Translations under genes and position numbers: made by a program
In this document: positions 1 through 47,773 of the stretch, piece by piece
Numbering within the stretch: position 1 is the first letter of the stretch
Layout: every line of letters begins with the position of its first letter
Assembly: GCA_024403825.1 (NCBI GenBank)
Contig: JAKSRB010000006.1
Span: forward strand, 1-47,773
Source of the DNA: Ruminococcus sp.
GTDB lineage: Bacteria; Bacillota; Clostridia; Oscillospirales; Acutalibacteraceae
Reading direction: 5' to 3'
DNA length: 47,773 nt
The notes under the pieces: model-generated
Database searches by the model: none
Told to the model about the DNA's origin: nothing
What the model saw: only the letters and a program-made list of their open reading frames with translations

Positions 1-13
1 GATTAGCCGACCC

Positions 14-487
14 CTATTTTGTTATAAAATGTTTGATTTCATCAGTGTTTGCAAGGTCAATTTTTTTGAAAAAGTCAGGATATATTGTAATATTATCTGT
101 GTTTTCTAAATCAACCCATTCAAGATATTCATCCGGTGCAGTTCCTAAGGTGGTTCTGTGTCCGTTTTGAATGTTCATTAGTTTTTCATTGCTTTTAATT
201 TTGAAAAATGCTGATAATTCGTGAACTAAGGATGAGCTGTCATTATCCTTGAAAAAGTTTTCGTGAATTGCTATCATTTTTTCAATCTCACATTCAATGC
301 CTGTTTCTTCCTTGACCTCTCGAATAACTGCGTCCTCAAGAGTTTCACCAAGCTTTACTCTTCCACCAACGGAATAATAGAAATTATCTCTTAAATTAGT
401 AGCCATAAGAACTTTTTTACCATTTATAATTACAGCACCAACCCTATAATTAAATATCCCATTTTCTGTTTTAAATGTACAATCCAT
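14..487 (-). CDS. NUDIX hydrolase
   Basis: A 157-residue NUDIX-family pyrophosphohydrolase, which would cleave a nucleoside diphosphate linked to another moiety; the substrate cannot be read from sequence. The NUDIX box is complete: G42, E48, then REVKEETGI at 56-64, matching G-x5-E-x7-REUxEExGU. The N-terminal half carries the usual beta strands (GAVIINGKKVLMAT) and the C-terminal half has no extra recognisable domain. The start codon is preceded by a GGAGG-like site. It is transcribed away from secG and appears monocistronic. Family assignment is firm; the physiological role is unknown. Confidence 0.9.
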   Translation of the reverse strand: MDCTFKTENGIFNYRVGAVIINGKKVLMATNLRDNFYYSVGGRVKLGETLEDAVIREVKEETGIECEIEKMIAIHENFFKDNDSSSLVHELSAFFKIKSNEKLMNIQNGHRTTLGTAPDEYLEWVDLENTDNITIYPDFFKKIDLANTDEIKHFITK

Positions 488-610
488 AATTCCTCCGTTT
501 TAATTTATTTTTTGCGATAAAGCTTAAATATTCTATCACTATGCTATTTAACTGTCAAGCGATTATAATAAAAAATGTAAATTATTATGTAGCAAATTAT
601 CTTAAAACCC

Positions 611-639
611 TTGCATTTTATTTCAATATATGCTAAAAT
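611..639 (+). promoter_or_regulatory. Putative sigma-A promoter of secG
   Basis: TTGCAT at 611-616 and TAAAAT at 634-639 are separated by 17 bases, about 45 bases ahead of the secG start. This placement argues against translation starting upstream at 611. Confidence 0.55.
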
Positions 640-685
640 CATATTAATTAATGTTATTTGCAATAATTTAGAAAGGACGATACAA

Positions 686-937
686 ATGAGCGTTTGGGGA
701 ATAGTTCTTGGTATTATTCTTGGTATTGTATCAATTGCAATTATTGTTGTTATTATTCTTCAAGAGGGTAATCAACAGGGTCTTGGTACAGTTACCGGTG
801 CAGCTGATTCTTATTTTTCTAAAAACAAAGCTCGTTCAATAGATGCTTTTCTTGCTCGTTGGACTAAGGCTTTTGCAGCATTCTTTGTAATTTTTGTAAT
901 TGCTCTTAATGTGCTTGCACATTTCGGAATACTGTAA
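686..937 (+). CDS. secG: Protein translocase subunit SecG
   Basis: An 83-residue SecG, the small accessory subunit of the SecYEG protein-export channel in the cytoplasmic membrane. Two hydrophobic segments (about residues 3-26 and 58-81) flank a cytoplasmic loop holding the family's LQEGNQQGLGTVTG signature. Start ATG at 686 was chosen because AGAAAGGA lies 8-12 bases upstream; an in-frame start at 611 would add a non-family N-terminal hydrophobic stretch and fall in the promoter. A strong hairpin terminator follows the stop codon, and bofA begins immediately after it. Confidence 0.95.
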   Translation: MSVWGIVLGIILGIVSIAIIVVIILQEGNQQGLGTVTGAADSYFSKNKARSIDAFLARWTKAFAAFFVIFVIALNVLAHFGIL

Positions 938-964
938 GAATATTTTTATTGTTTTTGGCATAAT

Positions 965-999
965 AATAGACTATCAGATTTTTTGTCTGATAGTCTATT
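965..999 (+). terminator. Rho-independent terminator after secG
   Basis: A 14-bp perfect stem (965-978 with 986-999), a 7-base loop and a following T-rich tract. It ends only about 8 bases before the Shine-Dalgarno site of bofA, so bofA expression must either read through it or rely on a promoter inside this short interval. Confidence 0.85.
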
Positions 1000-1019
1000 T
1001 TATTTTAGGAGCTGTTAAA

Positions 1020-1283
1020 ATGTCAGTTGGCTATCTCGCAGGAATAGCTTTTGCAGTTTTTATTGTTTTTTCTATTATTCATTATGCAGGAAAAAACAAA
1101 CGCCCCTTTAAAAGAGCGTTTATCTCGATGTTGTGTGGTTTATGCACCTTGCTTGCGGTAAACCTGAGTGGCAGCATAACAGGTGTATTTTTACCGATAA
1201 GCTTGCTGTCGATTCTTGTATCACTCATTGGCGGTATTCCGGGAGTAACACTTTTGCTCACCCTCAATTTAATATTTTTATAA
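1020..1283 (+). CDS. bofA: BofA-family pro-sigma-K processing inhibitor
   Basis: An 87-residue integral membrane protein of the BofA family, which in Bacillus holds the SpoIVFB protease inactive in the mother cell/forespore membrane so that pro-sigma-K is processed at the right time. Visible features are an N-terminal membrane segment (residues 5-22), two further hydrophobic segments, and the family's C-terminal signature ending GGIPGVTLLLTLNLIFL. Start ATG 1020 has TAGGAG 9 bases upstream. The final six bases overlap the 3' end of the convergent DUF4364 gene. The short length and C-terminal motif make the family call solid; function in this organism is inferred. Confidence 0.85.
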   Translation: MSVGYLAGIAFAVFIVFSIIHYAGKNKRPFKRAFISMLCGLCTLLAVNLSGSITGVFLPISLLSILVSLIGGIPGVTLLLTLNLIFL

Positions 1284-1880
1284 CCTCTTGTTTAGCTGTT
1301 CAAGGGCATCATTTACACTTGCCTTATCATTTGTAACAAGGCTTAATACTGTATTATATATTAATGTAGGGTTTTTATAGAAGTTCTTTCGTATAAGAAT
1401 TGCCTGTTCTAAAGTTGGGGCATATATAGTAAATTTCAAAAGTTCAATATCTCCACCTGATATTTTACACTCAATGTCATATCCAACCTCAGTTTTTAAT
1501 ATTTCAGCAGAATTGTTTTTTTCTGTTTGTTTTTGCGAAAGCAGCTTTGTAGCACATACATAAGCTTTATCCTTTACTGTATATGAAAGCGTGGTTTCAA
1601 GCTGATTTGCTATCATTTTTCCGTTTTCAGTCAGGATATATGTCTTATCCTTTGAACAGTTTTCACATTCTCTGAGATTTTCGTTTTGCACAAGATCGTC
1701 AAATGCTGAAAGAGTTTCAAAGTAGTTGGCAAGACTTTCATTTTGTATTGCCGCTACAACAATGTTTTTGCTAAGGCTGTCATTTACGGTATGAAATAGA
1801 TAACAAATCAATACCTTGATTTCATTTTTACTTCTCAGACCACCGGGAATGATACCTTCATCAAATGTATCGAATGCCAT
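1278..1880 (-). CDS. DUF4364 family protein
   Basis: A 200-residue protein that I recognise as the DUF4364 family of Clostridia from its N-terminus (PGGLRSKNEIKVLICYL) and length. The N-terminal half looks like a winged-helix fold, with a helix-rich start and the ILTENGKMIANQLE segment around residues 83-96 typical of such domains. Cysteines in ECENCSKDK (about residues 72-80) could bind metal, though only two are close together. The C-terminal part is alpha/beta. AAGGTGAT precedes the ATG. A transcription-regulator role is plausible but unproven. It converges on bofA with a six-base overlap. Confidence 0.8.
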   Translation of the reverse strand: MAFDTFDEGIIPGGLRSKNEIKVLICYLFHTVNDSLSKNIVVAAIQNESLANYFETLSAFDDLVQNENLRECENCSKDKTYILTENGKMIANQLETTLSYTVKDKAYVCATKLLSQKQTEKNNSAEILKTEVGYDIECKISGGDIELLKFTIYAPTLEQAILIRKNFYKNPTLIYNTVLSLVTNDKASVNDALEQLNKRL

Positions 1881-1990
1881 ATTATCACCTTTAAAATAAG
1901 TTTGTATATTGTAAATTTAGAATTATAAGTTTTATTAATTCTTATTATAACACATAACAAATAAGTTGTGTAGATTTTTTTGTAAAATAA

Positions 1991-2019
1991 TTGACTAATA
2001 TAAATTCTTATGATATTAT
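1991..2019 (+). promoter_or_regulatory. Putative promoter of the nfeD-SPFH operon
   Basis: TTGACT at 1991-1996 and TATTAT at 2014-2019 are separated by 17 bases, giving a leader of roughly 57 bases before the nfeD-like gene. Confidence 0.55.
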
Positions 2020-2082
2020 GTGTATAAGATATTATTTTATATAGTGTCTTATGTTTTATAATTTTTAGAAAGGGGACAGGGT

Positions 2083-2529
2083 ATGACAGATTATTTACCT
2101 TTCATCTGGATTGGTATTGCTGTAGTTCTGGCTATAATTGAGGGCATTACAATACAACTTGTATCAATTTGGTTTATGCTCGGTGCAATTTTTGCTGCAA
2201 TTACAAGTGTGTTTACTGATTCAATTATAATTCAGGTTTTAGTGTTTATTATAGTTTCTTTTGTTTCTCTTATAGCAACAAGACCTATTGTAAAAAATTT
2301 TATGAAACAAAAGGGAACTGTAAACACAAACTCTAACCGCCTTGTTGGTCAAACTGGAGTTATGATTTCTGATATTGCAGATATTGAACAGATTGGTCGT
2401 GCAAAGGTTTCAGGAGAGGTATGGTCAGTAAAAACCAATTCAGCACCAATATTAAAAGACAGTAAAATTAAGGTTCTTGCCATTGAGGGCGTTAAGCTAA
2501 TCATTGAACCACTACAGAATAAGGAGTAA
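2083..2529 (+). CDS. NfeD-like membrane protein with OB-fold tail
   Basis: A 148-residue short-form NfeD protein. Residues about 7-65 contain three hydrophobic segments; residues about 80-145 form the soluble beta-rich OB-like domain with the family signature LVGQTGVMISDI and GRAKVSGEVWSV. NfeD proteins work with SPFH/flotillin scaffolds in membrane microdomains, and the next gene three bases downstream is exactly such a scaffold, so the two are surely co-transcribed. AGAAAGGGGACAGGG provides a strong ribosome binding site. The serine-protease domain of long NfeD proteins is absent. Confidence 0.88.
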   Translation: MTDYLPFIWIGIAVVLAIIEGITIQLVSIWFMLGAIFAAITSVFTDSIIIQVLVFIIVSFVSLIATRPIVKNFMKQKGTVNTNSNRLVGQTGVMISDIADIEQIGRAKVSGEVWSVKTNSAPILKDSKIKVLAIEGVKLIIEPLQNKE

Positions 2530-2532
2530 ATT

Positions 2533-3438
2533 ATGCCATTTGTTGTTATTTTTGCGATTATTGTTTTATTTTTAATAATCATATTTGTCCGCAATGTTAA
2601 AATTGTTCCACAGGCTCATGCGTTTGTTGTAGAGCGTTTTGGTGCTTATTATACTACATGGGAAACAGGTCTTCATGTAAAGTTTCCTTTCATTGATAAT
2701 ATCAGCAAAAAAATCTCTCTCAAGGAGCAGGTTGTAGATTTCCCACCACAGCCTGTTATTACTCGTGATAATGTTACTATGCAGATTGATACTGTAGTTT
2801 ACTTTGAGATCACTGACCCTAAGCTTTACTGCTATGGTGTTGAGCGTCCTTTAAGTGCTATTGAAAATCTTACTGCTACTACACTTCGTAACATAATTGG
2901 TGAGCTTGAGCTTGACAGCACTCTTACATCTCGTGATACAATCAATGAAAAAATTCAGATTATCCTTGATGAAGCTACTGATGCTTGGGGTATTAAGGTT
3001 AAGCGTGTTGAGCTTAAGAACATTCTTCCTCCTCGTGAAATTCAGGACGCAATGGAAAAGCAGATGAAGGCTGAGCGTGAGCGTCGTGCTAAGATTCTGG
3101 ATGCTGAGGGTGAAAAGAGCAGTCAGATTCTTGTTGCTGAAGGTATGAAAGAGTCTGCAATTCTTAAAGCTGATGCTGTTAAGGAGCAGAAAATTCGTGA
3201 GGCACAGGGTGAAGCTGAAGCTATCCTCACAGTACAGAAGGCTAATGCTGATGCACTCAGAATGTTGAATGAGGCTGCACCAACTGACAGTATTATTCGT
3301 CTTAAGAGTCTTGAAGCTTTTGCTGCAGCTGCTGACGGCAAGGCTACAAAGATTATTATTCCATCTGACATTCAGGGTCTTGCAGGTAATGTTACTGCAA
3401 TTAAAGAGCTTTGGAAAGATGATGTAGCGAATAAATAA
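2533..3438 (+). CDS. SPFH/band 7 (stomatin-like) protein
   Basis: A 301-residue stomatin/QmcA-like membrane scaffold. One N-terminal membrane segment (residues 2-17) is followed by the SPFH domain (about 20-190: VPQAHAFVVERFGAYYTTWE, then DFPPQPVITRDNV). After it comes an Ala/Glu/Lys-rich coiled coil (about 175-245, e.g. MKAERERRAKILDAEGEK) and a C-terminal hydrophobic oligomerisation tail. Such proteins form ring-like oligomers that organise membrane proteins or control FtsH-type proteolysis. AAGGAG overlaps the nfeD stop region, consistent with translational coupling. Codon use is noticeably GCT/CGT-rich, suggesting good expression. Confidence 0.92.
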   Translation: MPFVVIFAIIVLFLIIIFVRNVKIVPQAHAFVVERFGAYYTTWETGLHVKFPFIDNISKKISLKEQVVDFPPQPVITRDNVTMQIDTVVYFEITDPKLYCYGVERPLSAIENLTATTLRNIIGELELDSTLTSRDTINEKIQIILDEATDAWGIKVKRVELKNILPPREIQDAMEKQMKAERERRAKILDAEGEKSSQILVAEGMKESAILKADAVKEQKIREAQGEAEAILTVQKANADALRMLNEAAPTDSIIRLKSLEAFAAAADGKATKIIIPSDIQGLAGNVTAIKELWKDDVANK

Positions 3439-3501
3439 TTTTTCATTGTATCTATAGCTGAAAATTTAAAGTTATTTGGTTATATTATTAATATTACTAT
3501 C

Positions 3502-3537
3502 AATGCCGAAAGTATAATTGAAGATACTTTCGGCATT
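3502..3537 (+). terminator. Hairpin terminator after the SPFH gene
   Basis: A 14-bp perfect stem (3502-3515 with 3524-3537) with an 8-base loop. The T-run that follows is short, so termination may be partial. Confidence 0.65.
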
Positions 3538-3558
3538 TGCTGTCAGGGGGGTCTGCGG

Positions 3559-4959
3559 ATGAATATATTAACTTTATGCTGGTTATTTATAATATTTTCC
3601 TTTGGAGGTTGGATTGCAGAAGGCATAAGAGCATTTTTTACCACAGGAAAATTTGTAAATAAAGGATTTATTACATCACCTTTTTGTCCTATTTATGGTG
3701 CAGGTGTAATTGTTTTATATATCACATTGTCACCAGTTTCAGATAATCTTCCTCTGTTGTTTTTATTCAGCACATTATTGCTGTCAGCAATAATAATTAT
3801 TATCGGTTATATAACAACTAAAATACTCGGATTTAAGCCTTGGGATTTCAGCAAAATGCGTATGCACATTGGTAGTTATATTACATTTCCGTATGCATTA
3901 TGGCTTGGTGTACTTGGTGCAGTTGTATTATATGCTATTGTGCCTGTTCTCGAAATATTTATCGGACATATCCCGATTATTGTAAGCATAGTGGTGATAA
4001 TCGCTATTTCAATTCTATTAGTTTTAGACTATATAACTACATTCATAACAATTATCCGATTAAAGAAAAAAATAGCTAAATTAAAGAATTGTGCATTTGA
4101 TGAAAATGAAATATCTGAGGAAAAAATTTTAAATATCAAGGAAAACTATAATCTTCTTTTCACGAATCATTTAATGCGAAGGCGTTTGGCAAGTGCGTTT
4201 CCTGAGCTTAATAATATGGCATATATTCTGGAATTTGCTGATAAGCTTAGTGAAGTAAAATATGAAAATATGCTTGAATATACAACAGTATATATTGATA
4301 AAGATGAAGAGCCATTTGCATTTGGTCTTTGCTTTACAAAGCTATTTTTTCTGTTTGTGACAGGCTCTTTTGTCGGCACAATTCTTGAAACAATCTGGGC
4401 ATTATTTGCGGAAGGGCATTTTGAAATTCGTGTCGGAATGGTTTATGGTCCGTTTATACCTGTATATGGTTTAGGAGCTTGTCTGTTGACCTTAGTTCTA
4501 TATAAGTTATATAAATTAAGTGATACATTGCTTTTTATTATCAGTGCAGTTATAGGCGGTGGATTTGAATATTTATGTTCATGGTTTCAGGAAATGGTAT
4601 TTGGCACAATTTCGTGGGACTATAGTGGTACGCCGTTTAATCTTGACGGTAGGACTAATCTTATGTATGCTCTGATTTGGGGATTTCTGGGGCTTGTGTG
4701 GGTAAGATACCTTTATCCGTCAATCTCTAAATTAATTGAAAAAATGCCAAAACGAGCAGGCTCAATTATTACACTTAGTTTGGTTGTATTTATGATTTTT
4801 AATACCTTAATGTCTGTAACAGCTGTTTGGCGGTGGAGAGATAGGGATAATGGAATCCCTCCTGCAAGCAACTTTGAATTGTATCTTGATAAACATTTTA
4901 ATGATGAAAAATTGCAGATGTTGTTTCCAAATATGCAGAATGTTAATTCAAATGAATGA
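3559..4959 (+). CDS. Duplicated CmpB-type (putative ABC transporter type IV) membrane protein
   Basis: A 466-residue polytopic membrane protein. The N-terminal block (FGGWIAEGIRAFFTTGKFVNKG then SPFCPIYGAG) matches the ABC_trans_CmpB family, and a second divergent copy begins near residue 270 (GSFVGTILETIWALFAEGHF, MVYGPFIPVYGLGA). The usual family member has one such unit, so this looks like an internal tandem duplication. A cytoplasmic charged linker (about 170-260) joins the halves. The Pfam name implies transport, but the biochemical function is undetermined and no ATPase gene lies nearby. A very strong GGGGGG ribosome site precedes the ATG. It lies 21-30 bases ahead of the MBL lipoprotein and is probably co-transcribed with it. 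Confidence 0.75.
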   Translation: MNILTLCWLFIIFSFGGWIAEGIRAFFTTGKFVNKGFITSPFCPIYGAGVIVLYITLSPVSDNLPLLFLFSTLLLSAIIIIIGYITTKILGFKPWDFSKMRMHIGSYITFPYALWLGVLGAVVLYAIVPVLEIFIGHIPIIVSIVVIIAISILLVLDYITTFITIIRLKKKIAKLKNCAFDENEISEEKILNIKENYNLLFTNHLMRRRLASAFPELNNMAYILEFADKLSEVKYENMLEYTTVYIDKDEEPFAFGLCFTKLFFLFVTGSFVGTILETIWALFAEGHFEIRVGMVYGPFIPVYGLGACLLTLVLYKLYKLSDTLLFIISAVIGGGFEYLCSWFQEMVFGTISWDYSGTPFNLDGRTNLMYALIWGFLGLVWVRYLYPSISKLIEKMPKRAGSIITLSLVVFMIFNTLMSVTAVWRWRDRDNGIPPASNFELYLDKHFNDEKLQMLFPNMQNVNSNE

Positions 4960-4989
4960 TATATAAATAATCGTTGGGAAGTGATATAT

Positions 4990-5895
4990 TTGTTTTCAGA
5001 AAGATTAAAAAACAGAAGTATAATAAAAATTATTGCTATAATGCTAATTTGCGTATTAACATTGTGTGCTTGTAATTTTGATTTTGATAACAATGATAAT
5101 AGCGATATAGAAATAAAGCAGGATAAGCTGATTGTGCATTATCTTGATGTTGGTCAGGGTGATTCTATTTTTGTTGAATTGCCGAATAATGAAACAATGC
5201 TTATTGATGCAGGAATTACAAATGAGGGTGAAGGTATCATAAATTATATCAATAGCTTTGGATATAATAAAATTGATTATCTTGTGGCTACTCACCCTCA
5301 TGCAGACCATATTGGTTCAATGGCCTATATAGTTCGTCATATGGAAATTGGTAAAATTTATATGAGCGAGGCTGTAGCTACTACAAATATATATAAAAAG
5401 CTTCTGACAACAATTTCTGATAAGAAATACAGTATCAATAAGGCAGTGGCTGGAAAGAAAATTGTAGATGAAGAAAAGTTATCAGTGGATATTTTAGCAC
5501 CATCAAAAATTGATGACGAAATATTAAATAACAACTCAGTAGTACTTATGGTGACATATAAAAATATCAAATTTTTATTTAATGGTGATGCCCAGAAAGA
5601 GGAAATAGGCGATATTGAAGGGGATATTTCCGCAGATGTTTTAAAGGTAGGACATCATGGTTCTTCAAATGCGACTACAAATGCAATGCTAACGAGAATC
5701 CATCCAACATATGCTGTTATATCCTGTGGAGCAGGAAATGAATATAATCATCCACATACCAAAACTACTGATCTATTAAAGCAATTTGGAGTTACATATT
5801 TAAGAACTGATGAGCTTGGAACAATAGTTTTCAGTACAAATGGTATTATGATTGATTATGAAACAAACGGAAAATCAATAGAGCGTAAGGAGTAA
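4990..5895 (+). CDS. ComEC/Rec2-like metallo-beta-lactamase-fold lipoprotein
   Basis: About 301 residues. A signal peptide ends in the lipobox LTLCAC, so the mature protein is probably lipid-anchored outside the membrane. The MBL fold follows, with HYLDVGQGDSIFVELP, the metal motif HPHADH, and GHHGSSNAT and NHPHTKTTDL, all characteristic of the C-terminal hydrolase domain of ComEC, which degrades the non-transported DNA strand. The ComEC channel is absent, so this is a stand-alone extracellular hydrolase, possibly a nuclease or phosphodiesterase. A TTG start at 4990 is preferred over GTG at 4981 because GGGAAGTGA then sits at proper spacing; this is uncertain. A DUF3006 gene follows three bases later, a recurrent pairing. 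Confidence 0.85.
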   Translation: MFSERLKNRSIIKIIAIMLICVLTLCACNFDFDNNDNSDIEIKQDKLIVHYLDVGQGDSIFVELPNNETMLIDAGITNEGEGIINYINSFGYNKIDYLVATHPHADHIGSMAYIVRHMEIGKIYMSEAVATTNIYKKLLTTISDKKYSINKAVAGKKIVDEEKLSVDILAPSKIDDEILNNNSVVLMVTYKNIKFLFNGDAQKEEIGDIEGDISADVLKVGHHGSSNATTNAMLTRIHPTYAVISCGAGNEYNHPHTKTTDLLKQFGVTYLRTDELGTIVFSTNGIMIDYETNGKSIERKE

Positions 5896-5898
5896 TTT

Positions 5899-6117
5899 AT
5901 GAAAAAATTTATAGTTGACAGAATTGAGGGTACAAAAGCTGTACTTGAATGTGAAAACGGAGAAATGGTAAATTTAGAGTTAAAAGCATTACCTAAAAAT
6001 ATAAAAGAAGGTGATGTTCTTAATTTTGACAATGGAAGCTGTTTTCTTGATGAGCAGGAAACTGAACGCAGGAAAAATGAAATTAAAGAATTGATGAAAG
6101 CTTTATTTGTTGATTAA
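5899..6117 (+). CDS. DUF3006 family small protein
   Basis: A 72-residue protein with the DUF3006 pattern: VDRIEGTKAVLECENGE at the start, a KEGDVLNF segment, and a charged C-terminal helix (ETERRKNEIKELMKALF). It is predicted to be a small beta-barrel with a helix. It follows the MBL lipoprotein by three bases with AAGGAGTAATTT as its ribosome site, so the two are translated together; DUF3006 genes are often found beside ComEC-like hydrolases. Function is unknown. Confidence 0.8.
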   Translation: MKKFIVDRIEGTKAVLECENGEMVNLELKALPKNIKEGDVLNFDNGSCFLDEQETERRKNEIKELMKALFVD

Positions 6118-6190
6118 TTAATATTGTATATATAAATTTAAATTTTCGTATGCAAAAAAATACCAGTTATAAAAAATCACGAGCCATAAA

Positions 6191-6234
6191 AAAACTCTTA
6201 TTTTATCAGTACATATTGATAAAATAAGAGTTTT
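6191..6234 (+). terminator. Strong terminator after the MBL/DUF3006 unit
   Basis: An 18-bp perfect stem (6191-6208 with 6217-6234) rich in A-T pairs, followed by T residues. It is symmetrical enough to act on both strands. Confidence 0.85.
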
Positions 6235-6260
6235 TTCCTATTTGCGAAATTTATAAAAAG

Positions 6261-6289
6261 TTGACTTTATGTAAATTTTGTGTTATTGT
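6261..6289 (+). promoter_or_regulatory. Putative promoter of the dockerin membrane protein gene
   Basis: TTGACT at 6261-6266 and TATTGT at 6284-6289, 17 bases apart. Transcription would begin near 6296, so the open frame upstream of that point cannot be translated from this promoter. Confidence 0.5.
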
Positions 6290-6338
6290 AAAACAGAGTA
6301 TATTAGGATATTATGCCTTATTATACCCAAAAATAATA

Positions 6339-7673
6339 ATGAAAGGGGGTGTAGCTACGCTCACCGTAAAATTGAAACGATTTTTAGTTGGAGTTACGGT
6401 TGCTCTAACTGTTGCAAGCTCAATGCCTGCTCAGGCAGTATCCTTTAAAATTGATAAGGATACGCTTGATAGCATAGCTTCAGCAGATACTAAAATAAAT
6501 CGTTATCGCTATGGTGATGTAAATGATGACGGAAAAATAGATGTCTATGATGTTACTGAAATGCAAAAAGCTATAGTTGAGCTTACTCAATTTAATGCTT
6601 TGCAAAATGAGCTGTCTGATGTAGATGGTGATGGAAGATTTTCTGTTTCCGATATAACCGTAATGCAGGGTTATCTTACAAGAGTAGAAGAATTTATGCA
6701 TTACAGAGTTGGAAAAAGCTACACCCCTGAACCTGAGCCGTCCACAGTTCAGCCGAGTTCATCAGGAACAATTCCGACAACTACAAATCCGTTTGAAACG
6801 ATTGAGACTATAACAACAGAGCCTACTACTGAACCTATAGAATCTCATTCTACAATAATAGTGCCAACAACCGAGCCGATTGAAACAACAAGCAGACCTC
6901 ATACTACGGGTGCAACAATAGTAACTGAACCTAAGGAATCAACTACAGCTTATGTTTCACAGCCGACTCAGCCCTCAACGAGGTATCCGTCATTTACAGT
7001 ACCGACAGAAACCGCAGCTAAGGATACTTACAGCGTAACGAAGCCTATGAGCTTTACAGCTGTTACAGATCCACCTGAAAAAACTACTGCACCAACCGCA
7101 AACAGTACAAATTCAACAAGCAATACCTCAGACAATCAGCAAACAACATCTACGACTGCTCGTCCTGCTACAGATGATGAGGCACATAGTGAAACAACTA
7201 CAGAAACACAGGCAACAGCTTCTGGTTATGTAGTCACTACTGCACCTTCATCTCCTGCCACTCCTGATGTTGCTCCTCCGGTTTCAAATACAACAGATCA
7301 TACTGTGCTTATAACAATAATTGTTGTTATACTATTAGTTTTGATAATAGCTTTATTCACAGTAAGAAATCTTGTGGGACTTTTCCAGCGTTCGTATGAG
7401 CGACGACGAATTGAGATTTTAGTTCGTAATAATGTTAAAAATTCTGAATATGATGATTTATGTGATATTCGTGAATGTATGCTTGATGGAGAATTTCCAT
7501 TTAATGAGGATAAGGTATGCTTGAGATGTCAGTCTATTATCAACAGACTGCAAAGAGCAGAAATTGTAACATCAAAAGAACTTGAAGTTATTATGCTTTC
7601 TAACTATGATTTACAACATTACTATAATAATTATATGGCAATTAAAAATCATAGTGTTGAATTTTTGGTATAA
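6339..7673 (+). CDS. Membrane-anchored protein with N-terminal dockerin domain
   Basis: About 444 residues from ATG 6339. A signal peptide ending near PAQA precedes a dockerin type I module with two calcium-binding repeats (DVNDDGKIDVYDVTEMQKAI and DVDGDGRFSVSDITVMQGYL). A long Thr/Ser/Pro-rich linker (about 215 residues) leads to one membrane segment (TVLITIIVVILLVLIIALF), followed by a basic stop-transfer patch and a cytoplasmic domain of about 95 residues with a Cys-x-x-Cys-like CLRC motif. Dockerins bind cohesins, so this could dock a cohesin-bearing protein to the membrane and report inward. The start is uncertain: GAAAGGGGGTG lies downstream of ATG 6339, and the only later in-frame start is TTG 6372, 22 bases beyond it. 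Confidence 0.8.
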   Translation: MKGGVATLTVKLKRFLVGVTVALTVASSMPAQAVSFKIDKDTLDSIASADTKINRYRYGDVNDDGKIDVYDVTEMQKAIVELTQFNALQNELSDVDGDGRFSVSDITVMQGYLTRVEEFMHYRVGKSYTPEPEPSTVQPSSSGTIPTTTNPFETIETITTEPTTEPIESHSTIIVPTTEPIETTSRPHTTGATIVTEPKESTTAYVSQPTQPSTRYPSFTVPTETAAKDTYSVTKPMSFTAVTDPPEKTTAPTANSTNSTSNTSDNQQTTSTTARPATDDEAHSETTTETQATASGYVVTTAPSSPATPDVAPPVSNTTDHTVLITIIVVILLVLIIALFTVRNLVGLFQRSYERRRIEILVRNNVKNSEYDDLCDIRECMLDGEFPFNEDKVCLRCQSIINRLQRAEIVTSKELEVIMLSNYDLQHYYNNYMAIKNHSVEFLV

Positions 7674-7691
7674 TATTTTAAGCAGATTAAA

Positions 7692-7723
7692 AAAATAGCC
7701 GTTGTAAATGCAGCGGCTATTTT
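7692..7723 (+). terminator. Terminator after the dockerin protein gene
   Basis: A 13-bp stem with one G-T pair (7692-7704 with 7711-7723), a 6-base loop and a T-rich tail. Confidence 0.8.
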
Positions 7724-7991
7724 AATTTTAAATAAAATGTTGCAAAAATGTAATAATTTTATTAAGTGATTTTATTAAAAAGAATTATAAATAGTTATAT
7801 AAAGTCTAATGATTGGCATTTATTACTGCTTTTGAAAAAGTGATAAATTAGCTGTAAATATTTTAAAAATTTAACTGTCAAATTGTATTAACTATAGTCG
7901 AACAATTTAAAATTAGGTACTTGACTTATTTGCATAATGTATTATAATATAAATAATAATCGAATTATAATGTATTTTGAGAGGTGTAACA
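7724..7991 (+). other. AT-rich intergenic leader before the dlt-like operon
   Basis: Beyond the terminator this stretch holds no open frame with a ribosome site. The only clear element is the promoter near its 3' end; I saw no convincing riboswitch or strong hairpin. Confidence 0.5.
7921..7948 (+). promoter_or_regulatory. Promoter of the dlt-like operon
   Basis: TTGACT at 7921-7926 and a consensus TATAAT at 7943-7948, 16 bases apart. The leader to the first start codon is about 37 bases. It is the only good promoter I see for the five-gene operon. Confidence 0.7.
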
Positions 7992-9497
7992 ATGCAGACA
8001 TCTGTTCTTAATTGGTTGGATAATACTGCTTCAGCATATGCTGATAAGGTGATGTTTACTGATTCTAACAGTACTATTACTTTTGCAGAATTCAATAAAT
8101 TAACTATATCCGTCTGTTCATTTTTAGCTTCTAAATCAAATCCTTATTCCCCTGTTGTAGTTATGTCAGGCAGACATATTTATACATCTGCCTGTTATCT
8201 TGGTGCAGTAAGGGCTGGTTGTTTTTATGCTCCTATGGATGCTACTATGCCTGTTTCAAGATTAAATCAGATTCTTGGTGTTATTAAGTCTGATAATATG
8301 ATTGTTGACAGAGAGCATCTTGAAATTGCTAAAAGTCTTGACTTTAATGGAAATGTTTATGTAATGGAGGATATAATTGATTTTCCTGTAGATAATATAT
8401 TGCTTGATAAAGCAGTCAGTAATCTGAATGAAACATCTCCGTTATATGTAATATTTACTTCCGGTTCAACAGGAGTACCTAAGGGTGTTATTACTTCTCA
8501 TCACTCCTTAATGTGCTATATTGATGCTGTAAGTAAGGTTTTAGATATTAACGATTCTGATGTTATGGGAAATCAATCACCACTCGACTATATTGCCGCT
8601 GTTCGTGATATTTATTTTCCAATCAAAATTGGTGCATCTACAGTCATTATACCGAAAAATGAATTTTCAATGCCAACAGAGCTTTTTGAAACCTTAAATA
8701 AAAATAAGGTTACTGCTTTGTGCTGGAGTGTTGCAGGTGTTGAATTGCCTGCAAAGCTTGGTGCTTTTGATATAATTAAGCCTGAGTATCTTAAAAAGCT
8801 TTGTTTTTCAGGTTCAGTTATGCCTTGTAAATATCTTAAAATCTGGCAAGAGGCTTTGCCTGATGTGCTATATGTGAATCAGTATGGTCCAACTGAGGCA
8901 ACAGCATCCTGCACTTATTATGTAGTTGAGGAAAAGGTTAATGATGATACTGTTTTGCCGATTGGTAAGCCTTATGAAAACTACACTATAACCTTGCTTA
9001 ATGATGACTCAACTGCAACAGCTGAAGGAGAAATTGGTGAAATTTGCGTAAGCGGACCAATACTCGCACTTGGCTATTATGGTGATGTTGAGAGAACAGC
9101 TCAGTCATTTATGCAAAATCCGCTTAATAGAAATTATCGTGAATTGATTTATAAAACAGGTGACCTTGGCAAATGGAATGAGCAGGGGATACTTGAATTT
9201 CATGGTAGAAAAGACAGACAGATTAAGCATATGGGACATCGTATTGAGCTTGGCGAAATAGAAGAAACAGCAAAGCAGATTACAGGTATAACTGATTGTT
9301 GTTCCTTATATTATAAGGATAAAGAGCATTTGTATTTGTTTTATGTAGGCGATGCAACTTCAAAAGAAATAGTTTTGCATTTCAGAAAAGTACTGCCGGC
9401 ATTTATGGTACCAAGAAAGATTATTAATCTTGACAAGCTGCCAACTTTGCCAAACGGTAAAACTGATATGCAGACTTTAAAAACATATTTTAAATAA
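7992..9497 (+). CDS. DltA-like amino acid adenylating enzyme
   Basis: A 501-residue stand-alone adenylation-domain enzyme, predicted to activate an amino acid with ATP and load it onto the carrier protein encoded next. Core motifs: A3 P-loop TSGSTGVPKG (156-165), A5 NQYGPTEAT (296-304), A7/A8 YKTGDLGKW and GRKDRQIKHMGHRIELGEIE, and the C-terminal catalytic lysine in LPNGKTD. An aspartate (about 199, in SPLDYIAA) sits where DltA has its amino-group-binding Asp, so an alpha-amino acid is the likely substrate. It resembles D-alanine--D-alanyl carrier protein ligase, but the pocket cannot be decoded by eye, so D-Ala is not assured. GAGGTG precedes ATG 7992; a TTG at 7977 is rejected because it lies ahead of that site. 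Confidence 0.88.
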   Translation: MQTSVLNWLDNTASAYADKVMFTDSNSTITFAEFNKLTISVCSFLASKSNPYSPVVVMSGRHIYTSACYLGAVRAGCFYAPMDATMPVSRLNQILGVIKSDNMIVDREHLEIAKSLDFNGNVYVMEDIIDFPVDNILLDKAVSNLNETSPLYVIFTSGSTGVPKGVITSHHSLMCYIDAVSKVLDINDSDVMGNQSPLDYIAAVRDIYFPIKIGASTVIIPKNEFSMPTELFETLNKNKVTALCWSVAGVELPAKLGAFDIIKPEYLKKLCFSGSVMPCKYLKIWQEALPDVLYVNQYGPTEATASCTYYVVEEKVNDDTVLPIGKPYENYTITLLNDDSTATAEGEIGEICVSGPILALGYYGDVERTAQSFMQNPLNRNYRELIYKTGDLGKWNEQGILEFHGRKDRQIKHMGHRIELGEIEETAKQITGITDCCSLYYKDKEHLYLFYVGDATSKEIVLHFRKVLPAFMVPRKIINLDKLPTLPNGKTDMQTLKTYFK

Positions 9498-9523
9498 TTT
9501 TAATAAAGAAAGAGGATTTTAAA

Positions 9524-9751
9524 ATGGATGAATTAATGCAGATTCTTGAGGAATTAAGACCGGATGTTGACTTTGAAAATGAAACAGCACTTATTGGTGA
9601 TGGTATTTTAGATTCATTTGATATTGTAGCCCTTGTTGGTGAACTCAATGATGCTTTTGATATTGAAATCAAGCCAAATAATCTTGTACCTGAAAACTTC
9701 AATTCAGCAAAAGCTATGATGGCTCTTATTGAGCAGTTACAGGATGAATAA
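9524..9751 (+). CDS. DltC-like acyl/aminoacyl carrier protein
   Basis: A 75-residue acidic carrier protein. The phosphopantetheine attachment motif is GDGILDSFDIVAL with Ser31, and the LDSF form plus FDIEIKPNNL are close to DltC rather than to fatty-acid ACP (DSLD). It would carry the aminoacyl thioester made by the upstream enzyme. The gene starts 26 bases after the adenylase with AAGAAAGAGGA as its ribosome site, and the PLP enzyme starts 8 bases after its stop, so expression is tightly linked. Confidence 0.9.
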   Translation: MDELMQILEELRPDVDFENETALIGDGILDSFDIVALVGELNDAFDIEIKPNNLVPENFNSAKAMMALIEQLQDE

Positions 9752-9759
9752 GGTGCATT

Positions 9760-10941
9760 ATGAATGAAATCTTGATAAAAGAACTTTCTTCAAAGGTTGC
9801 AACACCGTCATATGTTTTTGATTTGGATGTATTTCAGAAAAGAGCTGAATTTGTAAAGGAACAGTTTGGCGATAAAATCGGTCTTTGCTTTTCAATTAAA
9901 GCAAATCCGTTTTTACTCGGCAGATTACCTGAATGTTTTGATAAAATAGAGGTTTGCTCTCCTGGTGAGCTTACTATTTGTGAAAAAACAAATTCAGATA
10001 TGAAAAAAGTAATTTTTTCAGGTGTAAATAAAACCTATGCAGATGTTGAGCGTGCAATGGCTGATGGTGTTGGTACATTTACTGCTGAAAGCTATTTGCA
10101 TTTGGATTTAATAAATTCTATTGCTGAAAAGAATAATGTTATTGCACCTGTTCTTGTTCGCTTAACAGGCGGTAGCCAGTTTGGTATGGATGAGAAGGAT
10201 GTTCTTTCCATAATTGAAAATCGTGCAAAATATTCTAATATTGAAATTGTAGGAATACATTACTTTACAGGAACTCAGAAGCGTAAGGCGGCTCTTATAA
10301 TTAAGGAGCTTGATTACCTTACTGAGGTTATCGAGAAAGTGAAAAATGACTATAATTTTATTGTAAAAAGGATTGAGTATGGTACAGGTCTTGCTGTTGA
10401 TTACTTTAATTCTGAGGCAGATACACTTGAAGAAGAACGCCTGAAGGCAGTTGCTCCACGATTAAGAGAGCTTGCTGAGATAGCAGATGTTACCGTTGAG
10501 ATGGGCAGATTTTTTGCAGCTCCTTGCGGATACTATTTAACAAAGGTTATGGATGTTAAAACTAACTGTGGAGTAAATTATGCAATTCTTGATGGTGGTT
10601 TAAATCAGATAAAATATGATGGACAGATTAAGGGTATGCAGATACCAAAAATCGTTCAAATAAGTAATAACGAAAAATCATCAGAAAAAGAACCTGAGCC
10701 TTGGACATTGTGCGGCAGCCTTTGTACTACTGAGGATGTTCTGGTGAGAAATGTTGAATTTAGTTCACTTCAAATAGGCGATATTCTTGTATTTTGCAGA
10801 ACAGGTGCATACTCGGTAATGGAGGGAATGGCAGTATTTCTCAGCAGAGAAATGCCTGAAGTTTCTGTATATTCTGAGAAAATTGGTTTAATCAAGCTTA
10901 GAGATTTGTATTATACCGATGTTCTTAATACACCGAAATAA
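9760..10941 (+). CDS. PLP-dependent fold-III decarboxylase (DapDC/ODC/BtrK-like) in a dlt-like operon
   Basis: A 393-residue member of the alanine-racemase-fold decarboxylase family (LysA, ODC, BtrK). The PLP lysine is K47 (FSIKANP); the ring-stacking histidine is H167 (GIHYFTGTQ, usually HIGSQ); a glycine-rich phosphate loop lies at YGTGLAVDY; EMGR (247-250) and the C-terminal C322 with Y351 (CGSLCTTEDV, RTGAYS) are retained. The usual CESxD reads CTTED, so the substrate pocket differs from true DAP decarboxylase. BtrK of butirosin biosynthesis is a relative that decarboxylates glutamyl bound to a carrier protein, giving a precedent for action on the adjacent carrier. Alternatives are supply of a free amino acid such as lysine, or racemisation. 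It is 8 bases after the carrier gene. Confidence 0.85.
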   Translation: MNEILIKELSSKVATPSYVFDLDVFQKRAEFVKEQFGDKIGLCFSIKANPFLLGRLPECFDKIEVCSPGELTICEKTNSDMKKVIFSGVNKTYADVERAMADGVGTFTAESYLHLDLINSIAEKNNVIAPVLVRLTGGSQFGMDEKDVLSIIENRAKYSNIEIVGIHYFTGTQKRKAALIIKELDYLTEVIEKVKNDYNFIVKRIEYGTGLAVDYFNSEADTLEEERLKAVAPRLRELAEIADVTVEMGRFFAAPCGYYLTKVMDVKTNCGVNYAILDGGLNQIKYDGQIKGMQIPKIVQISNNEKSSEKEPEPWTLCGSLCTTEDVLVRNVEFSSLQIGDILVFCRTGAYSVMEGMAVFLSREMPEVSVYSEKIGLIKLRDLYYTDVLNTPK

Positions 10942-10959
10942 TTATGCGGAGAGATTAGC

Positions 10960-12582
10960 TTGACTTATACATCGTTAAATTTTATTATATTTTTATGTGT
11001 ATCTGTACTTGTATATTTTTTATTTCCATTAAAAAAGTATAGATGGACTGTCTTACTTGCAGCAAGTTACTTTTTTTACCTTTTTATCGGCTATAAATAT
11101 GTAGCGTTTATACTTTTTACAACAATTAGTACATATCTGATTGCACGCTGGCTTAATAGTATATCGGTTAAATCCAAAAAAACTATTAAGGCACACAAGC
11201 AGGATTGGGATAAGGATACTAAAAAGAAATATAAAAACAATATCAAAATCAAAAAAAGACTTGTTATGGCACTTGATTTGGTATTGAATTTTGGTATTCT
11301 TGCATTTTTGAAATACTACAATTTCTTTGCAGGTAGCATTAATGATTTATTAAATGGATTTGGAGCAGATGTTTCTGTGCCTGCTCTTGGATTGGTTTTA
11401 CCTTTGGGTATATCATTCTACACATTCCAGTCAATGGGTTATATTGTAGATGTTTACAGAGAAAAAACTGAGGCTGAGAAAAATCCGTTTAAATTTGCTT
11501 TGTTTGTATCATTTTTTCCTCAGATTGTGCAAGGTCCTATCAGTATATATGACCAACTGGCACATCAGTTATATGAGCCACACAGCTTTGATTTTACAAG
11601 ATTTAAGTATGGTGTTGAGCTTATAATCTGGGGTTTCTTTAAGAAGCTTGTTATTGCAGACAGAGCAGTTATAGCTATTAATGCAGTTACAGATAATTAC
11701 AACATATATAGCGGTACTACCTTGACTTTCACAATACTTTTGTATGCATTACAGCTGTATGCAGACTTTTCAGGTGGTATTGATATATCCAGAGGTGTAG
11801 CTCAAATATTCGGTATTGATATGATGGAGAACTTCCGTCGTCCTTACTTCTCTAAGGATATTAACGAATATTGGCGTAGATGGCATATTTCGCTTGGTGG
11901 ATGGTTTAAAAATTACCTTTTCTATCCGGTTGCAATGTCAGAGCTTTTTATCAATACAAGTAAGAAAATGAAAAATTCTCGCTTTGGTAAAACTAAGGCA
12001 GGTGCTCATATAGCTAAGGTATTTCCAACAAGTGTTGCATCATTTTTGGTGTTCTTTATAGTTGGTATATGGCATGGTGCAAGCTGGAAATATGTAGGTT
12101 TTGGCTTGTGGAATGGCGGAATTATTATGCTTTCCGTTTTAATGAAACCTGTTTTTGAATGGACTATAGCTAAGCTACATATTAATGCTAAGTCAGCATT
12201 ATATACATTGTTCCAGATTTTAAGAACATTCTTAGTTGTGCTTGTAGGATATGTATTTGATGTTGCACCTTCATTTATGCAGGCAATGCATACTTTCAAA
12301 GCATTTTTTGTTAGTCAGAGTTTTTCAGCAGGTTGGTCTGAAATAAGCGAACTTGGTCTTGGTAAAAAAGATTATCTTGTTATTTTGGGCGGAGCTTTCC
12401 TGATTTTTGTAATTAGTGTAATTCAGGAAAGAAACAGCAAAACAACTATAAGAGAAATGCTTGACAGGAAACCTTTTATATTAAAATGGCTGGTATTATT
12501 TGTAGGTATTATGACTATTATTATATTTGGTATATATGGTTCAGGTTACAATGCAGCAGATTTTGTATATATGCAGTTTTAG
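10960..12582 (+). CDS. MBOAT-family acyltransferase (DltB/AlgI-like)
   Basis: A 540-residue polytopic membrane O-acyltransferase of the MBOAT superfamily. It has about a dozen hydrophobic segments, the FFPQIVQGPI motif near residue 185, YWRRWHISLGGWFKNYLFYP (304-323, with H309), and the invariant active-site histidine H372 in GIWHGASWK. DltB homologues pass an acyl group from the carrier protein through the membrane onto a surface polymer, which fits the order of this operon. Translation starts at TTG 10960 with GCGGAGAG about 7 bases upstream. The loop at about 70-100 is unusually lysine-rich, probably cytoplasmic. Confidence 0.92.
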   Translation: MTYTSLNFIIFLCVSVLVYFLFPLKKYRWTVLLAASYFFYLFIGYKYVAFILFTTISTYLIARWLNSISVKSKKTIKAHKQDWDKDTKKKYKNNIKIKKRLVMALDLVLNFGILAFLKYYNFFAGSINDLLNGFGADVSVPALGLVLPLGISFYTFQSMGYIVDVYREKTEAEKNPFKFALFVSFFPQIVQGPISIYDQLAHQLYEPHSFDFTRFKYGVELIIWGFFKKLVIADRAVIAINAVTDNYNIYSGTTLTFTILLYALQLYADFSGGIDISRGVAQIFGIDMMENFRRPYFSKDINEYWRRWHISLGGWFKNYLFYPVAMSELFINTSKKMKNSRFGKTKAGAHIAKVFPTSVASFLVFFIVGIWHGASWKYVGFGLWNGGIIMLSVLMKPVFEWTIAKLHINAKSALYTLFQILRTFLVVLVGYVFDVAPSFMQAMHTFKAFFVSQSFSAGWSEISELGLGKKDYLVILGGAFLIFVISVIQERNSKTTIREMLDRKPFILKWLVLFVGIMTIIIFGIYGSGYNAADFVYMQF

Positions 12583-12594
12583 GGAGCAGATTGA

Positions 12595-13758
12595 ATGAGT
12601 AAAAGAAAACTTTATTTTAAGCGTACAATAAAAATTGCATCATTAATTCTTGCTATAGCATTAGTTACAGCCTTTTGTCAACAATATCTGCTTTGCCATT
12701 TTGATTATAATAAGTTATTAATGAATGGATTTTATCTTGAAGATAAAAATTCTTTAGATGTTGTCTTAATAGGTGCAAGTGAAACTTATACTGATTTTTC
12801 ACCTGACCTTGCATATGAAGAATATGGATTTACCAGTTACCCTGTGGCAACAGGTGCGGCACCTGTTTCATTAATAAAAACTCAGTTAAAAGAGGTTTTA
12901 AGAACTCAATCACCTAAATTGATTGTTATTGAAATTAATGGTGTTTTGTACAGAGGTAAGGATTCTTTAACTAAAGAGTCTAATCTAAGAAAATCGCTCG
13001 ATAATATGCCATTGAACGCAAATAAGATTGAGTATATAAAAAATCATGTTGCAATAAGTGACCAATTTGAATATTATTTGCCTATTACAAAGTATCATTC
13101 TGTATGGAATGATTATCCAGAACCTTTGAAATATGTAAAAGGTTTGTTTGCTCAAAATTTCAGAGGTTATACTTATTTAAAAGGTGTAAGAACTCAGGGT
13201 AATGTTTATGATACCAAGCAAGTCAAAATGCTTAATGCTACATTGCCTAAAGATGAGAATCGAGAAAACCTTGAGGAAACTTCTGAAGCAGATTTCAGGG
13301 ATTTACTGCAATACATAAAAGATGAAAAATTAGATAATATAATTTTTATGAGATTACCTCATATTGTAGCAAAATCTGAGAATTATGGCAGATATAAGCG
13401 TTGTAATACTGCTGGGGATATAATTTCTGAGTATGGTTTTGATTTCTATAATTTTGAAAGATATAATGATGATATTGGAATAGATTTCACAAAGGATTAC
13501 TATAATGTTGACCATATGAATGTTGAGGGTCAGCAGAAGATGACTCGTTATCTATCAGAATTATTTGTAAATAAGTACGGTATAACACCAACAGAGCTTA
13601 CTGAAAAGCAGAAAGAAAAATGGGATACTTGTGCAGATTACTACCATAAATATGTTGAGTATGTAAAATATGTTGCTAAGAAAGATCCTAAAGCAAAGGA
13701 AGTTGGTGAGGATGGTAACACCCTTGTCAAAATAGCGAAGCTTTCTAAGAGTAAGTAA
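12595..13758 (+). CDS. SGNH-hydrolase-like (DltD/AlgJ-type) protein
   Basis: A 387-residue protein with an uncleaved N-terminal membrane segment (about 12-32) and an extracytoplasmic alpha/beta domain. The nucleophile block is VVLIGASETYTDFSP (Ser62) and the C-terminal Asp/His pair lies in VDHMNVEGQQ (D306, H307), the arrangement seen in DltD and in AlgJ-type O-acyltransferases. It would complete acyl transfer to the polymer outside the membrane. It starts 12 bases after the MBOAT gene with GGGAGCAG as ribosome site, and a strong terminator follows, closing the operon. The lysine-rich C-terminal tail (about 65 residues) after the catalytic pair is not part of the usual fold. Confidence 0.85.
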   Translation: MSKRKLYFKRTIKIASLILAIALVTAFCQQYLLCHFDYNKLLMNGFYLEDKNSLDVVLIGASETYTDFSPDLAYEEYGFTSYPVATGAAPVSLIKTQLKEVLRTQSPKLIVIEINGVLYRGKDSLTKESNLRKSLDNMPLNANKIEYIKNHVAISDQFEYYLPITKYHSVWNDYPEPLKYVKGLFAQNFRGYTYLKGVRTQGNVYDTKQVKMLNATLPKDENRENLEETSEADFRDLLQYIKDEKLDNIIFMRLPHIVAKSENYGRYKRCNTAGDIISEYGFDFYNFERYNDDIGIDFTKDYYNVDHMNVEGQQKMTRYLSELFVNKYGITPTELTEKQKEKWDTCADYYHKYVEYVKYVAKKDPKAKEVGEDGNTLVKIAKLSKSK

Positions 13759-13765
13759 TAGTTAT

Positions 13766-13802
13766 AAAAAACAGGCATTGCACTTTGCAATACCTGTTTT
13801 TT
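13766..13802 (+). terminator. Terminator closing the dlt-like operon
   Basis: A 10-bp outer stem (13766-13775 with 13793-13802), one mismatch and a 5-bp inner stem. The A-run and T-run flanks make it bidirectional, also serving the convergent DUF308 gene. Confidence 0.85.
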
Positions 13803-13816
13803 GGTTATAAGATATT

Positions 13817-14419
13817 TTAATCTTTGTCATATGCCTCAACTTCAATCATACCGTTATCATTGTATTTAACAGAATTATATTTTTTTGAATGATAACCGAC
13901 AAGTCCAGTAATTGAAAGTCCTGAGATGCCTTCATAAATCAATAATGCACCAAGCAATATTATAATAAAATTTGCAAAAAATTTACTAAATACTATTGTG
14001 CAGATACCAAGTGAAATAACTGCGATTGACAATATAAGATAAACCCACCAATATTTCATACCAAACATTTTAAGGGCTAATGCGTGCTTAATATCAAGCG
14101 TACTATCAATTATAATGACTATACCAATAATAAAGAATAAGATTTCTCTTATTGAATCAGGTGAAATCAGTGAAAAGATACCAAACGATGTAGCAAGTAC
14201 ACCAGCTATCATTTCAAATATAAAACTATTTTTCCTATTTATAAAGAACAGTATAATATTAAACAATCCATAAATTGTCAATGCAGTTCCTAAGGTATAG
14301 CAAAGAGCCACAGTAATTGAGTTAGGGGAAACTATCATCACTATACCGAGGACAAGGCAAGCAAGAGAAGATACTACTGATGAAGTAAAAGAGCTTTTTT
14401 GTTTGCGTTTATTTTTCAT
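13817..14419 (-). CDS. DUF308 (HdeD-like) membrane protein
   Basis: A 200-residue membrane protein with six hydrophobic segments organised as repeated pairs, as in the DUF308/HdeD family (LGIVMIVSPNSITVALCYTLG, then FGIFSLISPDSIREILFFII). The function in Firmicutes is unknown; HdeD of E. coli is linked to acid resistance. Start ATG 14419 is chosen because TTGAGG, which contains the pyrB stop codon, lies 8-9 bases upstream; the longer TTG start at 14431 would overlap pyrB. It follows pyrB on the same strand and is probably co-transcribed with it. Confidence 0.75.
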   Translation of the reverse strand: MKNKRKQKSSFTSSVVSSLACLVLGIVMIVSPNSITVALCYTLGTALTIYGLFNIILFFINRKNSFIFEMIAGVLATSFGIFSLISPDSIREILFFIIGIVIIIDSTLDIKHALALKMFGMKYWWVYLILSIAVISLGICTIVFSKFFANFIIILLGALLIYEGISGLSITGLVGYHSKKYNSVKYNDNGMIEVEAYDKD

Positions 14420-14427
14420 ATTAAACC

Positions 14428-15495
14428 TCAATCAATTCTTTTATCGCAGAAATCACACATAATCATACCTTTTTTCTCATAGCTGAGTTTTGGCAGATAT
14501 GGTTCACTCTGAGTAATACATTTTGAATTGTTACATTTATGTTCGCTTATGATTGTGGTTCGTTCTGAAATTGTGAATTCATCGTCCTGTAAAAGCATAA
14601 GAATTAATGCCATTCTACCGAACATTCCATATTGAGCCTGTTTAAAATATAACGCCCTTGGGTCATCATCAATATCAACGGTAATTTCATTGACACGAGG
14701 TAGGGGATGAAGAATAATCATATCATCTTTTGCTTTATCAAGCTTTTCTTTGTCAAGCACAAAAACATTTTTCTGTGCTTCATAATCAGCTTCGCTTGAA
14801 AAGCGTTCTCGTTGTATTCTTGTCATATAGAGCATATCAAGGTCAACTATTGCATCTGCAAGTGAATTTGAAAATTCATATTTGCAACCGTTTTTCTCAA
14901 GAATATCAATGATATATAATGGAACACTTAATTCTTTTGTCGAAATTAAAACAAAGCTGTTATTTTCATATTTTGCAAGTGTTTTGATTAATGAATGAAC
15001 TGTTCTGCCGTTAAGTAAATCTCCGCATACACCAATTTTGAGATTATCAAGTCTGCCTTTCTCAATACTTAAGGTTACAATATCAGTAAGAGTTTGAGTT
15101 GGATGAAGATGACCACCGTCACCGCAGTTAATCACAGGTACATCAGAATATAAAGATGATGCCATTGCAGTGCCTTCCACAGGATGCCTGATAGCAATAA
15201 TATCAGAATAACCGCTTACTATGGTTATGGTATCCTTAAGATTTTCACCCTTAGAAACAGATGAATTCATTGGATTATCAAAACCAATAGTTCTTCCACC
15301 AAGCTTAAGCATTGCAGTTTGAAAAGACATTTGGGTACGAGTGCTTGGTTCATAAAAAAGCGTTGCAAGAATTTTACCATCACAAGCATGCCTATAGTCA
15401 GCAGGACTTTGCATAATCTTTTTAGCCTTTTTAATAATTTTGTCAATTTGCTGAGGAGTCATAGCCTCAAGGTCAATTAAATTTTTATTTGTCAT
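14428..15495 (-). CDS. pyrB: Aspartate carbamoyltransferase with C-terminal PyrI-type zinc domain
   Basis: A 355-residue PyrB, which condenses carbamoyl phosphate with aspartate in pyrimidine synthesis. The catalytic chain covers about residues 1-308: STRT (51-54), SKGENLKD (K82), HPTQTLTD (131-138) and HPLPR (263-267). Beyond it lies an extra domain of about 45 residues, CNNSKCITQSEP...CDFC, whose four cysteines (321, 326, 347, 350) match the C-x4-C / C-x2-C zinc site at the end of the regulatory chain PyrI. The allosteric nucleotide-binding half of PyrI is missing. In E. coli the zinc domain makes the contact with PyrB, so here it may stabilise the trimer or an oligomer without CTP/ATP control. 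Carbamoyl phosphate would come from carAB 18 kb away. Confidence 0.93.
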   Translation of the reverse strand: MTNKNLIDLEAMTPQQIDKIIKKAKKIMQSPADYRHACDGKILATLFYEPSTRTQMSFQTAMLKLGGRTIGFDNPMNSSVSKGENLKDTITIVSGYSDIIAIRHPVEGTAMASSLYSDVPVINCGDGGHLHPTQTLTDIVTLSIEKGRLDNLKIGVCGDLLNGRTVHSLIKTLAKYENNSFVLISTKELSVPLYIIDILEKNGCKYEFSNSLADAIVDLDMLYMTRIQRERFSSEADYEAQKNVFVLDKEKLDKAKDDMIILHPLPRVNEITVDIDDDPRALYFKQAQYGMFGRMALILMLLQDDEFTISERTTIISEHKCNNSKCITQSEPYLPKLSYEKKGMIMCDFCDKRID

Positions 15496-15553
15496 AGTAG
15501 TTTCCTTATCAATTTTTAGATTTCTACTGAATAATCAGTACTATTACATAAAT

Positions 15554-15582
15554 ATTGTATCACTATTTTAAAAGAATGTCGA
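15554..15582 (-). promoter_or_regulatory. Putative promoter of pyrB
   Basis: On the minus strand TCGACA (15582-15577) and TACAAT (15559-15554) are 17 bases apart, leaving a leader of about 50 bases. The leader contains a small stem, TACTGA-TTAT-TCAGTA, but I see no convincing PyrR-type anti-antiterminator. Confidence 0.5.
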
Positions 15583-15655
15583 GAGATTTGCAAAATAATA
15601 TTGTAATTTTTTTAAGTATTAATTCGGAAATTTATAATAAATTTTACAAAAGTAC

Positions 15656-15684
15656 TTGATTTTTAAATTTGCTTGTAGTATAAT
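15656..15684 (+). promoter_or_regulatory. Promoter of tRNA-Leu
   Basis: TTGATT at 15656-15661 and consensus TATAAT at 15679-15684 with a 17-base spacer, ending 11 bases before the mature tRNA 5' end. Confidence 0.7.
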
Positions 15685-15695
15685 AAGTATGTTCC

Positions 15696-15782
15696 GCCGG
15701 TGTGATGGAATTGGCAGACGTAGCGGACTCAAAATCCGCCGGTAGCGATACCGTACCGGTTCAAGTCCGGTCACCGGCACCA
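15696..15782 (+). tRNA. tRNA-Leu (anticodon CAA)
   Basis: An 87-base class II tRNA. The acceptor stem GCCGGTG/CACCGGC closes perfectly and the CCA end is encoded (15780-15782). The anticodon stem GCGGA/TCCGC holds the loop CTCAAAA with anticodon CAA, reading UUG. The long variable arm (CCGGTAGCGATACCGT region) and the GGTTCAAGTCC T-arm are as expected for leucine tRNA. Confidence 0.97.
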
Positions 15783-15784
15783 TT

Positions 15785-15817
15785 AACAGTCAATTTAGTT
15801 TATCTAAGTTGGCTGTT
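15785..15817 (+). terminator. Terminator after tRNA-Leu
   Basis: A 14-bp stem with two G-T pairs (15785-15798 with 15804-15817), a 5-base loop and a T-rich tail, starting 3 bases after the tRNA end. Confidence 0.85.
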
Positions 15818-16112
15818 TTATTTTTTATATTATAATTGCTATTAGCAGTTATGAGTTCTATCTACTTTTTTCAACAATTCAATCTTGATAATACTTAAAT
15901 ATTAACTTCTATACCAAAAATTATAATTTTGTAATATTATTCGTTGAAAAATTTCATTTTTTTAATTTTATTTACAAAAAGGCTTGCTTTTTTTCTAAAT
16001 TCGTATTATAATACAGGTACAATGATTTAAAAGAATTTTAATAGAGGATTATTTAATAATTCCGAATAGAATTTTTTTATTATAAAAAATTTGCAGATTT
16101 GGAGTGAGTTAT
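15818..16112 (+). other. Intergenic region upstream of the XRE regulator
   Basis: Very AT-rich stretch. It contains the promoter at 15984-16012 and an untranslated leader of about 95 bases. I found no open frame with a ribosome site and no stable hairpin. Confidence 0.5.
15984..16012 (+). promoter_or_regulatory. Putative promoter of the XRE regulator gene
   Basis: TTGCTT at 15984-15989 and TATAAT at 16007-16012, separated by 17 bases. Confidence 0.55.
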
Positions 16113-16364
16113 ATGAGATTACGCAAACAGGAACTTGGGGACAGAAATCTTGTAGGAAGCAGAGTTGAAACTGTAAGAAAGCAAAAAGGGATGAAACAGA
16201 AAGAATTACTTGCACAGTTACAGGTAAATGGTGTAGATATGAATGCTTCTGGACTTTCAAAGCTTGAAGGACAAATCAGATTTGTAACTGATGTTGAGCT
16301 TGTAGCACTTGCAGATATTCTTGAGGTATCCGTTGACTATCTTCTTGGCAGAACTGTTAGATAA
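16113..16364 (+). CDS. Small XRE-family DNA-binding regulator
   Basis: An 83-residue protein that is essentially one Cro/C1-type helix-turn-helix domain: VGSRVETVRKQKGMKQKELLA then SGLSKLEGQIRFVTDVELVALADILEVSVDYLLG, the standard five-helix pattern ending in the VSVDYLLG helix. Start ATG 16113 has TTGGAGTGAG 6-10 bases upstream; GTG 16104 lies inside that site and is rejected. It has no adjacent target on the same strand and converges on the HAD gene, so its regulon cannot be guessed beyond possible self-regulation. Confidence 0.88.
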   Translation: MRLRKQELGDRNLVGSRVETVRKQKGMKQKELLAQLQVNGVDMNASGLSKLEGQIRFVTDVELVALADILEVSVDYLLGRTVR

Positions 16365-16369
16365 TTATT

Positions 16370-16396
16370 AAAAGCTGTTCAATCTGAACAGCTTTT
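16370..16396 (+). terminator. Bidirectional terminator between XRE and HAD genes
   Basis: A 12-bp perfect stem (16370-16381 with 16385-16396), a three-base loop, with A- and T-runs on both sides. Confidence 0.85.
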
Positions 16397-16414
16397 TGAT
16401 TTAAGTATATATAA

Positions 16415-16987
16415 TTATTTCTTATCAAAATTCCAATCGCTTAATTTTTCTCCCTTGACAAGAAATGCCTTTTGTGCAATTTTTGCCATTGGAGTATCGC
16501 TGTAACTATCCGAATAAAATTCTTCTACTACTGTATTTTTATCAAAAATTTCATAAAATCGTTTAACTTTTTCTTCTCCATGACAGTTTAATCCTGTATA
16601 TTTACCGCTCTTTTTATTTACTCTTGATGCAATAAGATATTTTATGCCGAGCTTTTTGCATATAGGAGCAAGTAAAAATTCTGGTGATGCCGATATTATG
16701 ACATCATCAGGTTTTTGTTGTGTAAGATAAAACTTTTTGATTTTATGTTCATTTAATTTCCAGAATTCTTCAACATCTTCCTTTGTGTTGCAGTATTGCA
16801 AAAATCTGTACATAACCTCCTTAAATTCTGTTTTTGTTCCATTTTTAAAAATATAAAAATTCATTGCGGAACTTAATAGAGAAGGAAAAAGCGTAACTAT
16901 TTTTCTATGCTTCTTCATTGAGAAAATATAAAAATCTGCCGTTGAATCACCATCATAAATTGTTTTATCAAAATCATAAGAATTCAT
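16415..16987 (-). CDS. HAD-superfamily phosphatase (subfamily IB-like)
   Basis: A 190-residue HAD hydrolase. Motif I is DFDKTIYDGDS with nucleophile D5 and D7, motif II is the serine in ISASPEF, the motif III region is around EEKVKRF, and motif IV is SDSYSDTPM. An all-helical cap (about residues 15-90) follows motif I, as in subfamily IB (SerB-like) phosphatases. It should remove phosphate from a small molecule; the substrate is unknown. AAGTGA precedes the ATG. It stands alone on the minus strand. Confidence 0.87.
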   Translation of the reverse strand: MNSYDFDKTIYDGDSTADFYIFSMKKHRKIVTLFPSLLSSAMNFYIFKNGTKTEFKEVMYRFLQYCNTKEDVEEFWKLNEHKIKKFYLTQQKPDDVIISASPEFLLAPICKKLGIKYLIASRVNKKSGKYTGLNCHGEEKVKRFYEIFDKNTVVEEFYSDSYSDTPMAKIAQKAFLVKGEKLSDWNFDKK

Positions 16988-17137
16988 ATTAGTATCACTT
17001 CACTTTCATTTTTACATAATACAGATAATATTATAAACTGTCCTGCTAAATTTTTCAAGTAATTCAAAAATATTAATAAATTTGTGATGAAGATTATTGA
17101 TAAAATCTGAATAATTGCTCTACTTCCTGTGACTTTA

Positions 17138-17176
17138 TTGATTTTTTTACTGATTTGTTGTATAGTATATACTATA
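17138..17176 (+). promoter_or_regulatory. Promoter with 16-bp palindromic operator candidate
   Basis: TTGATT (17138-17143) and TATAGT (17161-17166) are 17 bases apart. The -10 box is the left end of a perfect 16-bp palindrome, TATAGTATATACTATA (17161-17176). A dimeric repressor bound there would block the promoter of the DUF5685-DnaJ operon. Confidence 0.5.
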
Positions 17177-17201
17177 TCAAATTAACAAATGAGGGATGTT
17201 T

Positions 17202-18053
17202 TTGTTTGGATATATAAGGGTTGATGAAAATGAGCTTCTTGTAAGAGAGCTTAATGCATATAAAGCCGTATATTGTGGTTTGTGCAAACAGCTTGGCAAG
17301 GATTATTCTGTTTTTGCCCGCCTTGCATTAAGCTATGACTGTACCTTTTATGCAATTTTGCTTATGTCACTTGAACGCTCTTGTAACGGATTTACAGATA
17401 AAAAATGCACCTGTAATCCGTTAAAAAAATGTAAGTTTGCTATGTGCAATAGTGAATGTTACAACAAGGCATCAGCTCTTACTGTAATTTCTGTTTATTA
17501 TAAAATAAAGGATAATATCGCTGATAGTAAATTTTTTAAGAAAGCTTTTTATAAAATGATTATGCCGATATTTTCACATTGGCGAAAAAAGGCAGCCCTT
17601 AAATATCCTGAACTTGATAAAATAGTAGCCAAAATGCTCGAAATGCAATTTGAGGATGAAAAAAGCAGCTTATCTTCTGTTGATTCCGCTGCACATCCTA
17701 CAGCATTTATGCTTGGAAGTATCCTTGCCCTTGAAGCAAAAAATGATATTGAAAAGCGTGTTTTATATGAATTTGGATATCATATTGGCAGATGGATATA
17801 TCTTATTGATGCTGTTGATGATATATCAGAGGACAGAAAAAATCAAAATTTTAATCCCTACATAAAAAATAATATAAGTAATGATAAAATCCAAAGCATT
17901 TTAAATCAGTCATTGGCAAGAGCATATGATGCTTATATATTAATGGATATAGTGGATTTTAAAGGAATACTTGATAATGTTATATTAAAGGGCTTACCAA
18001 ATGAGCAAAATAAGATTATAAGCAAACTAATTAAGGAGGAAACTAATGGATAA
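17202..18053 (+). CDS. DUF5685 family protein
   Basis: About 283 residues, recognised as DUF5685 from its opening ([40 protein letters not shown]). Features are cysteines in YCGLC and in a cluster [20 protein letters not shown] (about residues 66-85), and an acidic stretch [15 protein letters not shown] near residue 210 that resembles metal-binding aspartate motifs of prenyl-transfer enzymes. It is mostly helical with no membrane segment. TTG 17202 is preferred over ATG 17196 because GAGGG then has normal spacing and family members begin with (M)FGY. Its last 8 bases overlap the DnaJ gene. Function is unknown; an Fe-S or metal role is possible. Confidence 0.8.
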
Positions 18054-18687
18054 TCCATATAAGATTTTAGGTGTTTCAGAAAATGCAACTGACGATGAAA
18101 TTAAGTCAGCTTATAGAAAGCTTGCAAAAAAATATCATCCTGATAATTATGTAAATAATCCTCTTGCTGATATTGCTGAGCAAAAAATGAAAGAGATAAA
18201 TGAAGCATATGATGCGATAAATAAACTCAGGCAAAAGGGCAGGGGAAGTGGTTCAACTTCAACGAACAGTAATTCACAATCAGGTTATAGCTCATATTCT
18301 TCTGGAAATTATTACAGCTCCAATGGTTCAACCTCGCAATTTTATAGTGTGCGTGTATATTTACAGCAAAAAATGGTTAATAATGCTGAACAGATTTTAG
18401 ATTCAACTCCTGCTAATAACAGAACTGCTGAATGGCACTTTTTAAAGGGTATGTGTGCATATATGCGTGGTTGGAATGAACAGGCTACAAACTATTTTAC
18501 TACAGCTTGCAATATGGATCCGAGTAATGGTGAATACAAAGCTGCATATCAGAATATTACACGACAGCAGACCTATAATTATGGTAGATATGCAGACCAA
18601 ACCTACAGCAATAGCAGTCAATGCGATTGTTGTGATATATGTAGTGCATTGATTTGTATGGACTGTTTGTGCAGTTGTTGCAGGTAA
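18046..18687 (+). CDS. J-domain protein with TPR-like region and cysteine-rich tail
   Basis: A 213-residue protein. Residues 1-66 are a J domain ([23 protein letters not shown] at 31-33), predicted to stimulate Hsp70/DnaK. A Ser/Gly/Asn/Tyr-rich linker (about 67-100) follows, then a helical TPR-like segment (about 103-165, with [20 protein letters not shown]), and a tail of 21 residues with nine cysteines (193-212). It lacks the Gly/Phe and classical zinc-finger order of DnaJ, so it is a specialised co-chaperone. Its ATG overlaps the DUF5685 stop by 8 bases, so the two are translationally coupled and probably act together, perhaps in metal-centre or membrane assembly. Confidence 0.88.
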
Positions 18688-18693
18688 ATCTAT

Positions 18694-19242
18694 ATGAAAA
18701 AAGGTATAAATAAGACTACATTCAGATTATCGTTTTGTGCGGTAGTATCTGCACTTGGTACTGCATTGATGATGGTAACATCACTTGTCCCTGTTGGAGC
18801 TTATGCACTTCCTTGTTTTGCAGGAATTTTGCTTGTATCAATAGTCATTGAGTATGGAAAAAAGTGGGCTTTTACTTCTTATGCGGTTATTTCAATATTA
18901 TCTTTGATTTTAGTCGGTGATAAGGAAGCTGTAGTTTATTTTATAATGATTTTTGGCTATTATCCGATAATAAAAAACATTCTGGAGCAAAAAATTAATA
19001 CTATAATATTGAGATACATTTTAAAACTATTAATATTTAATGTTGCGATTATCATTTCTTTTTTCGTTGTCATTTTCTTATTATCTGTACCTGTTGAAGA
19101 ATTTTCAATTATGGGTGTTTGTGTTCCTTGGTTATTCCTTGTTTTAGGAAACTTTTTCTTTATTATTTATGATTATGCGGTTTCTACATTAATAGTGCGA
19201 TATGTACAAAATTTACGCAATAAAATTTTCAAGAAAAATTAA
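18694..19242 (+). CDS. Integral membrane protein, ECF S-component-like
   Basis: A 182-residue hydrophobic protein with five to six membrane segments. The beginning (FRLSFCAVVSALGTALMMVT) and overall size recall substrate-binding S components of ECF vitamin transporters, but no substrate-specific motif can be read, so the assignment is weak. It begins 6 bases after the DnaJ-like gene, though its own ribosome site is poor (GTTGCAGGTAAATC), suggesting coupled translation. The C-terminus is basic and cytoplasmic. Confidence 0.55.
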   Translation: MKKGINKTTFRLSFCAVVSALGTALMMVTSLVPVGAYALPCFAGILLVSIVIEYGKKWAFTSYAVISILSLILVGDKEAVVYFIMIFGYYPIIKNILEQKINTIILRYILKLLIFNVAIIISFFVVIFLLSVPVEEFSIMGVCVPWLFLVLGNFFFIIYDYAVSTLIVRYVQNLRNKIFKKN

Positions 19243-19250
19243 AATATCAC

Positions 19251-19280
19251 TTTACTTTTGATTGTAATTTGTTGTATAAT
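19251..19280 (+). promoter_or_regulatory. Putative promoter of the lysozyme gene
   Basis: TTTACT at 19251-19256 and TATAAT at 19275-19280, separated by 18 bases. Confidence 0.45.
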
Positions 19281-19294
19281 AAAATTACAAATTT

Positions 19295-19333
19295 GTAGTA
19301 ATAATGTAATTTTTGAAATTATATTATTACTAC
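19295..19333 (+). repeat. 18-bp inverted repeat in the lysozyme leader
   Basis: Arms 19295-19312 and 19316-19333 pair over 18 positions (one G-T) with a 3-base loop. It lies just downstream of the promoter and 31 bases before the GTG start. There is no T-run after it, so it is more likely an operator or a 5'-UTR hairpin than a terminator. Confidence 0.7.
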
Positions 19334-19364
19334 ATAAAAATATTTTAGAAAGTAAGGTGATTAT

Positions 19365-21791
19365 GTGAAAAAACAAAAGTTGATTGTACGAATTGTTTGT
19401 CTTATATTGGCTATTGTTATTATTGGTTCAGTTGTATTTGTTGCGTTAGCTTCATTAACTGCTGGTGCTGTTTCTGTTGGCGATACAGGATATATAAATG
19501 CAAGCTATGTAAATTTGCGTAGCGGAGCAGGCACAGGATACAATATTCTGAAATGTATGGATAAAAATACAGCATTTACCCTTGCTGATGGCAATATTTA
19601 TAATTCAAGCTGGTATAAAATAAAGCTGAATGACGGTACTGTTGGTTATGTTTACAAGGACTATGCGTATATAAACGAAAAAGTAAGCACAACTACTGAC
19701 ACAGGTTATGTAAATGCAGATTATGTAAATTTGCGTAGCGGAGCAGGTACTGGATATTCAATAGTAACTTGTATGAGCAAAAATACTGAGTTTACTTTTT
19801 TAAGCACATCTCTTTATAATTCAAACTGGTATAATATTAAGCTTGCAAATGGTAAAACAGGTTATATTTACAGTACATATGCTACTAAAAATTCGTCATC
19901 AGGCACAAATAACAGTTCTGGCAATTCTTCTGCTCCTACAGTTACATCAGGCTATGTAAATGCCTCAGATGTTAATTTGCGTAGTGGTGCAGGAACAAGC
20001 TATGCTGTTGTAACCTGTATGAGTAAGAATACAGAATTTACATTTATCAGTTTGTCCTTATATAATTCAAACTGGTATAATATAAGACTTTCAAATGGTA
20101 AAACAGGATATATTTATAGTACATATGCCACAAAAAGTAGTTCAACTTCGAGCGGTACAAACTCAAATACAAATCCTAATACCAATACATCAAATAATAG
20201 TCAGAACAGTTCGTCAAATACAACAACTACTGGACCAATTAAAATTACTGATACAAATGAAACAATTTATAAAGGTAATCAGTATGTTCTTTATGCTGTC
20301 GGTGCAACTGATATAAAATGGAGCAGTTCTGATACATCTGTTGCAACCGTAGATAGCAATGGTGTAGTAAAGGGTGTTGGAGTTGGTTCTGCAACGATAA
20401 CTGCAAAATCAGGTTCTTATTCTGCCCAAAGTACAATAACTGTAAAAAGCGGTTCATATGTATGCATTACTACAACCAATGTTTCAAGTCTTGCGGTTGG
20501 TAAGTCGATATTGCTTTATGGCTCAAGTGGTACAAGCTGGAAATCTTCTGATAATTCAATAGCTGAGGTTAAATCAGGCATTGTTGAGGCTAAGAAACCA
20601 GGCTATGTTACAATTACAGCATATACTTATGGTGGTGCAGCTACTTGTCTTATTCACATTACAGACAGCGACAATATCAGGTTTACTTATGCTTCTCCAA
20701 ATTCAGCCGCATTAAATTCAACTGTACAGTTCAAGGCTATTACTGATAACAAAAAAACTGCTGTTCAATTTAAGGTTTCAAACGGCTCATTGACCTATAC
20801 AGTTGATGCAACAAGCAAAACTGCTGACGGTAACAATATAATCTGGACAGGCTCAAAGCAGCTTACAACCTCTGGAAAATGGACAGTTGTTGCTTATTCA
20901 AAAAGCTCAGGCTCAAATGAATACAAAACAACTGAAGATGGTGGCGAGGCTGAAGCATTTGTAACTGCCTCTACAGATAAAACAACCACAGTTTGTGCAG
21001 AACGCAGAGCGAGTGATGAGGTAATAAGTATTATTGCTAATTATGAAAGCTTTTTATCTGCATTAACACCTGACTGTATCACAACTGATCCAACTATTGG
21101 TTACGGAAAGGTTATAACTGCTGGCGAACAGTTCTATAATAATCTTACAGAGAAAGAGGCTTATGCATATCTTTGTCAGACTGTAAACAGTGGTGGATAC
21201 ACTAAAAAGGCTAATTCCTTCCTTGTTGATAATGGAGTTAAGTTCAACCAGCAACAGTTTGATGCGATTGTATGTTTCTTATACAACTGCGGAGCAAGTG
21301 CAATTTACAATGATAGCGATTTAAGGTCTGTACTTCTCAATACAGGCTATGCAGGTAGTACAAGTATTTCAACTGGTTCAGCAGGATATGTAAATGGCGA
21401 TTATGTTAATCTCAGAAGTGGTGCAGGTACCGGATATACAGTAGTTAAAACTATGTCAGTAAATACTAAGTTTACATTTTTGAGTGCAGAGTTGTACAAT
21501 TCAAGCTGGTATAAAATTAAATTGACAGACGGTACTACAGGGTATATTTATAGTGCTTATGCTTCAGCAACAGCTACTGGTGGCACAAGAGATTTAAATA
21601 ATGTAAATAAACAAAACTTTATAAATAAATTTTTAGTTTATCATCATGCCGCAGGCTCTTGTTATTGGGGATTGCTTTACAGAAGAATTGATGAAGCAGA
21701 AATTTTCTTTAACGGAGATTATACTCGTGATGGTTCAAGAAATAAATATAATTACAGCTACTATTGTTATACTGGCGGTGTATCAATTTAG
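19365..21791 (+). CDS. Secreted SH3b/Ig-like GH24 lysozyme with split catalytic domain
   Basis: An 808-residue exported cell-wall hydrolase. A signal peptide or membrane anchor (6-34) is followed by three SH3b domains (about 39-104, 112-174, 194-256; each with the VNLRSGAGT(G/S)Y signature), a Ser/Asn/Thr linker (257-289), two BIG2-type Ig-like domains (about 290-362, 366-433) and a further beta domain (437-535). Then comes a GH24 lysozyme domain: NYESF with likely catalytic Glu561, TIGYGKV, and LTEKEAYAYL. The GH24 fold is interrupted by a fourth SH3b domain (about 672-734) and resumes with GLLYRRIDEAEIFFNGDY (769-786), the conserved GH24 C-terminal motif. It should cleave muramic acid links. 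GTG start with AAGGTGA upstream; a short gap separates it from proC. Confidence 0.88.
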   Translation: MKKQKLIVRIVCLILAIVIIGSVVFVALASLTAGAVSVGDTGYINASYVNLRSGAGTGYNILKCMDKNTAFTLADGNIYNSSWYKIKLNDGTVGYVYKDYAYINEKVSTTTDTGYVNADYVNLRSGAGTGYSIVTCMSKNTEFTFLSTSLYNSNWYNIKLANGKTGYIYSTYATKNSSSGTNNSSGNSSAPTVTSGYVNASDVNLRSGAGTSYAVVTCMSKNTEFTFISLSLYNSNWYNIRLSNGKTGYIYSTYATKSSSTSSGTNSNTNPNTNTSNNSQNSSSNTTTTGPIKITDTNETIYKGNQYVLYAVGATDIKWSSSDTSVATVDSNGVVKGVGVGSATITAKSGSYSAQSTITVKSGSYVCITTTNVSSLAVGKSILLYGSSGTSWKSSDNSIAEVKSGIVEAKKPGYVTITAYTYGGAATCLIHITDSDNIRFTYASPNSAALNSTVQFKAITDNKKTAVQFKVSNGSLTYTVDATSKTADGNNIIWTGSKQLTTSGKWTVVAYSKSSGSNEYKTTEDGGEAEAFVTASTDKTTTVCAERRASDEVISIIANYESFLSALTPDCITTDPTIGYGKVITAGEQFYNNLTEKEAYAYLCQTVNSGGYTKKANSFLVDNGVKFNQQQFDAIVCFLYNCGASAIYNDSDLRSVLLNTGYAGSTSISTGSAGYVNGDYVNLRSGAGTGYTVVKTMSVNTKFTFLSAELYNSSWYKIKLTDGTTGYIYSAYASATATGGTRDLNNVNKQNFINKFLVYHHAAGSCYWGLLYRRIDEAEIFFNGDYTRDGSRNKYNYSYYCYTGGVSI

Positions 21792-21813
21792 CTTTCAGAA
21801 GTAAGGGGATTTT

Positions 21814-22614
21814 ATGAAGAAGATTGGTTTTATAGGTGCAGGAAATATGGCTACTGCCATAATCAAAGGTCTTATGGCTCAAAATAACGGTAAAGCTGAT
21901 TTTATAAATGTATTTGATTTGAGTACAGAAAAATGCAATGTTATGAAAGAGCTTGGAGCAAATGTATTTTCTTCAGGTTCAGAGGTTGCAAAAGAAAGCG
22001 ATATTATAGTTCTTGCTGTAAAACCTCAGAATTATCCGGAAGTACTTGAGGCATTAAAACCATATGTTGATGAAAGCAAAACCTTTGTTTCTATTGCCGC
22101 AGGAATTTCAATTTCATTTGTACAGAATGGTCTTGGCTGTAAATGTCCTGTTATGCGTGTAATGCCAAACACACCACTTCTATTAAAAAAAGGGGCATCT
22201 GCTCTTTGTCCGTCTGAAAATCTTAATGAGGAAAATAAGAAGATTATATATGATATGTTTGCCGGAAGTGGTGCTTGTGAGTATATTACAGAAGAGCATA
22301 TGAATGAAATTATTTCGGTAAATGGAAGTAGTCCTGCTTATATATATCTATTTGCAAAGGCTATGGCTGATTATGCAGAGCAATGCGGAATCAGCTATGA
22401 TAAGGCTATGAATCTTATTTGTGCAACGCTTGAAGGCTCAGCAGCTATGCTCAGAGAAAGCGGAGATAGTGCAGATGTTCTTATTGAAAAGGTAAGCTCA
22501 AAGGGCGGTACAACCATTGCTGCACTTGATAAGCTGAAAGAGCATAATTTTTATCAGGCTGTACAGGATGCAATGTCAGCTTGTACAAAACGAGCTGAGG
22601 AGCTTGGCAAATAA
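21814..22614 (+). CDS. proC: Pyrroline-5-carboxylate reductase
   Basis: A 266-residue ProC, catalysing the last step of proline synthesis, NAD(P)H-dependent reduction of pyrroline-5-carboxylate. The N-terminal Rossmann signature is IGFIGAGNMATAII, followed by AVKPQNYPEVL and VMRVMPNTPLLLKKGASALC. The C-terminal dimer domain has the ProC signature SSKGGTTIAALDKL near residue 228. Length and motifs are standard. AGTAAGGGG precedes the ATG. It follows the lysozyme gene by 22 bases with no terminator between them, so read-through transcription is likely, although the functions are unrelated. Confidence 0.97.
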   Translation: MKKIGFIGAGNMATAIIKGLMAQNNGKADFINVFDLSTEKCNVMKELGANVFSSGSEVAKESDIIVLAVKPQNYPEVLEALKPYVDESKTFVSIAAGISISFVQNGLGCKCPVMRVMPNTPLLLKKGASALCPSENLNEENKKIIYDMFAGSGACEYITEEHMNEIISVNGSSPAYIYLFAKAMADYAEQCGISYDKAMNLICATLEGSAAMLRESGDSADVLIEKVSSKGGTTIAALDKLKEHNFYQAVQDAMSACTKRAEELGK

Positions 22615-22777
22615 ATTTTTAGGCTTTTCTCATATAGCATATTTTTAAAATCTTTTTTGGTAAAATAAATTTCATAGGATACTTTTATTGTATTCATATT
22701 ATAGAAACATTTCTCATATTTTTATACAAAAGGCTTTGTCCCTGATTTAAGTATTATAAAAAGAGAGGAATGTTTTT

Positions 22778-23458
22778 ATGAAAAGTATAGTATTTTCGTT
22801 TAAAAGACCTGAGCATCACAGAAAATTCAGAGGAAGAATATCTGTGTCTGACTTGCGTTATTACATAAGAAGGTATGGTCTTACAGCTTTCTTTATTTCG
22901 CTCCTGATGTGTGGACTGGGATTTGGTGCTTTGTATGCGAATAATGCTGACTTGGAACTTTTTAATTCACTTGATTTTTTATTTACAACAAATCTTGATG
23001 CAAGACTTAGTCAGAATGCAGCAGGTACTTTCTGTGCCTGCTTTGCATCTGATTTTATCTTTTTATTTACTGTATTTCTTTTAGGATTTGCTCCTTGGGG
23101 AATACCGTTTATGCTGTTTGCAGTATTTTTTAAGGGATTTGGAACTGGTTTAACAGCAGGATATTTGTTTTCTGCTTATTCATTTAAAGGTGCAGGATTT
23201 TATCTTTTGATTTTACTTCCTGGAACTTTTGTTTTTTGTCTTGCCCTTGTAATGCTTTCAGCTATTGCTTTTGATTTTTCAAAACATTCATTTTTGTTTA
23301 TCATAAGTAAAAATGCTCCTGTAAATTCTTTGAGAGGTCTGGCTTTAGGCTATTGCTCTCGTTCTATGTCATTGCTTTTAATGACCTTTGGTGCCGGAAT
23401 AATTGATACTATATTATGGACTTTGTTTTCGGGAGCTTTCAGCACTATGATTGGATAA
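22778..23458 (+). CDS. SpoIIM-like integral membrane protein
   Basis: A 226-residue protein with about five membrane segments and a basic N-terminus. The pattern (RYGLTAFFISLLMCGLGFGAL, then FKGFGTGLTAGYLF) and topology resemble the SpoIIM family, whose Bacillus member forms part of the DMP complex that remodels peptidoglycan during engulfment. Because SpoIIM-family proteins also occur outside sporulation, the role here is tentative. AAGAGAGGAATG precedes the ATG. It heads a group of four membrane or membrane-anchored genes (22.8-25.6 kb) with small gaps. Confidence 0.65.
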   Translation: MKSIVFSFKRPEHHRKFRGRISVSDLRYYIRRYGLTAFFISLLMCGLGFGALYANNADLELFNSLDFLFTTNLDARLSQNAAGTFCACFASDFIFLFTVFLLGFAPWGIPFMLFAVFFKGFGTGLTAGYLFSAYSFKGAGFYLLILLPGTFVFCLALVMLSAIAFDFSKHSFLFIISKNAPVNSLRGLALGYCSRSMSLLLMTFGAGIIDTILWTLFSGAFSTMIG

Positions 23459-23487
23459 TAGTGCAATAAATATTATTGGAGGCTTTT

Positions 23488-24429
23488 ATGGCTGCTGAAA
23501 AAAATATTTCTGTTGCTCTTACGAATTTTTTTAATTCTCTTTTTTCTAATTTTTCAAAACTATTGTTTACCAATATTTTATTCGCAGTTCCTTTTGCTGT
23601 CTGCGTAGGTGTTTTTTATCTTATTAACCACCTTTCCGGACTAAATACAATGTTTATTCAATTTCTTGCCGTTATACCTTTGTTTCCTTTTTATGCAGGA
23701 ATTACGCAAGTAACATCGCATATGGTAAGAGGTGAAAATAATGTAGATGTATGGAATAATTTTATTGGCGGTATTAAGGAGAATTTTCTGAGATTTCTTG
23801 TTCATGGAATTGTATTATATATAGCTTTTGTTTTCAGCTATTTTTCAATTTCTATTTATTCACGCCTTGGTGGTTCATTTTATGTTCTTATGGTTATTAG
23901 TATAATAATTGCACTTTTATTTCTTTTTGCATTTTTTTACCTGCCAGCTATGACAGTGACTTTTGATTTATCAATGAAGCATATTTATAAAAATAGTCTG
24001 CTTATGACCTTTGGTGAGCTGAAACATAATATTATAGCGACCTTTGGATTGATTGTGCTGGCTCTTTTATGTGCAACCGTACTATTTTGTTGTACAACCT
24101 CTATGGCAATAATCATTGCTACAATAATATTCCTTGCATTTTTTGTGCCTTCAATAGGTTCTTTTATAATTAATTCAGCTGTTTATTCTGAAATGTACAC
24201 AATGATAATAAACGGCAAAAAGAAAACCGAAGAAATTGACCGTAAAATTGAAAATAGAAAACAAGGTAAATTTTACGATATTGAGCCACAAAAACCATTT
24301 ATTCCTGATGAATTCAGCGAAATTGATGTTGATGAAACAAAAGACGGAGATGAATATATTTTCTATAACGGAAAAATGGTTAAACGCAGTATTTTGTTAC
24401 AGGAAAAGAAAAATAAGGAGAATCAATAA
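23488..24429 (+). CDS. DUF624/YesL-like polytopic membrane protein
   Basis: A 313-residue membrane protein with about six hydrophobic segments and a hydrophilic C-terminal tail of about 75 residues rich in Lys/Glu/Asp. The N-terminal organisation (FTNILFAVPFAVCVGVFYLI, then MVRGENNVDVWNNFIGGIKENF) recalls YesL/DUF624 proteins. The function is unknown. ATG 23488 is chosen because TTGGAGG lies 5-11 bases upstream; the TTG at 23476 is part of that site. It is followed two bases later by the next gene, indicating an operon. Confidence 0.6.
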   Translation: MAAEKNISVALTNFFNSLFSNFSKLLFTNILFAVPFAVCVGVFYLINHLSGLNTMFIQFLAVIPLFPFYAGITQVTSHMVRGENNVDVWNNFIGGIKENFLRFLVHGIVLYIAFVFSYFSISIYSRLGGSFYVLMVISIIIALLFLFAFFYLPAMTVTFDLSMKHIYKNSLLMTFGELKHNIIATFGLIVLALLCATVLFCCTTSMAIIIATIIFLAFFVPSIGSFIINSAVYSEMYTMIINGKKKTEEIDRKIENRKQGKFYDIEPQKPFIPDEFSEIDVDETKDGDEYIFYNGKMVKRSILLQEKKNKENQ

Positions 24430-24431
24430 TT

Positions 24432-25106
24432 ATGAGTGGGAAACATTCAAATGCTAAGTCTAATAATCCTGTTTTAATTATAGTGGGAATTATAGTAGCA
24501 ATAGCTATAGTTGTTTTGGTTATTCTTTTTGTTAAAAACAATAGTAAAAATGAAAATAAAAGCAATAGTATTTCTACAACTTCAGCCGAATCAACAGGAA
24601 TTGTATTATCTGACATTGACAATGATATTCCAGTGCAGTCAGGAGAAAAAAGCGATAATACAATTAATGGTGAAAATAAGAATATTTCAGCTAATGAAAA
24701 TGCTGATACAAATTCTGAGGTTGCAGAAATTACAGCGGATGCTATATTAGCACCAACAGATTCTCAATCAGAAACTATTGTGATTGATACTTCAAATACT
24801 TTTGATGTAAGCTTTAAGCCGATTTCTGCAACTGATTCTGAAACAGGTGAGGAATGTACATTGCAGGAAGTGTTTGGAAGCTCTTATCAGGGTGGAACAT
24901 TTGATTTTAATTCAGACGGTACATTCAATGAAAATATCAGTCTTTCATCAGCTAATACAGGCACATATAAGCTTACAGATGATAAGCTTTTAATAACATA
25001 CATTAATGATAATAACCTTGAAACAGTAATTAATGATTGGTCAGGCAATGTTCCTTCCGAATTTACCTTGAATATCGGTGGATATGAAGTGTTGTTCAGG
25101 AGTTAA
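24432..25106 (+). CDS. Membrane-anchored extracytoplasmic protein (paralogue A)
   Basis: A 224-residue protein of unknown function. One membrane segment (about 14-35) precedes a Ser/Asn/Glu-rich linker of roughly 90 residues and a small C-terminal beta domain with the phrase GGTFDFNSDGTFNENISLS and GTYKLTDDKLLITY. This FxxDGTF layout recalls lipocalin-like or DUF5640-type beta-barrel domains. The next gene encodes a shorter protein of the same design, so the pair probably arose by duplication. It starts two bases after the preceding stop, with AAGGAG for its ribosome site. Confidence 0.6.
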   Translation: MSGKHSNAKSNNPVLIIVGIIVAIAIVVLVILFVKNNSKNENKSNSISTTSAESTGIVLSDIDNDIPVQSGEKSDNTINGENKNISANENADTNSEVAEITADAILAPTDSQSETIVIDTSNTFDVSFKPISATDSETGEECTLQEVFGSSYQGGTFDFNSDGTFNENISLSSANTGTYKLTDDKLLITYINDNNLETVINDWSGNVPSEFTLNIGGYEVLFRS

Positions 25107-25115
25107 TGGTGAATT

Positions 25116-25622
25116 ATGAGTAAAGGAAAGAAAAATAAACGAAAAAATGCGAATATCACAAAATCTTCTGCCGTAAAAAAATATCCACTAAAAACGATAG
25201 TTATAGCAATTATTATTATACTGATTATTGCAGGAGGAGTTATAACAGCAGTTATATATAATAGCAAGTCAAATTCAAGTAAAACTATGCTTACAGATTA
25301 TGGCTGGAAATCCGTTTCTGCACACAATGCAAGCAATGATGAGGTTGCACTTAGCGAAATATATAACACAGTATATTCCACATATAAGGGTACACTAAAC
25401 TTTAATGCTGATGGAACTTTTTCGTTCTGGCTTACACCAGGAAGCTCTGATGATGGTACACATAGCGGAAAATATGTTTATAATGGTGGAGATAGTATTT
25501 CAATGGTTTTTGATAACGGAACAGAAACTGTTTTTAATGTGATAAAATCTGAAAATGGTTCAATCAGCGGAATAAAATGTCTGTATGATGATTATACGGT
25601 ATATTTTGAGCCTGATATTTGA
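25116..25622 (+). CDS. Membrane-anchored extracytoplasmic protein (paralogue B)
   Basis: A 168-residue protein with a strongly basic N-terminus (KGKKNKRKNANITK), a membrane segment (about 28-50), and a C-terminal beta domain containing YKGTLNFNADGTFSFWL and GKYVYNGGDSISMVFDNG. This is the same arrangement as paralogue A nine bases upstream but without its long linker. It is predicted to face the outside, anchored by its N-terminus. No catalytic residues are evident; a ligand-binding or envelope-structural role is possible. Confidence 0.6.
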   Translation: MSKGKKNKRKNANITKSSAVKKYPLKTIVIAIIIILIIAGGVITAVIYNSKSNSSKTMLTDYGWKSVSAHNASNDEVALSEIYNTVYSTYKGTLNFNADGTFSFWLTPGSSDDGTHSGKYVYNGGDSISMVFDNGTETVFNVIKSENGSISGIKCLYDDYTVYFEPDI

Positions 25623-25752
25623 TAGGCAAATAAATATAATATTAATTTAAATAAAAAGGGCAATAGCTCCATTTTATGGTTTTAGCGAACCAGCTTTTAT
25701 AAATTGGTTAATTCGTATGAAAAAGCTACTAAATCAAGTAAGTAGTCAAAAA

Positions 25753-25791
25753 ACAATCGGTACACATATTATTGCTATGCATACCGATTGT
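25753..25791 (+). terminator. Hairpin terminator upstream of leuB
   Basis: A 10-bp perfect stem (25753-25762 with 25782-25791), with a further CAT/ATG inner pairing across a 2x2 internal loop, followed by an AT-rich tract with T-runs. Confidence 0.65.
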
Positions 25792-25893
25792 ATTATTTTA
25801 TTACGATGTTTTTTTAACATCTAATATACCAGTTGTTTTATCAAATGTAAATTTACTTGAAAATTGATTTCTGTGGTTTTTTATTGTGATTAC

Positions 25894-25922
25894 TTGACAT
25901 TTTCGCCTTGTCAAAGTATAAT
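25894..25922 (+). promoter_or_regulatory. Consensus promoter of leuB
   Basis: A perfect TTGACA-17-TATAAT promoter. The -35 hexamer is mirrored by TGTCAA inside the spacer (25910-25915), so the pair forms an inverted repeat that could be an operator. Confidence 0.75.
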
Positions 25923-25971
25923 TTATTATGTAGTATTTTAAATTTTAATTTAAATCAAAGGAGAAATTGCA

Positions 25972-27042
25972 ATGGCAGATTATAAAATAACCTTGCTTAA
26001 GGGTGACGGTATCGGTCCTGAAATCGTAAATCAGGCGGTAAAGGTACTCGATAAAGCAAGTGAAAAATTCAATTTTTCAGTAGAGTATGTTGAGGCACTT
26101 CTTGGCGGTTGTGCTATTGATGCAACAGGTGTTCCACTTCCAGATGAAACTGTTGAAAAATGTAAGGCATCAGATAGTGTATTGCTTGGTGCAGTTGGTG
26201 GTCCTAAGTGGGATAATCAGCCTGGTAACAATCGTCCGGAGGCTGGCTTGCTTGGTATCAGAGGTGCTTTAGGTCTTTTTGCAAATCTCCGTCCTTCTGT
26301 AATATTCGGACCTCTTAAAAGTGCATCCCCAATTAAGGATGAAATTATTGGTGGTAACCTTGATATTATGATTGTTCGTGAGCTTACAGGTGGTATTTAC
26401 TTTGGCAAAAAGGGCAGAACAGAGGTAAACGGAAGCCCTGCCGCATGGGATACTGAAATGTATTCTGTTCCAGAGGTTGAGAGAATTGCAAGAGTTGCTT
26501 TTGACCTTGCAATGAAAAGAAATAAAAAGCTTACAAGCGTTGATAAGGCAAATGTTCTTGAATCATCAAGACTTTGGAGAGAAACTGTAAATCGTATTTC
26601 AAAGGAATATCCTGAGGTTGAATTAAATCATCTCTATGTTGATAATGCGGCTATGCAGCTTGTAAGAAATCCACGCCAGTTTGATGTAATTGTTACTTCA
26701 AATATCTTTGGTGATATTCTTTCAGATGAAGCTTCAATGATTGCAGGTTCAATCGGTATGCTTGCATCAGCAAGCCTTTCTGACGGAAAGCTGGGACTTT
26801 ATGAGCCTATTCATGGTTCTGCACCTGATATTGCAGGTCAGGGCATTGCAAATCCACTTGCTACTATTCTTTCAGTTGCAATGATGTTGCGTTATTCACT
26901 TAATCAGCCTGATGCCGCTGATGCTATTGAAACAGCCGTTGCAAAGGTACTTGAAACACACCGTACTCCAGATATATATGAAGAAGGCTTTACAAAGGTA
27001 AGCACAGATGAAATGGGCGACCTTGTTTGTCAGGCTCTTTGA
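25972..27042 (+). CDS. leuB: 3-isopropylmalate dehydrogenase
   Basis: A 356-residue LeuB, oxidising and decarboxylating 3-isopropylmalate with NAD+ in leucine biosynthesis. Signatures: [12 protein letters not shown] at the N-terminus, [12 protein letters not shown], and the active-site arginine region [11 protein letters not shown]. The [17 protein letters not shown] segment, [17 protein letters not shown], and [11 protein letters not shown] with [18 protein letters not shown] also match. Strong AAAGGAGAA ribosome site. leuA, leuC and leuD are not adjacent in this window. A CpsB-like gene follows by 11 bases. Confidence 0.96.
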
Positions 27043-27053
27043 TTGAGGTGTCT

Positions 27054-27773
27054 ATGCAGTTATATGATATGCATACCCATATTCTTCCTGAATTTGATGA
27101 TGGTGCAAAGACAGTTGAAGAATCTTTGACTTTACTTGAAAGTTTAAAGAAACAGGGTATAACAAATGTTTGTTTAACACCACATTTTTATACAAATGAA
27201 ATTAGTCTTGAAGATTTTTTGGAGGCAAGAAAGGTTGCTTTTGAAAAATTTAAGCCGTCAATTCCGGAAGATATGAGTATTGTTCTCGGAACAGAGGTTT
27301 ACATTACAAGATTTTTGTTTAGTAATAAGGATTTGTCACAGATTACATATGGTAAATCAAAATATATCCTTACTGAATTTGGTTATACTTCAAAATTCAG
27401 CGAAAAAACAATGAACTATCTTTATCAGTTAAGGGATAATTATGGTTTATTGCCAATAATGCCACATGTTGAGCGTTATCCTACACTTATGGAAAATCCT
27501 AAATTAATTGAAGAATTGCAGGATATGGGAGTAATAATTCAGACAAATATTCAGAATTATTCAAAGAAAGCTCCGCTTTTCAGAAAGCGTAAATTGCTTA
27601 AATACATAAATGAAGGTCTTATAGATATTCTTGGTTCAGATACTCACGCTATGGACCATAACAGCCCTGAGGTATTCAGCGAAGCTATGGAATGTATAGT
27701 CCAGAAATGCGGACAGGATACACTTGATGAAATGATGGAAACATCTGAAATTATTTTTAAGCGTTCATTATAA
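27054..27773 (+). CDS. CpsB/YwqE-type PHP tyrosine-protein phosphatase
   Basis: A 239-residue PHP-domain metallophosphatase. Metal ligands are visible in YDMHTHILPEFDDGAKT (H7, H9), LTPHFY, GTEVYI, MPHVERYP and GSDTHAMDHN. This set is characteristic of CpsB/CapC/YwqE, which dephosphorylates tyrosine kinases that control capsule or exopolysaccharide synthesis; no kinase gene is nearby. ATG 27054 has TTGAGGTG at good spacing; an upstream TTG inside leuB is rejected. It is likely co-transcribed with leuB and closed by the terminator at 27781. Confidence 0.88.
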   Translation: MQLYDMHTHILPEFDDGAKTVEESLTLLESLKKQGITNVCLTPHFYTNEISLEDFLEARKVAFEKFKPSIPEDMSIVLGTEVYITRFLFSNKDLSQITYGKSKYILTEFGYTSKFSEKTMNYLYQLRDNYGLLPIMPHVERYPTLMENPKLIEELQDMGVIIQTNIQNYSKKAPLFRKRKLLKYINEGLIDILGSDTHAMDHNSPEVFSEAMECIVQKCGQDTLDEMMETSEIIFKRSL

Positions 27774-27780
27774 TAAATTT

Positions 27781-27808
27781 AAAAAGCTGTCCAATGCGAC
27801 AGCTTTTT
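27781..27808 (+). terminator. Terminator after the PHP phosphatase
   Basis: An 11-bp perfect stem (27781-27791 with 27798-27808), a 6-base loop and a T-run. Confidence 0.88.
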
Positions 27809-27840
27809 TAGCATAATTTATATTTTGGAGATGATAAAGT

Positions 27841-28857
27841 ATGGAGCAACTTGCGAATAAAATAATAGAAACCAACAGAATTTTACTCAGACCATTTATT
27901 ACGGAAGATTCTGAGCCTATGTATCGAAACTGGGCGAGCGATTCCAAGGTAACGGAGTATCTTACATGGACAGCACATCAGAATATTGATGAAACCAGAT
28001 ATGTTGTTAATATGTGGGTTGAAGAAAGCTGTAATATTGATAATTATCATTGGGCGATTGTGTTAAAGGATATTAATGAGCCAATCGGTAGTATAGGTAT
28101 TATTGAATTTGATAAAAGTGATAATTCGGCAGTTATTGGCTATTGTATGGGCAGTAAATGGTGGGGACAGGGCATTATGCCTGAGGCTCTTAATTCTGTT
28201 ATTGAATATCTATTTAAAGAAACTGATATAGAAAAGATAAAATCTTATCATAGTTTTGAAAATCTGAAATCCGGACGAGTAATGCAGAAGGTCGGAATGA
28301 AATATACAGGTGAAGGCAAGGCTGTTGACAACAAAGGTCAGGAAGTTGTTACTATTTGTTATGAGATAAATAAAAATGATACACAAATTCTTATTAAGAT
28401 AGCAGAGAAAAGACATATATCTGGACTATGCAAATTGTTACATCAGGTGTGTAATGTTCATCATAATGGCAGACCTGACCTTTTCAAGCTTGGTGGTATA
28501 AAATATAGTGAAGCACAGCTTGAAGATATGGTTAAAAGTAAAGATAATCCTATATTTGTTGCGGTTGATAAAAACGAAAATGTGTTAGGTTATGCATTTT
28601 GTATAACTAAGCAATTTTTAAATGACGGGGCATTAACGGATATAAAGACCTTGTATATTGATGATATTTGTATAGATGAAAAATACAGAGGAAAAAGCAT
28701 TGGAAGCAGAATATTCAGATTTGTAAAAGATTATGCAAAAGAACATAACTATTATAATCTGACATTAAATGTATGGTCTTGTAATCCGGGAGCCGAGGAG
28801 TTTTATAAAAAATGCGGACTTATGGTGCAAAAGACTGGTATGGAATGCATTTTGTAA
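27841..28857 (+). CDS. Tandem GNAT acetyltransferase (two fused domains)
   Basis: A 338-residue protein with two GNAT folds. The first (about 1-177) is RimJ/RimL-like: ETNRILLRPFITEDSEPMYR, PIGSIGIIEF, and the acetyl-CoA loop in GYCMGSKWWGQGIMPEALNS. The second (about 184-338) is a different GNAT type with DDICIDEKYRGKSIGSRIFR as the CoA-binding motif A and FYKKCGLMVQ at the end. Fusions of two unlike GNAT domains suggest either two acetylation reactions or one regulatory and one catalytic unit; substrates are unknown. TTTGGAGATGAT precedes the ATG. It lies between terminators, so it is probably its own unit. Confidence 0.87.
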   Translation: MEQLANKIIETNRILLRPFITEDSEPMYRNWASDSKVTEYLTWTAHQNIDETRYVVNMWVEESCNIDNYHWAIVLKDINEPIGSIGIIEFDKSDNSAVIGYCMGSKWWGQGIMPEALNSVIEYLFKETDIEKIKSYHSFENLKSGRVMQKVGMKYTGEGKAVDNKGQEVVTICYEINKNDTQILIKIAEKRHISGLCKLLHQVCNVHHNGRPDLFKLGGIKYSEAQLEDMVKSKDNPIFVAVDKNENVLGYAFCITKQFLNDGALTDIKTLYIDDICIDEKYRGKSIGSRIFRFVKDYAKEHNYYNLTLNVWSCNPGAEEFYKKCGLMVQKTGMECIL

Positions 28858-28883
28858 TTTTAATAAATAGTTGAATATAAAAT

Positions 28884-28923
28884 AAAAACCTGTCCATAAT
28901 CTTTTGCGAAAGGACAGGTTTTT
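28884..28923 (+). terminator. Hairpin between GNAT gene and spoIIR overlapping the spoIIR ribosome site
   Basis: A 12-bp perfect stem (28884-28895 with 28912-28923) with a T-run as its 3' edge, ending three bases before the spoIIR ATG. The only Shine-Dalgarno-like sequence for spoIIR (AAAGGA, about 28909-28914) runs into the right arm. Confidence 0.8.
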
Positions 28924-28926
28924 ATT

Positions 28927-29550
28927 ATGAAATTACTTATTAAATCAGCTTGCATTGCATTTGTACTTACTGTAATTTATTCATTGATTCCGTTTCAGGC
29001 AGAATGTAAGGAAATATCCAAAGAGGTATTCCGATTACACATTATGGCAAATTCAGACAACGAATATGACCAAAATCTTAAGATAAAGGTCAGGGACAGG
29101 GTTCTTATATATACTCAAAATCTTTTTGAAAATGCCAGTTCAAAGGAAGAGGCTGAAAAGCTGATTTCAGACAATTTGCAAAATATAGCAAATGCAGCAT
29201 ATCAGGAAGTAATTGAGAATGGTTATAATTATACTGTAAAAGCACAAATTACGAATATGTACTTTACTACTCGTGAATATGAACGCTATACATTGCCGTC
29301 AGGAATGTATGATGCACTCAGAATTACAATAGGAGAGGGAAAAGGGCATAATTGGTGGTGTGTAATGTATCCGTCAATCTGTATATCATCTGCTGAAACT
29401 CAGGATTTGCGAGCAAAAGAGGTTTTTAACGGAGAGCAGTATAATATTGTTCATAATGAACAGTATCAATACAAATTCAAAGTAGTTGAAGTGTTTGAAA
29501 AAATTTGTAATGTATTTAATGAAGATAAATCAAAAACCGACAGCAATTAA
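28927..29550 (+). CDS. spoIIR: Stage II sporulation protein R
   Basis: A 207-residue SpoIIR, the forespore-made secreted signal that triggers SpoIIGA to process pro-sigma-E in the mother cell. An N-terminal export segment (about 1-20) is followed by the family core: FRLHIMANSDNEYDQNLKIK, VRDRVLIYTQNLF, and GEGKGHNWWCVMYPSIC. The short length and GxGxNWWCVxxP motif are diagnostic. The start codon lies directly behind a terminator hairpin that contains its ribosome site, so translation may need unfolding or a sigma-F promoter in the hairpin region. The C-terminal codons overlap the downstream bidirectional terminator. Confidence 0.93.
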   Translation: MKLLIKSACIAFVLTVIYSLIPFQAECKEISKEVFRLHIMANSDNEYDQNLKIKVRDRVLIYTQNLFENASSKEEAEKLISDNLQNIANAAYQEVIENGYNYTVKAQITNMYFTTREYERYTLPSGMYDALRITIGEGKGHNWWCVMYPSICISSAETQDLRAKEVFNGEQYNIVHNEQYQYKFKVVEVFEKICNVFNEDKSKTDSN

Positions 29551-29564
29551 GGTACTGTCGGTTT
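29534..29564 (+). terminator. Bidirectional terminator between spoIIR and CPBP gene
   Basis: A 10-bp perfect stem (29534-29543 with 29555-29564), whose left arm is inside the last codons of spoIIR and whose right arm ends just before the convergent CPBP gene. Confidence 0.75.
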
Positions 29565-29568
29565 AAAA

Positions 29569-30603
29569 TTATATTTTTCCCATCGCTCTCAGGATAGTTT
29601 CAAATATTAAAACAGCAAATACAATTATTGTAATCGGTGCTGTAAAATAAATTCCTGCTGTTTTTAAGCCTGATACTCCAAAATAGCTGGTTTTTAGATT
29701 TGCAAATCCATTGTTTTTTATTATTTCAATTATAAGTAAAACTAATCCTGCTATTATTGAGCATAGTACAAGTCCTGCTACAAATAATATTATCATTGTT
29801 GCTCCAATATGTTCGTTTAATAACTTAGTTGCAAACTCCATATCATTCTGAACATCTTCAACGCTTAGACCAATACTTAATAAGGAAAGTACCATAATAG
29901 TTGAAAAAGAATTTATTGTAAAATGCAATATCATTGATGGTATGATTGAGCGTGTTTTAGCAAACATAAAGCAGGAAAACATACCCATAACAGCGGCGAA
30001 TAAAATCTGTGGATGATTTGCGTGCCAAAGACCAAACAGACAGCCTGATACTATTATTGCAAACCATTGTCCGAGTGGCTCGTTGTGTCTGTATATTGTA
30101 CCTCTGAAAATAAGCTCCTCCATTATAGGGGCAAAAATTACAGGAGCAATGATTGTTACTAAAATACCAAAGCCTGAATCTCCAAAATAATTAACCGCTG
30201 AATCAAAGGAAACTCCAAAAGCTGTTTCAAGCATTGTAAAGAACATATTTGAAAAAATTGCGGCAAGATAGGTCATTCCCATTGTGATTATAAACCATTT
30301 TGCACACCAGCCAAAGGATTTTTCAGGTTTGACAAAGCAATTTTTTATTGTAATTCCCGTTTTTTTACCTCTCATATGGTAAAACACAAGTAATATCAAG
30401 GGCATAGAAATTACATATATTCCTATATAAATTATCAGCTCTTGGAATCCAAAATCTGCAAGTAATGAATCAATAGAAACATTTTTAAGAAGCTTTTTTC
30501 CGCCAAATACTATAACGGCATATGCAATCAAGTATAGCAAAATTGGAAAAGATGAGTGATTAGAGATTTTTCTTATCTCTTTATTAATTGTTTTTTTATC
30601 CAT
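29569..30603 (-). CDS. CPBP-family intramembrane protease (copy 1)
   Basis: A 344-residue polytopic membrane protein of the CPBP/Abi (CAAX prenyl protease 2-like) family. Catalytic motifs: EELIFRG (E162, E163, R167), GLWHANHPQ (H194) and LHFTINS (H227, N231), all within predicted membrane helices in the C-terminal half. Bacterial members process peptides or act in bacteriocin self-protection or pheromone pathways; the substrate here is unknown. The ribosome site (AGAGGAATAA) is clear. A paralogue of exactly the same length follows upstream on the same strand 100 bases away, so the pair is a tandem duplication. Confidence 0.9.
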   Translation of the reverse strand: MDKKTINKEIRKISNHSSFPILLYLIAYAVIVFGGKKLLKNVSIDSLLADFGFQELIIYIGIYVISMPLILLVFYHMRGKKTGITIKNCFVKPEKSFGWCAKWFIITMGMTYLAAIFSNMFFTMLETAFGVSFDSAVNYFGDSGFGILVTIIAPVIFAPIMEELIFRGTIYRHNEPLGQWFAIIVSGCLFGLWHANHPQILFAAVMGMFSCFMFAKTRSIIPSMILHFTINSFSTIMVLSLLSIGLSVEDVQNDMEFATKLLNEHIGATMIILFVAGLVLCSIIAGLVLLIIEIIKNNGFANLKTSYFGVSGLKTAGIYFTAPITIIVFAVLIFETILRAMGKI

Positions 30604-30703
30604 TTATTATTCCTCTTTGATATGTATTAAGATTTTTGTTATACTAATAATACAACATTTATAGCATTAATGTCAACCAGAATTAATATTATTTATCACC
30701 TGA

Positions 30704-31738
30704 TTATATAAATGGTTTTGAAACAAGAGAAATTACTGTTAGAATTAACATAGCAGTATATGTAATAAATGTTATAGGTGAAGTAAAGAATATCAGAGCT
30801 TTTTTGAGCGGTGACATATTATTTTCTGACGATTTTTTGATAATTCTGATTTTGTTACGATTTTTGATTAATTCCCTTATAAAAAGTATCACACCGAAAA
30901 TGTAAAGCAGTATTACTGATAATATTGCAATTACATACACTATTGAAGCAAGTGTATGCTTTGTAAACATAGCGTGAATGACAAACTCTACATCTTTACT
31001 TTGAAGAATAGAGTTGAGAATCTTCCTTGAGCTTGAAAGTGAAAATGATAAAAGATTATTTATAAAATGACATAACATAGGAATAATTATTGACTGTGTT
31101 TTATGAAAAATGTAACACAAAAAAATTCCTGTAAACATTGCCATTACTGTTTGAGTATAATTATTATGCCATAGTCCAAATGCAATTCCAGTTGTTATAA
31201 TTGCAAAAAATGTTCCGATTTTCTGAATGTTTCTGAAAATCAATCCTCTGAATAATAATTCTTCAAAAAATGGTGCAAATAATACAATGACGATAAAGTT
31301 TATTAATAATGAAAATAAGTCTGAAGCTGAAGAGATTGGTAAATTATTAGCGGATATTGAAAATACATTTTTTATAAGCTCTGTTATAATAACAGATATT
31401 CTTCCTAAGAGATTGGAAACTCCTATACTAATTACAATCCATTTAAAACACCATAACTTGGATTTTTCTGGCTTTTTAAAACAATCCTTTAAAATTATAT
31501 TTTGCTTTTTGCCATATGTTTTATAATGTATTAGGTACAGTATCGGCATAAGTATTGGATAAATTGCAAAATCTACAATTAAAGTAATTATACTTTGATT
31601 ATCAATCATCATTAAACCATTATTTATATTTTTTATTGATGTTTTTAATATAAAAGAGCCTATTAATGTATATATTATAAATATTAATAGCGGTAATGAT
31701 GATGCATTTGATATTTTTCGTATTTCTTTTTTGTTCAT
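30704..31738 (-). CDS. CPBP-family intramembrane protease (copy 2)
   Basis: A 344-residue paralogue of the neighbouring protein with all motifs kept: EELLFRG (E159, E160, R164), GLWHNNYTQ (H191) and CHFINNL (H224, N228). Both share the N-terminal KEIRKISN(H/A)SS phrase and a FKKPEK/VKPEKS loop before the conserved W-C-x-K-W helix, supporting gene duplication. Divergence in the first membrane helices suggests different substrates. It lies downstream of the DUF11 gene on the same strand, separated by about 220 bases containing an inverted repeat. Confidence 0.9.
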   Translation of the reverse strand: MNKKEIRKISNASSLPLLIFIIYTLIGSFILKTSIKNINNGLMMIDNQSIITLIVDFAIYPILMPILYLIHYKTYGKKQNIILKDCFKKPEKSKLWCFKWIVISIGVSNLLGRISVIITELIKNVFSISANNLPISSASDLFSLLINFIVIVLFAPFFEELLFRGLIFRNIQKIGTFFAIITTGIAFGLWHNNYTQTVMAMFTGIFLCYIFHKTQSIIIPMLCHFINNLLSFSLSSSRKILNSILQSKDVEFVIHAMFTKHTLASIVYVIAILSVILLYIFGVILFIRELIKNRNKIRIIKKSSENNMSPLKKALIFFTSPITFITYTAMLILTVISLVSKPFI

Positions 31739-31848
31739 AAATTATCACCAAAATAATTTTATCATGCCATATTAAGGAAGTCAATGAACATTGGTGTATA
31801 GTTATATTATTTTGTCGATTTTTAATAACCTTATGAATATGTAAGCAA

Positions 31849-31897
31849 TGTACGGATTATTTGTTGTATAATCAGGTATAAACTAATAATCCGTACA
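31849..31897. repeat. 13-bp inverted repeat between CPBP and DUF11 genes
   Basis: Perfect arms 31849-31861 and 31885-31897 separated by 23 bases. It has no T-run on either side, so it is not a typical terminator; it sits upstream of the CPBP copy 2 start and downstream of the DUF11 stop. Confidence 0.6.
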
Positions 31898-31958
31898 ATT
31901 TCAAAAATTAATATGAAATTAATTTTTTATTTTACAAATTATACTTCATTTTTATCTT

Positions 31959-32882
31959 TTATTCATTATCGCAATTATCATATTTTTCTTCGGCGTCTTG
32001 GCAATCAAATGCAGTTACATATGAGGAATGTTTGATTCTTCCTTGAATTGTCAGAGTTGATGTTCCGGGATTTGTTACCCAAGCACCCGAAGCTTTATCC
32101 TGAATATAAGTTGCCTTTGGAACATTCAATTTATCAGTTTTAGTAGTAAATAGACCATTAACATAAGTGTAGTCAGAATTATTTATAAGCTCACTACCGT
32201 TGAAGAATACCTTCAAATCATCAAGCTCAGGGTTGAAGGTATCAGATATTGCTATATTTGCATCTTTACCTGCTACGGTATTTCCTGAGTTCTGAATAAG
32301 GAAGGTGTAGGTTAATGTGCCTGTTTCTGTTACTGGAACAGGTGAAATGGTTTTATAGATTGTTAATCTTGGTTCCGATTCAACACATATAGTTTCTTTT
32401 GCTGTTATTGTTTTACTTTGTTTGCCAGGTATTGTTAATGTTGCTGTATTAACAATTTTACTGTTTTGAGCTTGCGGTGCGAATTTGTTTGAAACTGCTT
32501 CGTAAATAAGTGTTACATAACTATTGGCAGGAATCTTTATTCCTGTAATTTCCAATGGTTGGGTTTTTGTTACTGTTGGTGTTGCCTGCAATTCACCATT
32601 TACATAATATCTCAGCGTTTTTTTTGTATAAGTCAATGGATACAGTGTTTTAAAAGCATACTTGTATTCACCAAGGTTGTCCTGTAATGTTAAGCCCCAT
32701 AAAGCAGTATCCTCATTATTTACAAGTGTAATTATATAAACGGTACTGTTTCCGACTGCATAATGCTTATTTACCGCAGTTTTAGTAATTGTTAATGAAT
32801 CTAATACCCGTCCAAATGCAAGATTTGAGTTAGTTATTTGATTATTGTAGCTCAGTTGAGCCTGATTTTTAATTATTGCCAT
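31959..32882 (-). CDS. DUF11 repeat protein without signal peptide
   Basis: A 307-residue beta-rich protein with two DUF11 (CARDB/conserved repeat) units: the first starts LTITKTAVNKHYAVGNSTVYIITLVNN and the second LTIYKTISPVPVTETGTLTYTFLIQN (only parts quoted here correspond to the repeat starts). The N-terminus (MAIIKNQAQLSYNNQITNSN) is polar with no export signal or membrane segment, and the C-terminus ends in an acidic Cys-containing tail (DCQDAEEKYDNCDNE). DUF11 units usually occur on surface proteins, so absence of a signal suggests either a mother-cell-made spore coat component or an unusual export route. A strong AAAGGAA ribosome site precedes the ATG. Confidence 0.75.
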   Translation of the reverse strand: MAIIKNQAQLSYNNQITNSNLAFGRVLDSLTITKTAVNKHYAVGNSTVYIITLVNNEDTALWGLTLQDNLGEYKYAFKTLYPLTYTKKTLRYYVNGELQATPTVTKTQPLEITGIKIPANSYVTLIYEAVSNKFAPQAQNSKIVNTATLTIPGKQSKTITAKETICVESEPRLTIYKTISPVPVTETGTLTYTFLIQNSGNTVAGKDANIAISDTFNPELDDLKVFFNGSELINNSDYTYVNGLFTTKTDKLNVPKATYIQDKASGAWVTNPGTSTLTIQGRIKHSSYVTAFDCQDAEEKYDNCDNE

Positions 32883-33136
32883 ATTTATTCCTTTCTGTTT
32901 TAACTTTATTAATTGATAGCAATTCCGTGATTCTCTGAGGCTTGTCGCCTCAATACATATTATGATAGGTAATGAAATTTGTGATTTTATATTCTGCTGT
33001 TCGATATTTTGGGATATTAATATGCGTTTTTGTCGAAATAAAAAAATATTTGTTTAATTCCTTTATGTAATTTAGAATTACAGTAAATCTTGTACAATAT
33101 TATGATGAATGATACAAGATAGTGGTGGTGTGTTTT

Positions 33137-33706
33137 ATGAAAAAAGCTTTGTTGATTTCAAAATCTGAGAAGAGTGCAGCCTCACTTTCTGAATTGCTCA
33201 GAAGTGAAATGTATGTTCAGATTTCTGTTGCACATACCGCTGATACTGCATATGAGCTTGTGAATGATGAGGAATTTGACTTGATTTGCATTAATGCCCC
33301 TCTTGAAAATGAGAGCGGTATAGAGCTTTCAAGTGCTTTTGCTGAAAAAACAAGGGCGTGTGTGGTTATCATTGTTCCTCTGCGTAATGCCGATGAGGTT
33401 AATGACATTCTTATGGAACAGGGTGTTCTGGTAATTGCCAAACCTATTAATAAACATTTGTTTCATCATTTTTTGCAATTTACTGAGTGCTTTAAAACAA
33501 GAATGTTGAAGGTAACTGAGGAAAACGAAAAACTCAGGCATATGGTTGATGATATTAAGATTATTGACAGAGCAAAATTTTTGCTTATTACCTGCCTGAA
33601 TATGTCAGAGTCGCAAGCTCATCGCTATCTTGAAAAGCAGGCTATGGATTTGCGTATAAGCAAATTGCAGGTTGCTAAACAGGTTATTCAGACCTACGAA
33701 AACTGA
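33137..33706 (+). CDS. ANTAR-domain antiterminator with degenerate receiver
   Basis: A 189-residue two-domain regulator. Residues 1-115 follow a response-regulator receiver fold, but the phosphoacceptor position reads asparagine (N53 in DLICINAPL), the acidic pair near the N-terminus is replaced (LISKSEK), while the conserved lysine K102 (AKPI) remains. A coiled linker (118-140) leads to an ANTAR domain (about 128-185, ENEKLRHMVDDIKIIDRAK, LQVAKQVIQ), which binds paired hairpins in nascent RNA and blocks termination. Start ATG 33137 has GGTGGTG upstream. carA begins 30 bases after it, so it probably belongs to the carAB transcript. Because it lacks the Asp, control may be by ligand or partner rather than phosphorylation. 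Confidence 0.88.
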   Translation: MKKALLISKSEKSAASLSELLRSEMYVQISVAHTADTAYELVNDEEFDLICINAPLENESGIELSSAFAEKTRACVVIIVPLRNADEVNDILMEQGVLVIAKPINKHLFHHFLQFTECFKTRMLKVTEENEKLRHMVDDIKIIDRAKFLLITCLNMSESQAHRYLEKQAMDLRISKLQVAKQVIQTYEN

Positions 33707-33736
33707 TTAACAAATTTCTGAAAGGAATGTGTTTTT

Positions 33737-34816
33737 ATGAGCCGTACGGCGTACTTAATTCTTGAAAACGGTACTGTATTTGAAGGTAAGGCTTTTGGTG
33801 CTGAAAAAGAAACTACAGGAGAACTGGTTTTTACAACTGCTATGACTGGTTATCTTGAAACACTCACCGACCCAAGCTATTTTGGTCAGGTGGTTATTCA
33901 AACATTCCCTTTAATCGGTAACTATGGTGTTATTCCATCCGATTTTGAAAGTGTTTCTCCTTCGCTCAAAGGCTATATTGTAAGAGAATGGTGCCAAGTT
34001 CCCTCTAATTTCCGTTGTGAGGGCGATCTTGACACCTTTTTAAAAGAGTCAGGCATACCTGGTATTTATGGTATTGACACTCGTGCACTTACAAGAATTG
34101 TTCGTGAATATGGTGTTCTTAACTGTAGAATTGCTTATTCACCTGATGTTAATGAAGGTGACCTTGATGAAATTAAAAAATATGTTATTAAAGAAGCTGT
34201 TGAAAGCACAACATTAAAGGAAAGTCAGGTGTTTAATGCTGAAAATCCAGAGTTTAATGTAGTTCTTATGGATTTTGGTGCAAAGCACAACATTGGCAGA
34301 GAGCTTGTAAAGCGTGGCTGTAATGTTACAGTTGTTCCAGCTGATACCACCGCTGAACAGATTAAAAATATGAATCCTGACGGAATTATGCTTTCAAACG
34401 GTCCTGGAGATCCAAGCGACAATACTCAGATTATTGCTGAGCTTAAAAAGCTTTGCGAGTATAAAATTCCTACATTTGGCATTTGTCTTGGACATCAGCT
34501 GCTTGCACTTTCACAGGGTGCAAAAACTGAAAAGCTTAAGTATGGTCACAGAGGTGCAAATCAGCCTGCAAAAGAGCTTGAAACAGGCAGAGTTTATATT
34601 ACCTCTCAGAACCATGGTTATGCGGTAGTATCAGACAGTATGCCTGCAAATGGTAAGGTAAGCTTTGTAAATGGTAATGATAATACCTGCGAGGGTGTAA
34701 CATATACAGATATGCCTGCATTTTCTGTTCAGTTCCATCCAGAGGCTTGTGGTGGTCCAAAGGATACAGCATTCCTGTTTGACCGCTTTGTAAAGCTTAT
34801 GAAAGACAACAAGTAA
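33737..34816 (+). CDS. carA: Carbamoyl-phosphate synthase small subunit
   Basis: A 359-residue CarA, the glutaminase subunit that passes ammonia to CarB for carbamoyl phosphate synthesis (arginine and pyrimidine pathways). The N-terminal CarA-specific domain (YLILENGTVFEGKAFG, FTTAMTGYLETLTDPSY) precedes the class I amidotransferase: GICLGHQLLALSQG with nucleophile Cys, then VQFHPEA with the His-Glu pair. GAAAGGAATG provides its ribosome site. The gene follows the ANTAR gene by 30 bases and is followed by carB by 52 bases. Confidence 0.97.
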   Translation: MSRTAYLILENGTVFEGKAFGAEKETTGELVFTTAMTGYLETLTDPSYFGQVVIQTFPLIGNYGVIPSDFESVSPSLKGYIVREWCQVPSNFRCEGDLDTFLKESGIPGIYGIDTRALTRIVREYGVLNCRIAYSPDVNEGDLDEIKKYVIKEAVESTTLKESQVFNAENPEFNVVLMDFGAKHNIGRELVKRGCNVTVVPADTTAEQIKNMNPDGIMLSNGPGDPSDNTQIIAELKKLCEYKIPTFGICLGHQLLALSQGAKTEKLKYGHRGANQPAKELETGRVYITSQNHGYAVVSDSMPANGKVSFVNGNDNTCEGVTYTDMPAFSVQFHPEACGGPKDTAFLFDRFVKLMKDNK

Positions 34817-34868
34817 CTATAACATAACTTAACTATAGATAATTTAATTTTGAATAAGGAATGATTTT

Positions 34869-37800
34869 ATGCCACTCAAAAAGAATATAAAAAGAGTTAT
34901 GGTAATCGGTTCAGGTCCGATTGTTATCGGTCAGGCTGCCGAATTTGACTATGCAGGCACACAGGCTTGCAGAGCCTTAAAGGAAGAGGGACTTGAGGTT
35001 ATTCTTGTCAATTCAAATCCTGCCACAATTATGACAGATAATGCAATGGCAGATAAGATTTATATTGAACCTCTTACTCTTGAAACCGTTAAAAGAATTA
35101 TCAAAAAGGAACGCCCTGACAGCCTGCTTTCAACACTTGGAGGACAGACAGGACTTACACTTTCAATGCAGCTTGCAAAGGAAGGCTTCCTTGATAAATA
35201 CAATGTACAGCTTCTCGGTGCAAACCCTGAAACTATTGACAAGGCTGAGGACAGACAGCTTTTTAAGGATACAATGCTTGAAATCGGTCAGCCTGTTATA
35301 CCTTCACTTGTTGTAAATGATGTAGAAACTGCTGTAAAATTTGCTGATGAAATCGGTTATCCTGTTATCATCCGACCTGCATTTACACTTGGCGGTACAG
35401 GCGGTGGTATTGTAAATAATGAGATTGAGCTTAGAGAAATTACCTCAAACGGTCTTGAGCTTTCTCCAATTACTCAGGTACTTGTTGAAAAATGTATTTC
35501 TGGTTGGAAAGAGGTTGAATATGAGGTAATGCGTGACAGCGAGGGCAATGTTATTACAGTTTGCTCTATGGAAAACTTTGACCCTGTTGGTGTTCATACA
35601 GGTGATTCAATCGTAATTGCTCCTACTGTTACTCTTGCTGATAAGGAATATCAGATGCTCAGAAGTGCGGCTCTTGATATTATATCTGCTCTCAAGGTTG
35701 AGGGTGGCTGTAACTGTCAGTTTGCACTTAATCCTGAAACCTTTGAATATGCAGTTATTGAGGTTAATCCTCGTGTATCTCGTTCATCTGCACTTGCTTC
35801 AAAGGCTACCGGTTATCCTATTGCTAAGGTTGCCGCTAAAATTGCAATAGGTTATACTCTTAATGAAATTAAAAATGCCGTTACAGGTACTACATATGCA
35901 TGCTTTGAACCTGCCTTAGACTATGTTGTAGTTAAATTTCCAAAATGGCCTTTTGATAAATTTGTATATGCTAAGCGTGACCTCGGTACTCAGATGAAGG
36001 CTACCGGTGAGGTTATGGCTATTGCTCCTACCTTTGAGCAGGCTATTATGAAAGCTGTTCGTGGTGCAGAAATTTCTCATAATACTCTTGATGATAAGGA
36101 ATTTAAGTCAATGTCAAATGCTTCTGTTTGTGACAGATTAAGCGTTTGTGATGACAGAAGAATTTTCTGTGTTTATGAGGCTCTTAAAAGAGGTATTTCT
36201 GTTGACCGTATTCATGAAATTACATTGATTGATGAATGGTTCCTTGAAAAACTGCTCAATCTTATTAAGATTGAAAATGAACTTGCTGAAGGTCAGCTTA
36301 CAGAAGAGCTTTATGTTCGTGCTAAGAATATGGGCTATCTTGATAAGACCATTGAAGAGATTACAGGTCAGAAGGTTGAAAATCCACTTGTTCCTGTTTA
36401 TAAAATGGTTGATACCTGTGCCGCTGAGTTTGATGCTCAGACACCTTATTTTTACTCAACCTTTGACAAGGAAAATGAGGCTGAGTTATTTATAAATTCA
36501 CATAAAACAGATAAAAAGACAGTAATCGTATTTGGCTCAGGTCCTATAAGAATTGGTCAGGGTATCGAATTTGACTATGCATCAGTACATTGCGTATGGG
36601 CTTTGAAAAAGGCTGGATATGATGTTGTTATTGTAAATAACAACCCTGAAACTGTTTCTACTGACTTTGATACAGCCGACAGACTTTATTTTGAACCACT
36701 CACAACAGAAGATGTTATGGGCATTATCAAAACTGAAAAGCCGTTTGGTGTAGTTGTGGCATTTGGTGGTCAGACTGCTATTAAGCTTACAAAGTTTATG
36801 AGCGATAATGGCGTTAATATTCTTGGTACCTCATACGATGCTATTGATATGGCTGAAGACAGAGAGCGTTTTGATGAATTGCTTGAAAAATATCAGATTA
36901 AGCGTCCTCGTGGTGTTACAGTAATGACAACTGAAGAGGCACTTGATGTTGCAGATAAGATTGGTTATCCTGTACTTCTCAGACCTTCATATGTTCTTGG
37001 CGGTCAGAATATGATTATTGCTTTCAACGAGGCTGATGTTAAGGAATATATGGCAATTATTCTTGCTCAGAATATTGAAAATCCAATTCTTATTGATAAA
37101 TATTTACAGGGTACAGAAATTGAGGTTGACGCAATTTGTGATGGCGAGGATATTCTTATCCCTGGTATTATGGAGCATATTGAGCGTGCAGGTGTACACT
37201 CAGGTGACTCAATCGCTGTTTATCCTGCGTGGAATCTCTCTGACGAAATGACTCAGACAATTATTGAAAGCTCCAAAAATCTTGCTATTGAGCTTCACAC
37301 AAAGGGTCTTGTAAATATTCAGTATCTTATTTACAAGGACGAGCTTTATGTTATCGAAGTAAATCCTCGTTCTTCAAGAACTATTCCATATATCAGTAAG
37401 GTTACAGGTGTTCCTATGGTTGACCTTGCTACAAGAGCAATGCTCGGTGAAAAGCTTAAGGATATGGGATATGGCACAGGTCTTTACAGAAAAAGTCCTT
37501 ATATTGCTGTTAAAGTTCCTGTATTCAGCTTTGAGAAGCTTATCAATGTTGATAACCACCTCGGACCTGAAATGAAATCAACAGGTGAGGTTCTCGGTAT
37601 TGCAGGTACTCTTGAAGAGGCACTTTATAAGGGTCTTATCGGTGCAGGCTATAAGATGAAAAAGCAGGGCGGTGTATTTATTACTGTCCGTAATTCTGAT
37701 AAGGCTGAAATCGGTGAAATTGCCAAGAAATATTTTGACCTCGGATTTACTCTCTATGCTACTGAGGGTACAGCAGCTGTCCTTGAAAAGTATGGTATTG

Positions 37801-38924
37801 ATGCGGTAGCTGTTAAGAAAATACATGAGAGCAAGACAGATAATACATTAACTCTTATTGAGTCTGGTAAAATTCAGTATGTAATTTCAACCTCTGCAAA
37901 GGGCAGAATCCCATCAAGAGATTCTGTAAAAATCCGCCGTAAGACAGTTGAAAGGAATATTCCTTGTCTTACATCACTTGATACAGCCAATGCTCTTGCT
38001 GATTGCTTAAAGAGTCATTATACTCAGCATAGTACAGAGCTGATTGATATAAACAATATGAGGGAGGAAAAGCTGATGCTTAACTTTACAAAGATGCAGG
38101 GTATAGGCAATGACTATATTTATTGCAGTACATTTGATCAGGAAATCAATAATCCTGAGGCACTTGCAGTAAGACTTTCTGACAGACATTTTGGAATCGG
38201 TGGTGACGGTATAATTCTTGTATGTCCGTCTGAGGTAGCAGATGCTAAAATGAAGATGTACAATCTTGATGGTTCAGAGGGTAAAATGTGTGGTAATGGT
38301 ATTCGTTGCGTTGGTAAATTCCTCTATGACCATGGTATGATTGATGTAAATGAAAAAGATGAAATTACTATAGAAACTCTCAGTGGAATCAAGAGCCTGA
38401 AGGCTTACACAACAAATGGTGAGGTAACTCGTTTAAGAGTTGATATGGGTAAGGCTATTCTCAATCCTGCTGAAATTCCTGTTGATATTAAGGGCAAGGA
38501 TAAGGTAGTTAATGAGCCTGTTAAGATTGACGGAAAAGACTTTAATATTTCCTGTGTATCAATGGGTAATCCGCATTGCGTAGTATTTATGGATGATATT
38601 GATAGCCTTGAAATCGAGAAAATCGGTCCAAAGTTTGAATTTGCCCCACTTTTCCCAGATAGAGTAAATACTGAATTTGTAACAGTTCTTGATGAACATA
38701 CAATTAAAATGAGAGTTTGGGAACGAGGCTCAGGCGAAACATGGGCTTGTGGTACAGGTGCTTGTGCAGTTGCAGTTGCGGCTTGTGAAAATGGTTTCTG
38801 TAAGAAGGGCGAAGATATTAAGATTAAGCTTAAAGGCGGAGATCTTATCATCAATTACACAGATGAAACCGTTTATATGACAGGTAATGCTGAAAAAGTA
38901 TTTGAAGGACAAGTTGAGGTGTAA
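34869..38924 (+). CDS. carB: Carbamoyl-phosphate synthase large subunit fused in frame to diaminopimelate epimerase
   Basis: A continuous frame of 1351 residues. Residues 1 to about 1064 are CarB with two ATP-grasp halves (VMVIGSGPIVIGQAAEFDYA at the start and VIVFGSGPIRIGQGIEFDYA near 554), the oligomerisation region between them, and a C-terminal MGS-like domain (about 930-1055). CarB proteins normally stop near here, and the end TELIDINNMR looks like a native C-terminus. The frame then runs through REEKL without a stop into a complete DapF (1070-1351: NFTKMQGIGNDYIYC, MCGNGIRC, CGTGACA). A Shine-Dalgarno GGGAGGAAA (38062-38070) and ATG 38076 inside the frame would allow separate dapF translation. 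One base change (GAG to TAG after MR) would restore a carB stop. Confidence 0.9.
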   Translation: MPLKKNIKRVMVIGSGPIVIGQAAEFDYAGTQACRALKEEGLEVILVNSNPATIMTDNAMADKIYIEPLTLETVKRIIKKERPDSLLSTLGGQTGLTLSMQLAKEGFLDKYNVQLLGANPETIDKAEDRQLFKDTMLEIGQPVIPSLVVNDVETAVKFADEIGYPVIIRPAFTLGGTGGGIVNNEIELREITSNGLELSPITQVLVEKCISGWKEVEYEVMRDSEGNVITVCSMENFDPVGVHTGDSIVIAPTVTLADKEYQMLRSAALDIISALKVEGGCNCQFALNPETFEYAVIEVNPRVSRSSALASKATGYPIAKVAAKIAIGYTLNEIKNAVTGTTYACFEPALDYVVVKFPKWPFDKFVYAKRDLGTQMKATGEVMAIAPTFEQAIMKAVRGAEISHNTLDDKEFKSMSNASVCDRLSVCDDRRIFCVYEALKRGISVDRIHEITLIDEWFLEKLLNLIKIENELAEGQLTEELYVRAKNMGYLDKTIEEITGQKVENPLVPVYKMVDTCAAEFDAQTPYFYSTFDKENEAELFINSHKTDKKTVIVFGSGPIRIGQGIEFDYASVHCVWALKKAGYDVVIVNNNPETVSTDFDTADRLYFEPLTTEDVMGIIKTEKPFGVVVAFGGQTAIKLTKFMSDNGVNILGTSYDAIDMAEDRERFDELLEKYQIKRPRGVTVMTTEEALDVADKIGYPVLLRPSYVLGGQNMIIAFNEADVKEYMAIILAQNIENPILIDKYLQGTEIEVDAICDGEDILIPGIMEHIERAGVHSGDSIAVYPAWNLSDEMTQTIIESSKNLAIELHTKGLVNIQYLIYKDELYVIEVNPRSSRTIPYISKVTGVPMVDLATRAMLGEKLKDMGYGTGLYRKSPYIAVKVPVFSFEKLINVDNHLGPEMKSTGEVLGIAGTLEEALYKGLIGAGYKMKKQGGVFITVRNSDKAEIGEIAKKYFDLGFTLYATEGTAAVLEKYGIDAVAVKKIHESKTDNTLTLIESGKIQYVISTSAKGRIPSRDSVKIRRKTVERNIPCLTSLDTANALADCLKSHYTQHSTELIDINNMREEKLMLNFTKMQGIGNDYIYCSTFDQEINNPEALAVRLSDRHFGIGGDGIILVCPSEVADAKMKMYNLDGSEGKMCGNGIRCVGKFLYDHGMIDVNEKDEITIETLSGIKSLKAYTTNGEVTRLRVDMGKAILNPAEIPVDIKGKDKVVNEPVKIDGKDFNISCVSMGNPHCVVFMDDIDSLEIEKIGPKFEFAPLFPDRVNTEFVTVLDEHTIKMRVWERGSGETWACGTGACAVAVAACENGFCKKGEDIKIKLKGGDLIINYTDETVYMTGNAEKVFEGQVEV
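38062..38070 (+). promoter_or_regulatory. Internal ribosome binding site for dapF within carB frame
   Basis: GGGAGGAAA ends five bases before ATG 38076 in the junction between the CarB and DapF parts. It is as good as any ribosome site in the window and decides that dapF can be translated on its own. Confidence 0.75.
38076..38924 (+). CDS. dapF: Diaminopimelate epimerase (internal start, same frame as carB)
   Basis: A 282-residue DapF of normal length if translated from ATG 38076. It interconverts LL- and meso-diaminopimelate without cofactor, using two cysteines. Both are present: the MCGNGIRC motif and the GETWACGTGACAVA motif. The family signatures FTKMQGIGNDYIY, GGDGIIL and SMGNPHCVVF are intact, so the enzyme should be active whether free or as the C-terminal part of the CarB fusion. 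Its stop is three bases before the pyrG start. dapL lies about 1.7 kb downstream, so the last DAP steps are linked to the pyrimidine genes. Confidence 0.9.
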   Translation: MLNFTKMQGIGNDYIYCSTFDQEINNPEALAVRLSDRHFGIGGDGIILVCPSEVADAKMKMYNLDGSEGKMCGNGIRCVGKFLYDHGMIDVNEKDEITIETLSGIKSLKAYTTNGEVTRLRVDMGKAILNPAEIPVDIKGKDKVVNEPVKIDGKDFNISCVSMGNPHCVVFMDDIDSLEIEKIGPKFEFAPLFPDRVNTEFVTVLDEHTIKMRVWERGSGETWACGTGACAVAVAACENGFCKKGEDIKIKLKGGDLIINYTDETVYMTGNAEKVFEGQVEV

Positions 38925-40550
<1,626 letters not shown>

Positions 40551-40566
40551 TAATAATTGATATTTA

Positions 40567-40600
40567 CTGAATGGAACAGCGTAGGGACTGTTCCATTCAG
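40567..40600 (+). terminator. Hairpin between pyrG and dapL
   Basis: A 13-bp perfect stem (40567-40579 with 40588-40600), 8-base loop, but followed by ATATTTATAA rather than a T-run. It may be a weak terminator, attenuator or RNA-stability element. Confidence 0.55.
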
Positions 40601-40671
40601 ATATTTATAAATACAGTTGTAGTATTACAGCTATAAAATATAAAATCCCTTTAGAAAGGTTTGATTTTCAG

Positions 40672-41853
40672 ATGAAAATTAATAAGAATTTTGATAATTT
40701 AGTACCTAATTATCTTTTTGCCGATATTGCCAAAAAGACAAATGCTTATATTGCGGCAAACCCTGATAAAAAGGTAATCAAGCTTGGTATTGGTGATGTT
40801 ACACTTCCACTTGCACCTGTAGTTGTTGAGGCAATGAAAAAGGGTGCTGAAGATTTAGGAAAAAAGGAGAGCTTTAAGGGCTATCCTGATTATGAGGGCT
40901 ATGAGTTTTTAAGAAAAGCTATTTCAGATTATTATAAGGGATTTGGTGTAACAGTTGGTGCTGATGAAATTTTTGTTTCTGACGGTGCAAAGTCTGATTG
41001 CGGAAATATCGGTGATATTTTTGATAAGGACAATGTAGTTCTTGTTACAGACCCTGTTTATCCTGTATATGTTGATTCAAATATTATGGCAGGCAGAAAA
41101 ATTATTTATGCAGCTTCAAATGAATCTAATGGTTTTGCGGCAATGCCTGACAGCAATGTAAAGGCTGATATTATTTATCTTTGCTCACCAAATAACCCTA
41201 CAGGTTCAGCATATAATGCAGAACAGCTTAAAGCATGGGTTGATTATGCTATTGAAAATGATGCAATTATCCTTTATGATTCAGCATATGAGGCTTTTAT
41301 AACTGAGGATTTACCACGCTCAATTTATGCTATTGAGGGTGCAAGAAAGTGTGCTATTGAAATGTGTTCACTTTCAAAGACAGCAGGCTTTACAGGAACT
41401 CGTTGTGGTTACACAATTATTCCTAAGGAGCTTGAGCGTGACGGGCATAACATTTATGCAACATGGTATCGCCGTCAGGCTACAAAGTTCAATGGTGTTT
41501 CATGGCCAATTCAGTGTGCAGCAGCTGCTGTATTCAGTGAAGAGGGACAGAAGCAGATTAAGGAGAATATCTCTTATTATCAGGAAAATGCAAGAATTAT
41601 TGCATCTGCACTTGATGAGCTTGGTATTTATTATACAGGTGGTAAGAACTCTCCATATATCTGGCTAAAGTGTCCAAATGGTATGGGTAGCTGGGAATTT
41701 TTTGACTTACTACTTACAGAAGCAAATGTTGTTGGTACACCTGGTGAGGGCTTTGGTGAAAATGGTGCAGGTTATTTCAGACTTACATCATTTGGTGACA
41801 GAGATAATACTATTGAAGCTGTTGAGAGAATTAAGAAGTTATTATCTAAGTAA
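40672..41853 (+). CDS. dapL: LL-diaminopimelate aminotransferase
   Basis: A 393-residue class I PLP aminotransferase recognised as DapL by IKLGIGDVTLPLAP, FKGYPDYEGYEFLRKAI, FVSDGAKSDCGNIGDIF and the PLP-lysine segment CSLSKTAGFTGTRCGYT. It makes LL-diaminopimelate directly from tetrahydrodipicolinate and glutamate, bypassing acylated intermediates. Its product is the DapF substrate, and dapF lies 1.7 kb upstream, so the two steps are encoded close together. TTTAGAAAGG precedes the ATG. The gene is probably partly co-transcribed with pyrG, depending on the intervening hairpin. Confidence 0.95.
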   Translation: MKINKNFDNLVPNYLFADIAKKTNAYIAANPDKKVIKLGIGDVTLPLAPVVVEAMKKGAEDLGKKESFKGYPDYEGYEFLRKAISDYYKGFGVTVGADEIFVSDGAKSDCGNIGDIFDKDNVVLVTDPVYPVYVDSNIMAGRKIIYAASNESNGFAAMPDSNVKADIIYLCSPNNPTGSAYNAEQLKAWVDYAIENDAIILYDSAYEAFITEDLPRSIYAIEGARKCAIEMCSLSKTAGFTGTRCGYTIIPKELERDGHNIYATWYRRQATKFNGVSWPIQCAAAAVFSEEGQKQIKENISYYQENARIIASALDELGIYYTGGKNSPYIWLKCPNGMGSWEFFDLLLTEANVVGTPGEGFGENGAGYFRLTSFGDRDNTIEAVERIKKLLSK

Positions 41854-41892
41854 TTTTTTAGGGTTAATTTAATAGTGTTCATATAAAAAGAG

Positions 41893-41921
41893 CAGGCAGT
41901 ATCGGATTTAGATACTGCCTG
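41893..41921 (+). terminator. Terminator after dapL
   Basis: An 11-bp perfect stem (41893-41903 with 41911-41921), a 7-base loop and T5. Confidence 0.88.
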
Positions 41922-41939
41922 TTTTTAGAAGCAAAATAA

Positions 41940-41976
41940 AAAACTGACATAACAATTTTAATGCAAAGTCAGTTTT
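41940..41976. terminator. Second hairpin, probably serving the convergent small membrane protein gene
   Basis: Arms 41940-41948 and 41968-41976 (9 bp) flanked by A- and T-runs, located between dapL and the minus-strand gene that ends at 41999. Confidence 0.55.
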
Positions 41977-41998
41977 GTTTTATAATATTTTAAAAAAT

Positions 41999-42406
41999 TT
42001 AAGATGAAATTTTTCTTGAACAAATTGAAGAAATCAGCATTATTGCAGATAAACATGAAATAACTGCTGTATGGACAAAATCAATTTCAGAGGTCATAAG
42101 CATATATACTGCAAATCCTGATATAATTATTGTAATTAATGAAATAAGAATACAAGCGGTTTTACTTTTCTGAATGGTGCAAAGTAATCCACACATAAAA
42201 CAAAGTAATCCGGATACCACTCCCAAAGAAATACATATTATTGTTTGATTCATAGATTGCTGTAAAGACTCATCAATTCTGAAATTTGCTGTACTTTGTA
42301 ATAAAACTATATTTTCAATATTAATCCAAACTGAATAAAATGCAACCGCAAGACCTGTGAGCAAGGCTATTACACCTATAATTCTCAGAAAAATATTTTT
42401 AAACAT
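41999..42406 (-). CDS. Small four-helix membrane protein, unknown
   Basis: A 135-residue hydrophobic protein with four predicted membrane segments (about 8-28, 50-72, 79-100, 108-130) and a short polar loop after the first. I do not recognise a family. GGAGGATTATAATAT gives a good ribosome site 11-15 bases from the ATG, and the gene is bounded by its own terminator side hairpin, so it appears to be a real single gene. It is transcribed divergently from feoAB, leaving a 230-base region between them. Confidence 0.65.
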   Translation of the reverse strand: MFKNIFLRIIGVIALLTGLAVAFYSVWINIENIVLLQSTANFRIDESLQQSMNQTIICISLGVVSGLLCFMCGLLCTIQKSKTACILISLITIIISGFAVYMLMTSEIDFVHTAVISCLSAIMLISSICSRKISS

Positions 42407-42590
42407 ATATTATAATCCTCCACAATTCTGCATAAACTGCCATTATATTTTACACTTTTATAATAGAAATGTCAATAAATATTAATTACAATAATTTAAT
42501 TTTGTGTAAGTTTTATGTAAGATTTGAAATAAAAAAAGCAGTAACCTTATCATACAAATCGAATACAATATTACAAAAAGTGGCGGTAAA

Positions 42591-42632
42591 ATGAAGTCAC
42601 GAAATCAAGATGAAGAAGCCAAGGTGAAATAA
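42591..42632 (+). CDS. Possible 13-codon leader peptide ahead of feoA
   Basis: ATG at 42591 opens a short frame reading MKSRNQDEEAKVK and ending TAA two bases before the feoA ATG. The feoA ribosome site (AAGGTGAAA) lies inside its last codons, so its translation would couple to feoA. The upstream ribosome site (GTGGCGG) is only moderate. It could be chance in an otherwise non-coding leader. Confidence 0.3.
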   Translation: MKSRNQDEEAKVK

Positions 42633-42634
42633 TT

Positions 42635-42883
42635 ATGGAAGAAATATGCAAGCTGTCAGAAATACCGGTAGGGAAAAGGGCATTAATTGCTGAGGTTGAT
42701 TGTAAGGAAAATCTCAGAAACAGAATGTATGATTTTGGAATAATGAATGGTTCAGTTATCAGTCCGGTATTTAAAAGCCCTTTCGGAGATCCTGTAGCCT
42801 ATCTTGTAAATAATGCAGTAATTGCACTCAGAAATAAGGACAGCCACAATATTTATGTAACTAAAATACAAAATACTGATTGA
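42635..42883 (+). CDS. feoA: Ferrous iron transport protein A
   Basis: An 82-residue FeoA, an SH3-like cytoplasmic protein that assists FeoB. Signatures are LSEIPVGKRALIAEVDC near the start, LRNRMYDFGIMNGSVISPVFKSPFGDPVAY in parts through the middle, and ALRNKDSHNIYV at the end, which is the standard FeoA pattern. AAGGTGAAATAATT supplies the ribosome site. feoB begins 18 bases after the stop, so they form an operon. Confidence 0.94.
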   Translation: MEEICKLSEIPVGKRALIAEVDCKENLRNRMYDFGIMNGSVISPVFKSPFGDPVAYLVNNAVIALRNKDSHNIYVTKIQNTD

Positions 42884-42901
42884 AAATCAGGAGGTATTCC
42901 A

Positions 42902-44824
42902 TTGCTTACACGAGGCTCTAACAGGAAGGTTGATTATGACAAAGAAATAAATAATACTGATTATCAGGTTGTGCTTACAGGAAATCCAAATGTTGGAAAA
43001 AGTACCGTATTTAATGCCATTACAGGAATGAAACAACATACAGGAAACTGGACTGGGAAAACTGTTGAATGTGCATCAGGCAGAGCTAAAATCAATGATA
43101 AAGTATTTTCATTTATAGATTTGCCAGGTACTTACTCTATTTTATCGTTTTCAAAAGAAGAAGCGGTAGCTGCGGATTACTTAATGCATAATGAAACGGA
43201 TTGTGCCATTATTGTTATTGATGCAAATGTGATTGAAAGAAATCTCTCATTTGCATTGCAAATATTATCTATAGTAAAAAATGCTGTATTGTGTTTAAAT
43301 CTATGTGATCAGGCTAAAAAAAACGGTATTATAATTGATACAGAAGAGCTTGCAAAAAATCTTGGAATACCTGTTATTGCAACTTGTGCTACAAAATGTA
43401 ATGGTCTTGAGGAGCTTGAACAGACAGTTTATGATATTTGTGTTGGCAATATAAAATGTTTTCATATAGATGAGCTTTTTAAAAATATTGATATATCTCA
43501 TAAAGATAAATATAAGGAAAATGCAGAGCTTTTTAAAAAGCAAAGTATTAGAATATGCAAAAAGTGTGTAACATATAACAAATCAGAATTAAATAGAAAT
43601 ACAAGAAGGCTCGATAAAATCCTCACTTCAAAATCTACTGGTATTCCGATTATGCTGTTGTTATTTGCATTTCTGTTCTGGATAACAGCTATAGGTGCAA
43701 ATTATCCAAGTATGTGGTTAAGTAATGGTTTTGAATGGCTTAAAGAGCAGTTATATATTTTTATGGATTTTGTTAATGCTCCTGAGTTTTTGAGAGGGAT
43801 ATTAATTGACGGTGTTTACACAACATTAACATGGGTAATTTCTGTTATGCTTCCTCCTATGGCTATATTTTTTCCTTTATTTTCATTACTTGAGGATTCA
43901 GGATATTTGCCTCGAATTGCCTTTAATCTCGATAAGTTTTTTGCAAAATGCGGTGCTCATGGCAAACAGAGCCTGACTATGGCTATGGGAATAGGCTGTA
44001 ATGCTTGTGGTGTGACAGGATGCAGAATTATTGAATCTCCTCAGGAAAGATTAATTGCTGTATTAACAAACAACTTTATGCCATGTAATGGTCGTTTTCC
44101 AATGCTGATTGCAATAATTATGATGTTTTTTGCAGGAACTTCAATGACCTTTGGTTCTTCTGTTTTAACTGCTGTTATTTTGTTAGCAATTATAGCTTTT
44201 TGTGTGATAGTCACTCTGATAGTTTCAAAAATATTGTCCCTGACTTTAGCCAAGGGAACTCAGTCAAGCTTTGCACTTGAATTACCCCCATACAGAAAGC
44301 CTCAGATTTTAAGAACGATTGTACGCTCATTTCTTGACAGAACTATTTTTGTACTTGGCAGGGCAGTTGCTGTTGCCGCACCTGCCGGGGCATTAATCTG
44401 GATTTTAGCAAATGTATATGTTAATGACTGTTCACTTTTAAGCTATTGTACGGAGTTTCTTGACCCATTCGGAAAATTTATCGGACTTGACGGCACTATA
44501 ATAATGGCATTTATACTTGGATTTCCTGCAAACGAAACTGTAATACCGGTTATTATAATGTCGTATATGGCAAGTGGAACATTAATGGAATACTCAGGAT
44601 ATGACCAGCTTTTAACCTTATTTACTGCAAATGGCTGGACTATAACAACAGCTATTTGCATTATTATAATGTGTATTATGCATTATCCTTGTTCAACTAC
44701 TGTTTTAACAATAAAAAAAGAAACCAAAAGCCTGAAATGGACTTTGGTTTCAATGATTTTACCAACAGTTATTGGTATTATTTTATGTATGATTACAGCA
44801 AATGTTATGCGATTGTTTTTATAA
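42902..44824 (+). CDS. feoB: Ferrous iron transporter FeoB
   Basis: A 640-residue FeoB, the membrane iron(II) permease with an N-terminal G domain. G1 is GNPNVGKS (27-34), the switch region GNWTGKT follows, G3 is DLPG (73-76) and G4 is NLCD (133-136; usually NxxD). A helical guanine-dissociation-inhibitor-like region (about 170-245) leads to the permease, with the Gate motifs GCNACGVTGCRI and FMPCNGRFPML and several membrane helices. It is slightly shorter than typical FeoB (about 670-770). The start is TTG 42902 with AGGAGG at proper spacing; an ATG alternative is not available nearby. No Fur-type box could be recognised with confidence upstream of feoA. Confidence 0.95.
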   Translation: MLTRGSNRKVDYDKEINNTDYQVVLTGNPNVGKSTVFNAITGMKQHTGNWTGKTVECASGRAKINDKVFSFIDLPGTYSILSFSKEEAVAADYLMHNETDCAIIVIDANVIERNLSFALQILSIVKNAVLCLNLCDQAKKNGIIIDTEELAKNLGIPVIATCATKCNGLEELEQTVYDICVGNIKCFHIDELFKNIDISHKDKYKENAELFKKQSIRICKKCVTYNKSELNRNTRRLDKILTSKSTGIPIMLLLFAFLFWITAIGANYPSMWLSNGFEWLKEQLYIFMDFVNAPEFLRGILIDGVYTTLTWVISVMLPPMAIFFPLFSLLEDSGYLPRIAFNLDKFFAKCGAHGKQSLTMAMGIGCNACGVTGCRIIESPQERLIAVLTNNFMPCNGRFPMLIAIIMMFFAGTSMTFGSSVLTAVILLAIIAFCVIVTLIVSKILSLTLAKGTQSSFALELPPYRKPQILRTIVRSFLDRTIFVLGRAVAVAAPAGALIWILANVYVNDCSLLSYCTEFLDPFGKFIGLDGTIIMAFILGFPANETVIPVIIMSYMASGTLMEYSGYDQLLTLFTANGWTITTAICIIIMCIMHYPCSTTVLTIKKETKSLKWTLVSMILPTVIGIILCMITANVMRLFL

Positions 44825-44840
44825 AGCTTTGATAATGATA

Positions 44841-45269
44841 TTAAAAGGTAAGAAAAAGTAATAATATTCCAATAATAAAACAAACAGCACCATATATAAT
44901 CAGCAATTTGTTTTGCCTGTTCGGAAGCTTATCCGCAGGAATATAAAATTCTTCGCTATTATCAGGATTGTATAAAATTTCAACCTGCTCATCAATATTA
45001 AATCTTATTTTATCTGTTCCAAAATAGTACCTGTGATTAACTGGCTTATTAGAAACATAAAATTCTAAAAACGGATACCAGATTTTATCGTTTGGGAATA
45101 AATCTTTTTCCTCCATTGGCTTATGTCCGTTTCCAGAAACCCTTGCCTCAGTTTTAATGATACACCTTTTTTTATAGCTTGTATTTTTAGCTGTTAAGTA
45201 TTTGGTGGTAATAAATAAAATTATTCCTGATAGGAAAAATACTGCACTTATTATGCGAATAATTATCAT
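44841..45269 (-). CDS. DUF3592 family membrane protein
   Basis: A 142-residue protein with N- and C-terminal membrane segments (about 5-25 and 118-140) enclosing an extracytoplasmic or cytoplasmic beta domain. The phrase EQVEILYNPDNSEEFYIPAD and the TEARV plus YPFLEFYVSN segments match the DUF3592 family. Function is unknown. It begins only 6 bases after the MBL hydrolase stop, so it is probably the last gene of the SCIFF-maturase-MBL transcript. Confidence 0.75.
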   Translation of the reverse strand: MIIIRIISAVFFLSGIILFITTKYLTAKNTSYKKRCIIKTEARVSGNGHKPMEEKDLFPNDKIWYPFLEFYVSNKPVNHRYYFGTDKIRFNIDEQVEILYNPDNSEEFYIPADKLPNRQNKLLIIYGAVCFIIGILLLFLTF

Positions 45270-45275
45270 TTAATA

Positions 45276-46088
45276 TCAATCCTTTATTTCAATAATCTCA
45301 AGGTCATCAGGAACATATATATTCCCTGAATAAACAGTCTGTACCTCAGCAGTATAGGCTGTTTTTCGTGTGCTAAGTGTTTTATCCTCGGTATGATAGA
45401 GAATAAGATTTTTTACTCCAAGTCCTTGAGCAAGCTTTCCGGCATCAAGAGCGGTGCTATGAAATTTTTCATAAGGCTTAAATATATCTCTTTGTGAATA
45501 ACGACAAAAAGCCTCACACATCAGGTAATCTGAATTTTCTACAAACCTTCTGCATATTTCATTGTATGGCTCATCACCAAGACAGGCAAGAGTTTTGCCT
45601 GATTGAAATATAGTATTAAATCCAAATTGTTTGGTTTTGTTTGAAAATATGTCAAAAAACTGAATATTAAAATTTTCAGTTTTTAACATATCAGCATTTT
45701 TGACTTCATTAATGAAAATGCGTTCTCCTACACATTTCAGAAATTTTGGAGCAAGGGTAAGCCTGCAAAACTGAGTTATTGTTTCTACACATTTATCGTG
45801 ACAATAAATATTAAAAACTCCATCATACTTTTCTGCAAGCATTAGTGAGCTTATCTGACGGATAACCCATACTGCTCCGATTATATGGTCGGTATGAGAA
45901 TGAGTGACAAACATATTTCTGATATTATTCCAGTTTATTTGTGCTTTTTCTATCTGTGCAAGTATTCCGTTACCGCCACCTGCATCAACTAAAAAATATT
46001 CGTTATTGCTTTCAAGTAAAAAACAGGTATTATAGCATTTTGTTACCATAGCACTTCCTGTGCCAAGCATTATTATTTGTTCACTCAT
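45276..46088 (-). CDS. RNase Z-like metallo-beta-lactamase-fold hydrolase
   Basis: A 270-residue MBL hydrolase. The metal motif is THSHTDHIIG (H63, H65, D67, H68), preceded by LLESNNEYFLVDAGGG, and later ligands appear in CLGDEPYN, ALDAGKLAQGLG and LILYHTED, an arrangement like RNase Z and related phosphodiesterases. It lacks an obvious exosite arm, so tRNA processing is not implied. It lies 18 bases downstream of the SCIFF maturase on the same strand. A role in the ranthipeptide pathway is possible but only suggested by position. Confidence 0.85.
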   Translation of the reverse strand: MSEQIIMLGTGSAMVTKCYNTCFLLESNNEYFLVDAGGGNGILAQIEKAQINWNNIRNMFVTHSHTDHIIGAVWVIRQISSLMLAEKYDGVFNIYCHDKCVETITQFCRLTLAPKFLKCVGERIFINEVKNADMLKTENFNIQFFDIFSNKTKQFGFNTIFQSGKTLACLGDEPYNEICRRFVENSDYLMCEAFCRYSQRDIFKPYEKFHSTALDAGKLAQGLGVKNLILYHTEDKTLSTRKTAYTAEVQTVYSGNIYVPDDLEIIEIKD

Positions 46089-46106
46089 TAAATAACCTCA
46101 TACATA

Positions 46107-47486
46107 TTATTCTGCATCTTCAGCTTGTGCAACCTTCATCATTATAGCACATTCCATACGCTTTTTGAATAATTCACATCCATATTCATATGTACCTGTG
46201 ATTGAACCTGTTGCGTGATATGCATTAGCCGCACAGCCACCACTACAATAAAGTCTTGCCCAGCAATCTTTACAGTCAGGTCTTGCATATGCATTACATA
46301 GCTTAAATTCGTCCTGCACTTCTTTATTCAGAACACCCTCATATATATTTCCAAGGCTGTACTTTGGGTCACCAACAAACTGATGACATGGGTAAAGCTC
46401 ACCCCAAGGAGTTACTGCCATATATTCTGTACCGGAGCCGCAGCCAGAAATTCTTTTATATATGCAAGGTCCGCCTGTAAGGTCAATCATATAATGGTAG
46501 AAGGTAAGTGGCTTGCCTTCTTTTTCTCGTCTAAGCATTTCCTTTGCAAGAATTTCATATTGCTCAAATAATACAGGTAAATCATCGTATGTAAGAGCAT
46601 AAGGGTCATCTGGAGCACATACAACAGGTTCCATTGAAAGCTCAGTAAATCCTAAGTCAGCCATATGAAAAATGTCATTTGTAAAATCAATATTATTATG
46701 AGTGTATGTGCCACGAACATAATAACCTTTGTTACCACGCTTTTTTACAAATTCCTGAAATTTCGGAACAATGGTATCATAGCTTCCCTTACCGCCAACA
46801 GTTTTACGCAGGTTATCGTGAATTTCTTTTCTGCCGTCCAGACTAAGTACAACATTATGACATTCTTTGTTGGCAAATTCAATTACATCATCATTTACAA
46901 GCATACCATTTGTAGTAAGTGTAAATCTGAAATTTTTGTTTTTTTCTTTTTCAATACTGCGTGCATAAGCCACAATCTGCTTTACTACATCAAAGTTCAT
47001 TAATGGCTCGCCACCAAAGAAATCTACTTCAAGATTAACTCGACTACCTGAATTTTCAATAAGAAAATCAATAGCACGCTTACCAACCTCAAAGCTCATC
47101 AATGCTCTGTCGCCATGATATTTACCCTGACTTGCAAAGCAATATTCACAATTAAGATTGCAGGTATGTGCGATATGCAAGCATAATGCTTTTATAACTG
47201 TATTGCGTTTTTTAAAGTCAAAAGCAAGGTTTTCATATTTATCTTCGGTGAAAAGCTTTCCGTTTTCTTTAAGTTCAGTAATATCATCAAGACAGTCATT
47301 GATTTCCTGTTCATTTACTTCAGAATCACTGCCATATTTTTTCAGCATTTGAGCAACTATTTCTTCTCTGCTATTGTTTTCGTACATTTCGATTACATCA
47401 TAAGCAAGGTCATCCACACAATGAACGCTGCCACTGTTTACATCAAGTACAATATTATATCCGTTTAATTTATATTGGTGTATCAT
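46107..47486 (-). CDS. scfB: SCIFF ranthipeptide radical SAM maturase
   Basis: A 459-residue radical SAM/SPASM enzyme. Residues 1-85 form a RiPP recognition-like domain (IVLDVNSGSVHCVDDLAYDV). The [4Fe-4S]-SAM motif is CNLNCEYC (109-116; Cys109, Cys113, Cys116), with FFGGEPL following. The SPASM region has CGSGTEYMAVTPWGELYPC and the cluster CKDCWARLYCSGGCAANAY. The family enzyme installs sulfur-to-gamma/alpha carbon thioether crosslinks from Cys to Thr on the SCIFF peptide encoded 84 bases upstream. Length and order match known SCIFF maturases. AGGAGATATTATG gives the ribosome site. A hairpin lies between precursor and maturase genes. Confidence 0.95.
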   Translation of the reverse strand: MIHQYKLNGYNIVLDVNSGSVHCVDDLAYDVIEMYENNSREEIVAQMLKKYGSDSEVNEQEINDCLDDITELKENGKLFTEDKYENLAFDFKKRNTVIKALCLHIAHTCNLNCEYCFASQGKYHGDRALMSFEVGKRAIDFLIENSGSRVNLEVDFFGGEPLMNFDVVKQIVAYARSIEKEKNKNFRFTLTTNGMLVNDDVIEFANKECHNVVLSLDGRKEIHDNLRKTVGGKGSYDTIVPKFQEFVKKRGNKGYYVRGTYTHNNIDFTNDIFHMADLGFTELSMEPVVCAPDDPYALTYDDLPVLFEQYEILAKEMLRREKEGKPLTFYHYMIDLTGGPCIYKRISGCGSGTEYMAVTPWGELYPCHQFVGDPKYSLGNIYEGVLNKEVQDEFKLCNAYARPDCKDCWARLYCSGGCAANAYHATGSITGTYEYGCELFKKRMECAIMMKVAQAEDAE

Positions 47487-47511
47487 AATATCTCCTAACA
47501 GACAAAAGGAA

Positions 47512-47539
47512 AGCCGTTAAACCTTTTGGTAAAACGGCT
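47512..47539 (-). terminator. Attenuator-like hairpin between SCIFF precursor and maturase
   Basis: Arms 47512-47518 and 47533-47539 (7 bp) with an inner ACC/GGT pairing. On the minus strand it is followed by TTTCCTTTTG. A weak terminator here would give more precursor mRNA than maturase mRNA. Confidence 0.6.
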
Positions 47540-47569
47540 ATAATTTCCTAATCGTAAATAAAATTAAAA

Positions 47570-47722
47570 TTATTTCTCACTAATGCACTTTTCGCACTGC
47601 TGATTAGCAACACCGCATGAAGTTTTACAAGCTGACTGACATGAAGTCTGGCACTCGCCACAACCGCCGGTCTTTACACTCTTGTTAAGATCACGAGTTT
47701 CAATAGTTTTAATTCTTTTCAT
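47570..47722 (-). CDS. scfA: SCIFF ranthipeptide precursor (seven-cysteine variant)
   Basis: A 50-residue precursor too short for routine gene finding. It starts MKRIKTIETRDLNKSVKTGG and continues with CGECQTSCQSACKTSC, the near-invariant SCIFF core. Cysteines are at 21, 24, 28, 32, 36 and 43, plus a seventh at 46 (CEKC), one more than the six that name the family. AAGGAGAT lies 8 bases before the ATG. The first 20 residues should be the leader bound by the maturase. SCIFF peptides are almost universal in Clostridia, but their biological role is still unclear. Confidence 0.95.
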   Translation of the reverse strand: MKRIKTIETRDLNKSVKTGGCGECQTSCQSACKTSCGVANQQCEKCISEK

Positions 47723-47773
47723 AATAAATCAATCTCCTTGTAAGATTTGGTTAAATTTATATTACCATATATA

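Follow-up and report, generated by a model that had tools for sequence, protein, structure and literature searches.

A dlt-like operon with a PLP fold-III decarboxylase in Ruminococcus and its possible role in cell-envelope aminoacylation

Introduction

D-alanylation is the best-known means by which Gram-positive bacteria tune their surface charge against cationic peptides. The Dlt system (DltXABCD) works with an adenylase, a carrier, an MBOAT and an exoprotein, which have counterparts in the operon described here, a putative one in the case of the exoprotein. Unlike Dlt, this operon adds a decarboxylase and has no DltX gene, the shuttle motif sitting on the MBOAT. PatA/PatB and AlgI-type pairs likewise combine an MBOAT carrying a C-terminal FxYxxF motif with a partner exoprotein, but according to the accessible text of PMC12148441 they are fed by acyl-CoA without a carrier, whereas an adenylase and a carrier would supply the acyl group here.

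In butirosin biosynthesis, the fold-III decarboxylase BtrK is tied to a small carrier, BtrI, a partnership that the operon resembles. The loader in that pathway is BtrJ, an ATP-grasp enzyme, whereas the operon has an A domain and its product is predicted to pass to an MBOAT. Decarboxylation on a carrier has precedents in BtrK (PMC7857480) and in VinN/VinO (PMC11284099), as far as the available portions of both sources describe them. In the vicenistatin system (VinN/VinL/VinO), an A domain similarly loads a dicarboxylic amino acid that undergoes PLP-dependent decarboxylation on the carrier (PMC11284099, same portion), but the product is a polyketide starter and not part of a surface polymer. 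An AMP ligase is also paired with a fold-III decarboxylase in the exosortase-A pair TIGR03098/TIGR03099.

Here, we analyzed an operon from Ruminococcus sp. (assembly GCA_024403825.1, contig JAKSRB010000006.1) in a window comprising the whole stretch of 47,773 nucleotides. Gene content, conservation, co-occurrence, the non-LysA identity of the decarboxylase, diagnostic residues and the shuttle motif were determined computationally.

Operon organization

Five open reading frames on the + strand, separated by 26, 8, 18 and 12 bases, encoded the following proteins, listed with the flanking elements:

7921–7948, + strand: possible promoter, TTGACT-N16-TATAAT, 11/12 consensus match (consensus only)
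7992–9497, + strand: adenylase (A domain), 501 aa; PF00501, 6.7e-53
9524–9751, + strand: carrier protein, 75 aa; PF00550, 21.2 bits (cut-off 20.8); phosphopantetheine Ser31 (DSFD)
9760–10941, + strand: PLP fold-III decarboxylase, 393 aa; PF02784 and PF00278 (Orn_Arg_deC_N and Orn_DAP_Arg_deC)
10960–12582, + strand: MBOAT acyltransferase, 540 aa, TTG start; PF03062, 47.9 bits (cut-off 27)
12595–13758, + strand: putative SGNH transferase, 387 aa; N-terminal hydrophobic stretch; Ser62 in GAS, His307 in DYYNVDH
13765–13803, + strand: intrinsic terminator hairpin with T-run, −17.8 kcal/mol, z −5.4

The five-gene order with gaps of 8–26 bases, proposed in a preliminary description, was borne out by the reading frames and by Pfam, except that the fifth gene had no Pfam match. 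The operon was confirmed as real: the arrangement is beyond chance, as many genomes share the identical set of genes, also in a different order. The same description had assigned it one promoter and one terminator. The fold of the hairpin agreed with this, but a stricter terminator scan did not list it, and the promoter is only plausible because promoter-like sites in the AT-rich stretch were not commoner than in shuffled sequences (48 vs. 41.5, sd 7.7). The hairpin also lies near the end of a convergent gene at 13817–14431.

Adenylase and carrier protein

The adenylase resembled DltA, as first described, but did not prove to be a member of that family: it scored 236 bits against the DltA model TIGR01734 (cut-off 559.85) and stood apart from 12/12 DltA-type rows in the tree (support 100/100), these rows being DltA by model E-value, with just three class genomes passing the TIGR01734 cut-off. 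In this tree it belongs to a clade separate from DltA, and its pocket also differs. Against TIGR01733 it reached 295.2 bits, slightly below the cut-off of 317.4. The carrier likewise fell short of the DltC models TIGR01688 (20.9 of 52.35 bits) and NF003464 (34 of 68 bits), while the Ser motif was kept in 78/79 carriers of decarboxylase loci. A canonical dlt operon with an inserted gene was rejected, as adenylase, carrier and MBOAT were all below curated cut-offs and the adenylase lay outside the DltA clade.

Pocket residues were numbered as in GrsA by alignment. The A4 motif DYIAAVRD (residues 199–206) provides Asp233 (Asp199 of the window protein), Ile235 and Arg239 (Arg205), of which Asp233 can be placed in the pocket only putatively because position 233 lies outside the ten published code positions. 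Asp233 together with Lys or Arg at 239 occurred in 87/87 decarboxylase-linked adenylases examined, against Asp233 in 0/18 and a basic residue 239 in 1/18 other adenylases. Compared with the D-alanine pocket, the window adenylase had Ile instead of Asp235, and Ala at 236. Class II adenylases combined two acidic residues, Asp233 and Asp235, with the basic Lys239, while window-class adenylases had Ile in place of Asp235. Because Asp235 was lost in the window class and kept in class II, the two classes may differ in substrate. The presence of an acid and a base on the pocket floor is consistent with an amino-acid head group that binds at a distance from the carboxylate being activated; we infer that a dicarboxylic amino acid would be loaded via its side chain and then decarboxylated on the carrier. 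The window class differs from VinN in Ile235 and in its A5 stretch, which aligned at the same length as that of DltA, the VinN-type beta13–beta14 loop, shortened by one residue, not being seen in this comparison. A single clade of decarboxylase-linked adenylases was not rejected (AU p 0.208), and the tree favours loss of the decarboxylase in decarboxylase-free sister operons.

PLP-dependent decarboxylase

The landmarks noted previously were all present, namely HYFTGTQ (167–173) and CTTED (322–326) in the decarboxylase, which also has Lys47, and Ser31 in the carrier. The enzyme scored 181.5 bits against the lysA model TIGR01048 (cut-off 297.9), and a separate LysA on another contig of the same genome scored 482.7 bits. 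Its best NCBIfam match was TIGR03099; despite the similar pairing, the operon proteins remained far below the cut-offs of the exosortase-A pair (174.8 of 592.35 bits for TIGR03098 and 185.2 of 478.45 bits for TIGR03099).

BtrK was the best PDB relative (3.6e-35), by single sequence as well as by profile. In the tree, the operon decarboxylases formed a clade of their own (100/100) next to a BtrK clade (99/96), the mutual order of which was not settled by the tree. The kinship with BtrK suggested earlier thus stood as sequence relationship but not as clade membership. All 20 operon decarboxylases had Gln140 and Thr172, with Thr (16) or Ser (4) at position 323. Of the eight BtrK-clade rows, all had Gln at the first of these positions, seven had Thr at the second and all had Thr at the third, whereas Lys, Ser and Glu were found in 14/14 LysA-type rows. 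The window enzyme, with Gln140, Thr172 and Thr323, therein matched most BtrK-clade rows and shared all three residues with BtrK. It differed from BtrK by a missing loop: the loop before QFG was 5 residues long in 20/20 operon enzymes vs. 19–21 in 22/22 BtrK-clade and LysA-type rows.

The Cys-Glu motif of LysA binds the distal amine of DAP. In its place, 16 of the 20 operon enzymes had Cys-Thr and the other four Cys-Ser. The initial view that this is not a plain DAP decarboxylase held up on the score, on this motif (Cys-Thr in the window enzyme) and on the position outside the LysA clade. The phylogeny proposed as a check, with its separate clade and another LysA in the genome, gave no support to a LysA reading.

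MBOAT and partner exoprotein

The nearest solved relatives of the MBOAT were DltB structures (8jem, 1e-20; 6bug, 1.2e-20), and the conserved His lay in WHG (371–373). To this extent it is DltB-like, as described before; it departs from DltB in its score against TIGR04091 (126.5 of 375 bits) and in an acyl-shuttle motif of its own, the C-terminal FVYMQF (FxYxxF type). With 540 aa it is also longer than DltB from 10 canonical operons (381–395 aa), 0/10 of which end in the motif. FxYxxF was found in 65/66 MBOATs with an intact end, the remaining one carrying FVDMQF. The gaps of 8–26 bases left no space for a DltX gene inside the operon.

The fifth protein matched neither Pfam nor NCBIfam. When 17 proteins of this kind were combined into a profile, no credible relative was found in the PDB. 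Ser62 and His307 were invariant in 17/17 aligned sequences. Comparison with 10 DltD-type proteins by hhalign gave probabilities of 54% (A6) and 3.6% (A8). Sub-threshold GDSL-lipase matches were obtained for 6/10 fifth proteins tried, none of them for the window protein. The SGNH/DltD-like label is accordingly putative, given from position and motif.

Conservation and co-occurrence

The decarboxylase was found in 49/148 related genomes, and an adenylase of the operon type in the same 49, with limits (decarboxylase E ≤ 1e-60, adenylase E ≤ 1e-200) placed at gaps in the match lists. The sole extra adenylase copy (genome G030) was broken by two in-frame stops, and its neighbourhood showed neither a carrier nor a decarboxylase or MBOAT. 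All five genes occurred together in 62/80 decarboxylase loci, and a further 12 loci were cut by contig ends. Four gene orders were seen across families (A-B-C-D-E, A-C-B-D-E, C-B-A-D-E and D-E-A-C-B). Four loci (L121, L130, L131 and L144) carried adenylase, carrier and decarboxylase with no adjoining MBOAT, only 1.35 kb being visible past the decarboxylase in L130. In relatives represented by loci L163–L166 and L168, the operon has no decarboxylase. The five-gene set is a conserved module that occurs in relatives of the gut bacterium Ruminococcus bromii, and R. bromii strain YE282 has all five genes at its locus L057. Conservation of gene order in relatives had been set beforehand as a test of the reading, and with the gene set conserved the reading was not refuted.

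Among 391 class genomes, the decarboxylase (E ≤ 1e-100) was found in 14 and DltA-type adenylases, at the same limit, in 18, with no genome in both lists. The DltA-type matches of one genome (G342) are probably NRPS modules because they sit in frames of 1208–3612 aa. Decarboxylase relatives on plasmids (105 records) were all below 60% identity, the top-ranked one at 30.5%. Three class II loci (L143, L145, L155) had histidine-kinase genes within or close to them, a neighbourhood that resembles dlt settings.

Proposed mechanism and alternatives

We consider it moderately probable that the operon is a parallel to Dlt D-alanylation, producing an aminoacyl group and exporting it to a polymer of the cell envelope, with decarboxylation on the carrier. 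The amino acid is probably trimmed by the decarboxylase in its carrier-bound state, and the cell surface would thus receive a different charged group. Judging by the pocket residues, the adenylase would activate a dicarboxylic amino acid, most likely Glu or Asp, by its side-chain carboxylate and load it on the phosphopantetheine of carrier Ser31. 3-Methylaspartate is somewhat less likely as substrate, because the glutamate mutase E subunit (PF06368) was not found in the genome (94.75% complete), although this family was matched in only 1/14 control genomes. By analogy with BtrK and VinO, the decarboxylase would strip the free alpha-carboxylate and leave an omega-amino acyl thioester, for example 4-aminobutyryl or beta-alanyl. 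As suggested by PatA and DltX, the MBOAT would carry the acyl group across the membrane to the Tyr of its own FVYMQF, and the exoprotein may accept it as a Ser ester and transfer it to the envelope polymer, whose charge would thereby become more positive.

Alternatively, the decarboxylase could act on free Glu, Asp, a lysine-type amino acid or DAP, the adenylase loading the product and the MBOAT pair exporting it. This route, which likewise predicts colocation in an operon, seems unlikely, though it has some weight. The PDB matches of the decarboxylase include diaminopimelate, lysine/ornithine and arginine decarboxylases by name, and these act on free amino acids. A related order of events is described for incednine, where IdnL3 makes a free beta-amino acid ahead of adenylation (PMC11284099, available portion). 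However, a pocket for GABA or beta-alanine should need no basic residue 239, yet 87/87 adenylases pair it with Asp233, and the loss of a loop kept by LysA relatives also appears to speak against a free substrate.

Loading of DAP by one carboxylate and removal of the other, yielding lysyl-carrier and a lysylated polymer, is improbable. The class II pocket would be well matched to a substrate that has a further carboxylate besides two amines, and the lysA model does match the window enzyme, but Asp235 is missing from the window class and the Cys-Glu motif is altered in the operon enzymes. Even less probable is that the set makes a lipid-linked group or a small molecule for secretion and does not decorate a wall polymer. 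The operon has no acceptor gene, no PF00884 (LtaS-type) match was found in the genome, and four loci have no MBOAT adjoining the first three genes; on the other hand, the genome has a teichoic-type glycerophosphotransferase (PF04464, 279.2 bits), some histidine-kinase neighbours recall dlt settings, and an MBOAT with shuttle motif plus exoprotein is a known polymer-acylation pair in the accessible part of PMC12148441. A housekeeping LysA placed by chance within a dlt-like operon shares family-level similarity but was rejected as extremely improbable, given the separate LysA elsewhere, the position outside the LysA clade, the changed Cys-Glu motif and the co-occurrence with the adenylase.

Significance

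In the open-access literature, no paper was found combining DltA, pyridoxal, decarboxylase and MBOAT, and among the matches listed no such operon appeared in titles or abstract openings, nor any title on R. bromii wall esters. On aminobutyryl-esterified teichoic acid, the search returned two reviews in Foods. The preferred reading, with decarboxylation on the carrier, could be extended to a second family parallel to Dlt, defined by side-chain loading, on-carrier decarboxylation and an MBOAT with built-in acyl-Tyr shuttle, in which Ruminococcus bromii relatives and other Clostridia would bear 4-aminobutyryl or beta-alanyl esters instead of D-alanine; we see the chances of this as evenly balanced. 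Across the 391 class genomes, the decarboxylase was about as frequent as DltA-type adenylases (14 vs. 18 genomes). If true, the operon would represent a carrier-fed MBOAT with its own shuttle motif, whereas motif-bearing MBOAT systems are described as acyl-CoA fed in the accessible text of PMC12148441, and a new wall-polymer ester would be predicted for Clostridia of the rumen and gut, among them the Ruminococcus bromii group.

Operon Layout and Flanks

The five ORFs (window 7992–13758, forward strand) were present where the preliminary description had placed them, with gaps of 26, 8, 18, and 12 bases. Pfam domains followed in the order AMP-binding, PP-binding, fold-III PLP decarboxylase (two Pfam domains), and MBOAT; a Pfam search with the fifth protein, a putative SGNH exoprotein, gave no match. 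Of the single promoter and single terminator described earlier, the terminator hairpin was found directly after the operon, while the putative promoter is a good consensus match of a kind not enriched in the surrounding region. The upstream gene ends with a terminator-like site (7692–7723). The genome comprises 1.97 Mb in 139 contigs, one of which is the window. A close relative among the titled public loci was Ruminococcus bromii YE282 (decarboxylase 70% and adenylase 77% identical; L057). Other genes observed in the window were:

6261–7673: dockerin type I protein upstream of the operon, with a Thr/Ser-rich linker followed by a hydrophobic stretch
14428–15495, reverse strand: aspartate carbamoyltransferase catalytic chain with a C-terminal PyrI_C (regulatory-chain metal-binding domain)
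34869–38924: single ORF of 1351 aa, carbamoyl-phosphate synthase large chain plus diaminopimelate epimerase (two DAP_epimerase stretches), to our knowledge an unusual fusion

Conservation of the Gene Set

A total of 148 related genomes were searched with the decarboxylase and an adenylase alignment, using limits of E ≤ 1e-60 and E ≤ 1e-200, respectively, placed at gaps in the lists; the resulting sets were compared from manually entered lists. The decarboxylase occurred in 49 genomes and the adenylase in 50, namely the same 49 and G030; within the genus, 47 of 90 genomes (own included) had the decarboxylase. Six further adenylases (1e-192 to 1e-154) were of a decarboxylase-free kind. The G030 adenylase carries two stops and lies in two pieces (L177, on G030:C30), and the exoprotein is a remnant of 216 aa. 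Among ORFs of at least 65 aa next to this adenylase, there was no carrier, decarboxylase, or MBOAT; this locus is a decayed copy of the operon, in which decay was coupled.

The preliminary description had named absence of a conserved gene order in relatives as a refutation, and public genomes did not refute its reading. Of 468 confirmed decarboxylase stretches, the best 80, overlapping with some of the 148 genomes, were read for the five genes. All five occurred together at 62 loci: 59 contiguous (end gene cut by a contig end in 5, adenylase in two frames in 2) and 3 with the fifth gene upstream, in two frames in L122. Twelve of the 80 were cut by contig ends and six differed in content (L108, no adenylase within 5 kb; L126, decarboxylase only; L128, no fifth gene; L121, L130, and L131, MBOAT and fifth gene absent).

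More widely, the decarboxylase (E ≤ 1e-100) was found in 14 of 391 genomes sampled from the class (own included). Adenylase and decarboxylase shared a cluster at all 14 loci, and all five genes were together at 12; the other two were G475, truncated at the end of its contig, and G281 (L144), with no MBOAT nearby. A phylum sample (398 genomes) gave four matches at E ≤ 1e-80, one of them new (G560, order A-C-B-D plus a 376 aa neighbor). A diverged class II, with 35–45% identical decarboxylases, was found in other families and in three genomes of the same genus.

Gene orders in class II operons (A, adenylase; B, carrier; C, decarboxylase; D, MBOAT; E, exoprotein)
A-C-B-D-E: L033–L036, L038, L142, L143, L155–L158
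C-B-A-D-E: L146, L147
D-E-A-C-B: L145

Because order was rearranged while content stayed constant, the grouping argues for function rather than an inherited neighborhood. Histidine-kinase genes were seen beside L143, L145 (one gene away), and L155 (with a response regulator).

Decarboxylase

The view that the decarboxylase is not a housekeeping LysA held in the phylogeny. A separate LysA, scoring 482.7 bits against a cut-off of 297.9, is encoded in the genome, as is a carboxynorspermidine decarboxylase (L047, L190). In a 50-row tree, the 20 operon enzymes grouped together (100/100) on a long stem (1.44). They were separate from 14 LysA-type rows (100/100), of which L047 and L182 had been scored with the lysA model, and from BtrK, the carrier-bound decarboxylase of butirosin synthesis, with seven relatives (99/96); the branching order among the three clades was not settled. 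Sixteen rows had first been labeled LysA candidates; L159 and L198 fell elsewhere and were left out of the LysA count.

At active-site columns 140, 172, and 323, the operon enzymes had Gln (20/20), Thr (20/20), and Thr (16) or Ser (4). The eight BtrK-clade rows had Gln (8), Thr (7), and Thr (8), and all LysA-type rows had Lys, Ser, and Glu. Glu206, Lys174, and Glu355 were confined to the operon enzymes in comparison with the 22 BtrK-clade and LysA-type rows. The stretch from Arg134 to Gln140 comprised 5 residues in 20/20 operon enzymes vs. 19–21 in the 22 comparison rows (structure 6knh: 19); in another alignment, three rows of the window class (L039, L042, L046) were three residues longer here. 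Absence of this active-site-proximal loop would be expected if the substrate arrived on a phosphopantetheine arm.

Adenylase and Its Pocket

Assignment of the adenylase as DltA was rejected, although the two are related: it scored 236 bits against the DltA model (cut-off 559.85) and fell outside the DltA-type clade. In a 33-row tree, operon adenylases and six decarboxylase-free ones clustered together (100/100), and the 12 DltA-type rows made up a separate clade (100/100).

The pocket code of ten letters, like the functions assigned to Asp235 and Lys517, is taken from PMC11253843. The window adenylase was mapped onto the code by alignment and the GrsA motif; numbers 233–239 are our own. Asp at 233 with Arg or Lys at 239 occurred in 87/87 distinct decarboxylase-linked adenylases (74 from the best 80 public loci, including fragments above 300 aa; the window and L037; 11 of class II). 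In the 18 other adenylases, residue 233 was Tyr (6) or Ser (12); one of them (L168) had Lys at 239. At position 235, all 76 rows of the window class had Ile, class II and DltA had Asp, and decarboxylase-free rows had Ser (5) or Asp (1). The acid-base pair 233/239 would anchor the alpha-amino-acid head to the floor of the pocket, and the side-chain carboxylate would be activated; this presumed head-group role is the step on which our model leans most.

Four-gene sets of adenylase, carrier, MBOAT, and exoprotein, with Tyr at 233, were found in the same genus (L163–L166) and in another family (L168); in L167, of the same group, the contig ends just after the adenylase. In the tree, these adenylases branched as the sister group to the window class (94/97), inside a larger group of decarboxylase-linked ones (83/78). 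The decarboxylase may therefore have disappeared along with the Asp233/basic-239 pair; an alternative tree, with the decarboxylase-linked adenylases as a single clade, was not rejected (p 0.208). One genome (G022) carries two separate sets: L165, which is decarboxylase-free, and L049, with adenylase, carrier, and decarboxylase but no MBOAT beside them.

Export and Acceptor

The nearest solved relatives of the operon MBOAT are DltB proteins. It differs from the DltB of 10 canonical dlt operons (381–395 aa, motif end in 0/10) in its length of 540 aa and its C-terminal FVYMQF. In 7/10 of these control operons, a small ORF ending FVYSQF/FIYNxF lay beside dltA (L215–L217, L219–L222); in L214, an ORF of 57 aa that follows the last dlt gene ends in FTYSEF, and no small motif-ending ORF was seen in L213 and L218. 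According to PMC12148441, PatA acylates the motif Tyr, and the same is proposed for motif-bearing MBOATs. This shuttle motif ended 65 of 66 intact MBOATs at the best 80 of the 468 public loci. Its first position was Pro in the class II MBOATs examined and Ala in some decarboxylase-free ones. In the L075 MBOAT (9207–10841) it reads FVDMQF (Tyr to Asp), possibly an assembly error. Ser62 and His307 of the putative exoprotein were kept in 17/17; two profile comparisons with DltD-type proteins disagreed, giving probabilities of 54% and 3.6%.

At G000:C102:2015-4794 (L162) lies another pair of MBOAT and exoprotein genes, whose products are 63% and 40% identical to those of the operon; this MBOAT, too, ends in FVYMQF. 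The pair has no adenylase, carrier, or decarboxylase beside it and adjoins genes for a GlmS-like protein and two AT3 acyltransferases; L169, L171, L178, and L181 contain similar pairs, in some cases on short contigs. The L162 pair may draw on the carrier of the operon to serve a different acceptor. Searches of the genome gave a teichoic-type glycerophosphotransferase (PF04464), no match to PF00884 and, at E ≤ 1e-100, none to TIGR01734; our guess for the operon's own acceptor is therefore a wall-teichoic-type polymer.

The preliminary description had read the locus as a dlt-like operon with a built-in decarboxylase. The observation holds, and its interpretation is supported in part and now sharper: the operon would work like the Dlt system with on-carrier remodeling. 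Curated models do not place it in the Dlt families.
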